Both the position numbers and the translations under genes were made by a program. A DNA stretch of 64,000 nt from the NCBI RefSeq assembly GCF_937863485.1, contig NZ_CALMFY010000005.1, forward strand, positions 1 through 64,000, written 5' to 3'. This stretch comes from an uncultured Nostoc sp. (GTDB lineage: Bacteria; Cyanobacteriota; Cyanobacteriia; Cyanobacteriales; Nostocaceae). The stretch's first letter is position 1; each line of letters begins with the position of its first letter. Shown here one piece after another: positions 1 through 64,000 of the stretch. Under the pieces are notes generated by a model, which had not been told where the DNA came from, made no database searches, and was given only the letters and a program-made list of their open reading frames with translations.

Positions 1-532
1 TGATGCCTGGGCTTGTGTTGTCGATGGTCGCCGTAGCCTATTGCTAGTAGCCGATGGTTTAGGACATGGACCTGCGGCTGCCACTGCTGCTTCACAAGCC
101 GTGAGAATCTTTCAAGACGATCATCATCGTTCTCCTGGTGCAATCCTGGAAGCTGCCCACACAGCCTTGCGAAGTACACGAGGAGCAGTACTCGCCATTG
201 CCGAAATAGACTTTGAACAACAGTCTGTCTGCTTTGCCGGAATTGGCAATATCGCTGCCAGCATTTTCTCGTTTACTGAGCACCACAATCTGCTGTCTCA
301 TAACGGCACGGTCGGGCATGAAATCCGCAAAATTCAAGAGTTTAGCTACCCTTGGTATTCCAACGGACTTTTAATTATGCATTCTGACGGATTAGGCACT
401 AAGTGGCAGCTTGATCGCTATCCAGGCTTGAGTCAAAAACATCCTAGTTTGATTGCAGGTGTGCTATACCGGGACTTTAACCGAGAACGGGACGATGTGA
501 CGGTGTTAGTGGTCAAAGGAATGGGCAGATGA
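1..532 (+). CDS. SpoIIE/PP2C-type serine phosphatase domain protein (RsbX-like), 5' end outside window
   Basis: Reading frame is open to the window edge; motifs LLVADGLGHGPAAATAA, LLIMHSDGLGTKW and RDDVTVLVVKG are typical of the SpoIIE/PP2C phosphatase C-terminus. Confidence 0.8.
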   Translation, partial: DAWACVVDGRRSLLLVADGLGHGPAAATAASQAVRIFQDDHHRSPGAILEAAHTALRSTRGAVLAIAEIDFEQQSVCFAGIGNIAASIFSFTEHHNLLSHNGTVGHEIRKIQEFSYPWYSNGLLIMHSDGLGTKWQLDRYPGLSQKHPSLIAGVLYRDFNRERDDVTVLVVKGMGR

Positions 533-2679
533 CAATCGTTTTCACGATCGAAATCCACTATGAACAGGATGTTGTGCAAGCTCGGCAACGAACTCGCGAG
601 ATCGCCGAGCAGTTGGGCTTGGATACTCAAGATCAGGCACGATTGGCAACGGCAGTTTCAGAAATTGCCCGCAACGCGTTTCAGTATGCCAAAGGCGGAA
701 GGGTTGAATTTTGTGTGGAAAGAGAGCCTCAGGCGTTTCTGATTCGGATTCAAGATTGGGGTGGGGGCATTCCTGATCTGGCAGACGTTTTGGCAGGACG
801 CTACACCTCTGGCACAGGAATGGGTCTCGGCATCGTGGGCACCCGCAGACTGATGGATTTCTTTGAGATTGAATCGCTGCCGGGACAGGGAACAACGGTG
901 GTGATGAGCAAAAGGTTGTCGAAGCGCACACCTACTTTCACCGATTCGCAATTGCAGCAGATTCGAGAAACCGTGATCGGGCGATCGCCCCAGAATCCCT
1001 ATGAAGAAATCCAGCGACAAAACCAGGAGTTACTGCGGGCAATGGCAGAGCTACGGAAGCGCGAGGAAGAACTGACCCATCTAAACCGGGAACTGGAAGA
1101 TACCAATCGCGGTGTGATTGCCCTCTATGCAGAACTGGATGAGAAGGCAAGTTCTTTGCAACAGGCAAACGAGCTAAAAACCCGTTTTCTCTCGAACATG
1201 AGCCACGAGTTTCGCACGCCCCTGAACTCGATTTTGTCGCTCTCTCGGATCTTGCTGGCCCGGATGGATGGCGATTTGACTACCGAGCAAGAAAAGCAGG
1301 TGATATTTATCCAAAAGGCGGCGAGCGGATTATCAGAATTAGTCAATGATTTGCTGGATTTGGCAAAGGTGGAAGCTGGAAAAATTGAAGTGCGTCCCAG
1401 TTCCTTTGAAGTCAGCGACTTGTTTGCCACGCTGCGAGGAATGCTGCGCCCATTATTGGTTCAAGGCTCCTCTGTCGCCCTGATTGTGGAGGAACCCGAT
1501 ACCATACCTCCGCTCTATACCGATGAGGGCAAAGTCGCTCAAATTCTGAGAAACTTTGTCTCGAATGCGCTCAAATTTACCGAGCAGGGAGAGGTGCGCG
1601 TCAGTGCGATGCAAATAGGTTATACTGTAATCTTCTCCGTATTAGATACGGGCATCGGCATTGCTCCAGCCGATCAAGAGCGCATTTTTGAGGATTTTGT
1701 GCAAATTGAGTCCCCTTTGCAAAAGCAGGTGAAGGGAACCGGGTTAGGACTGCCGTTATCGCGCAAGCTGGCACAGCTACTGGGCGGCAGCGTTTCGCTT
1801 ACAAGTGATCTGGGTCAAGGCTCCACCTTTACGGTATCAATTCCGATCGCCTACCCACATGCGACTGAATTTCCCACTCTACTGCAACCCATCACATCAC
1901 TTGAGCCAACTCGCCTGCCGATTCTGGTGGTTGAAGATCATCCAGAAACACTATTTATTTACGAAAAGCACCTTCAGGAGTCAACCTATCAATTAATTGC
2001 GACCCGCACCTTAGCCCAGGCAAGGCTTGCCTTACAACAACTTCGACCGGCGGCGATTATGCTAGATATTATGCTAGAAGGAGAAAACGGCTGGACGTTC
2101 TTGCGAGAAATCAAAGGAGATGAAAGAACTCGCACCATCCCTGTACTGATTATTACCATCATTGATAACGAGAAGCAAGCATTGGCGCTAGGAGCTAACG
2201 GCTTTCTAATTAAGCCTGTGGACAAATTGCCGCTGTTGAATAAACTCAATGTGCTAATTAATCAGAATAGACCTCAAAAAATTTTATTAATTGACGATGA
2301 CCCCGCTTATCGCTATCTTATAAAAAAACTGTTGGCAAATACACCGTTGAGTATTTTAGAAGCCGCGAACGGGCAAGAAGGATTAAATTTGGCACAATGC
2401 CAGCAGCCAAGTGTGATCGTGCTTGACTTGGAGATGCCAGAGATCAGCGGGTTTGATGTACTCAAGCAGCTTAAAAACAATTCCGTCACTCAGTCGATTC
2501 CTGTGATCATCCACTCATCTGTCCAACTGGATGCAGAAGTGCAGAAGCGTTTAGCTGAACAAAGCATCGCCATTCTTTCTAAAGAAACAGGCTCTCAAAC
2601 GGCGGCGATTGCCCAACTCCAAGATGCGCTCGTCAAAGCCGGACTAGTTCTGGGTGCTTGGGAGGAAAGCAATGTCTGA
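529..2679 (+). CDS. RsbT-like ATPase fused to hybrid histidine kinase with two receiver domains
   Basis: N-term RsbT/W-type HATPase (ARLATAVSEIARNAFQYAKGG, GMGLGIVGTRRLMD), H-box FLSNMSHEFRTPLNSIL, HATPase GTGLGLPLSRKLAQLLGG, two REC domains (ILVVEDH..MLDIML; ILLIDDD..VLDLEMP). ATGA overlap with upstream gene. Confidence 0.9.
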   Translation: MTIVFTIEIHYEQDVVQARQRTREIAEQLGLDTQDQARLATAVSEIARNAFQYAKGGRVEFCVEREPQAFLIRIQDWGGGIPDLADVLAGRYTSGTGMGLGIVGTRRLMDFFEIESLPGQGTTVVMSKRLSKRTPTFTDSQLQQIRETVIGRSPQNPYEEIQRQNQELLRAMAELRKREEELTHLNRELEDTNRGVIALYAELDEKASSLQQANELKTRFLSNMSHEFRTPLNSILSLSRILLARMDGDLTTEQEKQVIFIQKAASGLSELVNDLLDLAKVEAGKIEVRPSSFEVSDLFATLRGMLRPLLVQGSSVALIVEEPDTIPPLYTDEGKVAQILRNFVSNALKFTEQGEVRVSAMQIGYTVIFSVLDTGIGIAPADQERIFEDFVQIESPLQKQVKGTGLGLPLSRKLAQLLGGSVSLTSDLGQGSTFTVSIPIAYPHATEFPTLLQPITSLEPTRLPILVVEDHPETLFIYEKHLQESTYQLIATRTLAQARLALQQLRPAAIMLDIMLEGENGWTFLREIKGDERTRTIPVLIITIIDNEKQALALGANGFLIKPVDKLPLLNKLNVLINQNRPQKILLIDDDPAYRYLIKKLLANTPLSILEAANGQEGLNLAQCQQPSVIVLDLEMPEISGFDVLKQLKNNSVTQSIPVIIHSSVQLDAEVQKRLAEQSIAILSKETGSQTAAIAQLQDALVKAGLVLGAWEESNV

Positions 2680-4678
2680 GTCACAGGTGACGATTCTGCA
2701 TGTTGATGATAATGAAGCCAACCGTTACATTGTGTCCCGTATTTTGCAAAATGCAGGCTTTACGGTCGTGGAGGCAGCAACTGGAGCAACAGGATTAGAG
2801 GCAGTTGGTGAGCATCAGCCTGCTCTGGTGATTTTGGATGTCCAACTACCAGATATCAGCGGCTTTGAAGTCTGTCGTCAAATTAAGGCAAACCCCAAAA
2901 CGGCTTTTATTCCCGTACTACACCTTTCTGCAAGTTTTGTCCAAAGCCAGGATAAAGCAGAAGGTTTAGACAGTGGTGCCGATGCCTATCTAGCACAACC
3001 AGTTGAACCCATTGAACTGCTTGCCACGGTGCGATCGCTGCTGCGAATTCGGCAGGCGGAGGAAGCTGCTCTCTCCTCAGCACGAGAGTGGCAAACGACC
3101 TTTGACTCGATCAACAACGGCGTATGTCTGGTAGACCGAGAAGGTATAATTCTGCGCTGTAATCGAGCGATAATGCAGATTTTTTGCAAGCCCTCCCACG
3201 AAATTTTAGGTTGTGCTCACCATGAGTTGATGGACGCAGAATTGGGAATGGGCGACGGCACGTGTTTTCACCGTGCTAAAGAAACTCATCAACGGCAAAT
3301 TCTAGAATTTCAGTTCAAAGGACAGTGGTTTGCCAAAACCATCGACCCGGTATTTGATCAGCAGGGGACTCTCACAGGCGCCGTTTTCATCCTGTCAAAT
3401 ATTACGGAGCGCAAACAAGCAGAAACCTTACTGCAAGATCAGAATGATCGCCTCAATCATCTGATGATTTCCTTGCAAGAACAAACTGAACAAGCACAGC
3501 AAGCCAACCGAATCAAAGATGAGTTTCTAGCAGTGCTGTCTCATGAATTGCGATCGCCCCTGAATCCAATCCTGGGTTGGGCAAGAATTCTGCAAACGAG
3601 CCAGCAGGACGCAGCCAAAACTCAGTACGCGCTCGAAACGATCGAACGCAATGCCAAACTACAAGCACAACTAATCGAGGATCTGCTCGATGTATCGCGT
3701 ATTCTCCAAGGCAAATTGAGTTTGAATACACTGCCAATTGGTTTAACGTTCACCATCAAAGCTGCCCTTGAAACCGTGCGGCTTGCGGCTGAAGCTAAAT
3801 CTATTCAAATTGAATCAATATTTGAATCGAACATTGCCCAAGTGTTGGGTGATTCCGGTCGCCTGCAACAGGTTGTTTGGAATTTACTTTCTAACGCGAT
3901 TAAATTTACCCCACACGGTGGTCGAGTAAAGGTGCAGTTAAAAAGGATCAACGATGAAGGTGAAGAAATGAATGAAGTAGATACTCATCCTTTGGAATAT
4001 GCTCAAATCATTGTCAGCGACACTGGCAAGGGTATCTCTGGTGACTTTCTGCCCTACGTCTTTGACTACTTCCGCCAAGCCGATGGGACAACGACCCGAA
4101 GATTTGGGGGGTTGGGGTTGGGGTTAGCGATCGTGCGTCATTTGGTTGAACTGCACGGAGGAACCGTTCAGGCGGCGAGTCCTGGAGAAGGACAAGGAGC
4201 AACATTTACAGTTAAGCTTCCATTCATCGCTGCGGTAAAACTGAATCCAGATAATACTGAGTTTGATAATCGCTCAGACTTCAATCTAAATAAATTGCAA
4301 GCGCTGCTTGTAGATGATGACAGAGATTCGCGGGAGTTTATCGCCTTCGTGCTAGAACAGTATGGGGCGCAAGTGACTGAAGCGGACTCAGCACATGATG
4401 CTCTGAGCAGTTTAAGGCAAGCAAAATTTGATTTGCTAATTAGTGATATTGGTATGCCTGATATGGATGGCTACACACTAATTCGTCAAATTAGAAAGCA
4501 GTCGCCTGACCAAGGCGGGGAAATTCCGGCGATCGCCCTTACTGCTTATGCTGGAGAAATTGATCAACAACTTGCACTAGCTGCCGGATTTCAACGCCAT
4601 ATTTCCAAACCAATTGAACCAGAGCTACTAATAGAGGCTATTTTGGCTATATTAGGCATTAAACCAAGATTTGTCTAA
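2654..4678 (+). CDS. REC-PAS-HisKA-HATPase-REC hybrid sensor kinase
   Basis: VTILHVDDNEANRYIV, PAS region, H-box FLAVLSHELRSPLNPILGWA, GLGLGLAIVRHLVELHGG, C-term REC LLVDDDRDSREF; likely start at Met ~2672. Confidence 0.9.
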   Translation: MLGRKAMSESQVTILHVDDNEANRYIVSRILQNAGFTVVEAATGATGLEAVGEHQPALVILDVQLPDISGFEVCRQIKANPKTAFIPVLHLSASFVQSQDKAEGLDSGADAYLAQPVEPIELLATVRSLLRIRQAEEAALSSAREWQTTFDSINNGVCLVDREGIILRCNRAIMQIFCKPSHEILGCAHHELMDAELGMGDGTCFHRAKETHQRQILEFQFKGQWFAKTIDPVFDQQGTLTGAVFILSNITERKQAETLLQDQNDRLNHLMISLQEQTEQAQQANRIKDEFLAVLSHELRSPLNPILGWARILQTSQQDAAKTQYALETIERNAKLQAQLIEDLLDVSRILQGKLSLNTLPIGLTFTIKAALETVRLAAEAKSIQIESIFESNIAQVLGDSGRLQQVVWNLLSNAIKFTPHGGRVKVQLKRINDEGEEMNEVDTHPLEYAQIIVSDTGKGISGDFLPYVFDYFRQADGTTTRRFGGLGLGLAIVRHLVELHGGTVQAASPGEGQGATFTVKLPFIAAVKLNPDNTEFDNRSDFNLNKLQALLVDDDRDSREFIAFVLEQYGAQVTEADSAHDALSSLRQAKFDLLISDIGMPDMDGYTLIRQIRKQSPDQGGEIPAIALTAYAGEIDQQLALAAGFQRHISKPIEPELLIEAILAILGIKPRFV

Positions 4679-4859
4679 TTTACTGCAAGATGGTCTAAAA
4701 AGTCATAATATATCTAAACTCCAGTAATTTTTAAATAAAATTGACATCAGAGGGCAAATATTGAGGATGTATCGCTATAAAAACCTGAGTATTTATTAAA
4801 TTTATTTACAGTTTTTACGGCTTTTAACTCAATACGGTTCACTTAAGAAAATTGTAGGT

Positions 4860-5170
4860 TGGGTAGAAGGAAGTGAAACCCAACAAAGTCACGGAAGTGT
4901 TGGGTTACCCTGCGGGAAGCCCCTTTGGGTCTACGTTCCTCAAACGCCACTTGCTTCTCCTGTCGGAGACGCTGCGCGTAGCTTGCTTCCCCGTAGGGGT
5001 ACAAGTCGGGAAACCGCAGACGCTCTCTACGAGACGCTGCGCGAACGCAGGCTCGCTACCGCTGCGCTATGCGCGGCATCGTCTCCCCTTCTCCCAAAGG
5101 GAGAGGCTAGCGCCAAGGGAGAAGGGCGCAGTGGCTCCCCAACCTACGCAGAAGTTGAGTTTTAGGCTTA
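4860..5170. repeat. Mosaic GC-rich Nostoc-type extragenic repeats (GAGACGCTGCGCG / CTCCCCTTCTCCCAAAGGGAGA motifs)
   Basis: Related strings recur near 55720-55880 and 58860-59040; many short inverted repeats; flanked by GTAGGTTGGG...CCCAACCTAC. Confidence 0.75.
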
Positions 5171-5669
5171 ACTGAACTGTATTGGCTTTTAACTCCCAGT
5201 TGCCTGAAGTCACTAGCTCCAGCCGAATAGTATGACCGCTATTAGCAAACGCTTTGGAGATTCCCAACTGCCTAGAACGCTTCAGAATGTCACAGTCTTA
5301 AACCCTTTAATTGACGAGAAATGTAAAATTGGAAACACCCTAAGCCAAGGTTTAAGTAAATTAAAGAATTGATATCACTTCTAGAAATAGCCTTTTGTAG
5401 CATTCATACTAATCGTCAACAAATTTTATAGTTTCGGCAGGCTCTTTTGCCTAAAACCTATATCAGCAAGGGGTTTGCGACATTTAACTCTATTATTATC
5501 TCATGAGACTGATGAAAAAGCGTTAACTCTCCTTTCATCCGCCACTTCCCACTTCCGAGAGATAATCTCAGTAGGCGTTATCTTAAAAAATAGTGCGTGG
5601 GCGTAATTACATATCCAGCCCAGTTTGCCGAATTCAGCACAAACTCACGACAAGTAGTAGCTTGCAAGG

Positions 5670-6266
5670 TTGCTTTTGATGTATAGCACAAAATTTCTTT
5701 TTTTACATAAACAAATTACTGGCTGGCGAAGGTTGCTGTCCAAATGCTTGTTGTTGTTTGCAAGTCTTTTCATTATAAGTATGCAACCTGCATATGCTAG
5801 TCTCAATAATGATTTATATGATGGCAACATCTTTGTCGTTTATGCTGGCAATGGTTCATTGGTTCCTCCCAGACAGACACTTGCACAGACTTTAGCGGAA
5901 CATAAACCCATATTTTTGGCCTTTTATGTGGATGACAGCAGCGATTCCAAAAGATATGCTATTTCCATTTCACGGGTACAGGAATTCTATGGTCGGGTAG
6001 CAGAGATTATGCCTATTAATGTAGATAGTATCCCACCTAAACAGACCTACGACCCTACAGAACCTGGATATTACTATTCTGGGACTGTTCCTCAAGTCTT
6101 GGTGTTTAATAAATCAGGTCAAGTAGTTTTGAATAAAAAGGGTCAAGTACCTTTTGAAGACATAGACGATGAATTTCGCAAAATATTTGATTTGTTACCA
6201 CGCATGGAAACAGCACAGCTAAAGCGGCGAGCTTTCAATGAGTTCAGTAGTGAGTTAGCTAGGTAA
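5670..6266 (+). CDS. Exported/membrane-anchored thioredoxin-like conserved cyanobacterial protein
   Basis: N-term hydrophobic signal (CLLLFASLFIISMQPAYA) followed by thioredoxin-like pattern (KPIFLAFYVDDS...VPQVLVFNKSGQVVL). Confidence 0.5.
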   Translation: MLLMYSTKFLFLHKQITGWRRLLSKCLLLFASLFIISMQPAYASLNNDLYDGNIFVVYAGNGSLVPPRQTLAQTLAEHKPIFLAFYVDDSSDSKRYAISISRVQEFYGRVAEIMPINVDSIPPKQTYDPTEPGYYYSGTVPQVLVFNKSGQVVLNKKGQVPFEDIDDEFRKIFDLLPRMETAQLKRRAFNEFSSELAR

Positions 6267-6406
6267 CTTATGGGGTAGACCAAATAGGTCTGCCTTAACT
6301 TTTGGTGCTTATTACTACATTTATGCTGATGTAAAAGCATAATATTAGAATATCTGTGTTAACCATTTAGGAAGTTAATCTATAGTCCCGTATAAAGTGT
6401 ATTCTG

Positions 6407-7015
6407 ATGTCAAAGGTTTACACCACCCAGGAGCTAATTCAAATTTTGGCAGCCGAACGCCAAGCTTGCCTCAACGGAAAACGCCTAAAATTAGAAATCA
6501 CAGTCTCTGGCAATCCTGTAATTGACCAGTTTATCAGAACTGATGGGCTGCAACAATTCACAGCCTATCAAGATTTCAAAGCTGCAATTCACGAGTATCA
6601 AAAAGAAAATCAAGTTTCAGGTATTATCTGGCGGGAGGTAACAGTCAAAGGTAAAAATTTGAACTATCCCCAAGTAAATACTGAGCTAATAGCCCTCACC
6701 AGTGACTTAGAGATATTAAAAGCTGCTAAAAATTCTATCGTAGAATTTTGGCATGAAGTCTCTATGGGGATGGATTTATACTTGAGTTTCAATAATAGTA
6801 AACAATACCAACAAATTCTCACATTTGATGTAGAGAGAATTGTTCAAAGAACAGAATGGGCAAGTTTGTGCAAGTGGGAAAACTCTAACTTTTTGGAAAT
6901 GATTTTGCAGCTAGGATGGGGTAAACCAGAAGAAGCTTATTATAAACGAGGAAGACCGCGATCGGGTAGTGAATATATTCATGCAGTCAATCCTGGTAAT
7001 CGCCCCATTGGTTGA
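6407..7015 (+). CDS. Conserved hypothetical protein
   Basis: 202-aa ORF with good coding character; no family recognised. Confidence 0.6.
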   Translation: MSKVYTTQELIQILAAERQACLNGKRLKLEITVSGNPVIDQFIRTDGLQQFTAYQDFKAAIHEYQKENQVSGIIWREVTVKGKNLNYPQVNTELIALTSDLEILKAAKNSIVEFWHEVSMGMDLYLSFNNSKQYQQILTFDVERIVQRTEWASLCKWENSNFLEMILQLGWGKPEEAYYKRGRPRSGSEYIHAVNPGNRPIG

Positions 7016-7038
7016 TCAAACCTTTCCCCTTGTCTCCT

Positions 7039-10000
7039 TCAAGGTTGATTTTGCCCGATGAGACTGACGATCGCTGTAGCTAAATCCCCTACTTCGACAG
7101 GTTTAGGTAGGTGTTTTTGAAACCCTGCTGCCATTGCTTGGTTGTAGTTAATTTCTCCAGCATAAGCAGTCAAAGCGATCGCAGGAATTTGCCCCCCTAG
7201 CTCTGGCGGTAATTTTCTCACCTCGCGCAGTAACATATAACCATCCATCAAGGGCATTCCAATATCACTTAACAGGATATCTGGCTTTGATTGGGCTAAT
7301 GTTTCCAGCGCTTGGGCGGCTGATTCAACTGCTGTTACAGTTGCTCCATATTGTTCTAGCGCAAAGCTAAAAAACTCTCGCACATCAGCTTGATCGTCCA
7401 CCAGCAGGATTTGCACTCCAGCAAGTAATGTGTCCTCAGTACTGAGTTCTGGTTGAGAAGCCTCAGTACTGCTGACTCGCAACTCAGAATTTTTGAGTAA
7501 AGGCAGCCTGATTGTAAAGGTAGCCCCTTGTCCTTCTCCCAGACTCTCTGCCTGAACTGTACCACCGTGAAGTTCTACTATGTGACGCACAATTGCCAGT
7601 CCCAATCCTAGTCCGCCAAATATCCTGGTTGTCTTGGCATCTGCTTGTCGGAAGTAGTCAAATACGTAAGGCAAAAATTCTACGATGATTCCCTTACCTG
7701 TATCAATCACCTGAATTTGAGCATCTGACCCAACTTGCTCTAAACGCACTTCTACTCGTCCTTCTGTGGGTGTGAATTTAACGGCATTGGAGAGGAGATT
7801 CCACATCACTTGTTGCAAGCGATCGCTATCGCCCAGAACTTTGCCGATATCATTACTCAGCACTGTTTGAATTTCAATTGACTTAGCTTCTGCTGCTAAA
7901 CGCACCGTTTCTAGTGCAGCTGCGATCGGCACTCTCAAATCCACTGCATAGAGATTTAGATTGACTTTACCTTGTAAAATCCGCGAAACATCAAGTAAAT
8001 CTCCAATTAATTGGGTTTGTAACTGGGCATTGCGCTCGATTGTTTCCAATGCCCGGATTGTACTGGCTTCGTCAAACTTGCGGGTTCTGAGTAACTTTGC
8101 CCACCCTAAAATAGGATTCAGAGGAGTTCGGAGTTCATGGGAAAGGACAGCGAGGAATTCATCCTTAATTCGGTTGGCTGTCTCGGCTTGTGCCCTTGCA
8201 GTCTTTTCAGCTTCGTAAAGTTGAGCGCGAGCGATCGCTTGGGCACACTGCTGTCCCAATGTCAACATAAATCCCCGGTCTTCTTGATTAAATATTTGGT
8301 CATTGGTAAAGCTTAATCCTAGTCCCCCAATTACTTTGCCTTCTGCTATCAAAGGAATGGAAGCGCAGGCATTATTCCCTGTCAGAGCCACAGCATCTGC
8401 TAAGTTGGGATATTTAGCAATCATGGCTGCTAAATTTTCTAAAAAAATCGGCTGCCTAGTTCTGACTGTTTCCGCTATTTGGTTAGGTGTAGTGATCGGA
8501 AAATTTGTCCAGGCATCTATGAGTGATTGTGGATAGCCAATTGCTTGGACAACTTTTAGGGTAGTACCTCCCTGAGTAAGTAAGACAACAGAACCAGCAG
8601 TGGCTTCCAAGGCAGCAATCCCTTGGTTTACGATCACATCAGCCACCTGTTGGGGAGTTAGCGCTTCCGAGAGGGCAGCAGTTATTCTTTGTAAAAGTAG
8701 CGTGCGATTGACAGACCGTTCAGCTGCCTGTTTTGCCTGTTGAGTTTCCTGGTAGAGTCTGGCGTTGTCGATGGCTGTCGCCGCCCGACGAGCTATATCC
8801 TCTGCTAAAGCCAAGTCTGTCTGTTTGTAGTGCCGACCTGACTCGGCTGTAAAAAAAGAGATTGCTCCAAATAATTGCCCACGGGAACGAACTGGAATCA
8901 CCATTAGAGAATGAATACCCAGACTTCGCAGCAATTGCAGATGTTCATCGTCTTCAGCCATCTGCACAAGATGAGACTGAGATAATTCCGGATAAAAAAC
9001 AGATATTCCCAACTGTAGGCGCTGCACAAGCTGTTTTGCTCTGGTTTGGGGTGGATAACGCCGTTGGATTTCGTTTAAAGTATTTTGTTTTGTGGGATCG
9101 GCAATTGCGATCGCAATTTGTTTACTTGACCAATCTTCCTGGAAAACATCTACAATACACCAGTCAGCTAGGGTAGGAACTGCTAGATTAGCCACACTTT
9201 CCAAAGTGATTTCATAATCCAATGAGGCAGCTAGTAAGGTGCTGGCTTCAACTAAAAAGTTTTGTGTAATTTCAACTCGTTTGCGTTTACTAATATCTTC
9301 AATAATGCCTAATGCATACTTTGGAAGTCCATTAGCATCCCAAACTGCTGATGAAGTTAGGTTTACCCAAACAATGGAACCATCTTTGCGGATGTAGCGC
9401 TTCTCTAAGGAATAATCACTAATTTCTTGTGCCAAAACTCGCCGAGCATTCTCCGAATCAACTTCTAAGTCGTCAGGGTGGGTAATTTCCTGAAAGTTCA
9501 TTTGAATTAACTCTTCATGACTATACCCAGTAATTTCGCACACAGCAGAATTAATTTGCAGAAATCGTCCATCCAATCCTATTAGAGTAATGCCCACAGC
9601 TGCCTGGTTAAACATTGCCCGGAACCTTTCTTCGCTTTCCCGCAAAGCAACTTCTGTTTGCTTTGCTGCTGTCACTTCTGCCAGAATAATTCCAATTCCT
9701 ACCGTTTGGCCGATTGTGTTGTTGACCGGGTAATAGTTGCCCAGCCAGTAGCCGTAACGTTTGGGTTGCCCCCTTGTCTCACCACTAATTTCTACATTCA
9801 GCAGAGGTTCTCCACTATCCAACACCCGCTGTAAGAGTGGCTCCAACTCAGCCGCCATCTTTGGCAACACTTCCCCAAATTTGCGTCCTAGATGTTCTTC
9901 TATGGTCAAACCGTTAATCTCAGCAAAAACTTGATTGATTCGGATATATCGCAGTTCCCGATCCAAAAAGCATACTGCAACAGGAGCAGCTCCTAAGAGC

Positions 10001-12141
10001 GCATCTAGAAGAGATAGAGATTCGGCATAATGGACTAAAGCCTGGTGGATATCTCGATAAAGTCGCGCATTTTCTATTGCTAAGGCAGCACGATGGGTAA
10101 TATCTGTTGCTAAAGTTAAATCAGAGCGATCGTAGCGACGGTCTGATTGAGCGATGATAAAGCTGATGCAGCCCAGGACTCGCCCTTGTGCGATTAACGG
10201 CACAATCATCACAGACTTCATCCCCAATTGCCGAACAAGTTCTAAGTGTTCCTGATTCTGAGTAGTTGCGACTAATAGCGAGTCAGATACCTCTGAGATT
10301 AATTCGCTTTGCCCGGTTTGCAGTACTCTAGTAATTGCACTTGCAACCTGATAATTTGTCACATACTCTTGAAGTTTACGCGCCAACTCCGCTTTAGATG
10401 GGTCTGCATGAGCAATAGGTAGGCGGCGAATCGAACCATCTTCATTTAAAATGTCGACGCTACACCAATCAGCTAGCTGGGGAACTGAAATTTTGGCGAT
10501 CTGTTGTAATGTTTGTTCATAATCTAGCGAAGTAGAGAGTACACTACTAATTTGGGCGATATAGCGGAGTGTTTCCTCAGCCTGCTTGCGCTCTGTAGTA
10601 TCGAGAATAAAAAAAGCTCCTCGATCTACAGTCCCTTCAAAATGGCTACCACCCGCCAAAATCGGGAAGCGTGAGCCGTCTTTACGGATATATTCTTTTT
10701 CATAGGGTGTGCAAAAGGGGCTGTCTTGAAATTGAGTCAGTGCTTCCTTATCAAGTGGCACGTACTCTGTAGGAGTCAAGTCTTGCCAGCGAAGTGTTCC
10801 GGCAAGTAATTCTTCACGAGTATAACCCACCATATTCAGCAAGGCATCGTTCGCGTCTGTAATCCTACCGTCTCTATTCCAGAAGCCAATACCAATCATG
10901 TTTGACTCAACCACACTGCGAAACTTCGCTTCGCTTTCCCGCAGTGCTTGCTCAGTTTGTTTGAGTTGAGTAATATCAATTGAACTAATGCCTACTCCTA
11001 ATAACTGCCCATCCGGCAAACAGACTGGATAGTAGCTGATAAGAGCATAACGATACACCCCAGGCGGATAAGTTTCACCGCTCATTTCCTGGTTAAGCAA
11101 GGATTGCCTAGTTCTCATCACTTGCTCAAAAACAGGCTCAATTTGCGCTGCCCATTCCGGTAGTACTTCCCTAAAGGTACGACCAATATGTTGACTTTGC
11201 GGTACACCGTTAATCGCGGCTAGCGCTTCATTAGCATGAACATAGCGAAGTTCAGTATCCAGAAAAGCCAGCGCCACTGGTGAACTAGTAACCCAAGCAT
11301 TAAGCAACGCCAGAGATTCATCTTTTTGCTGAATAGCTTGCTGAAGTTCCTGATGCAACCTGGCGGTTTCTAGTTCTGCCTGCTTACGCCCAGTAATATT
11401 CACACCTACACAGGTAATACCCTGAATCCTATTGTCTGTATCCCTTAGCGGTTCAACCAGCAAATCATAGTAGCAGTCTTCTCCACCAATCGTCAGATAA
11501 ACCTCTTTACGGGTTGCAACACCAGTCTCTAGTACCTTCAGCTTAATAGCCCTCAATTTCTCTGCTACTAAAGCTGGAAATAATTCATCATCAGACTTTC
11601 CTAAGATTTCTTCAGCAGTGTTTAAACCTTGAGGATTATGAATCCACTGATATCGCAAATCGCGATCCTGCTGAAAGACCACGATATCTGAACTGCTTAA
11701 CGCTAATCGAAATCGCTCCTCACTAACTTTCAGCTTTTGGAGATTTCCATCAGCCCATTTTTTAGCAGTCTTTAATACCTCACATAAGATGCTAAAGAGT
11801 AATCCTTGTAATCCAAACAACCCAATTCGCACAAAATTGGATAAGTCCAAACTCAATTCATAAACTGGAGGGAGAAAGAAGTAATCGCTCAGTAACACAG
11901 ACAAGGAAGTTGCTAACAGCCCTGACTTTAAACCACCATACCAAGCACTCACCATTACAGCGCTAAAAAACAGCAAGAAAGGAGTTCCACTCATGCTGAA
12001 CCAGAGGTCTAGTATCAACATTGGCACTAATGTAAATGCAACAATTAATACAACAATGCCATAACGCAGTAACTGAGAATAATGAATATGGGGCATGAAA
12101 ATGTCTTGGATAAACCAATACTTATTGCAGCGGCTGTACAT
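7039..12141 (-). CDS. Very large multi-PAS/GAF hybrid histidine kinase with DUF4118-like membrane N-terminus and C-terminal receiver
   Basis: N-term TM segments; repeated PAS (ERKQAE..., [17 protein letters not shown]); GAF domains; H-box [40 protein letters not shown]. Confidence 0.92.
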   Translation of the reverse strand: [1700 protein letters not shown]

Positions 12142-12273
12142 ACCCTAAGCTAGTTTGTATATTTTAGTAACTTATCCACAGATAGATTTTTATTTAGTTT
12201 TAATAACCTCTTTTGTTAGAAGCTAATTCCTCAAGAATATAGTATTAAAAGTAAAAATTTATCGTTAATTATA

Positions 12274-12363
12274 TATAGCAATCCTGTTTGATTTGTAAAA
12301 ATTCAAAGCCATAGAATCCCTGACTTCTCAAATAAGTCAGAGATGCTGTTTAGGATTGCTATA
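12274..12363. repeat. MITE-like element with 12-bp perfect terminal inverted repeats TATAGCAATCCT/AGGATTGCTATA
   Basis: Direct reading of inverted ends; same ends seen at ~58818 and ~59055. Confidence 0.7.
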
Positions 12364-12467
12364 AGTAAGTGGGCGTGAATAATTAAATTGGAGTCGCTGA
12401 CTACGCTCCAATTTAATTAATTTTACATTGCGTAATATAGTTTGATTTATTTTTGCCCACTTACTTA
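12362..12467. repeat. Second palindromic element: TAAGTAAGTGGGC ... GCCCACTTACTTA with inner stem AATTAAATTGGAG/CTCCAATTTAATT
   Basis: 13-bp perfect outer inverted repeat and 13-bp inner inverted repeat; 3' end coincides with bioF stop codon. Confidence 0.7.
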
Positions 12468-13640
12468 GAACCTCACAAGTGAAGAGATATCCTTCAGCAC
12501 TGCTACCAATTTGTCAATATGTGCTGCTTCATGAGTTGCCATTAAAGATATTCTGATCCGACTTGTGGGCACTGTGGGAGGACGAATTGCTGGAGCAAAA
12601 ATGCCAGCATCTCTTAGCTGTTTTCCAGCTTTGAGAGCATCTGTCGCACTGGGCAATTGAAAACATAATATAGGTGATTCTGAAGGCAGTAATTTTAAAT
12701 TAGGTAATTGTTGCAGCAAATTTTTCAAGTAATGTACATTTTGCCACAATTGGGCACGGCGTTGCGGTTCTTGTTGCACTATCTTGATTGCTGCTAAGGC
12801 CGCAGCTGTATCAGCAGGTGAAAGCCCAGTGGTATAAATCCAAGTGGGTGCGCGGTTTTGCAAGAAGTCAATTAGGGCGCTACTTCCTGCCACATACCCG
12901 CCTAAACTACCCAAAGCTTTACTCAAAGTTCCAACTTGAATTAATTGCTTTCCTGTACACCCAAAATGTTCCACACACCCTGCACCAGTTTTTCCTAGTA
13001 CCCCAGTGGCATGAGCTTCATCAACTAGCAGCATACAGCTAAACTCATCAGCGAGATCCAACAATGCTGGCAACGGGCATAAATCGCCATCCATGCTGAA
13101 GACAGTATCAGTAAGAATCAAACAACGTCGGTAGTTTTGTCGCTGTTGACTCAACTGAGTTTTTAATACTGCGATATCACAGTGCGGATATTCCAAAACT
13201 ACTGCACCGCTGAGAATCGCCCCATTTTTCAGACTGGAATGATTGTACTGGTCAGATAAAATTAAATCACGCTTGCCAACAAGGGCAGTAATTGTACCCA
13301 AATTGGCTAGATACCCGGAACTAAATACCAAGGCATCTTCTGTTTGTTTGGTAAATGCGATCGCCTCCTCTAAATCCCTGTGCAATTCTCGATGTCCACT
13401 GAGTAATCTAGAACCAGTACTACCAGTGCCAAATTCTGCGATCGCAGCAGTTGCGGCTGCCATCAACCGCTGATCTCCCGCCAGCCCCAAATAGTCATTA
13501 CTGGCAAAATTAATTACCTCTTGCCCAGCTAAAACCACCGTTGCACCCGGACGACCGTGGATTGTTTGTACTGAACGATACCAGTCTGCCCGATGAATTG
13601 TTGCTAAGGAATGTTCTAGCCAGGCATAAGGGTCAGTGGG
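12465..13640 (-). CDS. bioF: 8-amino-7-oxononanoate synthase (BioF, class II PLP aminotransferase family)
   Basis: [62 protein letters not shown]; start set at [10 protein letters not shown] (ORF extends to 13676). Confidence 0.85.
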
Positions 13641-13697
13641 CATAGGGGGAGTAAAGAGGCAGGGGAAGAATAACAAAAGACAAAGGACAAATGACTA

Positions 13698-14330
13698 TTA
13701 AACTTGTTCGCTACTGAGATGAGCGATGGCTTGTTTAATCCAATCTTCGACATAGGCGTCTTTGGGTAAGCCGATATCTTCACTCACCACATGCAGGGCG
13801 TGACTGACCTCATGGGCAGTATATCCCAAGGCGAAGAGGGTCATTTGCACCTCTTCAAGAATTCCGGGTGCTGGCCCACCTGTGGCGACGAAGAACCCGG
13901 CTGACTTGCGCCATTCGACTAATTTGCTTTTCAGTTCCAAACAGATGCGTTCGGCGATTTTCTTACCGACACCTGGGGCCTGAATTAAGATTTGTGTATT
14001 GCCAGCGATAATTGCTTGGACTAAATCTGGTAGTTCTAGAGTGTCCAAGAGTGCGATCGCTAAGGCTGCACCAATACCGGTGACAGTCAGCAAGTGGCGA
14101 AATAAATCGCGTTCGGATGGCGAAGCAAAGCCATATAGGAAGGGCACTTCTTCACGAATTTGGAAATGGGTAAAAATTTGCGTCACCCCTCCCGACTCAG
14201 GTAACTGGTTTGCTAGCCGTTGAGGAACTTGCAAATCATACCCCAAGCCATTCACTTCCAGAGTCAGGATTACGCGATTAGCGCCAATTGTTTGGATACC
14301 AGCAACTATACCTTTTAGATAACTAATCAT
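13698..14330 (-). CDS. ruvA: Holliday junction DNA helicase subunit RuvA
   Basis: [75 protein letters not shown]. Confidence 0.92.
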
Positions 14331-15118
14331 TACAAGAGACCAAAATATTTTAATCCTTCGATAATTCCACCTGCACAGAAACATGAAGCCAGGTAGCGGT
14401 AGTCAGCGGGATACTCATTGTGCCATTGGAGTAACTCTTTTCGGGCATTCCCCACAATGATTCCCCGTTCGTTGCCTACAGCAAATAAAGCAATATCATT
14501 ACCTGAATCACCACAGACAACTGTTTGTTCTGCTGCAAATTTCCACTTTTGGCGTAAAAACTGCATTGCCTGACCTTTATCGCTGCTATGGGGTACAATG
14601 TCAAGGTCTATTCCGCTACTGTAGATTAACTTTACATTTAATTTATTTTTCTGCAACTCTGCCTCAAGTTGTGGTATCACACTTGCAGATGCCTCTTGTT
14701 GTAAGAAAAAACTCACTTTGAAGGGACGCTGTTCTGAATCTGGTTGGATAACTAACTCAGGATATTTTCTAGTAATAGATAATACTGTTTCCCGTTCCCA
14801 TCCCGGAGAGAGGATTTCTGACCAACCTGAGTCTGGTGTATCAGTACCATCAAAGTAAATCTCAGTACCCACAGAAAGAACGAGGGCATCCGGTTGCAAA
14901 AGATTTTTTTGAGCTTGGAGTTCTTTGTAAAGCACAGGCGATCGCCCAGTAGCATAAACGATTTTCGTACCGTATTCTTGGCGATGTCTCTTCAGCAGTT
15001 GATTTAATTCTGGTAAGGCGCTGTCATCGCCCACGGTGCGATACACGAGGGTATCATCCAAGTCTGTTACAAAAAGAAATTTAACCATAGCTACCTCTTT
15101 TCTCAGCTTTACCATCAA
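14330..15118 (-). CDS. Sucrose-phosphate phosphatase-like HAD hydrolase
   Basis: [57 protein letters not shown]; probable start at MVKFLF (~15088). Confidence 0.85.
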
Positions 15119-15339
15119 AAAGTTTATGTCCTTTTTGCACTTATCTCATTTAAAGAAAATAGGTGTTGCATAATGGCGGGATGAAAATAATTTTGCGTGA
15201 TTTTAAAATCCTTCTCAGGCTCCACCTGGGAACGAGTCAAGCCTCATCAAGCTAGGTTTTTAGGACTTGTGTGTACACCGCAGCCTAAAAAAAGAGAGGT
15301 CAGCCCCTTCCCTACGGGACGCTGCGCGAACGGGGAAGT

Positions 15340-15370
15340 CAAAAGTCAAAAGTTAAAAGTCAAAAGTAAC
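15340..15370. repeat. Short heptanucleotide repeat tract (GTCAAAA)n-type STRR
   Basis: gtcaaaagtcaaaagttaaaagtcaaaagt; similar tracts at 26157 and ~31090 (reverse complement). Confidence 0.8.
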
Positions 15371-15609
15371 AACCCCATAAATAAATTTAGGGGCTTGTAA
15401 CAAGGAGCGGAGGCGGAGTGTCTCCGCCTCCGCGCCGTATTTCTTGCGTTGCACGTCTCGAAATACATTTTTTATTTTTCCATAAATAAATTTAGGGGCT
15501 TGTACCTTTTTGTTTCTGGTCAAAGTGTATTGCATACATAGACCCGTAGCGGCTACTCTGCGAGAACGCTAAGAGCGAACCCGCAGGGTACGAAAAGCGC
15601 TATAGTACA

Positions 15610-15855
15610 GTTTTGCGTAAAAGCATAGCGTTTTTAATGCAGGGGAACGCATTAACATTGCATTGGGATGCATTGGCATTGTAAGGGAACGCATTAACAT
15701 TGTATTGGGATGCATTGGCATTGTAAGGGCACGCATTAACATTGTATTGGGATGCATTGGCATTGTAAGGGCACGCATTAATAATGCAGCCAACGCATTG
15801 GCATTGTAAGGAGACGCATTAACAATGCAGCCAACGCATTGGCATTGTAAGGTAT
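15610..15855. repeat. Tandem 42-bp repeat built of two related 21-bp half-units (GCATTaaCATTG / GCATTggCATTG)
   Basis: gcattaacattgtattgggatgcattggcattgtaagggcac iterated several times, degenerating at the right end. Confidence 0.9.
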
Positions 15856-15969
15856 TGCCTTTTATTAATTCGCTAGGAATTAATGAAATGCTGTACTTAA
15901 TGCTATTCGTCTAAAGTTTTATTCCTTAAAGAAGAATAAATCCTCTCAAAACTAGGTGAGCAAATTTTT

Positions 15970-17076
15970 TTGGCTGTGTTAGTCTTAATACTGGTAATGA
16001 ATCTGCTTTTGTTGCCACGCTACTATATTGGTGGAATCATTACATTATTAATGCTTGGATACAATATTATCGTCGTTGGAACATCAGCAGGTGGGGTTGA
16101 GGCGCTGACTTATCTAGTCAAGCAATTGCCGCCCGATCTGAATGCTGCTGTGCTTATAGTTCTTCATGTATCAAGTCATGGCAAAAGTGTTCTGCCAGAT
16201 ATATTAAGTCGCGCTGGCAACTTGCCAGTGTCTCACGCTCAGGACGGGGAAGCTATTGTTCATGGTCGGATTTATGTCGCTTTGCCTGACCACCACTTAC
16301 TGGTAGAACCGGGATATTTGCGTTTGACGCGGGGAGCAACAGAAAACCGTTGTCGTCCCGCTATTGATCCATTATTTCGCAGTGCAGCGCGAACTTATGG
16401 GCAGCGAGTGATTGCTGTGCTATTAACAGGAATGCTTGACGATGGCACGGCGGGACTAATGGCTGTAAAAATACGCGGCGGTGTGGCAATTGTCCAAAAT
16501 CCCGACGATGCTATGTATTCAGAGATGCCACGTAATGCGATCGAGAACCTAGACAATATTGACCATATCCTGCCACTTTCAGATATTCCTTCTATTTTGG
16601 TAGCTTTAGTTAACAGGCCAATGGAAGTAGAACCAGAAAACCCGGTATCTAACAAGATGGAGTTTGAAACTCAAATAGCACAATTGAATTTGGAAGCAGT
16701 AGAAAACCAAGGCGACCGACCCGGTAAACCATCAACCTTTGGCTGTCCTGACTGCGGCGGTGTCCTCTGGGAACTCGAAGAGGGAAATTTCTTGGGCTTC
16801 CGATGCCGCACGGGTCATGCTTATTCAGCAAAAAGTTTGCTAGCCACGCAGTCTGATGCCTTGGATGATGCACTATGGATCGCTTTTAGGGCATTGGAAG
16901 AGAAAGCTGCTTTATCACATCGCATGGCTTTAAGGATGGAGGCTCGTAACCTATCATCGGCAGCAAAAAGATTGAAAGAGGAGGCGCACAATGCTCTTGA
17001 GCGCTCCGCCATTATTCGAGAAGTGCTCTTAAAGGACAATGCAAACACAGGTGTTGATCGACCAACTAGGGGCTAG
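15970..17076 (+). CDS. CheB-type protein-glutamate methylesterase without receiver domain
   Basis: IIVVGTSAGGVEALTYLVKQLP, VLHVSSHGKSVLPDILSRAG, AVLLTGMLDDGTAGL; C-term CPDCGG...FRCRTGHAYS. Real start possibly MLGYNIIVVG. Confidence 0.85.
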   Translation: MAVLVLILVMNLLLLPRYYIGGIITLLMLGYNIIVVGTSAGGVEALTYLVKQLPPDLNAAVLIVLHVSSHGKSVLPDILSRAGNLPVSHAQDGEAIVHGRIYVALPDHHLLVEPGYLRLTRGATENRCRPAIDPLFRSAARTYGQRVIAVLLTGMLDDGTAGLMAVKIRGGVAIVQNPDDAMYSEMPRNAIENLDNIDHILPLSDIPSILVALVNRPMEVEPENPVSNKMEFETQIAQLNLEAVENQGDRPGKPSTFGCPDCGGVLWELEEGNFLGFRCRTGHAYSAKSLLATQSDALDDALWIAFRALEEKAALSHRMALRMEARNLSSAAKRLKEEAHNALERSAIIREVLLKDNANTGVDRPTRG

Positions 17077-17157
17077 GGGTTTGAAAATAGATAGCCCCTC
17101 TTAAATTCATTGCATACTCCTTTGGAGAACCCGGAGGGTACGAAATGTTCGCGCTTT

Positions 17158-17214
17158 AGTCTGGTAGAGTTGCAACCTCCAAACCGCAAGCGAATTGCAA
17201 TTCTACCAGACGCA
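17158..17214. other. Long hairpin (possible terminator or structured RNA)
   Basis: GTCTGGTAGAgTTGCAA ... TTGCAAtTCTACCAGAC, 17-position stem with one G/T (wobble) position. Confidence 0.6.
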
Positions 17215-17342
17215 CTCGCGTTCGTTCCACTTCTCTACCAGACCAAGGCATAACTTGCTTATTTGCAGGAGTACGTTGCACTCGCAATTAAATATCACAA
17301 GCAATTTGCCGGACATGATATGACACCAGCAGGCTCTAACTT

Positions 17343-17570
17343 CTACTCATCGCTCAAAGTTTCAATCAACAAATCCACCTGCTGCTGTCGCTGCTGCAAA
17401 AAACTTTCGCACTGACGCAAATACTCCACAGCACTTGCAAATTGCTCAAACACCGCTTCCAATTCCAACTCACCTGATTCAATCCGAGCGATGATTCCCT
17501 CTATTTCAATAACCTTCGCCTCATAATTCCAACCTTCCTCAGAACTAGAAGCACCCTTACGTTTAACCAT
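17343..17570 (-). CDS. xseB: Exodeoxyribonuclease VII small subunit
   Basis: [46 protein letters not shown]; directly after xseA. Confidence 0.85.
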
Positions 17571-18872
17571 TCAACTCTCTGTGTCCTCTGCGCCTCTGCG
17601 CTTCGTTAATTCCATAACTTTCACTTTAACCCCACCTTGCCCCAACTGAATCAACAAATCTTCTCCCACAGCTAAGTTTGCCGCAGAACGCGCGATCGCC
17701 CCATCTTCCCGCCTCACCACCGCATAACCACGCTGTAACACCGCTTTCGGGTCAAGACTGACCAACTTTTGCCGCAACAACTCTAGATGCTGCGTTGCTT
17801 GCTGCGATCGCCCCGTCACAATTTGCACCAATTGCTGACGTTTCCAAGCTAGCTTACGCGCCTCTTGCTCTACTTGTCGATCTAACCGCAAACGTCGCAA
17901 ACGGTTTCGCAATACTTGCAATTTATTCTCAGCATTTTCTCTAAAGTCATGCACCGCCTCATGTAAAGCGACAACTCGCTGCCGATGCTCAGTATACAAC
18001 TCTGAAAGTGCTGGTACAACTCTTTCCGCCGCCGCAGTGGGTGTATGCACACAGACATCTGCGACTAAATCTGCTAAAGATTCATCGCGTTGATGACCGA
18101 TACCAGTAATTACGGGTATAGAACAACTAGCAAGCGATCGCACCACTCGTTCATCATTAAAACAAGCCAATTCCTCAACCGCGCCACCACCCCGCGATAA
18201 AATTAGCACTTCGGCACGACCATCATTTTCCACCCGCTCAATTGCTTTGACGATAGATTCCGGCGCTTGCTCACCCTGTACTGTAGCTGGGGAAAATAAA
18301 ACCTGTAAACCTGGATACCTTTGCTTGAGGGTTTTTTGAATATCGCCCCAAGCAGCAGCAGTGGGTGAAGTGACGACAGCGATCGTTTGGGGGTGGATTG
18401 GGAGCGATCGCTTTCTTTGCGCGTCGAACAACCCCTCAGCCAGCAAGCGATTTTTTAGTTGTTGAAAGCGTAACGCCTGTAAACCAACACCAGCAGGTAG
18501 AGTCTGCCAAACTGATAACTGATACTCTCCCCGTTGCGGATACAGGCGAATACTGCCCAAAATGATTATCTGCTCACCGGGAACTGGTATCTGGGCGAGT
18601 TTTGGCAATTGGCTATTCCATACCACACACTTAATTCCGGCGGTGCGATCGGTATCTTGCAGCGTGAAAAATAAACCACTGCGATGATGGTTAGCACTGG
18701 AAACTTCGCCAGTTACCCAAACTTGTCGTAATTGTTCATCTTGCTCTAACAGCAAGCGGATATAGTCAGTTAATCCAGATACTGAAAGCGCTGTATCGAG
18801 AATCAGAGAGTCGGGAAGGTCGAAAGTCATCAAAGATGCCTGAAAGCATTTGTGCTGGAGCGATTTTAGCAT
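17571..18872 (-). CDS. xseA: Exodeoxyribonuclease VII large subunit
   Basis: LSVSGLTDYIRLLLEQDEQLRQVWVTGEVS, VTSPTAAAWGDI, ILSRGGGAVEELACFNDERV, VITGIGHQRDESLADLVADVCVHTPTAAAE. Confidence 0.93.
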   Translation of the reverse strand: MLKSLQHKCFQASLMTFDLPDSLILDTALSVSGLTDYIRLLLEQDEQLRQVWVTGEVSSANHHRSGLFFTLQDTDRTAGIKCVVWNSQLPKLAQIPVPGEQIIILGSIRLYPQRGEYQLSVWQTLPAGVGLQALRFQQLKNRLLAEGLFDAQRKRSLPIHPQTIAVVTSPTAAAWGDIQKTLKQRYPGLQVLFSPATVQGEQAPESIVKAIERVENDGRAEVLILSRGGGAVEELACFNDERVVRSLASCSIPVITGIGHQRDESLADLVADVCVHTPTAAAERVVPALSELYTEHRQRVVALHEAVHDFRENAENKLQVLRNRLRRLRLDRQVEQEARKLAWKRQQLVQIVTGRSQQATQHLELLRQKLVSLDPKAVLQRGYAVVRREDGAIARSAANLAVGEDLLIQLGQGGVKVKVMELTKRRGAEDTES

Positions 18873-18890
18873 TTTAATGAAAACAGAAGT

Positions 18891-19169
18891 TTATGCTAGT
18901 AAACGCTTTAATCTTTTGTAGACATCATCATTGCGCTTACCAACTAAAATCACTTCTAGTAAATCTTGATCAAGAAAATACCTGTAAACAATTCGATATT
19001 CACCACTATCAACTCGATATAAACCCTGATAACCAGATAGCTGCTCACTATCAGCGGGTAAAGGCTCAACATTCAAAGCCAAAACCTTTTTTGCAATCTG
19101 TGCTGCTATTTTAGGCTGCAAACCGTTCAGAAAATCAAGAACAGTTGCTAGACCATCAAGCTTCGCCAT
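18891..19169 (-). CDS. RelE/ParE-family toxin
   Basis: GLYRVDSGEYRIVYRYFLDQDLLEVILVGKRNDDVYKRLKRLL; overlaps upstream Phd/YefM antitoxin. Confidence 0.85.
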   Translation of the reverse strand: MAKLDGLATVLDFLNGLQPKIAAQIAKKVLALNVEPLPADSEQLSGYQGLYRVDSGEYRIVYRYFLDQDLLEVILVGKRNDDVYKRLKRLLA

Positions 19170-19449
19170 TAGCTAAATGCTCTAATGCAGATGTAAAAGT
19201 TTCTGTACCAATCATTTTGGACTGATTCAGAGCAACTTCAGCTGCTTGACCGAAAACCATATCCTCTAATTCTTCCAGCCGATTAATTAATTTTTGGTAG
19301 CTTTCGGCTGAAATAATCACATGACTAGGCCGTGATTGCTTAGTTAGTAGAACTGGCTCAGTAGCAGCCTTATCAAAAACCTCACCGTGTTTGTTACGAG
19401 CATCTGTAAGAGTATAGGTCTGCATAGCAATTTTGACTATTTTAGACAT
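19156..19449 (-). CDS. Phd/YefM-family antitoxin
   Basis: YTLTDARNKHGEVFDKAATEPVLLTKQSRPSHVIISAESYQKLI. Confidence 0.85.
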   Translation of the reverse strand: MSKIVKIAMQTYTLTDARNKHGEVFDKAATEPVLLTKQSRPSHVIISAESYQKLINRLEELEDMVFGQAAEVALNQSKMIGTETFTSALEHLANGEA

Positions 19450-19559
19450 TTTGACTATATTTTAGCAGATAAATTTTCTCATCTGAATTCTGGTTCAAGA
19501 TAATACAGTGTTCATTATTGAATGTTAGATTTTCCAGTGCGTTTTAAAGCAATAGGTGA

Positions 19560-20012
19560 TTAATCCTTTTGAGACTGGAGTAACTGGCTAGGACGTGCCA
19601 TCTTCACAGCAAGATAAAGATCCGGATAGTGAACAAATATATAGTGTTCATACTTGTACCAATGCATTTCACCCTTTTCTTTGTTACAAACCTGGCAAAT
19701 AACCCATAAATTCTTGAATTCCATTGATAACCAAGGATACTGTGACCGAGGTAGCTTGTGATCTATTGTCTTACCACCTTTGTCAGAGTAGTGAGATGCA
19801 CAAATTGGACAATACCAGTCTGAATTTTCTCTCACCCAATCTTTACTCTCTTGAGTTGTACCACACTCATAATCACCATTAATATAGCGCCAGTAATCGA
19901 ATTCTCTATAATTTTCAAAATCTTGATAAGTTAATCTGTGATATCGCTTGTTACCAATTTTGTCCGCAAGCTCAAATAATTCTTTAAGTTCTTTACCTTC
20001 AAGATTAACCAT
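19560..20012 (-). CDS. HNH endonuclease domain protein
   Basis: CPICASHYSDKGGKTIDHKLPRSQYPWLSMEFKNLWVICQVCNKEKG (zinc-coordinated HNH). Confidence 0.85.
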   Translation of the reverse strand: MVNLEGKELKELFELADKIGNKRYHRLTYQDFENYREFDYWRYINGDYECGTTQESKDWVRENSDWYCPICASHYSDKGGKTIDHKLPRSQYPWLSMEFKNLWVICQVCNKEKGEMHWYKYEHYIFVHYPDLYLAVKMARPSQLLQSQKD

Positions 20013-20017
20013 ATTTT

Positions 20018-20461
20018 TTACTGAAACTTGACAGTTCTATATGTCTTGATATTTTGTCTATTTTGAGATTTAATATTATTATTTTGACTGAAATCAATAA
20101 ATTCCATTTCAGTATCAGGAAACTGCTTATCTATTTCTTCTGCTACCTCATTAACTTCTCTAGATAAGCTCTGGTTATACTCTTTTATTTCTTGATGAGT
20201 GAGATATTTATTACCAATACGATCAGCCTCGATAAATAATTCCTCAAGTGTTAATTCTTCAAGCTGGTAATTATCTATAAACTCCTCTATTTTCTGATAA
20301 AGGTTAATAACATTCTCCCAGCCAATATTCTTATAAAATTCTTCTTTTAGCCAAGTTTGATCTTTTTTATGAAGCTTAGTTCTATTCTTGGAGTTAGCAA
20401 GTTGAACAACCCGATAACTCATTCCTCTAAAATTCCTTTTTTTACTTTTTTGATTATTCAT
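20018..20461 (-). CDS. Hypothetical protein sharing an N-terminal motif of the adjacent HNH protein
   Basis: 147-aa ORF; LEELFIEADRIGNKYLTHQEIKEY vs LKELFELADKIGNKRYHRLTYQDFENY in the HNH protein. Confidence 0.6.
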   Translation of the reverse strand: MNNQKSKKRNFRGMSYRVVQLANSKNRTKLHKKDQTWLKEEFYKNIGWENVINLYQKIEEFIDNYQLEELTLEELFIEADRIGNKYLTHQEIKEYNQSLSREVNEVAEEIDKQFPDTEMEFIDFSQNNNIKSQNRQNIKTYRTVKFQ

Positions 20462-20473
20462 ATAGTCAGTACT

Positions 20474-21007
20474 TTATCCTAAAGTCCATTTAAAAAAAGT
20501 AATTACTGCTTTCCGAATTTCACTGTCTTCATATTGGAGAATTGTTTTAGTATTAATAGCTAATTTAAGTCTAATTTGATCCACTAAATTTTTTAGAGAT
20601 TTATTGTCTTTTTTGAGTTGTTCATTAACCTCGGTTAAATTTTTGTTTTGAGAATATATTGTCTTTAGTTCAACTGCTAAAATATTATTTCTCTGAAACA
20701 AGCTTTTAATTTCAGCTTCATATTTTTCTCTTTCCTGTTTTGGATACTTTTTAACTTGGTCAATTTTGGCAGCATATTCCTGCTCCTTCAACTCAATCTC
20801 TCTAGTTTTCTTCGTTACCAGACCTTTCTGGGCAGCTTGAAGACGCTGACGCTTAATTAGTTCAGAACCAGCAAAAGGCGAAATAGCCCTGCGAATGGTA
20901 ATCTCATCAGGATTGGCACTAAAGTCAATTACTTCCAAAGCACGCATAGCATCTGCTTTTGTCCATCCCTCACTTTCAAGTAGCTTAATAGAGTGTGACT
21001 TATTCAC
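20474..21007 (-). CDS. Hypothetical coiled-coil protein, first gene of HNH operon
   Basis: 177-aa ORF; small helical N-term followed by heptad-rich coiled coil. Confidence 0.6.
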   Translation of the reverse strand: MNKSHSIKLLESEGWTKADAMRALEVIDFSANPDEITIRRAISPFAGSELIKRQRLQAAQKGLVTKKTREIELKEQEYAAKIDQVKKYPKQEREKYEAEIKSLFQRNNILAVELKTIYSQNKNLTEVNEQLKKDNKSLKNLVDQIRLKLAINTKTILQYEDSEIRKAVITFFKWTLG

Positions 21008-21503
21008 GTTTGCTGAAGATAATTTATGTAATTTATATCACTATTATATCAGTACAATATCTCCATGCCAACAAGCCGGATTCAAGCATGACAGTAACTT
21101 TACTAAACTTATTGATGCCGGAGACTACTTAGGTTTTTGTTGTGGGTGATCGGGATTCGACGAACGCATTGCACTGCAATAGAGGTTTTCTCTCTCCAAA
21201 ACAAAGCAGTCTCATTATGTACAGTGCATAAGGTCTGTTGTTTAGATAATTTTTTATTGAAAATCCCTTGCTTACCTAGCTAAAAAAAGCTATCTCTGAA
21301 TGCAAGTTGGTGAATGCAAGTTGGTATCATTGTGCAAGACTACCCTAATCTGGTAGCGATCGAGTTACGATCTTGTCACACCCTTTTTTTGATTTGAGAA
21401 GTCCTATTCCAGAATTTTCTGGTTAAAATAGTATATCTGTTCTACTCAAACTCCCAGAGCAACACTCCTTAAAACCATATATTTAGAGGCATTAGAGGCA
21501 GGA

Positions 21504-22583
21504 ATGGCTATCAACACCGATACTTCTGGCAAGCAAAAAGCGCTGACTATGGTGCTCAACCAGATTGAGCGCAGCTTTGGTAAAGGAGCAATCATGCGGC
21601 TGGGCGATGCCACCCGGATGCGGGTGGAGACGATTTCCAGCGGAGCGCTCACCCTAGATTTAGCATTGGGTGGTGGTTTACCCAAGGGGCGGGTAATTGA
21701 AATTTATGGCCCCGAAAGTTCCGGGAAGACTACAGTGGCGCTACATGCACTCGCCGAAGTGCAAAGAAATGGCGGTATTGCTGCCTTTGTTGATGCTGAA
21801 CACGCCCTTGACCCTACATACGCTGCGGCATTGGGTGTAGATATTGACAATTTACTGATTTCCCAACCTGACACTGGCGAATCAGCTTTGGAAATTGTCG
21901 ATCAGCTTGTTCGCTCTGCTGCGGTTGATATTGTAGTCATTGACTCAGTAGCAGCACTGGTTCCCCGCGCTGAAATTGAAGGGGATATGGGTGATATTCA
22001 CGTTGGTCTGCAAGCGCGGTTGATGAGCCAAGCCCTACGTAAGATTACGGGTAATATTGGTAAATCTGGTTGTACAGTAATTTTCATTAACCAGTTGCGG
22101 CAAAAAATCGGTGTTACCTACGGTAGCCCAGAAACCACGACTGGAGGTAATGCATTGAAGTTTTACGCTTCGGTGCGCTTGGATATTCGCCGGATTCAAA
22201 CCTTGAAAAAAGGTACAGATGAATTTGGTAACCGCGTCAAAGTTAAAGTTGCTAAAAATAAAGTAGCTCCGCCCTTCAGAATAGCGGAATTTGACATTAT
22301 TTTTGGCAAAGGTATTTCTACCTTGGGTTGTATTGTAGACTTGGCAGAAGAAACTGGCGTGCTTGTCCGCAAAGGAGCTTGGTATAGTTACAACGGCGAT
22401 AATATCTCCCAAGGACGAGACAATGCCATTAAGTATCTAGAAGAAAAGCCTGAATTTGCTGAACAAATTAAGCAACTGGTGCGTGAAAAGCTAGATAAAG
22501 GCGCTGTTGTTTCTGCTAACTCTGTAGCTAAAGCTAGTGAAGGAGAGGAAGAGGAAGAAGTCGATTTAGAGCCAGAAGAATAA
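21504..22583 (+). CDS. recA: Recombinase RecA
   Basis: [56 protein letters not shown]. Confidence 0.98.
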
Positions 22584-22847
22584 CGAGTGGAGATTTATTA
22601 ATCTGCAACTGCTAATGGATAGTGCGTTATGAAGACAGCTAACGCACCTTTTCCAAGGTATTGATGAGTTACAACAAGCCTAAGGAAATGATTGCTACTA
22701 TATGACGAGCAATCATTTTTATGGCGTTTCTCGTTGGAATCAGGTAAAAGTAGGGGTGTACATCTGTATATTGATGTCAACTTAAACAAAAAGTCAGCAT
22801 AATATGTAATCTAGGTACATCTGGTTTGATGTTCTTAGATTCCACGC

Positions 22848-22944
22848 TTACAGCTATTTTCAGGTAAATAGACCACGCTCTACGGGCACAGCAATGCTGT
22901 GCCCCTACGACAGATGTGGTTCAAATATATGAAAACTGCTGTAA
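22848..22944. mobile_element. MITE-like element, TIR TTACAGCnnTTTTCA / TGAAAAnnGCTGTAA
   Basis: Terminal inverted repeat with central GGCACAGCaatGCTGTGCC palindrome; related copies at 62891 and (right end only) 47838. Confidence 0.75.
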
Positions 22945-22971
22945 GTTAACACCAATAACAGGTATGCCCCC

Positions 22972-24195
22972 CTACGAAGCATTTTGCAACTCAGCTGTGC
23001 GGACTGAAAGCTGCTGTGTCTGATTACCTCGTTGCACTTTCACCTGTAATATTTGACCAAGCCGACTGTCTTCCACAAAGTTCTGCAATTGTTCAGCACT
23101 GGTAATAGCTTTACCATCAACTTGAAGAATTACATCGCCGCGCCGGATACCCGCAGATGCGGCTGGAGAATTGGGGACAACTCGCATTACAAAAACACCA
23201 TTAACTTCTGGTATCTGAATAGGAGAGTTGGGATCGGTGTTATTTTCCTTGGCAAGATCGGGTGTTAAAGTTAGCATTTGCACACCTAGATAGGGATGAG
23301 CAACTTTGCCATCACGTTGCAGTTGGGCTGCGATCGCTTTGGCTTTATCGATGGGAATCGCAAACCCAATACCCATCGCGTCAGGACGAATGGCTGTGTT
23401 AATGCCAATCACTTCACCTTGGCCATTCAATAGTGGCCCTCCAGAGTTACCAGGGTTAATCGCGGCGTCTGTCTGAATAAAGTCCAACCGTTTATCACTA
23501 ATGCCGACTTGGGCACTGGAACGTTTCAGGGTACTGACAATTCCCAAGGTAACGGTGTTATCAAATCCCAAAGGATTACCAACTGCGATCGCCCAGTCTC
23601 CTACCTGTACATTATTAGAAGAACCCAAGGGTGCCACTGGTAAATCGTTACCAGCATTTATCTTGACTACTGCTAAATCTGTGACTTCATCAATGCCTTG
23701 AACTTTCCCTTCAAAGGTGCGGCCATCTTTGAGCCGGACTGTTACTTTATCAGCCTTATCGACCACATGAGCATTAGTCATAACTAACCCGCTCTTGTCA
23801 AGAATGAAACCTGAGCCTAAACCGCGCAACTGCTGCTCAGAAGGCATCTGTTGGGAGAAACCGTCACCAAAAAACCGACGGAAAAAGGGGTCTTCAAAAG
23901 ATGGATCAACGCGACGAGTAATTGTGCGCTCAGTATCAATCCGAACAACTGCTGTGCCCACACGATTCACTGCTGCTGTGACAAAGCTAGTGCTACTGAT
24001 CGCAGCAGTGGTTGGTGATTGCCGTTGGGCAATCACTTTTGAAGTATCTCCAGCAGTCATAGGGGGTGCTGGTTCGGCTTGGGAGGGCAACACTTGCAGG
24101 GTGCTAACAGTTAGCACAACTCCTAGCGCGATCGCTAACACATGAGAACTGAGTTGACGTAAAGACCGGAATAATTTGGGAATTCGCATAATCAC
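22972..24195 (-). CDS. HtrA/Deg-family trypsin-like serine protease with PDZ domain
   Basis: [76 protein letters not shown]. Confidence 0.95.
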
Positions 24196-24519
24196 AACCT
24201 AATTTATTAAGCCTAATTGTTGCTTAGTCGTGACAAATCTATTTACAGTTATTTTTACTTCAGGTTTCGCCTGCTTTTCCCAATACTGGGGTTAAGGCAT
24301 TTTGCGAACTACCTTTAATCAACTTAATGGAAAATTTAACCCAAAAGCTATTATGGACATTTACACTTTACAAGTTCGGTTTTTACCCATGAATAAAACT
24401 TTTGGATTCCTAATAAGATTAGACTTTTCAAGGTAGTCACACTGATGAAAAACGGACAGGGGATAGCCATGCTCACTTTTGGTTCAAAACTTTGTCAGAT
24501 GATGACTCTGGACGATAAA

Positions 24520-25842
24520 CTAACTTTTGGATAATATTTCATTTCGACTGGTTGCACCTAGCTGGGGTAAAGAGTTGATAACTGAGTGGGGAGTGAGGGC
24601 AGCAGGAACGGCCAAAGGTAGTTGTAATTGTTTTACAACACTTTGCAAGAGTTGGTCTTGTCCAGTCCGGAAACCCCCGACATTTGTCCCCCGGTTGATA
24701 ATCGCAAACCAAACCAAACCGCGATCGCGTGTGGGCATCACTCCTGCTAAAGCGCTAACATCGCGGAGAGTGCCAGTTTTGATCACAGTAGCAAGGGGAA
24801 TGTGTCTGGTGTGTAGTGTACCTCGGTGATCAAACCCAGACATGGGGAACAAGTCAGCCAGATTCAGCTGATGGGCAGATGCCTCAACTTGAATAGCCAT
24901 CAGCATGGCACAGACAGCCCTGGGGGAAATGCGATTTTGCGGGCCCAGTCCTGAACCATTGATTAACTGAATTTCCACTTGTGGCACCCTAGCAAGGCTA
25001 GCAGCAGTGGATTGGACTACAGTTGCTCCTCCCAGTGAGTCTGCCAGCATCTGTGCCATATCGTTGTTACTATAAACGTTCATCTCCTTAAGCAGTTGCT
25101 TCAAGGGCAATGAGCGATGACGCATTAACAAAGTTTGTTGAGGGTTTGGTTGCGCCTCAACTTTCACCCCACCTGCAATCACAACTTGAGGCTTGGGCGT
25201 TCCCTTGGGCATAATTGAGTACCTGAAAATAGCGGGGCGGCCCCAAGTCGCACGATTTAGTATTTGCTTGAGCATGAGACCTGCTAGCATCGGCTGACGT
25301 TGGAAATTCATGGCAAAATTGCCAGTAATGATCAAATTTCCCTTTACCTGCTTGATGCCCATTTTATTGAGAGTATTACCAAGTGCGATCGCTTCTTCCC
25401 AAACAAACATCGGATCGCCACGGCCTGTAATCACCAAATCGCCCTGCACAACCCCATTTACCACTGGGCCAGTCACACTCACCAAAGTATCAAATTGGTA
25501 ATCTGGCCCCCAAGTTTTCAAAGCAACTAGTGAAGTGGCAATTTTGGTTAAAGAGGCAGCCGGCAGAGGTGTTGTACCTTGGTGATTTGCCATCAGCATC
25601 GGCCCCGACTGCATCCAAATTCCCTGACTCTCAGCCAGATTTGGCGCCACCACTTTTGATGTTATGAGCTTTTTCAGATATTCCTGCACCGTCGTAGCCC
25701 CAGATGGATTGGGATCAGGGGCAAGAACCAAGCCAGGGCTACTTTGCCAAGTCAATGCATCTAAGGCATCTAGAGGCTTGATTTGTACCCCGGCCATTTC
25801 CAGCCAGAGCGACACCAAACCTGAACCCAATAATTCCAGCAT
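24520..25842 (-). CDS. D-alanyl-D-alanine carboxypeptidase (PBP4/DacB family)
   Basis: LPAASLTKIATSLVALKTWG (SxxK), YSNNDMAQMLADSLGG (SxN-like), VIKTGTLRDVSALAG (KTG). Confidence 0.88.
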   Translation of the reverse strand: MLELLGSGLVSLWLEMAGVQIKPLDALDALTWQSSPGLVLAPDPNPSGATTVQEYLKKLITSKVVAPNLAESQGIWMQSGPMLMANHQGTTPLPAASLTKIATSLVALKTWGPDYQFDTLVSVTGPVVNGVVQGDLVITGRGDPMFVWEEAIALGNTLNKMGIKQVKGNLIITGNFAMNFQRQPMLAGLMLKQILNRATWGRPAIFRYSIMPKGTPKPQVVIAGGVKVEAQPNPQQTLLMRHRSLPLKQLLKEMNVYSNNDMAQMLADSLGGATVVQSTAASLARVPQVEIQLINGSGLGPQNRISPRAVCAMLMAIQVEASAHQLNLADLFPMSGFDHRGTLHTRHIPLATVIKTGTLRDVSALAGVMPTRDRGLVWFAIINRGTNVGGFRTGQDQLLQSVVKQLQLPLAVPAALTPHSVINSLPQLGATSRNEILSKS

Positions 25843-26156
25843 CTTTTATTCCTCTATTAGGATTTGATATATTGTTTCCTGTGCTAATATACAAGCTTTT
25901 TTACCAGAATCAGTCTTGAGTCATAATAACTGGTGTTTTTCTCATCTGTTAAGTGGGGTGAATCATATTGTTTTCCTGGCTGCTTTGACAATGCCAAAAT
26001 GCCCATTGCTGATGAAGATAGCCGCATGAGTAATTGAACTACACCACTTTCTCCTCCCTATTCCCCATTTCCCGGCTCAGTCGTAGTGTAAATAGCTGAG
26101 AAATGCTCTATACAGACATTTTTGATATGTGGAGAGACTACTACCGCAAGGCGGAA

Positions 26157-26187
26157 GTCAAAAGTCAAAAGTCAAAAGTCAAAAGAA
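26157..26187. repeat. (GTCAAAA)n STRR
   Basis: gtcaaaagtcaaaagtcaaaagtcaaaag. Confidence 0.85.
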
Positions 26188-26327
26188 ATACAGCGTAAAC
26201 GTTTCGTTGATTTGAAATGGGTTGTTTATTTCCGCCGCGCTGTACTACGCCGTTAGCCTGATTCAGGAACTGGCGATGTCTACGACGGGCTATTGGGCGT
26301 CGCAATTCTATAATCTTGAAACAATAA

Positions 26328-26372
26328 AAAGGGAAGGGATTCAAAAAAATTATTTCCTTTACCCTTCCCTTT
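26328..26372 (-). terminator. Inverted repeat AAAGGGAAGGG/CCCTTCCCTTT downstream of LOG-family gene
   Basis: 11-bp perfect stem immediately 3' of the minus-strand gene stop. Confidence 0.6.
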
Positions 26373-26380
26373 ATTAATAC

Positions 26381-27451
26381 CTACTTTCTTTCTGGATGTG
26401 CTGCATCCTCTGGTGAAGGAGTACCCATCTGGTTAATTGTGGCAATCATCTGATACAAGCGCCCCAAGTCGCGTTGATTGAAGTACAAAATGAGCCGGGG
26501 TAGTCCAACAGTTTCATCTTGTGCTTCTTGAGGTAATGCTTGACTTTTTTCAATCCGTCCTTGAACAATAATCTGGCTAAAATTAGCATTGAGTTGCTCT
26601 ACCTGAGTGTCTGATATATCTGTCTTGAGGCGGATGACTAATTTATTGCCAACATATCGACAGGAGTGATAAACCTGGTAAAAACGAGTAATCACATCAC
26701 AAGCCACATCTAAGTCGTCTGTCACCGTGTAAAGGCTGGGGTCTTCAGGACTGACAAGACCATTTTGTACTAGTTGCTTATCAATATATTCGCTCCAAGA
26801 CCACCAGTAATCGCCACCAGGGCGATCAATTAAAACTAGAGGTACTGGGCCAAATTTACCATTTTGGGTTAATGTCATGCATTCAAAAGCTTCATCTTGA
26901 GTGCCAAAGCCTCCAGGAAACAAGGCTATAGCATCACTTTCTTTGAGGAGAAACAGCTTGCGGGTAAAGAAATATTTGAAGTTAATTAGCTTAGGATCGC
27001 CTTCTATAAACGGGTTCGCTAGCTGTTCAAAAGGTAACTGAATGTTTAACCCAAAAGAATTTTCTCGCCCAGCACCTTCGTGACCCGCCTGCATAATCCC
27101 ACCGCCACCGCCTGTCATCACCATAAATCCTAATTGAGAAACAGCACGAGCAAACTTAAGGGCCATTTGGTACTCTGGCGTATCTTGCGCTAGACGAGCA
27201 GAACCGAAGACGGTGATTTTGCGAACGTGTCGATAATTATAAAAAAGCTGGAAACCACGCTCCATATCTGTTAAAGCGGCGGACAATATTTTCCAATCGA
27301 GACGCTCAATTTCGGTATCAGCTAGACGAACAATAGTAGCAAGTGCTTGCTGAATAAGTTGCCGATTTTTTAATGTCGGTAAACGAGCGATCAATTCAGC
27401 GATATCCGCCTGTAAAGACTCTGATGTGTCAAACGACGCAGATGAGGTCAT
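26381..27451 (-). CDS. LOG-family (TIGR00730-type) protein
   Basis: TVFGSARL, MVMTGGGGGIMQAGHEGA, ALFPGGFGTQDEAFECMTL. Confidence 0.9.
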   Translation of the reverse strand: MTSSASFDTSESLQADIAELIARLPTLKNRQLIQQALATIVRLADTEIERLDWKILSAALTDMERGFQLFYNYRHVRKITVFGSARLAQDTPEYQMALKFARAVSQLGFMVMTGGGGGIMQAGHEGAGRENSFGLNIQLPFEQLANPFIEGDPKLINFKYFFTRKLFLLKESDAIALFPGGFGTQDEAFECMTLTQNGKFGPVPLVLIDRPGGDYWWSWSEYIDKQLVQNGLVSPEDPSLYTVTDDLDVACDVITRFYQVYHSCRYVGNKLVIRLKTDISDTQVEQLNANFSQIIVQGRIEKSQALPQEAQDETVGLPRLILYFNQRDLGRLYQMIATINQMGTPSPEDAAHPERK

Positions 27452-27605
27452 GAGAACTGCTGCAACAATGGCATTATATTTTACGTGAACTACTCACACT
27501 CTCGCAAGCGGGAATAAGCCCTCTGATGTACAGTTAACACACTCACAACTGGCTTTGAGGTAGTATTGCTCATTACTCAAGCCCAGATGCCCATCTTTTG
27601 AGATT

Positions 27606-27690
27606 GGAAGTAGGAAGTTGGTGTTCGGAACTCGGAAGTTGGTGTTCAGAACTCAGAAGTTGGTGTTCGGAACTCGGAAGATGATGTTCA
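27606..27690. repeat. 21-bp tandem array, block 1 (about 4 units; GGAACTCGGAAGTTGGTGTTC)
   Basis: ggaagttggtgttcggaactcggaagttggtgttcagaactcagaagttggtgtt... Confidence 0.9.
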
Positions 27691-27704
27691 CCGTGAGTTC
27701 GACG

Positions 27705-27793
27705 AACCTCTCCCTGTCTTGAACTTTAGTTCAAGTCTGTCCCTCTCCGACTCGGAGAGGGACGGTTTTGCGTAGTAAAACCAGGGAGAGGTT
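27705..27793. repeat. Cloverleaf-like structured repeat, copy 1
   Basis: Outer stem AACCTCTCCCTG/CAGGGAGAGGTT enclosing hairpins CTTGAAC-TTTA-GTTCAAG, GTCCCTCTCC-GACTC-GGAGAGGGAC and GTTTT-GCGTAGT-AAAAC; second copy at 46026. Confidence 0.8.
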
Positions 27794-27922
27794 TTTTCTT
27801 TCATTGAGTTAATTAGGCGGACACTATATGAGCCGTCGAATTCACGTTCAATTACAGTTATATAGTGATTCTCCCCTGCTCCTTTGCTCCCACCTCTTCT
27901 CAACTCAGCCCTAACTGTTGCT

Positions 27923-30061
27923 TTAAGGCTTCTGGCACATTCCTCGTTTAAATAACTGCTCCCAAGGGAAATCTTGATTTTCAGTCAGCAACCCCATCAA
28001 GTATTCCACAATTTCTGGTGTGAGTTTACCAAAACCCAGCAAATCATAAATTTCCCAATTCATTTGGGCTTCGGCAGTAACTAGTTGTCTTCCGTCTTCT
28101 GCTTCGTAGTATTGTGTCCAAGCTTTCAGGCGTGCTTTCAGGCGTTCAGCAAAGAGAAATTCGCCAAAACTCTTATGAAAAAACTCAACTCCACCCTCTT
28201 GTTTATCAGCAGGACGAATGTAAAAAGCAGCTAAAGCTGTTTTGAGAGCTTCGTTACCTAATTTTTCTTTAGCTTTTTCAATAAAGATTTTTGCTGTTTC
28301 ATCATCTTGTAAACGTGCCTCTAACATTGACATTGAAGCAAATTCTCCTCCCGACTGCACAACACAAACAGCCGCTTCTGTGAGAATACGTTTTAAATCT
28401 TCGGGTTTTTGTTGGGTTAACTCAATATTTAAATTAGTCCCATCTGTTTGAGAACGCTGTTTTGTCAGTACCCAGTTTAAAGCCTCCTGGTAAATTACAA
28501 TTTTGGCTGTGCTATGGCTTGCTTGCTCTAATTTATAAATTGCCAATTTCCCATCTCGATACATTGCCGCTAACAAATAAAGTAAGAGCGGCTCTTGGGC
28601 TAATTTTTTCACCTCAGATGGACATTTATCACTTTGTAAAAACTGCCCAAAGGCTGCGGTTTTTCCTTTATTAGCTGGTAATTCTTCCCACTTATCTAAC
28701 CATTTTTGTTGGAGTTGTCCCTCCATTTCGACAATTTCCATCCGCTCTAAATTGCGGGGCAAGTAAGGGATACCTTGTAAAGACATCGACCTACCAGTAA
28801 TTAACACCCGATGTCCCATTTCACGGTAATTTTTGCATTCATCCTGAAATCCAGAGACTTGTTTGATAAATGCTTCTAGATTGACGTCGGTTCTAGCCTC
28901 AATATGCAATTCATCAAACCCATCAAGGATAAACAAGAAACGGGTGTTTTTATTCGTCAACCAGTTTTTATCGTTTTGAATAAAGCTAATTTTCAGTTCT
29001 GCTTCTAAAGTATTTTCTAAACGTGATTCAAAAGAGTCAAGATCCCGTAATCGAATCAAAATTGGTGTCCAAATGGGATGCAAATGCTGCCGCACCCAAT
29101 CAGAAAACATGCGACAGAAGACACTTTTACCCCTTCCTGGGCCTCCTTGAACAAACATCACTTGTTCTAGATTATTTGGATTGAGGAGAATTTCCTTAGC
29201 CCATGTTTCTAAATCTAAGGAGTCTGGTTTTTTATCTATCTTCCCATTGTTATCTACAGGTTTGGCTTTTAAAGGTACGTAAATATCTTTAAATGAGAAA
29301 CTTTCGTCAAAAACTAAGTCTAAAGGCTTGCTAGCAATATGAGTTTTTAGGTATTCATCAATGCTAGAGAACTTTTGCTGTTCTTTCTGCCACTCTCCAA
29401 AGGAAGGTTGAATTATATTTTTGATGGCATCGCCTGACTCTATCCAGGCTTTAATGATATAGCGGTGAGTATTCCAAGCTACTCGTTGCGTCAAAATATG
29501 AGCATCAGCATTGGGGATGTTTGTTGCTGCTAACCGCGCCAAGAATACTTGATTAAATGCTTTCGCTAATTCTGATTCGTGGAAACAGGCTACAGCATTG
29601 CTGGCACTTTGATAATCTAATTCAATATCATTGAGTTTTTCTAGTTGTTTGGTTAGTGCTTTATTAATATTGGGGTCAGCATCCCAGTTAATAGATGGGT
29701 ATAAGGATAAAATTTCTTTGACACTTTCCAAATAAGCAGCTTGAGTAACTATAAATACATAGTCTTCTAGAGAAGGATCTTGCTTAGTTATGTCGCGGGA
29801 AAACTTCAGCAAGGCTATTCCAAGTGGCACGAATGGCAAACCCGCACCCACTACCTGCGCTAAGGGTGAACACAACACATCTAGCAGTGAAGATGAATTT
29901 TGTAACAGAGGTTTCAAGAGTTCTACCTTGTCACTTTGTTCTTGAAAGGTTTTTGCGGCTTCTAAAACTGCTTTACCAGTCTCAACTGTGGTGTTCAGAC
30001 TCTCTCCTACTGAAAAGGATTGCCGAAACTTCTGCCAGGTTTGCGATAAACGCTTGTTCAT
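27923..30061 (-). CDS. NACHT-family STAND NTPase, probably 3'-truncated relative to ancestor
   Basis: GGPGRGKSVFCRMFSDW (Walker A), TRFLFILDGFDELH (Walker B/NACHT), VLITGRSMSLQGIP; C-term IYDLLGFGKLTPEIVEYLMGLL matches pentapeptide protein at 32067-33935. Confidence 0.9.
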   Translation of the reverse strand: MNKRLSQTWQKFRQSFSVGESLNTTVETGKAVLEAAKTFQEQSDKVELLKPLLQNSSSLLDVLCSPLAQVVGAGLPFVPLGIALLKFSRDITKQDPSLEDYVFIVTQAAYLESVKEILSLYPSINWDADPNINKALTKQLEKLNDIELDYQSASNAVACFHESELAKAFNQVFLARLAATNIPNADAHILTQRVAWNTHRYIIKAWIESGDAIKNIIQPSFGEWQKEQQKFSSIDEYLKTHIASKPLDLVFDESFSFKDIYVPLKAKPVDNNGKIDKKPDSLDLETWAKEILLNPNNLEQVMFVQGGPGRGKSVFCRMFSDWVRQHLHPIWTPILIRLRDLDSFESRLENTLEAELKISFIQNDKNWLTNKNTRFLFILDGFDELHIEARTDVNLEAFIKQVSGFQDECKNYREMGHRVLITGRSMSLQGIPYLPRNLERMEIVEMEGQLQQKWLDKWEELPANKGKTAAFGQFLQSDKCPSEVKKLAQEPLLLYLLAAMYRDGKLAIYKLEQASHSTAKIVIYQEALNWVLTKQRSQTDGTNLNIELTQQKPEDLKRILTEAAVCVVQSGGEFASMSMLEARLQDDETAKIFIEKAKEKLGNEALKTALAAFYIRPADKQEGGVEFFHKSFGEFLFAERLKARLKAWTQYYEAEDGRQLVTAEAQMNWEIYDLLGFGKLTPEIVEYLMGLLTENQDFPWEQLFKRGMCQKP

Positions 30062-30142
30062 TCGCTGGGACTCGTCTAATTACTGGTTATTTAGAGTTTA
30101 GTGTAAAATTTGGGGTTGATGGGTGTAGGAAGAATGACGAAC

Positions 30143-30235
30143 CGCAGAGGCGCAGAGGACACGGAGGAAGAGAAGAGGCGATCGCATCGAGTTAGTAATT
30201 AGACGTTTGCTGTTTCTGAGTTGATCATTCAAGCT
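30143..30235. repeat. ~93-bp repeat adjoining 21-bp array, copy A
   Basis: cgcagaggcgcagagg...gaagagaagaggcgatcgcatcg...tttctgagttgatcattcaagct, near-identical to 31776-31868. Confidence 0.85.
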
Positions 30236-30256
30236 AATATGCTCGTCTTTTGAGAT

Positions 30257-30464
30257 TGAAACTCGGAAGATGGTGTTGGGAACTCCGAAGGTGGTGTTGG
30301 GAACTCGGAAGATGGTGTTGGGAACTCGGAAGGTGGTGTTGGGAACTCGGAAGTTGGTGTTGGGAACTCGGAAGTTGGTGTTGGGAACTCGGAAGGTGGT
30401 GTTCGGAACTTGAAAGATGGTGTTCAGAACTCGGAAGTTGATGTTCGGAACTTGAAAGTTTGAT
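30257..30464. repeat. 21-bp tandem array, block 2 (about 9.5 units)
   Basis: ggaactcggaag[atg]tggtgttg iterated with strict 21-bp period. Confidence 0.95.
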
Positions 30465-30484
30465 TTGTAGTTGCTGTATGTACG

Positions 30485-31009
30485 ATGGAAACTGTCACCC
30501 ACCAAAGGAGAAAAATCTTGGCCACAGAACACAAAACACACCTTTACCAAGTTGAAGTAACGTGGACTGGAAATACTGGACAGGGAACTGTTGGTTATAA
30601 AGCTTATGAGCGATCGCATGAGATTTCAGTTGTAGGTAAACCCCTAATTTTCGGTTCCTCTGATTCTGCTTTTCGTGGAGACAGAACTAAATACAATCCA
30701 GAAGAATTGCTAGTTGCATCGCTGTCTACTTGTCATATGCTTTGGTATTTACATTTGTGTGCTGAGGTGCAGCTTGTTGTCACTAGCTATGTTGATCACC
30801 CAGTTGGCAAAATGATTGAGACTGACGATAGAGGCGGAAAATTCGCTGAAGTGATTCTTAAGCCAGTTGTAACAGTGAAAGACTGTAAAGATCCAGCGAT
30901 CGCCAAACAGTTACATGAAAAAGCGCATCACCTGTGTTTTATTGCCAATTCAATGAATTTCCCTGTACGTTGTGAACCATCATTTGAGGCTGGCACACAA
31001 CTTAACTGA
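30485..31009 (+). CDS. OsmC-family protein
   Basis: NPEELLVASLSTCHMLWYLHLCAEVQLVVTSY; C-term HHLCFIANSMNFPVRCEP. Confidence 0.85.
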   Translation: METVTHQRRKILATEHKTHLYQVEVTWTGNTGQGTVGYKAYERSHEISVVGKPLIFGSSDSAFRGDRTKYNPEELLVASLSTCHMLWYLHLCAEVQLVVTSYVDHPVGKMIETDDRGGKFAEVILKPVVTVKDCKDPAIAKQLHEKAHHLCFIANSMNFPVRCEPSFEAGTQLN

Positions 31010-31325
31010 ATTATTAAACAAAAAGCTAGTAGAACACGGCGTAAATAAGCAGACCATTGAAAAGCTCTTTAGAGCTTATTCCATAATACTTTTGACTTTT
31101 GACTTTTGACTTTTGACTTCCGCCTTGCGGTACTAGGGCTTGAAAATGACCGAGACAATTTTAGATTTTAGATAATAGAATTTGGATTAAATTAAAATCT
31201 AGAATCTAAAAAAAGGTTCCACAAGCGACAAGAGTCGTGGAGAAATGAAAAAATTTCATCATCCAGAGCAAGTGCATTAATGCATGGGGTCAATCCAAAA
31301 TCCAAAATCCAAAATCCAAAATCGA

Positions 31326-31745
31326 ATGACGATTATCCGTGTGGCACAAGCAAGAGATGCTGAAGCGTTACTGGTTCTAGCCAAAACCTTGGCGACATCG
31401 TTTGTCGTTGACCCGAAGGCTTTTCGTGTCGCATTTTCAGAACTCTTGTCTTCGCCGTCAGGTTACCTCGCTGTAGCTGAGGTAGACGAAGATATTGTGG
31501 GTTATATTCTTGGCTTTGACCATTACACGTTCTATGCAAACGGGCGGGTGGCTTGGGTAGAGGAAATTATGGTTGACGCGGACTACCGAAAAATGGGGAT
31601 TGGCAGATCACTGATGCAAAGCTTTGAAAGTTGGGCTACTGATCGAGATGCCAAGCTTGTGGCATTGGCTACACGTCGGGCAGGGAACTTCTACAAGGCA
31701 TTGGGCTATGAAGAGTCTGCAACCTACTGGCGAAAGCTACTTTGA
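31326..31745 (+). CDS. GNAT-family acetyltransferase
   Basis: VEEIMVDADYRKMGIGRSLMQSFESWA (acetyl-CoA motif), FYKALGYEES; start at MTIIRVAQ after an ATCCAAA STRR. Confidence 0.85.
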   Translation: MTIIRVAQARDAEALLVLAKTLATSFVVDPKAFRVAFSELLSSPSGYLAVAEVDEDIVGYILGFDHYTFYANGRVAWVEEIMVDADYRKMGIGRSLMQSFESWATDRDAKLVALATRRAGNFYKALGYEESATYWRKLL

Positions 31746-31775
31746 ACGCACGCGCAGCGGTTTGCCGCAGGCTAC

Positions 31776-31868
31776 TGCGGAGGCGCAAAGGATATAGAGG
31801 AAGAGAAAAGGCGATCGCATCGTGTTAATAATTAGACATTTGCTATTTCTGAGTTGATCATTCAAGCT
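31776..31868. repeat. ~93-bp repeat adjoining 21-bp array, copy B
   Basis: Near-identical to 30143-30235. Confidence 0.85.
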
Positions 31869-31874
31869 GAGATA

Positions 31875-32043
31875 TCCATAGATGGTGTTCGGAACTCGGA
31901 AGTTGGTGTTCGGAACTCGGTAGTTGTAGTTAATAACTCTTATTTTGGTGTTCCGAAGTCGTAATGTGGTGTTCAGAACTCGAAAGTTGGTGTTGGGAAC
32001 TCGAAAGGTGGTGTTCAGAACTCGGAAGGTGGTGTTCAAAGCT
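31875..32043. repeat. 21-bp tandem array, block 3 (about 8 units, middle ones degenerate)
   Basis: gatggtgttcggaactcggaagttggtgttcggaactcgg... Confidence 0.9.
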
Positions 32044-32066
32044 TGGGTTTTACCTTTCCTCTCATC

Positions 32067-33935
32067 TCAATTCAATCCCAGTTCTTCTTTCAACGCCTCC
32101 GGCACATTAACTGCTGTCTCTAATCCCCGCACATCTTCCCACTGCTGCTTTTTACCCCAGGTCATTTTTTCCATATTGGCGTCGCTGAGGTCAGCACCGC
32201 CGAGAATGGCATAACTGAGGTTACTGTGGCTGAGATCCGCGCCGTTGAGGATAGCACCACTGAGGTTACTGCCACTGAGGTTAGCACTGTTAAGGTTGGC
32301 ATAGCTGAAGTCTGTGCCGAAAAGGATAGCGTCGGTGAGGTCGGCACCACTGAGGTCAGCGTCGCTGAGAATCACCCCACTGAGGTCGGCGTCGTTGAGA
32401 GTTACCCGACTCAGGTCTACACCGCTGAGGTCTGCGCCTAAGAACATTGCACCGTTGAGTCTGGCGTTGTTAAGCTTGGCACCGTTAAGTTTAGCGTAGC
32501 TAAGGTCTGCGGCAACAAGGATGGCGTCGCTGAGGTTGGTACTGAAAAGAATTGTGTCACTGAGGTTAGTGCCGTTGAGGATGGCGTGACTCAAATCAGC
32601 ACCACTGAGGTCGGCGCGACAGAGGTCGGCATGGTTAAGGTTGGTGCTGCTAAGGTTGGCTTCACTTAGATTCGCACCGAAAAGGATGGCGTTGCTGAGG
32701 TCAGCATGGCTAAGGTTGGTGCTGCTGAGGTTTGTGTGTCTTAGGTTGGCGCGGTTGAGGTTTGCGTGTCTTAGGTTGGCTCGTCTGAGGTTGGCGCGGG
32801 TGAGGTCGGCTCGGCTAAGGTTGGCTGAGCTAAGGTTAGCACCGCTGAGGTTGGTGCTGCTGAGGTCGGTACCACTGAGGTTAGCACCAGTGAGGTTGGC
32901 ACTGCTGAGATTGGCATCACCGAGGTTAGCACCGCTAAGGTTGGCACCGCTGAAGTTTACCCCAGTTAAGTTGGCATCGCCCAGGTAAGCATGGCTGAGG
33001 TCAGCACCCCTAAAGTCTGCCCCAGTGAGGTTGGCATCGCCCAGGTAAGCACTGCGAAAGTTGCCGCCTTTGAGGAATTGCCCAACTATACTGCTAAAAT
33101 TACCAATTTCCAGGGCATCGCTATAGTTGATGATCCGCAGCAGTTGGGATGTGAAAAAATTGTCTGTGTCTGGTTGAGCAGATGGATAGAAGGTGATTTT
33201 TTGTTTGAGTTCATCTCGCTCTTGGGCGTAGCGATGTAACTCTAACAGTAAAATCAGTACGTTCAGCCCTGTATATATATCTACCTGTCTTAGCCCGATC
33301 GCAATATTTTGTGCCGCCAACTTTAATCTTGTTTTCTGAGGCAGGTTATCATCTAGTGTCCCATCGATAAATTCTCCCTGACACCAGCGACGATAAAAAT
33401 CTTCTAGCCGCCAGAAAAGTAGTTCTAGGCGAATTTTTTTACCTGTCACCAGTAATTCCATGAGTTCGTTGACTATTTCTGGTTTCAGCGCTCCATTGCC
33501 CAGTAAATCATAAATCTCTTCATGCATCTGGCGATCGCCTACTCTCAAACATAACTCTGATGGTAGCGGGCCCGATGTCTGATCACCTATCTTAGAAGTC
33601 AAACTACTCTTTGATATTGTCCATTTTTTTAAGCTTTCTTGCAGTCTTTGAAAGCATAAATCTGACTGCAAATTATCTTGAGCAAATTTAACGCTTTTGT
33701 CTGCTTTAATGCTTTTTCCTAGAGGTAAAACTGCTTCGGTTTCCACAGATGTGGTCTTTGGCATCTCTTCTAAACTTATATCCCTCACATAATTTCTCAG
33801 CAGTTGCCAGACTTGAGATAAATATGTTGACATTTCTGTGTCCGTTGTTACATTTAAATTACTGTTTTGATAATCCTGAACTAAAAATTTTTCTGTGATA
33901 GTTTGCTTTTCATTGTCAAAAATTAATAGTATCAA
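32067..33935 (-). CDS. Pentapeptide-repeat protein with NACHT-protein-like linker
   Basis: Long run of A(D/N)Lxx pentapeptides; N-term MHEEIYDLLGNGALKPEIVNELMELL; C-term NVPEALKEELGLN. Confidence 0.92.
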   Translation of the reverse strand: MILLIFDNEKQTITEKFLVQDYQNSNLNVTTDTEMSTYLSQVWQLLRNYVRDISLEEMPKTTSVETEAVLPLGKSIKADKSVKFAQDNLQSDLCFQRLQESLKKWTISKSSLTSKIGDQTSGPLPSELCLRVGDRQMHEEIYDLLGNGALKPEIVNELMELLVTGKKIRLELLFWRLEDFYRRWCQGEFIDGTLDDNLPQKTRLKLAAQNIAIGLRQVDIYTGLNVLILLLELHRYAQERDELKQKITFYPSAQPDTDNFFTSQLLRIINYSDALEIGNFSSIVGQFLKGGNFRSAYLGDANLTGADFRGADLSHAYLGDANLTGVNFSGANLSGANLGDANLSSANLTGANLSGTDLSSTNLSGANLSSANLSRADLTRANLRRANLRHANLNRANLRHTNLSSTNLSHADLSNAILFGANLSEANLSSTNLNHADLCRADLSGADLSHAILNGTNLSDTILFSTNLSDAILVAADLSYAKLNGAKLNNARLNGAMFLGADLSGVDLSRVTLNDADLSGVILSDADLSGADLTDAILFGTDFSYANLNSANLSGSNLSGAILNGADLSHSNLSYAILGGADLSDANMEKMTWGKKQQWEDVRGLETAVNVPEALKEELGLN

Positions 33936-34365
33936 TAAATACTACACTAAAAATCTCATGCGTTGGCGATATCTACGATGGGCTACACTGACAGCGTTCC
34001 TGGAGGGCGGCTGATCGCTAACCCGAAGTAACCTCAAGCTTCTTCTCCTGATGCAAATAAAGGATCATCGGAAAAATTCTTTCAAAAATCAAGTAATTTC
34101 CCAAATTTGGTTAATTTGTTAGATTTATTTTCCCAATATTTACTAGTCTGATGTAAAAATAATACTTCCTGTTTGTGAGAGATGCAATTGTTAGGAAAAA
34201 TCCTCCAGTATAACAGTGTAACAAAGCTGAAAAATTGCAACTAAAATTGAAGTCTAAAGTTTACTGCTTGATATAAAGCAACTGAGAGAATCGGTAAAAA
34301 GCTGGCTACATAGCTTTGGAAAAGTTAAAAATTAACTACAGTATAGTTATCGGGGGATTGATGCA

Positions 34366-37300
34366 ATGAACAGATTAACCTTTTATATGATTTTGTTACA
34401 TGGTTTGTTTTTAGGAATAGTAACGGCTAGCGCCAAGTCACCATCTGTGAATGTTGATACAGAATTGTCAGCCAACCATAAGACTGTGCGGGTTTTAGAA
34501 GCCGTCGTTACAGGCAGAAGTGGAGAGAAATCTAATAGTCAGTTAACCACAGAAACTTCTTCAACTAAAATCTCAACCTTATCACCAAAGAATATCAAGA
34601 TTTCCCATAAACAGAGGCTACCGTCAGGGCAAGTTTGGGTAGTTAATCAAAATAAACACGTACAGCCTCAACCGTTTATTTGGGTAGTAAAAGACCTTAA
34701 AAAAGCAGCACAGCAACCATTTTTGCAAGTTGCAAAACCCCCAGACAAACCGAATTCAAAGCCGAATCCTAGTGCCAAACCACCAGCAAAGGATGATTTA
34801 GAGGCGTTTGCTGAAGTAATCAAAGGCACCCAAAAGTCTGGGGGACTGTTTACCCTTTATCGGAATAAAGAAAAGAATAAAATTTATCTAGAAATTAAGC
34901 CAGAGCAACTTAATAAAAATTACCTAGCTACAGCAACCCTGGAATCAGGGATTGGCGAACGGGGTATTTACAGCGGTATGCCTTTGCAAGATTTTTTGTT
35001 TTATTTCCAACGGGTGGATGATAAATTAAACTTTGTCATCCGCAATGTCAATTTTCGCACTCGTGAAGGAGATCCTCAAGTGCGATCGCTGGTGCGATCG
35101 TTTAGTGACTCTGTTCTTTACACCGTTTCCATTAAAAGCATTCATCCACAACGCAAAACTCTTCTCATCGACTTGGGCGATTTATTACTGACAGATTTAG
35201 GTGGATTATCTGCAAGTTTAGGAGTCCCAGCAACCACAGACCAGTCCTATTTTGGTACTGCTAAAGCTTTTCCCCAAAACTTAGAAATTGAGTCAGTTTT
35301 GAATTTTTCTGGTGGCGCTGGCCACGAGAGTGAAGTACCAAGCTTTGCGTCACTACCTGACAACCGTGGCTTTACCCTGCGCGTCCACTATAGTCTCTCC
35401 CTACTACCTGATAAAGATTATCGACCGCGCCTTGCTGATGATCGCATCGGCTATTTTATCACCGCCTACCAAGATTTATCCAAAGACGATCGCGGTGATT
35501 CTTTTGTGCGCTACATCAATCGCTGGGACTTAGAAAAACAAGACCCAAAAGCAGTAATTTCTCGCCCCAAAAAACCGATTGTCTTCTGGATTGATAATGC
35601 TGTGCCTTTAGAGTACCGCGATGCGATGAAAGAAGGCGTCCTGATGTGGAACAAAGCCTTTCTCAAAGTGGGATTCAAAGATGCAATTGAAGTCCGCCAA
35701 ATGCCCGATGATGCCACATGGGACCCAGCAGATATTCGTTACAACACGATTCGCTGGATTAACACAGTCGATGGTTATTTTGCAATGGGGCCATCCCGCG
35801 TTAACCCATTGACTGGGGAAATTTTGGATGCAGACATTCTCGTAGATGCCAGCTTTGTGCGGGTACTCAAGAATGAGTATCGCAAAATCGTCCAACCTAG
35901 CCAAACACAAAATCAGACTACTCTATCAGCTTTGATGCAAAATCGTTTACTTTGCGCCAATGGTTTAGATGCTAAAAACAATGGCGTCCCTCAGCAGATG
36001 CAAGGGCAACAGGGGTTATTGAGTAGTTTATCGAAAATGGCAGGCGAATACGATTTATGCTACGGGATGGAAGCTGCTAACCAGTTTGCCTTTGGCTCAC
36101 TGGCGATGTCACTACTGCCAGATACCATGGCCACTCCAGACCAGGTGAAAGAATATATCAATCAATATTTACGTTTAATCATCGCTCACGAAGTTGGACA
36201 TACTCTTGGTTTACGCCATAACTTCCGTGGTAGTACCCTGCTAGCACCACAGGAGATGAATAATACGGAAATTACCAAAACTAAAGGTCTGACAAGTTCT
36301 GTAATGGACTACATTCCCCCAAATATTGCTCCTCAAGGTACAAAACAGGGAGATTATTTTCCCAGTATGGTGGGGCCTTATGATGAATGGGCGATTAAGT
36401 ACGGCTACATACCAATTCAAACATCAACTCCCATAGCCCAAAAGCCAATTTTGGAGCAAATTGCTGCACAATCCTACAAGCCAGAGTTGAGTTATTCCAC
36501 AGATGAAGATGTGTATGACCTTGACCCAACTGCCGATGCTTGGGATAACAGCAGCAATGTACTGCTTTATTCTCAGTGGCAGTTGAATAATTCGCGGGTG
36601 ATGTGGCAACGTCTCGATCAGCGTTACCCAATGGATGGTGATAGTTATAGCGATGTGAGCGAACGTTTTAGCACAGTATTGGGTAACTATTTTCAGCAAA
36701 TATTTTATACGACAAAATATATCGGGGGACAGTCTTTCTATCGCATTCACCCTAGCGAAATCCCCTCGGGAGTTAGCCAACACCGATTACCATTTGAACC
36801 AATACCAGTTGAAGAACAACGGCAGGCTTTAGAAACGCTACAAAAGTACGTGTTTGCAGAAGATGCCCTGAGTTTTTCACCAGAACTACTGAATAAATTA
36901 GCACCTTCCCGTTGGCGACATTGGGGTGCTTCTCCCCAAGTTGGTCGTTTAGATTTTCCAATTCATGACTTGGTGCAACTCATTCAGGGTTCTGTGTTGC
37001 GAGATTTACTCTCAGGCGATCGCCTCTCTCGCCTCAAGGATATTGAACTCAAAACGAAGCCAGAAAATGCACTAACTCTGCCAGAACTATTTGAAACTTT
37101 GCAGTCAGGTATCTGGACAGAAGTAATCAAACCAAAAGATAAACCAATGAAGATTTCTAGTTTGCGGCGAGGCTTGCAGCGGCAATATCTGGATATTTTG
37201 ACTGGTATGGTGTTGCGAAAAGAATCTGTTCCAGAAGATGCTCGGACTCTGGCTTGGTATAAACTCAAACAGCTTGATGAGAAACTCAAGGGGGTTAATT

Positions 37301-37386
37301 CAGATGATGAATACACCAAAGCGCACTTACTAGAAACACGCGATCGCATTGAGAAAGTCTTGAATGCGCCGTTGCAAGGAAATTAA
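34366..37386 (+). CDS. Secreted zinc-dependent metalloprotease (DUF5117/DUF5118-type)
   Basis: IIAHEVGHTLGLRHNFRGST (HExxHxxGxxH), N-term signal peptide. Confidence 0.85.
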   Translation: MNRLTFYMILLHGLFLGIVTASAKSPSVNVDTELSANHKTVRVLEAVVTGRSGEKSNSQLTTETSSTKISTLSPKNIKISHKQRLPSGQVWVVNQNKHVQPQPFIWVVKDLKKAAQQPFLQVAKPPDKPNSKPNPSAKPPAKDDLEAFAEVIKGTQKSGGLFTLYRNKEKNKIYLEIKPEQLNKNYLATATLESGIGERGIYSGMPLQDFLFYFQRVDDKLNFVIRNVNFRTREGDPQVRSLVRSFSDSVLYTVSIKSIHPQRKTLLIDLGDLLLTDLGGLSASLGVPATTDQSYFGTAKAFPQNLEIESVLNFSGGAGHESEVPSFASLPDNRGFTLRVHYSLSLLPDKDYRPRLADDRIGYFITAYQDLSKDDRGDSFVRYINRWDLEKQDPKAVISRPKKPIVFWIDNAVPLEYRDAMKEGVLMWNKAFLKVGFKDAIEVRQMPDDATWDPADIRYNTIRWINTVDGYFAMGPSRVNPLTGEILDADILVDASFVRVLKNEYRKIVQPSQTQNQTTLSALMQNRLLCANGLDAKNNGVPQQMQGQQGLLSSLSKMAGEYDLCYGMEAANQFAFGSLAMSLLPDTMATPDQVKEYINQYLRLIIAHEVGHTLGLRHNFRGSTLLAPQEMNNTEITKTKGLTSSVMDYIPPNIAPQGTKQGDYFPSMVGPYDEWAIKYGYIPIQTSTPIAQKPILEQIAAQSYKPELSYSTDEDVYDLDPTADAWDNSSNVLLYSQWQLNNSRVMWQRLDQRYPMDGDSYSDVSERFSTVLGNYFQQIFYTTKYIGGQSFYRIHPSEIPSGVSQHRLPFEPIPVEEQRQALETLQKYVFAEDALSFSPELLNKLAPSRWRHWGASPQVGRLDFPIHDLVQLIQGSVLRDLLSGDRLSRLKDIELKTKPENALTLPELFETLQSGIWTEVIKPKDKPMKISSLRRGLQRQYLDILTGMVLRKESVPEDARTLAWYKLKQLDEKLKGVNSDDEYTKAHLLETRDRIEKVLNAPLQGN

Positions 37387-37393
37387 AAAAGTT

Positions 37394-37429
37394 AGGAGTT
37401 AGGAGTTAATAGTAAAACTCCTAACTCCT
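37394..37429 (+). terminator. 14-bp perfect hairpin AGGAGTTAGGAGTT/AACTCCTAACTCCT
   Basis: Begins 8 bp after the stop codon of the metalloprotease gene. Confidence 0.65.
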
Positions 37430-37489
37430 CTTCTTCTTTGATGATTTTGGCAAAATTTATAATGCCCATACAGACTGAGAAAACAGTTT

Positions 37490-37663
37490 ATGTCAACTAG
37501 AGATAAATTTCACAAGATTGTGAAATCGGCATTACAAAAGGACGGGTGGCGAATTACTCATAACCCTTTGCTAATTCGCATAGAAAATATTACCAATATG
37601 TACATTGATTTGGGGGCAGAGAGAATTATTGCGGCAGAAAGAGAGGGACAAAACAATTTTTGA
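37490..37663 (+). pseudogene. Truncated XisH-like protein (fdxN-element excision controlling factor family)
   Basis: MSTRDKFHKIVKSALQKDGWRITHNPLLIRIENITNMYIDLGAERIIAAEREGQNNF* resembles the XisH N-terminus, then stops. Confidence 0.7.
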
Positions 37664-37775
37664 CAGAGAACAAAACCATTACCAACTGATATATATTGAT
37701 TGGCAAAATAGACGTAGGGTTTTTGTCCCTGTGATGCATTTTGATACTCCGATGGTTGGGAGTCCAGAGAGGTAA
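37662..37775 (+). pseudogene. XisI-like internal fragment in shifted frame after the xisH fragment
   Basis: DREQNHYQLIYIDWQNRRRVFVPVMHFDTPMVGSPER* resembles the XisI core (YQLIxVGWxxxRRVxxxVxHFD). Confidence 0.65.
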
Positions 37776-37902
37776 TCCCCTTTGGCGAGGCGTGTCGGAC
37801 CGCTTTCCATAATTAAAATCCCCTCCAAATAGAAAAAACAGAGGGGAATATGCTAAACTCCCCCTCTCTTGTTTCTTGATCACAAAACTCTCCTTCCTAC
37901 CC

Positions 37903-37944
37903 GTCACTAACCTTAAGAGTATTAATAGCATTAAGGTTAGTGAC
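37903..37944. other. Perfect 14-bp hairpin GTCACTAACCTTAA/TTAAGGTTAGTGAC
   Basis: Direct reading; 14-nt loop. Confidence 0.6.
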
Positions 37945-38137
37945 CATTCATCCGGTTTAGTTCTTATGTACTAATTTATCGACATTTTCTTCATGTATGA
38001 CACCACTGGGTGCGGAATGTGGGTTATATGGAAATGTTACGTATTTTACTTGAAATAGGGTATATCAATAAAAAACTCAAAATGAGGCAGCAGATGATCA
38101 ACTTTCCTCCTGCTACCTCTGCTCTATTTGCTTTCTC

Positions 38138-38872
38138 CTAACTACTCAACGCCTTTAAAAACCGTTGCAAACTTTTAAACACACTGGGCTTTCTCGCAGG
38201 TGCCGCATCTGTTGTTGTTTGCGGTTGTCCCTTCAAGAGGATGAGATCCAACTCATCACCCGATGGTTTTGTGGGTAATTCGGCAATTCTTTGATATTCG
38301 CCGCCGGTTTCCAGCCAAACTTCCCACTGTCCTGGGTAGCAGCGACGTAGGGCGCTTTCATCGTCTACAGGGCGGAGGTAATAGGCGGATTCAATGGTAC
38401 TGATAAAACGATCGCGGATTTTTCTAGCTGTATAACCAATGCCCACAGTTCCAGAATCTTCTAGGCGGGGATTTAACAATACTAAAGGGCGATCGCCTAT
38501 TACTTCAGATAACTTTTCCAACTGCGGCACTTCTACGGAAGTGGGGGCAATGAATAAGAAAATTTCATCCTCTGGTTGAATTTTTGTCTGCAAAGAAGCA
38601 GCCCTACCTGTACCAATATCCAAAATTTGAAATGGTGCATCAGCCCAATTGCGGCGGGCTAGGGCCGCAGCACCAGCGTCAGCAAAGAAAATCTTCAAAC
38701 GGGAATCATATTCTGTAAACACGGGCAGAAATTGTTCCGCCACGGGCATAAACTTCAGTTCTGGGAACAGGAACTCAACTTGTATGCGAGTACAACCATC
38801 TGCAAGGGCAGCTTGGACGGCTGTCTGAGATTGGGCGATCGCATCTTCAAGAGTATTTGGAAGTTCACTCAT
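38138..38872 (-). CDS. DUF1995-family protein
   Basis: LPNTLEDAIAQSQTAVQAALADGCTRIQVEFLFPELKFMPVAEQFLPVF, typical of the cyanobacterial/plastid DUF1995 family. Confidence 0.8.
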   Translation of the reverse strand: MSELPNTLEDAIAQSQTAVQAALADGCTRIQVEFLFPELKFMPVAEQFLPVFTEYDSRLKIFFADAGAAALARRNWADAPFQILDIGTGRAASLQTKIQPEDEIFLFIAPTSVEVPQLEKLSEVIGDRPLVLLNPRLEDSGTVGIGYTARKIRDRFISTIESAYYLRPVDDESALRRCYPGQWEVWLETGGEYQRIAELPTKPSGDELDLILLKGQPQTTTDAAPARKPSVFKSLQRFLKALSS

Positions 38873-38989
38873 AGTTTATATGTCACTCTAGCATTACTTC
38901 CATTGTTTCAGTATTAGCTCTGATTTTGGCGTTGCTAAATTTGAATATGAATCATTTGATCTTGATATGGGAAGCATAAAAATGAAGTA

Positions 38990-39682
38990 TTGATATCAAG
39001 GTCTTTGATGAAACCTGTTTTGCGTAAAGGTAAATTAACAACATGGAAGGATGACAAGGGTTTTGGCTTCATCCGCTCCAGTGATGGCACTCAAAACGTT
39101 TTTCTTCATATCACTGCACTCAAAGAAACAAATCATCGTCCACAAGTTGGTGATCTGATTTGCTATCAGCTAACGGTTGGTAAAGACGGCAGAATTCATG
39201 CTTGCAACGCCTTCATTGAGGGAGTTGTATCTAAACCTATACCGAGAGTCTCATCGTCTGCAAGCAAGAAAGAAACATTCCAGCTTAAAGCAAAATCTTC
39301 TTTAATGTTCGAGGTATTGCTCTTATCTTTATTACCAGGTTTAGGAGCAATGCATTTTACATTGACGACTTTCAACCCAATTCCTCTGATTCTCTATCCT
39401 GTAATGAGTTTTCTTACTTTTGCACTGTATGCGGATGATAAATCTCGTGCAAACCAGGGGCGTTGGAGAGTACCAGAAAAGACATTACATTTGTGTGAAT
39501 TCATGGGTGGATGGTTGGGGGGATTCATCGCCCAACGAAGATTACGTCACAAAAGTAGCAAGGTTTCATACCAAGTCGTATTTTGGGTAATAGTAGCTAT
39601 TCATATTATATTTTGGTTGGATTGGCTTTTCTTTGGGAAAAGACTGGTGGGTTTATTTCTGGGCAGTGTTTTTAGAGGATAG
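38990..39682 (+). CDS. Cold-shock domain + DUF1294 membrane protein
   Basis: GKLTTWKDDKGFGFIRSSDGTQNVFLHITAL; C-term YADDKSRANQGRWRVPEKTLHLCEFMGGWLGGFIAQRRLRHKSSK; likely start MKPVLRKGKL. Confidence 0.88.
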   Translation: MISRSLMKPVLRKGKLTTWKDDKGFGFIRSSDGTQNVFLHITALKETNHRPQVGDLICYQLTVGKDGRIHACNAFIEGVVSKPIPRVSSSASKKETFQLKAKSSLMFEVLLLSLLPGLGAMHFTLTTFNPIPLILYPVMSFLTFALYADDKSRANQGRWRVPEKTLHLCEFMGGWLGGFIAQRRLRHKSSKVSYQVVFWVIVAIHIIFWLDWLFFGKRLVGLFLGSVFRG

Positions 39683-39699
39683 CAGAGATCCCTTGCAAA

Positions 39700-39774
39700 A
39701 CAAACTGCTCAGTGGAGATTCGCTGACTTTGCCCATTTTTATATCTGCTGTTAAAGTTGAGGAGGAAAGTTCAT
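39700..39774 (-). pseudogene. Decayed 5' copy of the antitoxin gene found intact at 41250-41528
   Basis: MNFPPQL* then KWAKS...; upstream ~60 bp matches the region upstream of 41528. Confidence 0.7.
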
Positions 39775-39923
39775 AGGAGTAAACACAAAGGTGCTTCACA
39801 TCCCAATTGCAGAAGTGTGTAGGCGTAGCCCGTCGTAGACATCGTATAGAAGATACACTCAAATTTTACCTGTTGGTAAAAGACTCGTTTAAGGCTTTCA
39901 GCGACAGTGAGATAGAGCGCAAA

Positions 39924-40100
39924 TCAGATAAAATCTAGATATTTTGATACGCGATACCCAAGCCAAATCCCCACAAGGCCACCAATGACGCCCAAAAGGA
40001 TCGAGGTGAACGATAGCAAACTTCCACCCCACAATGCAGGGATGTAGCTGCCAATCGTAGAGCCAAGAAACATCCCAATTCCAATAATGGTTTTACTCAT
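39924..40100 (-). CDS. Small two-TM membrane protein (58 aa), not in the supplied ORF track
   Basis: MSKTIIGIGMFLGSTIGSYIPALWGGSLLSFTSILLGVIGGLVGIWLGYRVSKYLDFI*. Confidence 0.6.
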   Translation of the reverse strand: MSKTIIGIGMFLGSTIGSYIPALWGGSLLSFTSILLGVIGGLVGIWLGYRVSKYLDFI

Positions 40101-40293
40101 TCAAGAAAAGCCTTAATCAAAAGTAATCAAAATAAGTCATGCTTGAACTCCTTTATGACTCAAAATATTATCTTTTGGGAAAAAACTTTTTTAACCCTTT
40201 CGGCAGCGTGCTGATTAGATGTATGAATCTTGTTGGAGAGACGCAAAATCATTGTGGTGAAAACGTAAATGCTCACACATAGCCTATTCACAA

Positions 40294-40695
40294 CTACTCA
40301 ACCCAGTTTTCTAGTAGGAGCGTAGGAATACGAGAAAACTCTCGCACATTATTGGTGACGAGGGTAACTCCTAAACTCAGCGCATGAGAAGCAATGAGCA
40401 TATCCATTGCACCAATAATAAGTCCTCTACTTTCTAGATTGCTTCTGATGCTGCCGTAAATCGTTGCAGATGCTTGATTGAATTCGACAATTTCTAGAGG
40501 TAGTAGAAATTGCATCAGGGCGATGCGGTTTTTCTCTTGCTGTTGGCTTTTGCCAACTCCGTATTCGAGTTCGGCAACGGTGATGGAGGAGATACCGACA
40601 TCAGAAATGCTAAGGGTTTGGAATTTATCCAGTACTTTTTGGGGTTTTTGCTTGATGAGGTAAATGCAGATATTGGTATCAAGCAGGTATCGCAT
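40294..40695 (-). CDS. VapC-family PIN-domain toxin
   Basis: MRYLLDTNICIYLIKQKP...AMDMLIASHALSLGVTLVTNNVREFSRI. Confidence 0.9.
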   Translation of the reverse strand: MRYLLDTNICIYLIKQKPQKVLDKFQTLSISDVGISSITVAELEYGVGKSQQQEKNRIALMQFLLPLEIVEFNQASATIYGSIRSNLESRGLIIGAMDMLIASHALSLGVTLVTNNVREFSRIPTLLLENWVE

Positions 40696-40923
40696 TTAGA
40701 AGTTCTCTCTGGTATCAAGGAGTGGTTGATCTCTAGAATTCATGAAGTCATCGGAGAAATTGTCTAGACTATCGATGAGGGATTGCCAGGGGTTATCTTT
40801 GGCAATGAGGACAATGGCGTTACCAATTTTTTTGATATAAACTTCAGTACCAGTGAGTTGAAAGTCTTCGGGCAAAATGACCATTTGGTGAGTGCCATCA
40901 GTGGTAAGTTTAGCAGTATTCAT
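40696..40923 (-). CDS. VapB-family antitoxin (AbrB-like)
   Basis: MNTAKLTTDGTHQMVILPEDFQLTGTEVYIKKIGNAIVLIAKD; immediately upstream of vapC. Confidence 0.88.
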   Translation of the reverse strand: MNTAKLTTDGTHQMVILPEDFQLTGTEVYIKKIGNAIVLIAKDNPWQSLIDSLDNFSDDFMNSRDQPLLDTRENF

Positions 40924-41157
40924 GGTGTTATTGTCCTGAAATTAGCTAATATTTCTGGTCTGGTTAGCATGAAATTTGATAAATGCAACTCTAAAATTTG
41001 CTTGAGTAGCTCATTGTTAAACCGAATCTATAGAAATCCTAGCAGTCCTGCCGAGGAATATGATGTTTACGAAAGGATCAATATGGTAAAGGCGATCGCC
41101 TATGACCAGTTATTTCTTGCAAAAAGCGATCGGAAACTGCATAAATATCGCACTTAC

Positions 41158-41253
41158 TCAGGAACTTGCACGAGATTGGCGATCGCATTTCCTAAACGAG
41201 TGAAGTGATTCGGATGCAGCAACCAAAACAGAGGTATCAAACAAGACTTTCAT
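41158..41253 (-). pseudogene. Truncated VapC-like PIN toxin (31 aa)
   Basis: MKVLFDTSVLVAASESLHSFRKCDRQSRASS*; start overlaps antitoxin stop (ATGA). Confidence 0.75.
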
Positions 41254-41528
41254 AAAGCCATTTGATCCGGAATGCGTTCTTCTCTCAATTCATCTATAAA
41301 GGTATTTAAATCAAAGTTTTCTGGTAATTGGGCATCTACAACCAAAATCCCTTCTTTTCGATATACTTTTGGTTGGTTAGAAGACACTACATTGGTTGCT
41401 TCTGCCGTTTGCTGAGTGAGCGCATCAATTTTTTCAGCGATCGCTTGCAAAATAAACTGCTTAGTCAATATTCCCTGACTGCTTGCCCATTTTTCGATCT
41501 TCTGTTGGAGTTGGGGAGGAAAGTTCAT
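41250..41528 (-). CDS. Antitoxin of a VapBC-type pair whose toxin is truncated
   Basis: MNFPPQLQQKIEKWASSQGILTKQFILQAIAEKIDALTQQ...; ORF extends upstream to 41648 through a repeat. Confidence 0.7.
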   Translation of the reverse strand: MNFPPQLQQKIEKWASSQGILTKQFILQAIAEKIDALTQQTAEATNVVSSNQPKVYRKEGILVVDAQLPENFDLNTFIDELREERIPDQMAL

Positions 41529-41731
41529 AGGAGTAAATATAAAGGGCTTCACATCCCAATTGAAGAAGTGCGTAGGCGTAGCCCGTCGTAGGCATCGCAT
41601 AGCAGACACGCTCAAAATTTGGGATGATGCTTTCGGCGGCAGTGACATATCGTTTTAGCAGTTCTGTTGATAAATATGACGGTGATGAAAGAATCAACAT
41701 GGTAAAATTTAAACAATGAGAGGATGTGAGT

Positions 41732-42547
41732 ATGGTTAAGACAGCGATAGAGTCGAGAAAGAATAAAAACTATAAAGGGTTCACTTTTGAATAGCACAAA
41801 TATTTTGGGCAATATATTAAGCATCGGAGAGATGAAGCTCTAAATCTTAGTACTGTTTCTAGCTGGTGTTATGGCAAAACTGCAAAAATTTCCAGGCTAG
41901 CTTGTAAAGTTGAGAGTACTCTTTCAGAGCTTAAGAGCGAACTAGATAATGCAGTATGTGCTGAAACTTTACCCAATCACATCCTGTTTAAGGATGGTTA
42001 CGATCCTGAACTTGAACCAGTGAATTGTTATTACGGAAAAAGCGAGTTCCGGGAACAGTGGAATCGTGAGTTTATCAATGGGTTTAGGCCAGAATTTCAA
42101 GAACAATCATCAGAAGGGCTTCACCCACCGTCTAATCTCTCTAAACGACGTGATGGGTTTACCTTAAATGAACATCGCCATGTAGCTCGAATCTTACGCT
42201 GTCAGATTCGACAGGCATCAATTACAACAATTCTAATCTGGAATGCTTATGGAACGAAGTCGCAAATCACCAAGTTCGCTTACCGTTGGTGGAAAGCAGC
42301 AACAGCTTTGTTTTGGGAACTAAATGAAACGTCAGGTGATATTCCCGATCTATATTGCATAAGTAATTCTTTTAATAGAGTTGAAGCCGAAATTATTGCC
42401 GATCAGAGTTTTGCTGAACCACTTATAGTTCCATTACCAAAATCTAGATTGGAGAAATCTCTAATTAGTATTGGAGAGGTTGTGCAAGACAAATACAATC
42501 TAAATATGAAATCAGATAAGCTATATACAAATATTATTTACCCATAG
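41732..42547 (+). pseudogene. Hypothetical gene interrupted by one in-frame TAG (41792-41794)
   Basis: MVKTAIESRKNKNYKGFTFE*HKYFGQYIKHRRDEALNLSTVSSWCYGKTAKISRLACKVESTLSEL...; open in the same frame to 42547. Confidence 0.6.
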
Positions 42548-42581
42548 CTTCACATGAGTAAGAGTTATTAGATTTATCGCT

Positions 42582-42611
42582 CTAAATGATATTGGCATCA
42601 ATCAAAATCAC
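42582..42611 (-). pseudogene. Nine-codon VapC start remnant (VILIDANII*)
   Basis: GTG ATT TTG ATT GAT GCC AAT ATC ATT TAG overlapping the antitoxin stop by 1 nt. Confidence 0.6.
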
Positions 42612-42847
42612 TAAAGATATTTCTTTACCCGACGTTCTTCTAGCATGGACTCCACCCGTTCATCAGTCGGCGCTGGCTGGTCGGTCTTCAATAAACCTTT
42701 CATCTGCTTGATAATACGTGATCGCTCAGATGGTTGGGTTGGAACATCTTGCAAGGATTCAATAATCGCACGGACAAGTTCAAGGCGATCGCTCACTGGC
42801 AGTTGACGGGCTTGCTCTTTAAGCTCTTGCAGGGACATAGAAAACAC
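42611..42847 (-). CDS. Orphan antitoxin (addiction-module type)
   Basis: MSLQELKEQARQLPVSDRLELVRAIIESLQ... Confidence 0.7.
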   Translation of the reverse strand: MFSMSLQELKEQARQLPVSDRLELVRAIIESLQDVPTQPSERSRIIKQMKGLLKTDQPAPTDERVESMLEERRVKKYL

Positions 42848-42884
42848 TCCGACAAATGCTGTATCTAAATTTTAGTATGAGGGG

Positions 42885-44078
42885 TCAACGTTTAACTAAA
42901 GAGAAATCCGGTGTCAACCTTTGCAAAACTTGCTTCAACACCATTACCGTCCAATCTATATCAGCTTCGCTAGTATCACGTCCCAATGTGATGCGAATTC
43001 CCCCCAAAGCAGCTTTTTCTGAATAACCCATCGCTAACAATATCGGGCTAGGGCTAAGTTTACCACTGTGACAGGCAGCACCAGCACTGATGCCAATACC
43101 AGCAAGGTTTAGCTGTCGTACCAAGGTTTTACCACTGAGTTTTTCCCCATCGGCGTTTTCTAGGCACATACTGACATGGTGAGGTAAACGATCGCAGGCA
43201 TCCCCTGTAGCAATTAAACCAGGAATCTCAGCTAATTGGGCAAAGGCGCGATCGCGTAACTCAATCAACCGTGGTGTTTCTGTAGCTAATTCTTCTGCTG
43301 CTAATTCTGCTGCTACACCAAACCCCGCAATTATCGGTACTGCTTGCGTACCAGAACGTAGTCCCATTTCTTGCCCACCACCACCCAGTAGAGGCATCAA
43401 TTCCACACCAGGACGCACATATAGCGCCCCTGCACCTTGGGGGCCATATATTTTATGACTGGAAAGACTAACTAAGTCTACTGGGACTTGTTGCACATCT
43501 ATGGGTAAGCGTCCCGCAGCTTGCACCGCATCTGTATGGAACAAAGCACCATGCAATCGCACAATCTTTCCTAGTTCCTCAATTGGTTGCACAGTCCCTA
43601 CTTCACTTTGACCATAAATCACTGAAACTAAAACTGTGTTATGTCGCAAGGCTGCCTTTAAATCTAGGGGATTGACTCTACCTTTAATATCTACAGACAA
43701 GCGCGTAACTTCCCAACCCCACATCTCTAGCGATCGCACTGTCTCAGAAATTGCTGAATGCTCGACGCTGGAGATAATTATATGTTGAGGAACAGCATAC
43801 AACCGAGCCACGCCCATAATTGCTAGATTATTTGCCTCAGTGCCGCCAGAGGTAAAGATTATGGATGCCGGATCGACAGCGTTAATTAAACCAGCAACTT
43901 GGACTCTGGCTTGTTCCACAACCGTTGCAGCCCGTTGTCCCCACTCGTGTAAGCTGGAAGGATTGCCCCACTGTTGGGTGAGGACTGTTTGCATAACTGC
44001 GATCGCTTCTTTTCGAGTGGGAGTGGTGGCGCTGTAATCTAGATAAATTTGCATATAACTGAATAATCGTGAGAACAC
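42885..44078 (-). CDS. Cysteine desulfurase (NifS/IscS class V aminotransferase)
   Basis: IYLDYSATTPTRKEAI, FTSGGTEANNLAIMG, HTDAVQAAGRLPIDV, LSSHKIYGPQGAGALYVR, ISAGAACHSGKLSPS. Confidence 0.92.
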   Translation of the reverse strand: MFSRLFSYMQIYLDYSATTPTRKEAIAVMQTVLTQQWGNPSSLHEWGQRAATVVEQARVQVAGLINAVDPASIIFTSGGTEANNLAIMGVARLYAVPQHIIISSVEHSAISETVRSLEMWGWEVTRLSVDIKGRVNPLDLKAALRHNTVLVSVIYGQSEVGTVQPIEELGKIVRLHGALFHTDAVQAAGRLPIDVQQVPVDLVSLSSHKIYGPQGAGALYVRPGVELMPLLGGGGQEMGLRSGTQAVPIIAGFGVAAELAAEELATETPRLIELRDRAFAQLAEIPGLIATGDACDRLPHHVSMCLENADGEKLSGKTLVRQLNLAGIGISAGAACHSGKLSPSPILLAMGYSEKAALGGIRITLGRDTSEADIDWTVMVLKQVLQRLTPDFSLVKR

Positions 44079-44229
44079 ACGTTGGTAGTAGGCTGCTGAT
44101 ATTTTCAGAATATACAGTTTTAGTGGACAAATCCTGAAAAAATCTTTGTAATTCTGCCTCTAGCAGTGGATTTTTCCCTTTGCTTGAAAAGCTATTTATC
44201 TACTTAATTCAAAACACAAAATTTGGGGA

Positions 44230-45900
44230 ATGATAAATATGTCCACCTCAATTCATTTTTACCAGATTACAGTGCAACTTATCTCTAGACAAAGATATTT
44301 TTTATATATCTTTTTACTGATATTTCCCCTCGCTGGTTGTCAACGAGTCGAGTCCTACAATCAGCATCCAGCACCCTTACCACAAGACCCATTAGTTCAA
44401 GTTTACTTTAACCATTCTGAGTCTTCAGAATACAAAGAACCTTACCGTCAGCAAACTCGCCTGGGAGATGATTTAGAAAAACAAATTGTCAATGCTATTA
44501 CGCACGCTAAATTTACAGTAGATGTGGCGGTGCAAGAATTACGTTTACCCAAAGTTGCCCAAGCACTGGTTGATAGACAGAAAGCTGGGGTAAAAGTCAG
44601 GATAATTTTAGAAAATACTTATAGCCGACCTTGGAGTAGTTTAACATCTGCTGAAGTAGGTAAGTTAAATAAAAGAGAACAGGAACGCTATCACGAATTT
44701 CGCAAATTTATTGATATTAACCAAGATAATCAACTTAGTTTAACAGAGATTAATCAAAGAGATGCTTTGATAATTTTGCAAAATGCCAAAATCCCCTGGA
44801 TAGATGATCAAGCGGATGGTTCAGCAGGTAGCAGTTTGATGCATCACAAATTTGTGATTGTGGACAATCGCTTTGTAATTATTACTTCAGCGAATTTTAC
44901 TTTAAGTGATACTTATGGTGATTTCACAAATTCTAACTCTTTAGGCAATGCTAATAACTTGTTGCAGATTGACAGCCCAGAATTAGCATCTTTATTTACA
45001 GAAGAGTTTAACGTTATGTGGGGAGATGGGCCAGGAGGTAAACCAGATAGTCGATTCGGTTTGCAAAAACCGATGCGCTCGCCTAAACAAATTACATTAA
45101 ATCAAACCATAATTACTGTGCAATTTTCGCCTACTTCTCCAACTCAACCCTGGAATAACAGTAGTAATGGTTTAATTGGTAAAACTTTAGATTCAGCAAC
45201 AAAATCTGTTGATATGGCGTTATTTGTCCTTTCCGATCAACGTCTTGCCAATATCTTAGAAAATCGCCATCAACAAAGTGTCCAAATTCGCACTTTAATT
45301 GAACCACAATTTGCCTATCGTCCTTATAGCGAAGCATTAGATATGATGGGGGTTGCTCTCAGTAATAAATGTAAATATGAAGTTGATAACCAACCTTGGC
45401 AAAATCCAATTACCACCGTAGGCGTACCTGTATTACCCAAAGGCGATTTATTGCATCACAAATTTGGTGTGATTGATAGCCAAACAGTAATTACAGGTTC
45501 TCATAATTGGTCAGACGCTGCCAATAATGGTAACGATGAGACACTTGTAGTAATTGAAAGTCCCATAGTTGCTGCTCATTATGTGCGAGAATTTGCTCGT
45601 CTTTATGCCAAAGTTAAACCCGGCTTACCACCAGCAATTCAAGAAAAAATTAAATTAGAACAAACACGGTGTCCCCAGATAAAAACTTCTTCATCAAGTG
45701 AACTACAAGTAATTAAACAAATAAATATCAACACTGCAAGTCTGGAAGAATTAGCAACTCTCCCTGGCGTGGGTAAGAAGTTAGGACAGCGGATAATTCT
45801 TAGCCGTCAACAGCAAAAATTTACATCTTTACAAGACTTAAAAAGAGTTCCAGTTAGTGCTAAGACATTGGAAAAATGGCGTGAACGAGTTACTTGGTAG
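44230..45900 (+). CDS. Phospholipase D-family lipoprotein with EF-hand insertion and C-terminal helix-hairpin-helix
   Basis: Lipobox FPLAGC; HHKFVIVDNRFVIITSANFT and HHKFGVIDSQTVITGSHNWS (two HKD motifs); DINQDNQLSLTE EF-hand loop; INTASLEELATLPGVGKKLGQRII HhH. Confidence 0.9.
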   Translation: MINMSTSIHFYQITVQLISRQRYFLYIFLLIFPLAGCQRVESYNQHPAPLPQDPLVQVYFNHSESSEYKEPYRQQTRLGDDLEKQIVNAITHAKFTVDVAVQELRLPKVAQALVDRQKAGVKVRIILENTYSRPWSSLTSAEVGKLNKREQERYHEFRKFIDINQDNQLSLTEINQRDALIILQNAKIPWIDDQADGSAGSSLMHHKFVIVDNRFVIITSANFTLSDTYGDFTNSNSLGNANNLLQIDSPELASLFTEEFNVMWGDGPGGKPDSRFGLQKPMRSPKQITLNQTIITVQFSPTSPTQPWNNSSNGLIGKTLDSATKSVDMALFVLSDQRLANILENRHQQSVQIRTLIEPQFAYRPYSEALDMMGVALSNKCKYEVDNQPWQNPITTVGVPVLPKGDLLHHKFGVIDSQTVITGSHNWSDAANNGNDETLVVIESPIVAAHYVREFARLYAKVKPGLPPAIQEKIKLEQTRCPQIKTSSSSELQVIKQININTASLEELATLPGVGKKLGQRIILSRQQQKFTSLQDLKRVPVSAKTLEKWRERVTW

Positions 45901-46025
45901 CAGTCTTTATTTAACTAGGACTTACGCAATAACTCTCTGAAACCTTATTCCTTCGTGTCCTTTGCGTACTTTGCGGTTCGTTTTTTCATGATTTTGCGTA
46001 AGTCCTGTTTAACGTGAGTTCGATA

Positions 46026-46114
46026 AACCTCTTCCTGCCTTGAACTTTAGTTCAAGTCTGTGCCTCTGAGACTCCCAGAGGGACAGATTTTGCGTAGTAA
46101 AACCTCTTAGAGGT
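46026..46114. repeat. Cloverleaf-like structured repeat, copy 2
   Basis: ACCTCT/AGAGGT outer pairing, conserved CTTGAAC-TTTA-GTTCAAG and TTTTGCGTAGTAAAA hairpins, TGTGCCTCTG/CAGAGGGACA stem. Confidence 0.75.
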
Positions 46115-46178
46115 CTTTTGATTTGACTAACAAGATCCGCGACAACTTTTACGAAGTCGGGGATCTGGGGCAGACAAT

Positions 46179-47267
46179 TTAAATGCGATCGCTACTTAAA
46201 CTAAGCAAACTGCGGGAATGCCCATTCTGAGAAAATCGTTCTGCTATTACTTGTTGATAAACCGCCTCATAGCCATCAGTCATATGCTTAACGCTGAAAA
46301 TGTTTTCGACATGCTGGCGACAGGCATAGCGGTCTAACTCTGTTACTTGGTCAATAGCACTGATGCACTCTTGAATATTATTGCAGAGGAAACCCGTCTT
46401 GCCGTGGGAAATTACCTCTTCAGTAGACCCCAATTTTATCGCAATCACTGGCGTACCCGAAGCCATTGACTCAACCATTACCAACCCAAACGGTTCTCGC
46501 CAAGTGATCGGAAACAGAGTTGCGACTGCACCTCCCATAAGGGCATTTTTTTGAATATGGTTAGCTTCACCTAGATACTCAATTTGCTTCCCGTCAATGT
46601 GCGGTTTAATTTCCTTCTCAAAGTATTCCACATCAACGACATCCACCTTACCTGCCATTTTCAAATGCCAACCAGTTTCTTTGGCAATTTCTATTGCTAA
46701 ATGCGCTCCCTTTTCAGGAGACATCCGACCCAAAAACGCTAGGTAGGGCGGATTTTCTGGTTGGGCGTGAAACTCATAACTGCTGACATCAATTCCGTTG
46801 TAGACCGTTGCTAGATAGTTTAACCCTAACCTTGGTTCTCGTTGTGCATCGGAAATATTCACATAGGGTTGTTTTTTCCCAAAACTAAATATCTTTTCGT
46901 TGTCAGGGGTAAAAATACCGTGCAACGTATGAACTGTAGGGGTTGTGACGAGATTTGCGTAGGCCAGTGTCCCATGCCCCACATGAGAGTGAATAATATC
47001 AAACTCTTCTGCACGTTCATACACCGAAGCTAGATTCAGCATTTCGTAAACGCTGTAATCTTTGATAGTGCGATCAAGTCTGAGGGCACGGGGATGAACT
47101 GACGTTAGTTTTGCCAGACTAATAGAATCTCCCGATGCAAATAAAGTTACTTCGTGTCCGCGTCGAACTAATTCATCGGTCAGTAACCCCACTACTAACT
47201 CTACACCACCATAAGCTGGAGGCGGAACTCTTTCCCATAATGGAGCTACTTGAGCAATTCGCATCAC
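46179..47267 (-). CDS. Glycosyltransferase family 4 protein
   Basis: MRIAQVAPLWERVPPPAYGGVELVVGLLTDELVRRGHEVTLFASG, FLGRMSPEKGAHLAI, ITWREPFGLVMVESMASGTPVIA. Confidence 0.9.
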   Translation of the reverse strand: MMRIAQVAPLWERVPPPAYGGVELVVGLLTDELVRRGHEVTLFASGDSISLAKLTSVHPRALRLDRTIKDYSVYEMLNLASVYERAEEFDIIHSHVGHGTLAYANLVTTPTVHTLHGIFTPDNEKIFSFGKKQPYVNISDAQREPRLGLNYLATVYNGIDVSSYEFHAQPENPPYLAFLGRMSPEKGAHLAIEIAKETGWHLKMAGKVDVVDVEYFEKEIKPHIDGKQIEYLGEANHIQKNALMGGAVATLFPITWREPFGLVMVESMASGTPVIAIKLGSTEEVISHGKTGFLCNNIQECISAIDQVTELDRYACRQHVENIFSVKHMTDGYEAVYQQVIAERFSQNGHSRSLLSLSSDRI

Positions 47268-47647
47268 AAACCTCCTAAAAAATAAAAATTGAATTATGAA
47301 GTTTTTTCTTTTTGTTGCTCTAGTGCTTGTAATTCATTCACTCTGCATCAGAAAGTAACTTCAGATACTAAACTTATTAACAATTCCCTTCAAATATTAA
47401 GCTCATTTTTATTCATTTTTTATCTATCCTAGTACGGAAATTACCCACTCCTAAAGAGGTAAATACATCCAATTTATTAATTTTTGGTGATTTGGTGCAA
47501 TTTTAAATATAGTTTTTTGATAAAGATAAATTTTATTTAATCGTCAAAAATTCAGCTAAATGGTGATAATGGACGAAAAATCTCTATTCTCGCCTGTTAA
47601 TTATCTGATTTTCAAATGTTAATTAAAGAATAAATTGTGTAGTCACT

Positions 47648-47696
47648 CTTTGGGCGGCTTTCCGTACTCTAAAGGACAATCCGTAGCCGCCCAAAG
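47648..47696. other. Hairpin CTTTGGGCGGCT/AGCCGCCCAAAG in intergenic region
   Basis: 12-bp perfect stem, 25-nt loop. Confidence 0.55.
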
Positions 47697-48047
47697 GGTA
47701 AATTTTTGTGAAGTAGGTAGTTTTAAATCAGAAGTGCCAAAGTTTGATTAGGAGTTCTATCCAAATTCTTACCGATAACAATTAATTAGTACAGAATCTC
47801 ACCCGTCACTGTGACTCGGATAGTATTGGCATCAAGACAACAGATGTGGTTCAAATAAATGAAAACTGCTGTAAATAGAGGAATCCTCACAGATTATATT
47901 ATTTGTCATTGCAAACAAAATGAAGCGATGTCTACGACGGGCTATTCGGCGTCGCACACAAGGATAGATTTTTTATTATTCAAAATATTGACTTATTACC
48001 TAAAATATGATATTTTAGGTTGCTATCAATAAAAATCAAATATAAAC

Positions 48048-48857
48048 GTGAATATCTCTCCATCTCTCAAAAAACCGCGTGTCTCATGGCAGGCGGTTTT
48101 CTCACTGCTGATATTTGTATTCATGTATCTGCCCATACTGGTACTTGGCTTTTATAGCTTCAATCAGTCGCCCTACAGTGCAACTTGGCAAGGATTCACT
48201 CTCGATTGGTATGGCAAGTTGTTCAATGACGATCGCATCTTATCAGCTTTGCAAAACAGTATGATAGTTGCTGTTTGTGCTGTGGGGATTTCAGCAGTGC
48301 TGGGAACCTTGATGGCGGTTGGGTTGGCGCGTTACCAATTTCCTGGTAAAAAATTGTATCGTGGTATTGCTTACCTACCATTGATTATTCCCGATATTGC
48401 GATCGCAGTGGCTACCTTAGTATGCCTAGCGGCGTTTGCAATACCTTTAAGTTTGTGGACAATAGTTGCAGCCCATGTGGTGTTTTGTCTCGCCTACGTC
48501 GGACTTGTAGTTGCTTCACGACTGACTAATTTAGATCCTCACTTAGAAGAAGCAGCACTAGATTTAGGCGCTACACCCACACAAGCTTTCCTGAAAGTAT
48601 TGTTACCTCAATTGATGCCTGGTATTGTAGCTGGTTGTCTCTTGGCCTTTGTCCTTAGCTTAGATGACTTTCTCATTGCCAGTTTTACTGCTGGTAGCGG
48701 TTCTAACACCCTACCAATGGAAATTTTTAGCCGCATTAGAACAGGAGTCAAGCCTGATATTAACGCTTTGAGTGTGATGTTGATTTCAATATCTGCGATC
48801 GTTGCTCTTGTAGCTGAATCAATTCGCGCTTCTGAAGAGAATAAAAGTTTCAAATAA
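48048..48857 (+). CDS. PotC-like spermidine/putrescine ABC transporter permease, isolated
   Basis: Six-TM permease, EAA loop EEAALDLGATPTQAFLKVLLPQLMPGIVAG; GTG start. Confidence 0.85.
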   Translation: MNISPSLKKPRVSWQAVFSLLIFVFMYLPILVLGFYSFNQSPYSATWQGFTLDWYGKLFNDDRILSALQNSMIVAVCAVGISAVLGTLMAVGLARYQFPGKKLYRGIAYLPLIIPDIAIAVATLVCLAAFAIPLSLWTIVAAHVVFCLAYVGLVVASRLTNLDPHLEEAALDLGATPTQAFLKVLLPQLMPGIVAGCLLAFVLSLDDFLIASFTAGSGSNTLPMEIFSRIRTGVKPDINALSVMLISISAIVALVAESIRASEENKSFK

Positions 48858-49732
48858 CAGTTAAATCAATCTTTACAATCTTCGCCTACTTTAGCTTCAA
48901 CGATCTCGCCTGTTCAATGGGATTAAATGGCATCGCAGTTTCTAAGGCTTTGAGTACTATACCTGATTTAATTACAGGTGAAAACAGTAAGAATTCCTTA
49001 AGTTGCATTCAATCTCATTCCACTTGGGTGATAACCCTCAGTCTGTCATGGTTTTTATCTTAACCTAACCCGATTGAGAGTTAAGGGTCAAGGGTCAATA
49101 ATTCAATATTTATAACAATTGCTTTAAATCCCGGAATATTTCAATTTAAGTAAGTTTACAGTGTTAATTATTGTGCTTTATAAACACAATAGAGTATGTA
49201 AAGTTCAGTGCCAATTCAGCCCAGCAGTGTTGGTTTTTTATAAAAATACAGATGAAGTTACTTTCAATCAAGGTTATCAGTAATAAGGCTTTGAAAGTAC
49301 AAGTTTAATGTTGAATTTGTTTTCATCCACTTGATTTTTTAAATTGTCGATTAATTATATGTAATAGATAAACAGACCATAAGAGATTATGGTATTCTGT
49401 TATAAACTTTTACATAAATATCCAAAACAAATTCAGACATTTGTGGTTTGATTTTGCAGGGGTTTTTGCATCATACCTTATCCCTGAAACTACTACAGTT
49501 CGGTGTTAAAAAGCCGTCCTTATAAAATGTCTAAAGCTCTTGATTAACAGTAAATACGAATTACGTTAGTAAGTTTGGGAACGTCATTAAAAATTATGCG
49601 TTCCCCCAGCGTCTCGTAGAGAAGCGGAATTAGGAACATTTACAACTCATGTCTTGCACCATTATCAATATTTGTAGAGTGAGTAGCACTTACAACTTAA
49701 AAATTGTGGCTTGAGCGAACAGAAAGAAGTTT

Positions 49733-49841
49733 GACTTTTCACAGTATGTGAATTCATATCATTTTGAGGGTTTCCCAAGCCCTAATTTTTCCGTTAGCTA
49801 TTTTCATCAACTCAGGGCTTGAGGACTTCTTGTGAAAAGTC
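49733..49841. mobile_element. MITE-like element with 10-bp TIR GACTTTTCAC/GTGAAAAGTC and ~10-bp flanking direct repeat AGAAAGAAGT
   Basis: Direct reading; AGAAAGAAGT at 49721-49730 and 49842-49851. Confidence 0.75.
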
Positions 49842-49937
49842 AGAAAGAAGTGTCTGAGCTACAAAAAGTGTTTTAAATGAACTGGTGCAAGATGTTAGAC
49901 AACAAAAACTAAATGACTGAAAAGCAGTTTATAAATC

Positions 49938-52337
49938 ATGAAACCATCACGCAACTTTTTTGCTCATAAATTGCATCAATACCGTTTTTTATTAGCAGCA
50001 GCAATTTCTTTAGGAGGGTCATTTACACTAGTAATGCCTTCTCTAGCAGATGGTACAACTGCTGGTACTGTTATCGACAACACCGCAACTGCTGAATATA
50101 ATTACGTGAATAATTTGGGAGTAAATGTTCTTAATAAAACTACTTCCAATACTGTAACAATTACTGTAGCAGAGATAGCAGGAATTATGGTGACTTCTCA
50201 AGGCATGACAGATACAACAGGTGGTAGTGTTGTTTCTAATGATTTGCTGTACTACGATTTTTTGATTACTAATGTGGGGAATGATCCCACCCGTTTCTTT
50301 ATTCCAGGTAAAGCTACTATTACAGGGCCAGCAACAGCTGGCACAATTACCGCAGATTTAGATGGCAACGGTACATTTGAAACTACTATTCCCAACGCTG
50401 GTTTTACCACTGGTTCCATTCCTGTTAGTGGATTTGTCAAAGTGCGTGTTCCTGTCACAGTTAATTTGTTGGCAACGCCGGGTTCTAATATTTCAGTTTT
50501 ACTAGGTGATACAGGTCCTAACGATAACAGTAATACTACTCAAAACCAACCTGATAGTCCTGATGGCTCAAATGCTACGGAAGTCCGCACCGTTGATAAT
50601 TTAGATACAACAGCAGGAGAAACGACAGGGGTACCTCTGAATGGAGAACGAGAAGCTAGCGCTATACAAACAACTATTATCGCTGCGACTCCACAGGCCT
50701 TTGCTAAAGTCTTAAAAGTTCGTTCTGGGTATTCAGATTCCAGTACACCCAACAATCTGAGTGATGATAAGTTGACCTACGATTTGAGTCTAAAAATTGA
50801 TTCCACAAGTCCCGCAGGTAGTACAGGATTAACTCCCACAAATTTGGTAGGTACGAATATTAATGTAGATGCGCTGATTGGTGCCAAAATTTTGGTATCT
50901 GATGCCATTCCCGTAAATACTCACTTAGCGAGTGTAGTTACCCCTCCTACAGGTTGGAGTGTTGTTTACACTGTGACGCCTACAGTAGTGACAGCAAACA
51001 ATGCCCTTTGGACTAGTATTGTACCCGTTGATTTAACATTGGTAACTCGTGTTGGATTTGTTAAATCTGGCACTCTCACTGCCGGGACAATAGTAAATGG
51101 ATTATCCTTCCAAGTGGTGACAAATGCAGTTCTGACTTCCACAGCCACGATTTCTAATATTGCTCAGAGCTTTGGTCAAACTCAAGGTGATACACTCAAT
51201 CAGCTAGTTTATGATGAGTCAGGCGACCAAAACCCTAGCAACTTTAATGATGATGGTACTGTTGGTTCAAATATTCCTAATAGTGGGGTAGCAAATGTTG
51301 CTAGTCAAGGGGCAGATAGCAGTAATAACAACACAGGTCAAGGGCCTGGAGGTGAAGTTAACACCTTCACGATGACTGCCCAAACTTCGATTTTGAATGG
51401 GCCGCATTTGCACCCTGACGCTGTGGGAGCGACTGATAATAATAATGATTTTTCAAACCAATCAGCGATCGTTCCACTCTATCTGCCGCCAGGATCTACC
51501 ATCGATCCTGGTGCTGTCAGCTTCTTCAATACTATACTAAACCCCAATCCAACCCTGTTAAGTAATGTCTTACTAGTACCAGTTACCCCAACCAATAATA
51601 GTGACCTACCATCAGGTACAACTGTAACGTTGACTTCTGGAGCCAGTGTTGCCACTTACACATACAATGGTACTGTCTTCACCTTGACTTCTGGCTTAGG
51701 AATTGTCCTACCAACCCTCAATAATCTCCCAGTTGATTACACCGTAACTGTAGATTTACCTGGAGGAACGCCTCTATCAACAGATACAGGTAAAGCTTTT
51801 CCTGTGACAATTCGAGCTTTTGTGGATAGCAATAATGATGGAGCGTTTAATTCTGGAGAATCTTACAATAATACTATTGACCAAGTTTACACAGGTTTCT
51901 TGAAACTTGTGAAAGAATCTCGAATTATACAAGGAAGTGGATCTGCTGTTGCTACTAATGATAGCACTTTTAGCACAACACCGAAAAAGCCTGGTGTAGG
52001 CAACATTATTGAGTATCGGATTACTTACACCAATATTTCATCAGTTCCCATCGGCTCAAATAACGCTACTATAAGTGCAACTGGAATCATTATTACTGAA
52101 AATGGTAATTCCACTAATAATAACTGGGCGAAAGACAATGATGGTAATGGAACTGTGGATACCAGTCATGTGTTTAATACTGCAATTGATCCTGCCGGAA
52201 TTGTAACTTATCTAAATTTAGGAGCAGCAGTAACGGATGCGATTGGCGTTAATATCACCATTTATCTAGACACAATTCCTGGGCCACTTCAACCTGGACA
52301 GTCTGGAACATTTAGTTTCCAACGTAAGGTCAACTAA
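49938..52337 (+). CDS. Large secreted beta-rich surface protein (DUF11/cell-surface type)
   Basis: Signal peptide followed by Thr/Val/Asn-rich repeats; NIIEYRITYTN, GTFETTIPNAG; EF-hand-like DSNNDGAFNSGE. Confidence 0.75.
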   Translation: MKPSRNFFAHKLHQYRFLLAAAISLGGSFTLVMPSLADGTTAGTVIDNTATAEYNYVNNLGVNVLNKTTSNTVTITVAEIAGIMVTSQGMTDTTGGSVVSNDLLYYDFLITNVGNDPTRFFIPGKATITGPATAGTITADLDGNGTFETTIPNAGFTTGSIPVSGFVKVRVPVTVNLLATPGSNISVLLGDTGPNDNSNTTQNQPDSPDGSNATEVRTVDNLDTTAGETTGVPLNGEREASAIQTTIIAATPQAFAKVLKVRSGYSDSSTPNNLSDDKLTYDLSLKIDSTSPAGSTGLTPTNLVGTNINVDALIGAKILVSDAIPVNTHLASVVTPPTGWSVVYTVTPTVVTANNALWTSIVPVDLTLVTRVGFVKSGTLTAGTIVNGLSFQVVTNAVLTSTATISNIAQSFGQTQGDTLNQLVYDESGDQNPSNFNDDGTVGSNIPNSGVANVASQGADSSNNNTGQGPGGEVNTFTMTAQTSILNGPHLHPDAVGATDNNNDFSNQSAIVPLYLPPGSTIDPGAVSFFNTILNPNPTLLSNVLLVPVTPTNNSDLPSGTTVTLTSGASVATYTYNGTVFTLTSGLGIVLPTLNNLPVDYTVTVDLPGGTPLSTDTGKAFPVTIRAFVDSNNDGAFNSGESYNNTIDQVYTGFLKLVKESRIIQGSGSAVATNDSTFSTTPKKPGVGNIIEYRITYTNISSVPIGSNNATISATGIIITENGNSTNNNWAKDNDGNGTVDTSHVFNTAIDPAGIVTYLNLGAAVTDAIGVNITIYLDTIPGPLQPGQSGTFSFQRKVN

Positions 52338-53012
52338 GTTATCTGATATCTAGAGTTAGGAGTTAAGAGTTATTATTTTCTTCCTTGACTCTTCCACTCC
52401 TCCACGGTTCGGTTAAAGGGAAAAGAGTAATTTTAAACCTTTACCTTTTTACCAATTGAGAGGATAGGTCAAGAGTGCTTATCTGAAATGTATTGAGAGT
52501 CAAACTCGCAATAAAAACTATGGGTTTTCTTCAAATAAAACATATCTTCAGAAATTAATTATACTTTACCCAAAATTTTTTTAGAGATGTTGCAATGCAA
52601 CGTATCTACATTCTTTCTTGAAGATGTATAAAGAATTTTATACCCCTACTTATACAAGTAGCTAAAGTTTCACTGGGGTTGAAATACCCTTATATAACTA
52701 TTTGAAACTTTGAGTTTTTAATTCTTTAATTGGTTCTTGATGAACTTTTTTGGATAGTGAACAACAGCTATATTAAAATGTAGGGTGCGTTCCGGCAAGC
52801 CGAAAGCACTAATATCAGTTTCATTCGGGCTTTCAATTCCCTATGTAACTCTCTTGAGTTTAGAGTTTTGAATTGTTAATCATCCATCTCTCCTCGTGTA
52901 AAAGATATTTTTAAGCACATAAATAAACTTCCGTGTTCGCTTATCTACATAACTGTTTTCAATTAGATAATATTGGGGCTAACTTTGGAGAAGATGCTAT
53001 TTCCTCCTGATT

Positions 53013-54851
53013 ATGCAAATCTGCCAAAATCCCAATTGCTCAAATCCATTCAACTCTGATGGCAATAGATTTTGCGTGAGTTGCGGACAAAGCAACTTTG
53101 GCAAACTTCTGAGAAACCGTTACCGCGTATTGAGACTCTTAGGTGAAGGTGGGTTTAGCAGAACCTATGCAACAGAAGATGTAGATAGACTAAATGCGCC
53201 TTGTGTCATCAAGCAATTTTTCCCACAATTTCAGGGAACAGGACAACGCACCAAAGCAGCGGAATTTTTCAAAGAAGAAGCTTTTCGGTTGTATGAACTG
53301 GGAGAAAATCATACGCAAATTCCCAGATTACTAGCTTATTTTGAACAAGGTACTAGCTTGTATCTCGTACAAGAATTTATTCAAGGAAAAACTCTCTTAC
53401 AAGAAGTTCAGCAAAAAACCTATGGTGAAAAACAAATTTGGGAACTTTTAACTGATTTATTGCCAGTTCTGGAATTCGTTCATACCCATAATGTTATTCA
53501 TCGGGATATAAAACCAGAAAATATTATCCGCCGTGCAAGTGATGAAAAACCCGTATTAATTGACTTTGGTGGTGCTAAACAGCTAACACAAACCAGTTTA
53601 GGAAGACAAGCTACAGTAATCTATACCCTTGGTTATGCCCCAACAGAACAAATGGCTGGATTTGCTTGTCACGCCAGTGATTTGTATGCTTTGGGTGTAA
53701 CTTGCGTGCGTCTTTTAACTCGATGTTTGCCTTTACAGGATGCTTCTGGACAGATTAATGACCCTATTTATGATGCTATGAATGCTAAGTGGTTGTGGCG
53801 TCAACGGTTACAAGAAAAAGGTATTACTATCAGCGACGACTTAGGGAAAATTTTAGATAAATTACTAAAACATCTACCGAGCGAAAGATATCAAACAGCA
53901 GTTGAAGTTCTCAATGATTTAAAGTTTACAACATCGAACATTGAACCTGTTGCCCTAAAAATTGTTTCGATGTCCCAATCTATATTACCGCTGCTACCGC
54001 AAAAAGTAATAATACCATTACTCTCCTTAGAAAGCTTTGAATTTGATGTAGTGACAGTAGACACAGGTGGTAGAGAAGTAAACCGCGTGAACAGCAATGC
54101 AAACTTCTTTGCTGAAAAATTGGGTAAGTCTGTCACATTAGAAATGGTATCAATTCCTGGTGGTACTTACATGATGGGTTCACCAGAGTTTGAAGGGGAT
54201 GCTGACGAACGTCCTCAACACGAAGTTAGCGTCGAACCATTTTTTATGGGGAAATTTCCTGTAACTCAAGCACAGTGGAGAGTAGTAGCAGCTTTACCCA
54301 AAGTCAAACAAGCTTTAAATCCCCATCCATCGAAATTCAAAGGTCTAGATAGACCAGTGGAAAATGTATCTTGGTATGAGGCTGTAGAATTCTGTCTCAG
54401 ACTATCAGAAAAAACCGGACACGACTATCGTTTACCGAGTGAAGCTGAATGGGAATATGCTTGTCGGGCTGGAACTACAACATCCTTCCATTTTGGTGAA
54501 ACGATTACCTCTGAGTTAGTCAGTTGTGCTATCGAACCAAAAAGCAAATTCCGTAAAGAAACAACAAACGTCGGTAGTTTTGAAGTAGCTAACGCCTTTG
54601 GATTGTACGATATGCACGGGCTAGTTTGGGAATGGTGCGCTGATTCTTGGCACAACAATTATAACGACGCACCCTTAGATGGAACAGCTTGGGAAGTTAA
54701 CGGTGATATTAATCGCCGAGTCTTACGCGGTGGTTCTTGGAGTTTCAATGCAGAACTTTGTCGCAGCGCCAGTCGTAGCTGGAATGAGTCAGACGGTGGA
54801 CTGAGGGTTTGTGGTTTTAGAGTAGTATTTTCTGTAGAGGAGATTATTTAG
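53013..54851 (+). CDS. Ser/Thr protein kinase with N-terminal zinc ribbon and C-terminal FGE/SUMF1 (C-type-lectin-fold) domain
   Basis: CQNPNCSNPFNSDGNRFCVSCG; LLGEGGFSRTYATED, VIHRDIKPENII, IDFGGAKQL; ETPGGTYMMGSPE-like MVSIPGGTYMMGSPEFEGDADERPQHEV; RVLRGGSWSFNAELCRSASR...GFRVVF. Confidence 0.92.
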   Translation: MQICQNPNCSNPFNSDGNRFCVSCGQSNFGKLLRNRYRVLRLLGEGGFSRTYATEDVDRLNAPCVIKQFFPQFQGTGQRTKAAEFFKEEAFRLYELGENHTQIPRLLAYFEQGTSLYLVQEFIQGKTLLQEVQQKTYGEKQIWELLTDLLPVLEFVHTHNVIHRDIKPENIIRRASDEKPVLIDFGGAKQLTQTSLGRQATVIYTLGYAPTEQMAGFACHASDLYALGVTCVRLLTRCLPLQDASGQINDPIYDAMNAKWLWRQRLQEKGITISDDLGKILDKLLKHLPSERYQTAVEVLNDLKFTTSNIEPVALKIVSMSQSILPLLPQKVIIPLLSLESFEFDVVTVDTGGREVNRVNSNANFFAEKLGKSVTLEMVSIPGGTYMMGSPEFEGDADERPQHEVSVEPFFMGKFPVTQAQWRVVAALPKVKQALNPHPSKFKGLDRPVENVSWYEAVEFCLRLSEKTGHDYRLPSEAEWEYACRAGTTTSFHFGETITSELVSCAIEPKSKFRKETTNVGSFEVANAFGLYDMHGLVWEWCADSWHNNYNDAPLDGTAWEVNGDINRRVLRGGSWSFNAELCRSASRSWNESDGGLRVCGFRVVFSVEEII

Positions 54852-54875
54852 TAATTTAATTTAGAGGTTGTAGAA

Positions 54876-55340
54876 ATGATGAAGGAAAGAATTGAGAAAG
54901 GTGACATAGTATTTATAAATAAAAGTGGAAAATATTATCAACAAGTGGGTGAAGTTAGTGAGGTTGATTACAATATTTTCTTTGTCAAAATAGTGATGGT
55001 AAAGTTAGGTGATCAAGAAGAAACATTTGAAGAAAAAGATTTACAATTAAAAACTAAAAAGCCAAAGATTGAAGAAGTAATTGCATCAATAGATAAAATT
55101 ATAGAACAAGTTGATCAGATTCCCAACTTGCCGACAAGAGAGAAAGTAGAGTTACCCAACCGTCTGAAATATCTTAAATTAGATATTCCTAAACTAGATA
55201 AGCAGTTGATTCAAAAAAACTTTGACAGTATAGAAAAAATCTTCACAACAGCAAGAGAAGCAGACTCATCAGCAAACTTTTGGCAGGAAATAGATCCTAA
55301 TTTGCAGAAAATAAGCTGGTGGATTAGAACAAGCCTATGA
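54876..55340 (+). CDS. Hypothetical protein downstream of kinase-FGE gene
   Basis: 154-aa ORF, same strand, 25-bp gap. Confidence 0.6.
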   Translation: MMKERIEKGDIVFINKSGKYYQQVGEVSEVDYNIFFVKIVMVKLGDQEETFEEKDLQLKTKKPKIEEVIASIDKIIEQVDQIPNLPTREKVELPNRLKYLKLDIPKLDKQLIQKNFDSIEKIFTTAREADSSANFWQEIDPNLQKISWWIRTSL

Positions 55341-55699
55341 ATCAACAAGTAAGTCCGGTGAGAGTAAATTCAACTATGTCTTTTGCAAGAGTCAATGCGT
55401 TTCTTGGTGTCAACGTAATATGAAAACCATATACAATCCAATCCGCTTGGGTTAAGGCTAAAACTCTTTGTCAAAGTCAATTTTTTAAACGTAGATGCGA
55501 ATGCAATAGTGTATTGTAGAGTTGCGGCTGACCGCAGGATAACGCATTTGTATAGCGTCTCCCTGAGAAGAAAGAAACAAAGAAATACTTATACGAATTC
55601 TTTGTGAAACTGCACAAAATCAGGCTTGGTAAGACTTTGGGCAAAATCCCCTTGTTCTATGCAACCTTATAGGTAATCGCTGTTAACTGTATTGATACA

Positions 55700-55880
55700 A
55701 AATCGTGCTAAGGGAGAAGACTCGCTCTAAGCGTACCCCTACCGGGAAGCAAGCTACGCGTAGCGTCTCTAAGAGTTGCCATGCCGCAGGCTTTACGCTG
55801 CGCTATGCGCGGTATCGTCTCCCCTTCTCCCAAAGGGAGAGTAGCGCCTGCCGATGCCCAAAGGGCTGTATGGAGAAGAC
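55700..55880. repeat. Mosaic extragenic repeats, second cluster
   Basis: Shares GCGCTATGCGCGG.ATCGTCTCCCCTTCTCCCAAAGGGAGA with 5060-5105. Confidence 0.8.
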
Positions 55881-56446
55881 TGCGCTACCTCCCCTTTGCA
55901 GTTCGTTTCTCATATAGTTTGGTGCATCTTCATACAGAATTGGTATAACCAAAAAAATAACATGAGCGTCTAACGCACCGCCATAGAACATGGTGCATTA
56001 CGGCTTTAACCTAATGCACCTTACTTAAGATTTACTTTCTAAATAGCTTTTAAGACAGTGCTTTGCTTCTTAACCTAATCTTAGCAATAATTAGAGGAAA
56101 AATTTATATTTTACCGCATCATCATTGTTAGGTTTAAGGCTAAATAATTGACATTGGACATAATTAAACGTAACTATATTTTTTTCGTTTTTTATGTTTA
56201 ATGTCTTATACCTTATACTTTTTCCTTCATCCTCAGCAAGGATATTTATTTTTACCCACTTATCTAACTTTGTATTGATAACTGTATGATTAGAATTTTG
56301 TTATCAACTTGATAATTAATTCATATCAAATTATCAAAAGTATTTTTTATCTTTTAAGACCAGCTTATTATCGGTAATCCCTAAGTTTTTAGATTAATAA
56401 AGAGCGTTTTTTTAGATAGAATAAACTACGAAGATAAGGAGTATCT

Positions 56447-57121
56447 ATGCGTTTTTCTCAATTTGCAGGGATTCTTGGTTGTACTACAGCAGCTTTTATA
56501 TCAATTACACCCATACAGGTAGAAGCTGCAACTTTTAAAGTGATATCTGGAGTCACCAGCATTGATCATGATCACGAGGAGATTCTTAAAAGTATCGGGC
56601 TACTCATAACAGACACTAATAATACAGTTGCACCAATTCCCAGCAATTATTTAGTTGGCTTCAATATCGACCCAGCCACCAACTTCACGTTTAGTGACGA
56701 GGGCGGTTTTACTCCGCTCTCAGGTACAATCGAGGGTACTGGTACTGTTACCTTCAATGATCAAATTACTGTTGGTGACTTATCAATTGGTCTGGCTCCG
56801 GGACGTACTGTCACAGGTGGCAGCGGATTTGTTTTAAGAGATACATTTTCTTTAAATACAATTTTGTTTGATTTGAGTATTACAGAACCTGTGGCATTTG
56901 ATGGTCAAAATTTAACCATCCCTGATGTTAAATTGTTGGTTTCTCCAGAGTTTGCTAATATATTGCAAAAACCTGAATTGACAGGTTTGTTTGCTGGAAC
57001 TGCACGAATTGACGCTGAAGTTGCTGCCGTACCCGAACCTGACAGTGTACTAGCAGTTTTGGCAGCAGGTGCGGCTCTGTTGGCAACTAGATTTTATACT
57101 CAAAAAATTAAATGCACTTGA
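56447..57121 (+). CDS. PEP-CTERM-type exported protein
   Basis: N-term signal, C-term AAVPEPDSVLAVLAAGAALLATRFYTQKIK. Confidence 0.75.
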   Translation: MRFSQFAGILGCTTAAFISITPIQVEAATFKVISGVTSIDHDHEEILKSIGLLITDTNNTVAPIPSNYLVGFNIDPATNFTFSDEGGFTPLSGTIEGTGTVTFNDQITVGDLSIGLAPGRTVTGGSGFVLRDTFSLNTILFDLSITEPVAFDGQNLTIPDVKLLVSPEFANILQKPELTGLFAGTARIDAEVAAVPEPDSVLAVLAAGAALLATRFYTQKIKCT

Positions 57122-58679
57122 TATCTTGAAGCATTTCTAAATGTTTACTAACAGGTGCAAGGGTATTCGCAGCAATCATCCCACTAGCGGCGACTGCTGG
57201 TAAACCAATGCCGGGAAATGTCGAGTCGCCACAGCACATCAGTCCTGGTAAAGGTGTGCTGGGGCCAGGAAACATACCAGATCCAGCCGGAATTGCTGGG
57301 CCGTAGGAACCTTGGTGACGACGGAGATAACGCTCGTGGGTTAGAGGTGTACCAACAAGTGTGACTTCGCAACGAGAGCGAATATCTGGAATGATCCGCT
57401 GTAGCGCTTGCCACATTATTTCTGCACGCGATCGCTTTTGTTCGGCGTATTCTTGGTTCCTTCTATCCATTCCCTGCCACAAAGCATATGGCTCATTACC
57501 AGGAGTATACACATGAATCACATGCTTACCTGCTGGTGCTAGGGATGGATCGAGAGTTGAAGGGATTGATATCACCACAACATTCTGAGGTGCTGTAACG
57601 CCCAATTCCCAGTTATTGACTACGATGTAATGACACCGCAAATCTGACTGTAATCCTTGAGCATCAATACCTAAATGTAGATGCATGAAGCTATCACACT
57701 CAGGTGTAGCTTGTCGTTTGCTGCGGTACTGTTTAGATATTGCCTTTTCTGGTAGCAACTTCAGGGTATCCCAAACCGATGCATTAGAAATCACTGCCCG
57801 CCGCGCCCGAATTTCTTGGCGATCGCGCAGACGCACACCCACCGCGCGATTACCTTCTACAAGCACTTGCTCCACATGAGCGCCCAGCATCAGCTTCCCA
57901 CCGTGACGCTCCAATCCTTGTACAAGGGTGTCAACTAAAGCACCACTACCACCAATCGGATATTCAAGTACTGCGTCTGGTCGATACCAGTCGGCAAACA
58001 TAAATGCTACCTCTGCGGCGCTAGTACCATCTGCTGGAAGTCCAGAAAGTAGAAAACACAGCAAATTGAGCCAATTTCGCGTAAACGAGTCTTTAACAAC
58101 AGCATCCATAATCCGGCTGAAGGGGCCCGTCAGCTTGATGATATTCGCCACATTTTTTGTCAGAGATGGAACAAACGGGCCCACAGTTCTAGCTGCACCA
58201 AAATCAAAGCGTAATGCGGCTGGTGGTATAGAAGTTGCTGCATTGGCAAATGGTTCCATAACACGCTGGAGTTGCTGCCATTCGGCTACAGCATTATCAC
58301 CACGGAATTTCATCAGCACTTCACAAAATTGCTCGGCACCAACCCCCGTGTCAAAATCACCTTCTGGCAGACAACAACCCCAAGTATCGTAGGTTACGCA
58401 TGGTAATTCAGAGCCAATTGCATCTAGCACTTGTCGCAAAGGGTTCGCAGAGGGGCTGTAAGACAGTCCAGAGTAGAGGGACGGGCCCGAGTCAAATTTG
58501 AAACCATTGCGCTCAAAAGCATGGGCAGCGCCTCCAGCAATAGAGTGGCTTTCGCAGACTATTACATCAAAGCCATACCGTGCCAAAAGAGCAGCACAAC
58601 TCAAACCGCCAATACCGCTACCAATGACAACTATATCTGTGTTTTGCATATCCCTTATGTTGGCAACGATGGTTTTCAA
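57108..58679 (-). CDS. FAD-dependent phytoene desaturase/carotenoid isomerase-family oxidoreductase
   Basis: DIVVIGSGIGGLSCAALLARYGFDVIVCESHSIAGGAAHAF; GLMCCGDSTFPGIGLPAVAASGMIAANTL. Confidence 0.85.
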   Translation of the reverse strand: MKTIVANIRDMQNTDIVVIGSGIGGLSCAALLARYGFDVIVCESHSIAGGAAHAFERNGFKFDSGPSLYSGLSYSPSANPLRQVLDAIGSELPCVTYDTWGCCLPEGDFDTGVGAEQFCEVLMKFRGDNAVAEWQQLQRVMEPFANAATSIPPAALRFDFGAARTVGPFVPSLTKNVANIIKLTGPFSRIMDAVVKDSFTRNWLNLLCFLLSGLPADGTSAAEVAFMFADWYRPDAVLEYPIGGSGALVDTLVQGLERHGGKLMLGAHVEQVLVEGNRAVGVRLRDRQEIRARRAVISNASVWDTLKLLPEKAISKQYRSKRQATPECDSFMHLHLGIDAQGLQSDLRCHYIVVNNWELGVTAPQNVVVISIPSTLDPSLAPAGKHVIHVYTPGNEPYALWQGMDRRNQEYAEQKRSRAEIMWQALQRIIPDIRSRCEVTLVGTPLTHERYLRRHQGSYGPAIPAGSGMFPGPSTPLPGLMCCGDSTFPGIGLPAVAASGMIAANTLAPVSKHLEMLQDIKCI

Positions 58680-58817
58680 GGTATGCTAACTGATCCAGAG
58701 TTAGCGCGTCTCAAACCCTATTCACAGAAGGATTCTAGCACAAGGGAAGAGTTTGCCAGAGCCGCCACCAACACAGAAACCATGTACTAATCATTTATTT
58801 ATAGAATAAATTTTAAG

Positions 58818-59066
58818 ATAGCAATCCTAAATCATCTGTAAAAATCTTCTCTTTCTACACTTTGCGCCCTACCCTGCGGGAAGCCGCTCCGCGTCTATGC
58901 GTTCTTTGCGGTAGCCTGCGGCAAGCCCTCCGGGTGACGCTCCTACGTCGCTACCGCTGCGCTAACAGCAGTCGCTCATGGGGGAAACCCCCAAGACCGC
59001 GCTGCTTCACCGCTTTGCGTCTACGTTAAACGAAATAATTTTTACAACTCAGATCGGATTGCTATA
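58818..59066. repeat. Element bounded by ATAGCAATCCT...GGATTGCTATA ends with inserted GC-rich mosaic repeats
   Basis: Ends match the 12274-12363 element; interior differs. Confidence 0.6.
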
Positions 59067-59314
59067 GAGTAGCCACGGCTTTTTGCGGTTTTGTGCAACT
59101 GATATTACCACGGAACAAAGTCCTAAGTCTGAAGATTAAAGACTTGATTCAGACAAACTGATGAGAAACTTAAACTAGTAACTGAGTTTACCCAAGTCAA
59201 AGCAAAACTTTTGACTATTTACTACTCTCAGATTTATCCGTACTATTTTACTTAGGACGGGCTAAACCGTAGCTATCCGCTAACACGACTCAGCACTCAG
59301 ATGGAGAGAGGAAT

Positions 59315-60175
59315 TTGAAAAATCAGCAATTGGGAAATTGGCAAACCACAGTTTTAGGAATTGTGTTAGCAATATCAGTGATTCTCGGACTAAATTCCTT
59401 TGTGATTATTAACCCTGGACAAGCAGGAGTGATCAGCATCTTGGGTAAAGCTAGAGATGGGGCTTTATTGGAAGGGATTCACGTGAAACCGCCTTTTATC
59501 TCAGTGATAGATGTGTATGATTTAACAGTCCAAAAATTTGAAGTGCCAGCGGAGAGTTCTACTAAAGATTTGCAAAATTTATCTGCGAGATTTGCGATTA
59601 ACTTTCGCCTCGATCCCATCCAGGTCGTTGAAGTTAGAAGGAAACAAGGAACTCTAGCAAATATTGTATCGAAAATCATTGCACCTCAGACACAAGAAGC
59701 ATTTAAAATTGCCGCAGCCAGAAGAACAGTAGAAGAAGCAATTACCAAAAGAAGTGAGTTGAAAGAAGACTTTGATAATGCGTTAGGCGATCGCTTAGAC
59801 AAATATGGGATAATTGTGTTAGATACTAGCGTAGTTGACTTAGCGTTCTCACCAGAATTTGCCAAAGCAGTGGAAGAAAAACAAATTGCTGAACAGCGGG
59901 CGCAAAGAGCCGTTTATGTAGCACGGGAAGCTGAACAAGAAGCACAAGCAGATGTAAATCGCGCCAAAGGTAAGGCAGAATCTCAAAGACTCTTAGCAGA
60001 GACGCTCAAAGCCCAAGGAGGACAGTTGGTTCTACAAAAAGAAGCAATTGAAGCTTGGAAGAGTGGCGGCGCTCAGATGCCAAAAGTCCTGGTTATGGGT
60101 AGTGACTCAAAAAGCGGTGTCCCCTTCATGTTCAACCTTGGAAATGTCCAAAATCAACCTGATTCGAGTAAATAA
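59315..60175 (+). CDS. Prohibitin/SPFH-family protein
   Basis: INPGQAGVISILGKARDGALLEGIHVKPPFI; AVEEKQIAEQRAQRAVYVAREAEQEAQA. Confidence 0.92.
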   Translation: MKNQQLGNWQTTVLGIVLAISVILGLNSFVIINPGQAGVISILGKARDGALLEGIHVKPPFISVIDVYDLTVQKFEVPAESSTKDLQNLSARFAINFRLDPIQVVEVRRKQGTLANIVSKIIAPQTQEAFKIAAARRTVEEAITKRSELKEDFDNALGDRLDKYGIIVLDTSVVDLAFSPEFAKAVEEKQIAEQRAQRAVYVAREAEQEAQADVNRAKGKAESQRLLAETLKAQGGQLVLQKEAIEAWKSGGAQMPKVLVMGSDSKSGVPFMFNLGNVQNQPDSSK

Positions 60176-60244
60176 TACTTAGTAAGTTAGGCTAGTCCTA
60201 ACTCAAACACAACAGAAAAATTAACAAGATAATAATCGAACTTT

Positions 60245-60661
60245 ATGTCAACCCCCAATCCTCAGAATCTCACCGCCGAAGAAGCGAAAAAATTACTGAA
60301 TAAATTCAACTGTTTAGACATTGCACCTGTCCTCAAGCCATCAGAAAAATCAGTAATTCGTAGTGCCTTAATTCTAATCACCAAGCTTGCTGATTATCAA
60401 ATTTTAGGAATTTGTGCTGATACAGCAGAAGAAGGAATACTGGCGATGAAGACCTATTCTTTGGCTTTGGGTTATGAACCACCAAACAATTTACTTACAC
60501 CTGAAGGGCCAGTTTATATCAAATTAAATGGTAAAAATGGCTTGTGTTATCTTGATTCCTATGCTGGACATCATCGGGGAGTATTAGTATCTTGCCAGTC
60601 TTACCACGAAGACGGAATCAACGAAATGTATGGACATCTCCCCTTGGATTTATTTGTATAG
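60245..60661 (+). CDS. DUF1824-family protein
   Basis: Cyanobacterial protein pattern NLTAEEAKKLLNKFNCLD...GYEPPNNLLTPEGPVYIKLNGKNGLCYLDSYAGHHRGVLVSCQS. Confidence 0.75.
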   Translation: MSTPNPQNLTAEEAKKLLNKFNCLDIAPVLKPSEKSVIRSALILITKLADYQILGICADTAEEGILAMKTYSLALGYEPPNNLLTPEGPVYIKLNGKNGLCYLDSYAGHHRGVLVSCQSYHEDGINEMYGHLPLDLFV

Positions 60662-60907
60662 AATTCGGACAATGTAGGTAAGGGTATGTGGCTAGCCCGT
60701 GTCTTGGTGGTCGAAAGTATGCTGAAACCTTTGTTATAAAGTTAAATTTGGTTTTGCAAGTTCCCTATGTATCCTTTTCTGACCACCCAAAAACTATCAA
60801 TCTCTCGTTCCTATGCAGAGTATAGGAATGAGAGCATCTCACCAAGACATGGGCTAGGTATATGTCTTACCTACTAACTAATGACCAATGAAAAATGACT
60901 AAATATT

Positions 60908-62836
60908 ATGAGTATTATTACACTCCAGTCAGTAACAAAAGACTTTGGCATCAAGGAAATTTTAAAAGATGCTAGCTTTAGCCTCGATGCTACCGATAAA
61001 GTTGGTTTGATTGGTACTAACGGTTCTGGGAAATCAACCTTATTAAAAATGATCGCTGGGTTAGAATCGATAGATAGTGGGCAAGTTTTAGTCAACTCCG
61101 GTTCTAAAATTATCTATTTATCCCAGCAGCCAGATTTAGATGAAAATCACACAGTTTTAGAGCAAGTTTTCGCCGACAGTGGCGAACATACAGTTTTGGT
61201 GCGTGAGTATGAAGAACTGTCAGATAAATTGGTTCACTATCCAGATGATAGCCAACTGATGTCTCGGCTTTCTGTGGTGATGCAACGGATGGATACGAGT
61301 GGTGCTTGGGAATTAGAAACCAACGCTAAAATCATCCTTACAAAATTAGGAATTTCTGACTTTGATGCCAAAATAGGCACTTTATCTGGAGGTTATCGCA
61401 AGCGTATTGCTCTAGCATCAGCGTTGCTAGCAGAACCAGATATTTTGCTCATGGATGAGCCGACAAACCATCTCGATGCTCTTTCTGTTGAATGGTTACA
61501 AAGTTATTTAAATCGCTATCGTGGTGCGCTTTTTCTCATCACTCACGATCGCTACTTTTTGGATCGTGTTACCAATCGGATCATTGAAATTGACCGAGGC
61601 GACATTTACACCTATACAGGTAACTATTCATATTACCTGGAAAAGAAAGCGTTAGCTGAAGAATCTGCTGTAAGTACTCAACGTAAACATCAAGGCGTGT
61701 TGCGACGCGAGTTAGAATGGCTCAAAAAAGGGCCGAAAGCCAGAAGTACTAAGCAAAAAGCTAGAATTGACCGCGCTCATGCTTTGCGGGATACTGAATT
61801 TAAACAAGTTCAGGGTAAAGTTGATATTTCTACAGTTGGTCGTCGCATCGGCAAAAAAGTTATTGAATTAAATAAAATTTCTAAAGCTTATGATGGACGT
61901 ACCCTGATTAATAATTTCACCTACGAATTTAGTCCAGAAGACCGCATCGGCATCATCGGCGCTAACGGTGCAGGTAAATCCACTTTAATGGATATGATTA
62001 CTGGGCGGGTTAAACCAGATTCTGGCATTGCGGAAATTGGTACTACAATTCACATCGGTTATTTTGACCAGCATTCTGAAGAATTGCTCACAGCCTTAAA
62101 CGAAAATCAGCGCGTGATTGACTATATCAAAGAAGAAGGAGAATTTGTCAAAATTACCGATGGTACTCAAATTACTGCTTCCCAAATGTTGGAGCGGTTT
62201 TTGTTTCCTGGTAATCAACAGTATGCCCCAATTCATAAACTTTCGGGTGGGGAAAAACGCCGTTTATTTCTGTTGCGGGTTCTGATGAGTGCGCCCAATG
62301 TCTTGATTTTAGATGAACCGACGAACGATTTAGATGTGCAGACATTGGCAGTATTAGAGGATTATTTAGAGGATTTTGCCGGGTGTGTAATTGTAGTTTC
62401 TCACGATCGCTACTTTCTTGATCGCACCATCGATACAGTATTTTCCTTTGAAGAAGGCGGTAATCTCCGGCAATATCCAGGCAATTACTCAGTTTATCTG
62501 GACTATAAGAAGGCTGAAGAGGCACAGCAACAAGCTGCGAACACTAAGGAGAAGCCTAAAAATGTCGAAGCCCAAAATGGTGCATCTTCACCCAAAGATG
62601 TAGAGAATACCAAGCGACGGAGGTTATCCAATTGGGAAAAAAAAGAATTTGAGCAGTTGGAAGGTAAAATTGCCCAGTTAGAAGCTGAGAAAGCAGAAAC
62701 CGAGAAAACACTAGCGAATGTTTCACCGGGGAATTATAGCCAGGTGCAGAAACTCTACGAACAAGTGGAATCTCTCAAGCAAGCGATCGATGTGGCGACT
62801 GAACGGTGGTTAGAATTGGCTGAGATGGAGTCTTAA
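60908..62836 (+). CDS. ABC-F family ATPase (Uup-like)
   Basis: Two ATPase modules: GTNGSGKSTLLKMIAG, LSGGYRKRIALASALLAEPDILLMDEPTNHLD; GANGAGKSTLMDMITG, LSGGEKRRLFLLRVLMSAPNVLILDEPTNDLD; C-term coiled coil. Confidence 0.95.
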   Translation: MSIITLQSVTKDFGIKEILKDASFSLDATDKVGLIGTNGSGKSTLLKMIAGLESIDSGQVLVNSGSKIIYLSQQPDLDENHTVLEQVFADSGEHTVLVREYEELSDKLVHYPDDSQLMSRLSVVMQRMDTSGAWELETNAKIILTKLGISDFDAKIGTLSGGYRKRIALASALLAEPDILLMDEPTNHLDALSVEWLQSYLNRYRGALFLITHDRYFLDRVTNRIIEIDRGDIYTYTGNYSYYLEKKALAEESAVSTQRKHQGVLRRELEWLKKGPKARSTKQKARIDRAHALRDTEFKQVQGKVDISTVGRRIGKKVIELNKISKAYDGRTLINNFTYEFSPEDRIGIIGANGAGKSTLMDMITGRVKPDSGIAEIGTTIHIGYFDQHSEELLTALNENQRVIDYIKEEGEFVKITDGTQITASQMLERFLFPGNQQYAPIHKLSGGEKRRLFLLRVLMSAPNVLILDEPTNDLDVQTLAVLEDYLEDFAGCVIVVSHDRYFLDRTIDTVFSFEEGGNLRQYPGNYSVYLDYKKAEEAQQQAANTKEKPKNVEAQNGASSPKDVENTKRRRLSNWEKKEFEQLEGKIAQLEAEKAETEKTLANVSPGNYSQVQKLYEQVESLKQAIDVATERWLELAEMES

Positions 62837-62890
62837 TGTCTGAATATGGTGCGTTATGGCTTTGCTATCACGCACTCTACTACTTTTTAG

Positions 62891-62989
62891 ATACAGCGTA
62901 TTTCAGGTAAATGAAGTACACGGGTAGGGGCACAACATGTTGTGCCCCTACGATTATCTGTACCTCACACTTGTTGCAATCTGCTGTAT
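62891..62989. mobile_element. MITE-like element related to 22848-22944
   Basis: ATACAGC ... TTTCAGGTAAAT ... GGGGCACAACATGTTGTGCCCCTACGA ... GCTGTAT. Confidence 0.75.
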
Positions 62990-63604
62990 TTAATTGCTCA
63001 ATATGCCAACTAAAATATGAGTTAACTCAGTTAATTCTTCAGGAACCCGATATAATTTGAGGTCTTCTGTTATCTGTTTTTCCTGACGGTTGTATATTGC
63101 AAATCGCCAATCTTCACCAGTACTTACTGCCCCATAAAGAACTGGCAATTCTGAATTTATCCATTGATCGAGTGTAATCAACTCAACTGCTAATTGTGTA
63201 AAGCCTCTACTGATATCTGCTTGTTTCGCTTCAATTACTAACAATCCCTTACCTTTATCAATGTAATAATCCAAGCTGCCTTTGAGTTGGTCACTAACAC
63301 TAATAGGATACTCAATATTCAATTGGGTTTGGGCAATTTCGCAAACTTCTAGTAATATCGGTGCAATAATTGCTTGCTTGCGTGCATCCTCACTAAGTAG
63401 CTTGACACGTCGGAGGTTACGCTCAATTACTCGGTGTAATTCTGCAATTATCTCAGGAAGAAATTCTGTTTTTGGTAATTGCAACCGTTCGCGTTTATAG
63501 GAACAGCCAAGTTCAGCAAGAATATCTTCTGGGGAAAACGGTAGTTCAAAATATTTGCTGAATGTATAGCTTTGACCAGGTTGAATGATTCGGGGACGAC
63601 TCAT
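62990..63604 (-). CDS. Hypothetical protein with PD-(D/E)xK-like restriction-fold signature
   Basis: GSLDYYIDKGKGLLVIEAKQADISRGFTQLAVEL. Confidence 0.6.
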   Translation of the reverse strand: MSRPRIIQPGQSYTFSKYFELPFSPEDILAELGCSYKRERLQLPKTEFLPEIIAELHRVIERNLRRVKLLSEDARKQAIIAPILLEVCEIAQTQLNIEYPISVSDQLKGSLDYYIDKGKGLLVIEAKQADISRGFTQLAVELITLDQWINSELPVLYGAVSTGEDWRFAIYNRQEKQITEDLKLYRVPEELTELTHILVGILSN

Positions 63605-63774
63605 ACAGCAATTTTCGTGTGGATGGCATACACTACTCTACGATTATTTTTAACAGAATTGTATTGGACAATAAGAGATTTCAATTAACAAAATATCCAA
63701 AGTCGGGTGCGTTCTCGCAAAGCGCAACGCACCATTTGAATATCTATTGCGGTGCGTTACAGCGTTCCGCCTAA

Positions 63775-63980
63775 GAGGATGTTTGAAAAGTCCTCTTGTC
63801 GGTATCAAAAGTTTTAGATCCCTCTAAATCCCCCTTTTTAAGGGGACTTTGATTCCGGTTCCCCCCTTTTTAAGGGGAGCCAGCGCGGTCTTGGGGTCTC
63901 CCCAAGTGAAGCGACTGGCGTGGGTTAGGGGGGATCTAAAAGTGCCTAAAGTCACAGCGAAACACTTTTCAAACAACCTC
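63775..63980. mobile_element. MITE-like element with 17-bp imperfect TIR GAGGATGTTTGAAAAGT/ACTTTTCAAACAACCTC
   Basis: 16/17 matching ends; nested GATCCC...TAGGGGGGATC inverted repeat and CCCCTTTTTAAGGGG palindromes inside. Confidence 0.65.
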
Positions 63981-64000
63981 TAACACACCCTACCACTTCA

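Follow-up and report, generated by a model that had tools for sequence, protein, structure and literature searches.

A probable frameshifting deletion that parted a Nostoc NACHT gene from its pentapeptide repeats

The NACHT gene, its out-of-frame tail and the neighbouring paralog

The window, by which we mean the whole stretch of 64,000 nucleotides of the Nostoc contig that was analysed, carries on its minus strand a gene of the NACHT type, akin to immune receptors, of 712 aa (27923..30061) that is truncated, as judged from Pfam and from the alignment of its orthologs. Pfam places an NNH3 domain (PF22735) at residues 47-257 (3.5e-61) and a NACHT domain (PF05729) from residue 301 (1.2e-7; 32.2 bits against a cut-off of 26.7). 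Both the Walker A motif GGPGRGKS and the Walker B-like LFILDGFDE are intact by eye, and the P-loop GPGRGKS is invariant across the ortholog alignment. After the NACHT domain follow a helical region, the first ~45 residues of a linker and then an out-of-frame ending, so that the minus-strand reading frame 30061-27923 terminates in EQLFKRGMCQKP and a stop. The new in-frame ending GMCQKP (27923..27943, minus strand) is a tail read out of frame, and is absent from every intact NACHT ortholog compared.

One frame over, the minus strand reads RNVPEALKQQLGLS at 27900..27944, with its stop at 27902-27900. The preliminary description had seen in this stretch the C-terminal tail of a pentapeptide protein, lying out of frame at the 3' end of the NACHT gene and resembling the C-terminus of the protein encoded at 32067, and on both points it was right. 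A six-frame, 13-residue scan of the window with NVPEALKEELGLN returned its own source (13/13), the fossil tail (10/13) and then nothing above 6/13, and the best match in 20 shuffled windows was 5-7/13. The fossil tail is of the NACHT-ortholog type (KQQLGLS) and not of the type of the 32067 neighbour (KEELGLN), and it agrees with the nearest NACHT ortholog, that of genome G048, in 13/13 residues and 43/45 bases. Apart from the shortness of the tail (13 residues) nothing speaks for a chance similarity, which is refuted by the 43 matching bases, by the collinear DNA downstream and by shuffles that never exceed 7/13; its probability is practically nil.

The neighbouring gene on the minus strand (32067..33935) encodes a pentapeptide paralog that has no NACHT. 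Its linker, repeats and tail are of the same kind, and it aligns over 328 aa with the intact NACHT protein of G048 at 51% identity, with only a weak trace of the first 40 residues of the intact NACHT proteins. It is found at the same place in 8/8 relatives, measures 588-590 aa from a conserved MSTYL start and has a dN/dS of 0.17-0.24 outside the closest pair. Its conserved place, fixed length and low dN/dS indicate that it is an old NACHT-less paralog rather than a cut-off end of the window gene. Its tail is only a look-alike, and the fossil tail did not come from it. Gene conversion or recombination with this neighbour was also considered and rejected, since the tail and the DNA downstream of it match the NACHT orthologs instead.

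In the window as well as in the collinear G048, an OsmC-like gene and a GNAT acetyltransferase gene (30485-31745), flanked by arrays of a 21-bp repeat, separate the two paralogs; in G027, G012, G008, G009, G015 and G037 the paralogs are spaced by at most about 580 bp. The tandem repeat, GGAACTCGGAAGTTGGTGTTC, perhaps consists of three 7-bp units. Its three arrays (27606-27689, 30260-30460 and 31883-32038) share one strand and enclose the NACHT gene together with the NACHT-less paralog, and the unit is found nowhere else in the 7.5-Mb genome when up to 2 mismatches are allowed. There are 18 copies in the window and 30 in G048, and none in G027 and G012 even with up to 4 mismatches.

Intact orthologs and the missing 754 bp

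Seven Nostoc genomes contain a longer ortholog with an open frame of 944-1060 aa: G048, G027, G008 (N. flagelliforme FACHB-838), G012 (N. linckia z4), G003, G015 and G009 (N. foliaceum FACHB-393), three of them assembled in 5-9 contigs. The layout of these orthologs is NNH3, NACHT, helical linker, pentapeptide repeats and tail. All seven read on in frame after FKR, through LEKFY..W.KGKFIDS, the linker and the repeats, to a tail such as GLDTARNVPEALKQQLGLS, with the general form NV(P/A)EALKQ(Q/K/E)LGLS. The linker, the repeats and the NVPEALKQQLGL tail, in frame in these orthologs, have been deleted or frameshifted in the window gene. Most homologs in a tblastn-confirmed search align to the window protein up to residue 706 and then continue. 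The intact orthologs, those of N. flagelliforme FACHB-838 and N. linckia z4 among them, occupy the same gene position and are 80-94% identical over residues 1-706, whereas the window copy is without ~250 codons of remaining linker and pentapeptide repeats and ends GMCQKP. The undeleted allele that was to be looked for in related Nostoc genomes is thus present, and a set of relatives devoid of it, which would have spoken against a deletion, is not what we see.

Compared with G048, the nearest ortholog (94% identical), the window shows a single gap of 754 bp (L045:10216-10969) and is otherwise collinear, with a DNA identity of 94.8% across the 3.9 kb that precede the junction and of 95-97.5% beyond it. 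The junction lies at 27944..27945 on the minus strand, between TTTAAACG and AGGAATGTGCC, and the window joins TTTAAACG directly to AGGAATGTGCCAGAAGCC. Since 754 mod 3 = 1, the gap shifts the frame, just as expected from an internal deletion that joined the linker to the tail. The microhomology at the junction is 0-2 bp: none with the tail of G048 (..GCA/AGG), and two (CG) with that of N. flagelliforme (..GCG/AGG). The pentapeptide repeats are gone, as had been proposed, but they are not all that was lost; the missing piece comprises about 110 linker residues, 124 residues of the pentapeptide region and a short segment before the tail. A search for this 754-bp piece across the 7.5-Mb genome of the window did not find it, the best matches being paralogous DNA at 67-71% and two stretches of 41-45 bases at 82-83%, and translocation to another place in the genome is thereby ruled out. 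Neither is it a case of deletion between the flanking 21-bp arrays, as both breakpoints lie outside them.

For the intact L008 ortholog, which has 966 aa, a fold predicted with 7 sequences has a mean pLDDT of 54, and only the pentapeptide solenoid is confident, with values mostly of 80-93 that begin near residue 830. The breakpoint, at ~703, maps to a low-confidence predicted helix at 697-712, and a search among solved structures gave no match.

A tree built on the shared part joins the window and G048 as fully supported sisters, which places the deletion on the window's own branch among the genomes compared, one per species. Both differences between the fossil tail and that of G048 are synonymous in the old frame, and the deletion is for that reason apparently recent. 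For the NACHT part, the window branch has 13 silent and 20 replacement changes once these are polarised, and the G048 branch 8 silent and 19 replacement. The NACHT part of the window gene is still open and replacements are not in excess over those of the intact G048, with little time for decay to show, which is what would be expected of a recent event.

Other broken or short members of the family

A survey of the family gave about 116 members in 90/218 Nostocaceae genomes. Those with an open frame below 800 aa were the window (718), NMS8 (726), G157 (779), G141 (683) and G083 (709), where G083 stops at a contig end and G141 is broken near one, and neither was taken for a certain case of natural truncation. 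In the NMS8 allele (G037, L018/L046) a single additional A in GGGAAAATTTATTGA ends the protein after KGKIY and leaves a linker-pentapeptide frame of 339 aa open beyond the 726-aa NACHT frame; this split may be real or may be a sequence error. As in the window, NACHT is parted from the pentapeptide portion near the same residue, but by a +1 frameshift that left the pentapeptide frame complete and not by a deletion. In G157 (L083, a single-contig genome) the whole linker has been lost in frame (..WTEPGRRG/ADLSDANL..), while repeats and tail are kept, and the break in G141 falls on this same WTEPGRRG. The separate loss in NMS8 suggests that the connection can be broken, and together with the breaks in G157 and G141 these sequences indicate that breakage of the NACHT-pentapeptide connection is rare yet recurrent.

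At the other end of the gene, G003 (L050 about 8020-8050) is missing the spacer along with ~26 codons from the start of its NACHT gene, so that NACHT codon ~28 follows almost directly after the stop of the neighbour and the usual start is lacking.

Origin and possible meaning of the short form

The explanation that we favour, with a probability of about 0.87, is a frameshifting deletion of about 754 bp that produced the 712-aa form ending in GMCQKP, which most likely no longer responds. It would have been one spontaneous event in this strain, through end joining or slippage during replication and with no more than 2 bp of homology, that took the remaining linker, every pentapeptide repeat and the segment preceding the C-terminal tail of an NNH3-NACHT-pentapeptide gene. 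Comparison with the relatives shows that the remaining tail codons were joined one base out of frame. A disrupting lesion against the orthologs, by which a pseudogene is recognised, is present in the form of the 754-bp frameshifting deletion. Judged by its sequence, the window case is ordinary gene erosion, well documented by the intact copies in relatives.

It could be argued that the intact gene is present and that the assembler dropped 754 bp with near-perfect 15-bp pentapeptide repeats. The window genome is a draft of 250 contigs, and near-identical 15-bp repeats such as those in the missing piece are badly handled by short-read assemblies. The joined points are however situated outside the repeats, in unique sequence, the first of them more than 300 bp ahead of the repeats and the second several tens of bp past them. 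They have only 0-2 bp in common, whereas the collapse of a repeat joins within the repeat; nor was a leftover contig found that carries the missing piece. We consider such an artefact very improbable.

A short form that is functional and selected, i.e. a NACHT ATPase without repeats of its own that perhaps works with the 32067-33935 paralog in trans, is in our opinion unlikely. In its favour, the NACHT part is open with replacements no faster than in the intact sister, the paralog has the same linker and repeats and is kept in 8/8 relatives at 588-590 aa under purifying selection, and NMS8 independently parts NACHT from a pentapeptide frame of 339 aa that is otherwise open. The relatives, on the other hand, have the paralog alongside an intact NACHT protein, so that it does not stand in for what was lost; only a few of the about 116 family members are short forms, and the time since the deletion is too short for a test of selection to have power. 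There is only a slim chance that a one-piece receptor became a two-piece one, with the shortened NACHT ATPase kept and controlled in trans by the adjoining NACHT-less paralog.

In STAND/NACHT proteins the C-terminal repeats are believed to detect the trigger and to contribute to keeping the ATPase off. If the C-terminal part of the window gene, by analogy, sensed or regulated, its loss should disable the response. Under the deletion that we favour, the putative sensor or regulatory half has gone and the receptor remnant is most likely non-responsive; seen against the general STAND scheme it would be inert or decaying towards a pseudogene. NLRP3 that lacks its leucine-rich repeats nevertheless responds (PMC6281599), which makes an active remnant in the window possible.

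No model of PADLOC matches the window NACHT gene, and a literature search found no paper and no experiment on the NNH3-NACHT-pentapeptide architecture in particular. We know of no defence activity for this type. Kaur et al. (PMC7159879, PMC8195603) count STAND NTPases and pentapeptide repeats among the modules of conflict systems in multicellular bacteria. The bNACHT proteins, which are bacterial and NLR-related, act in defence against phages (PMC12169576). One of these anti-phage proteins, bNACHT25 (PMC12169576), resembles the window family in its central NACHT ATPase between N- and C-terminal parts, but it has a DNase effector and NCH1, and its N- and C-terminal domains differ from those of the NNH3-pentapeptide type.

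The window gene is a clean example of a receptor-like NACHT gene losing its C-terminal half, and it cautions against annotating the 712-aa form as a NACHT protein that is short by nature. Among the NACHT orthologs the pentapeptide region differs in length by multiples of five residues, between 104 and 199, and these length-variable repeats, set against those of the fixed-length paralog, offer a small system for testing the role of the pentapeptides.
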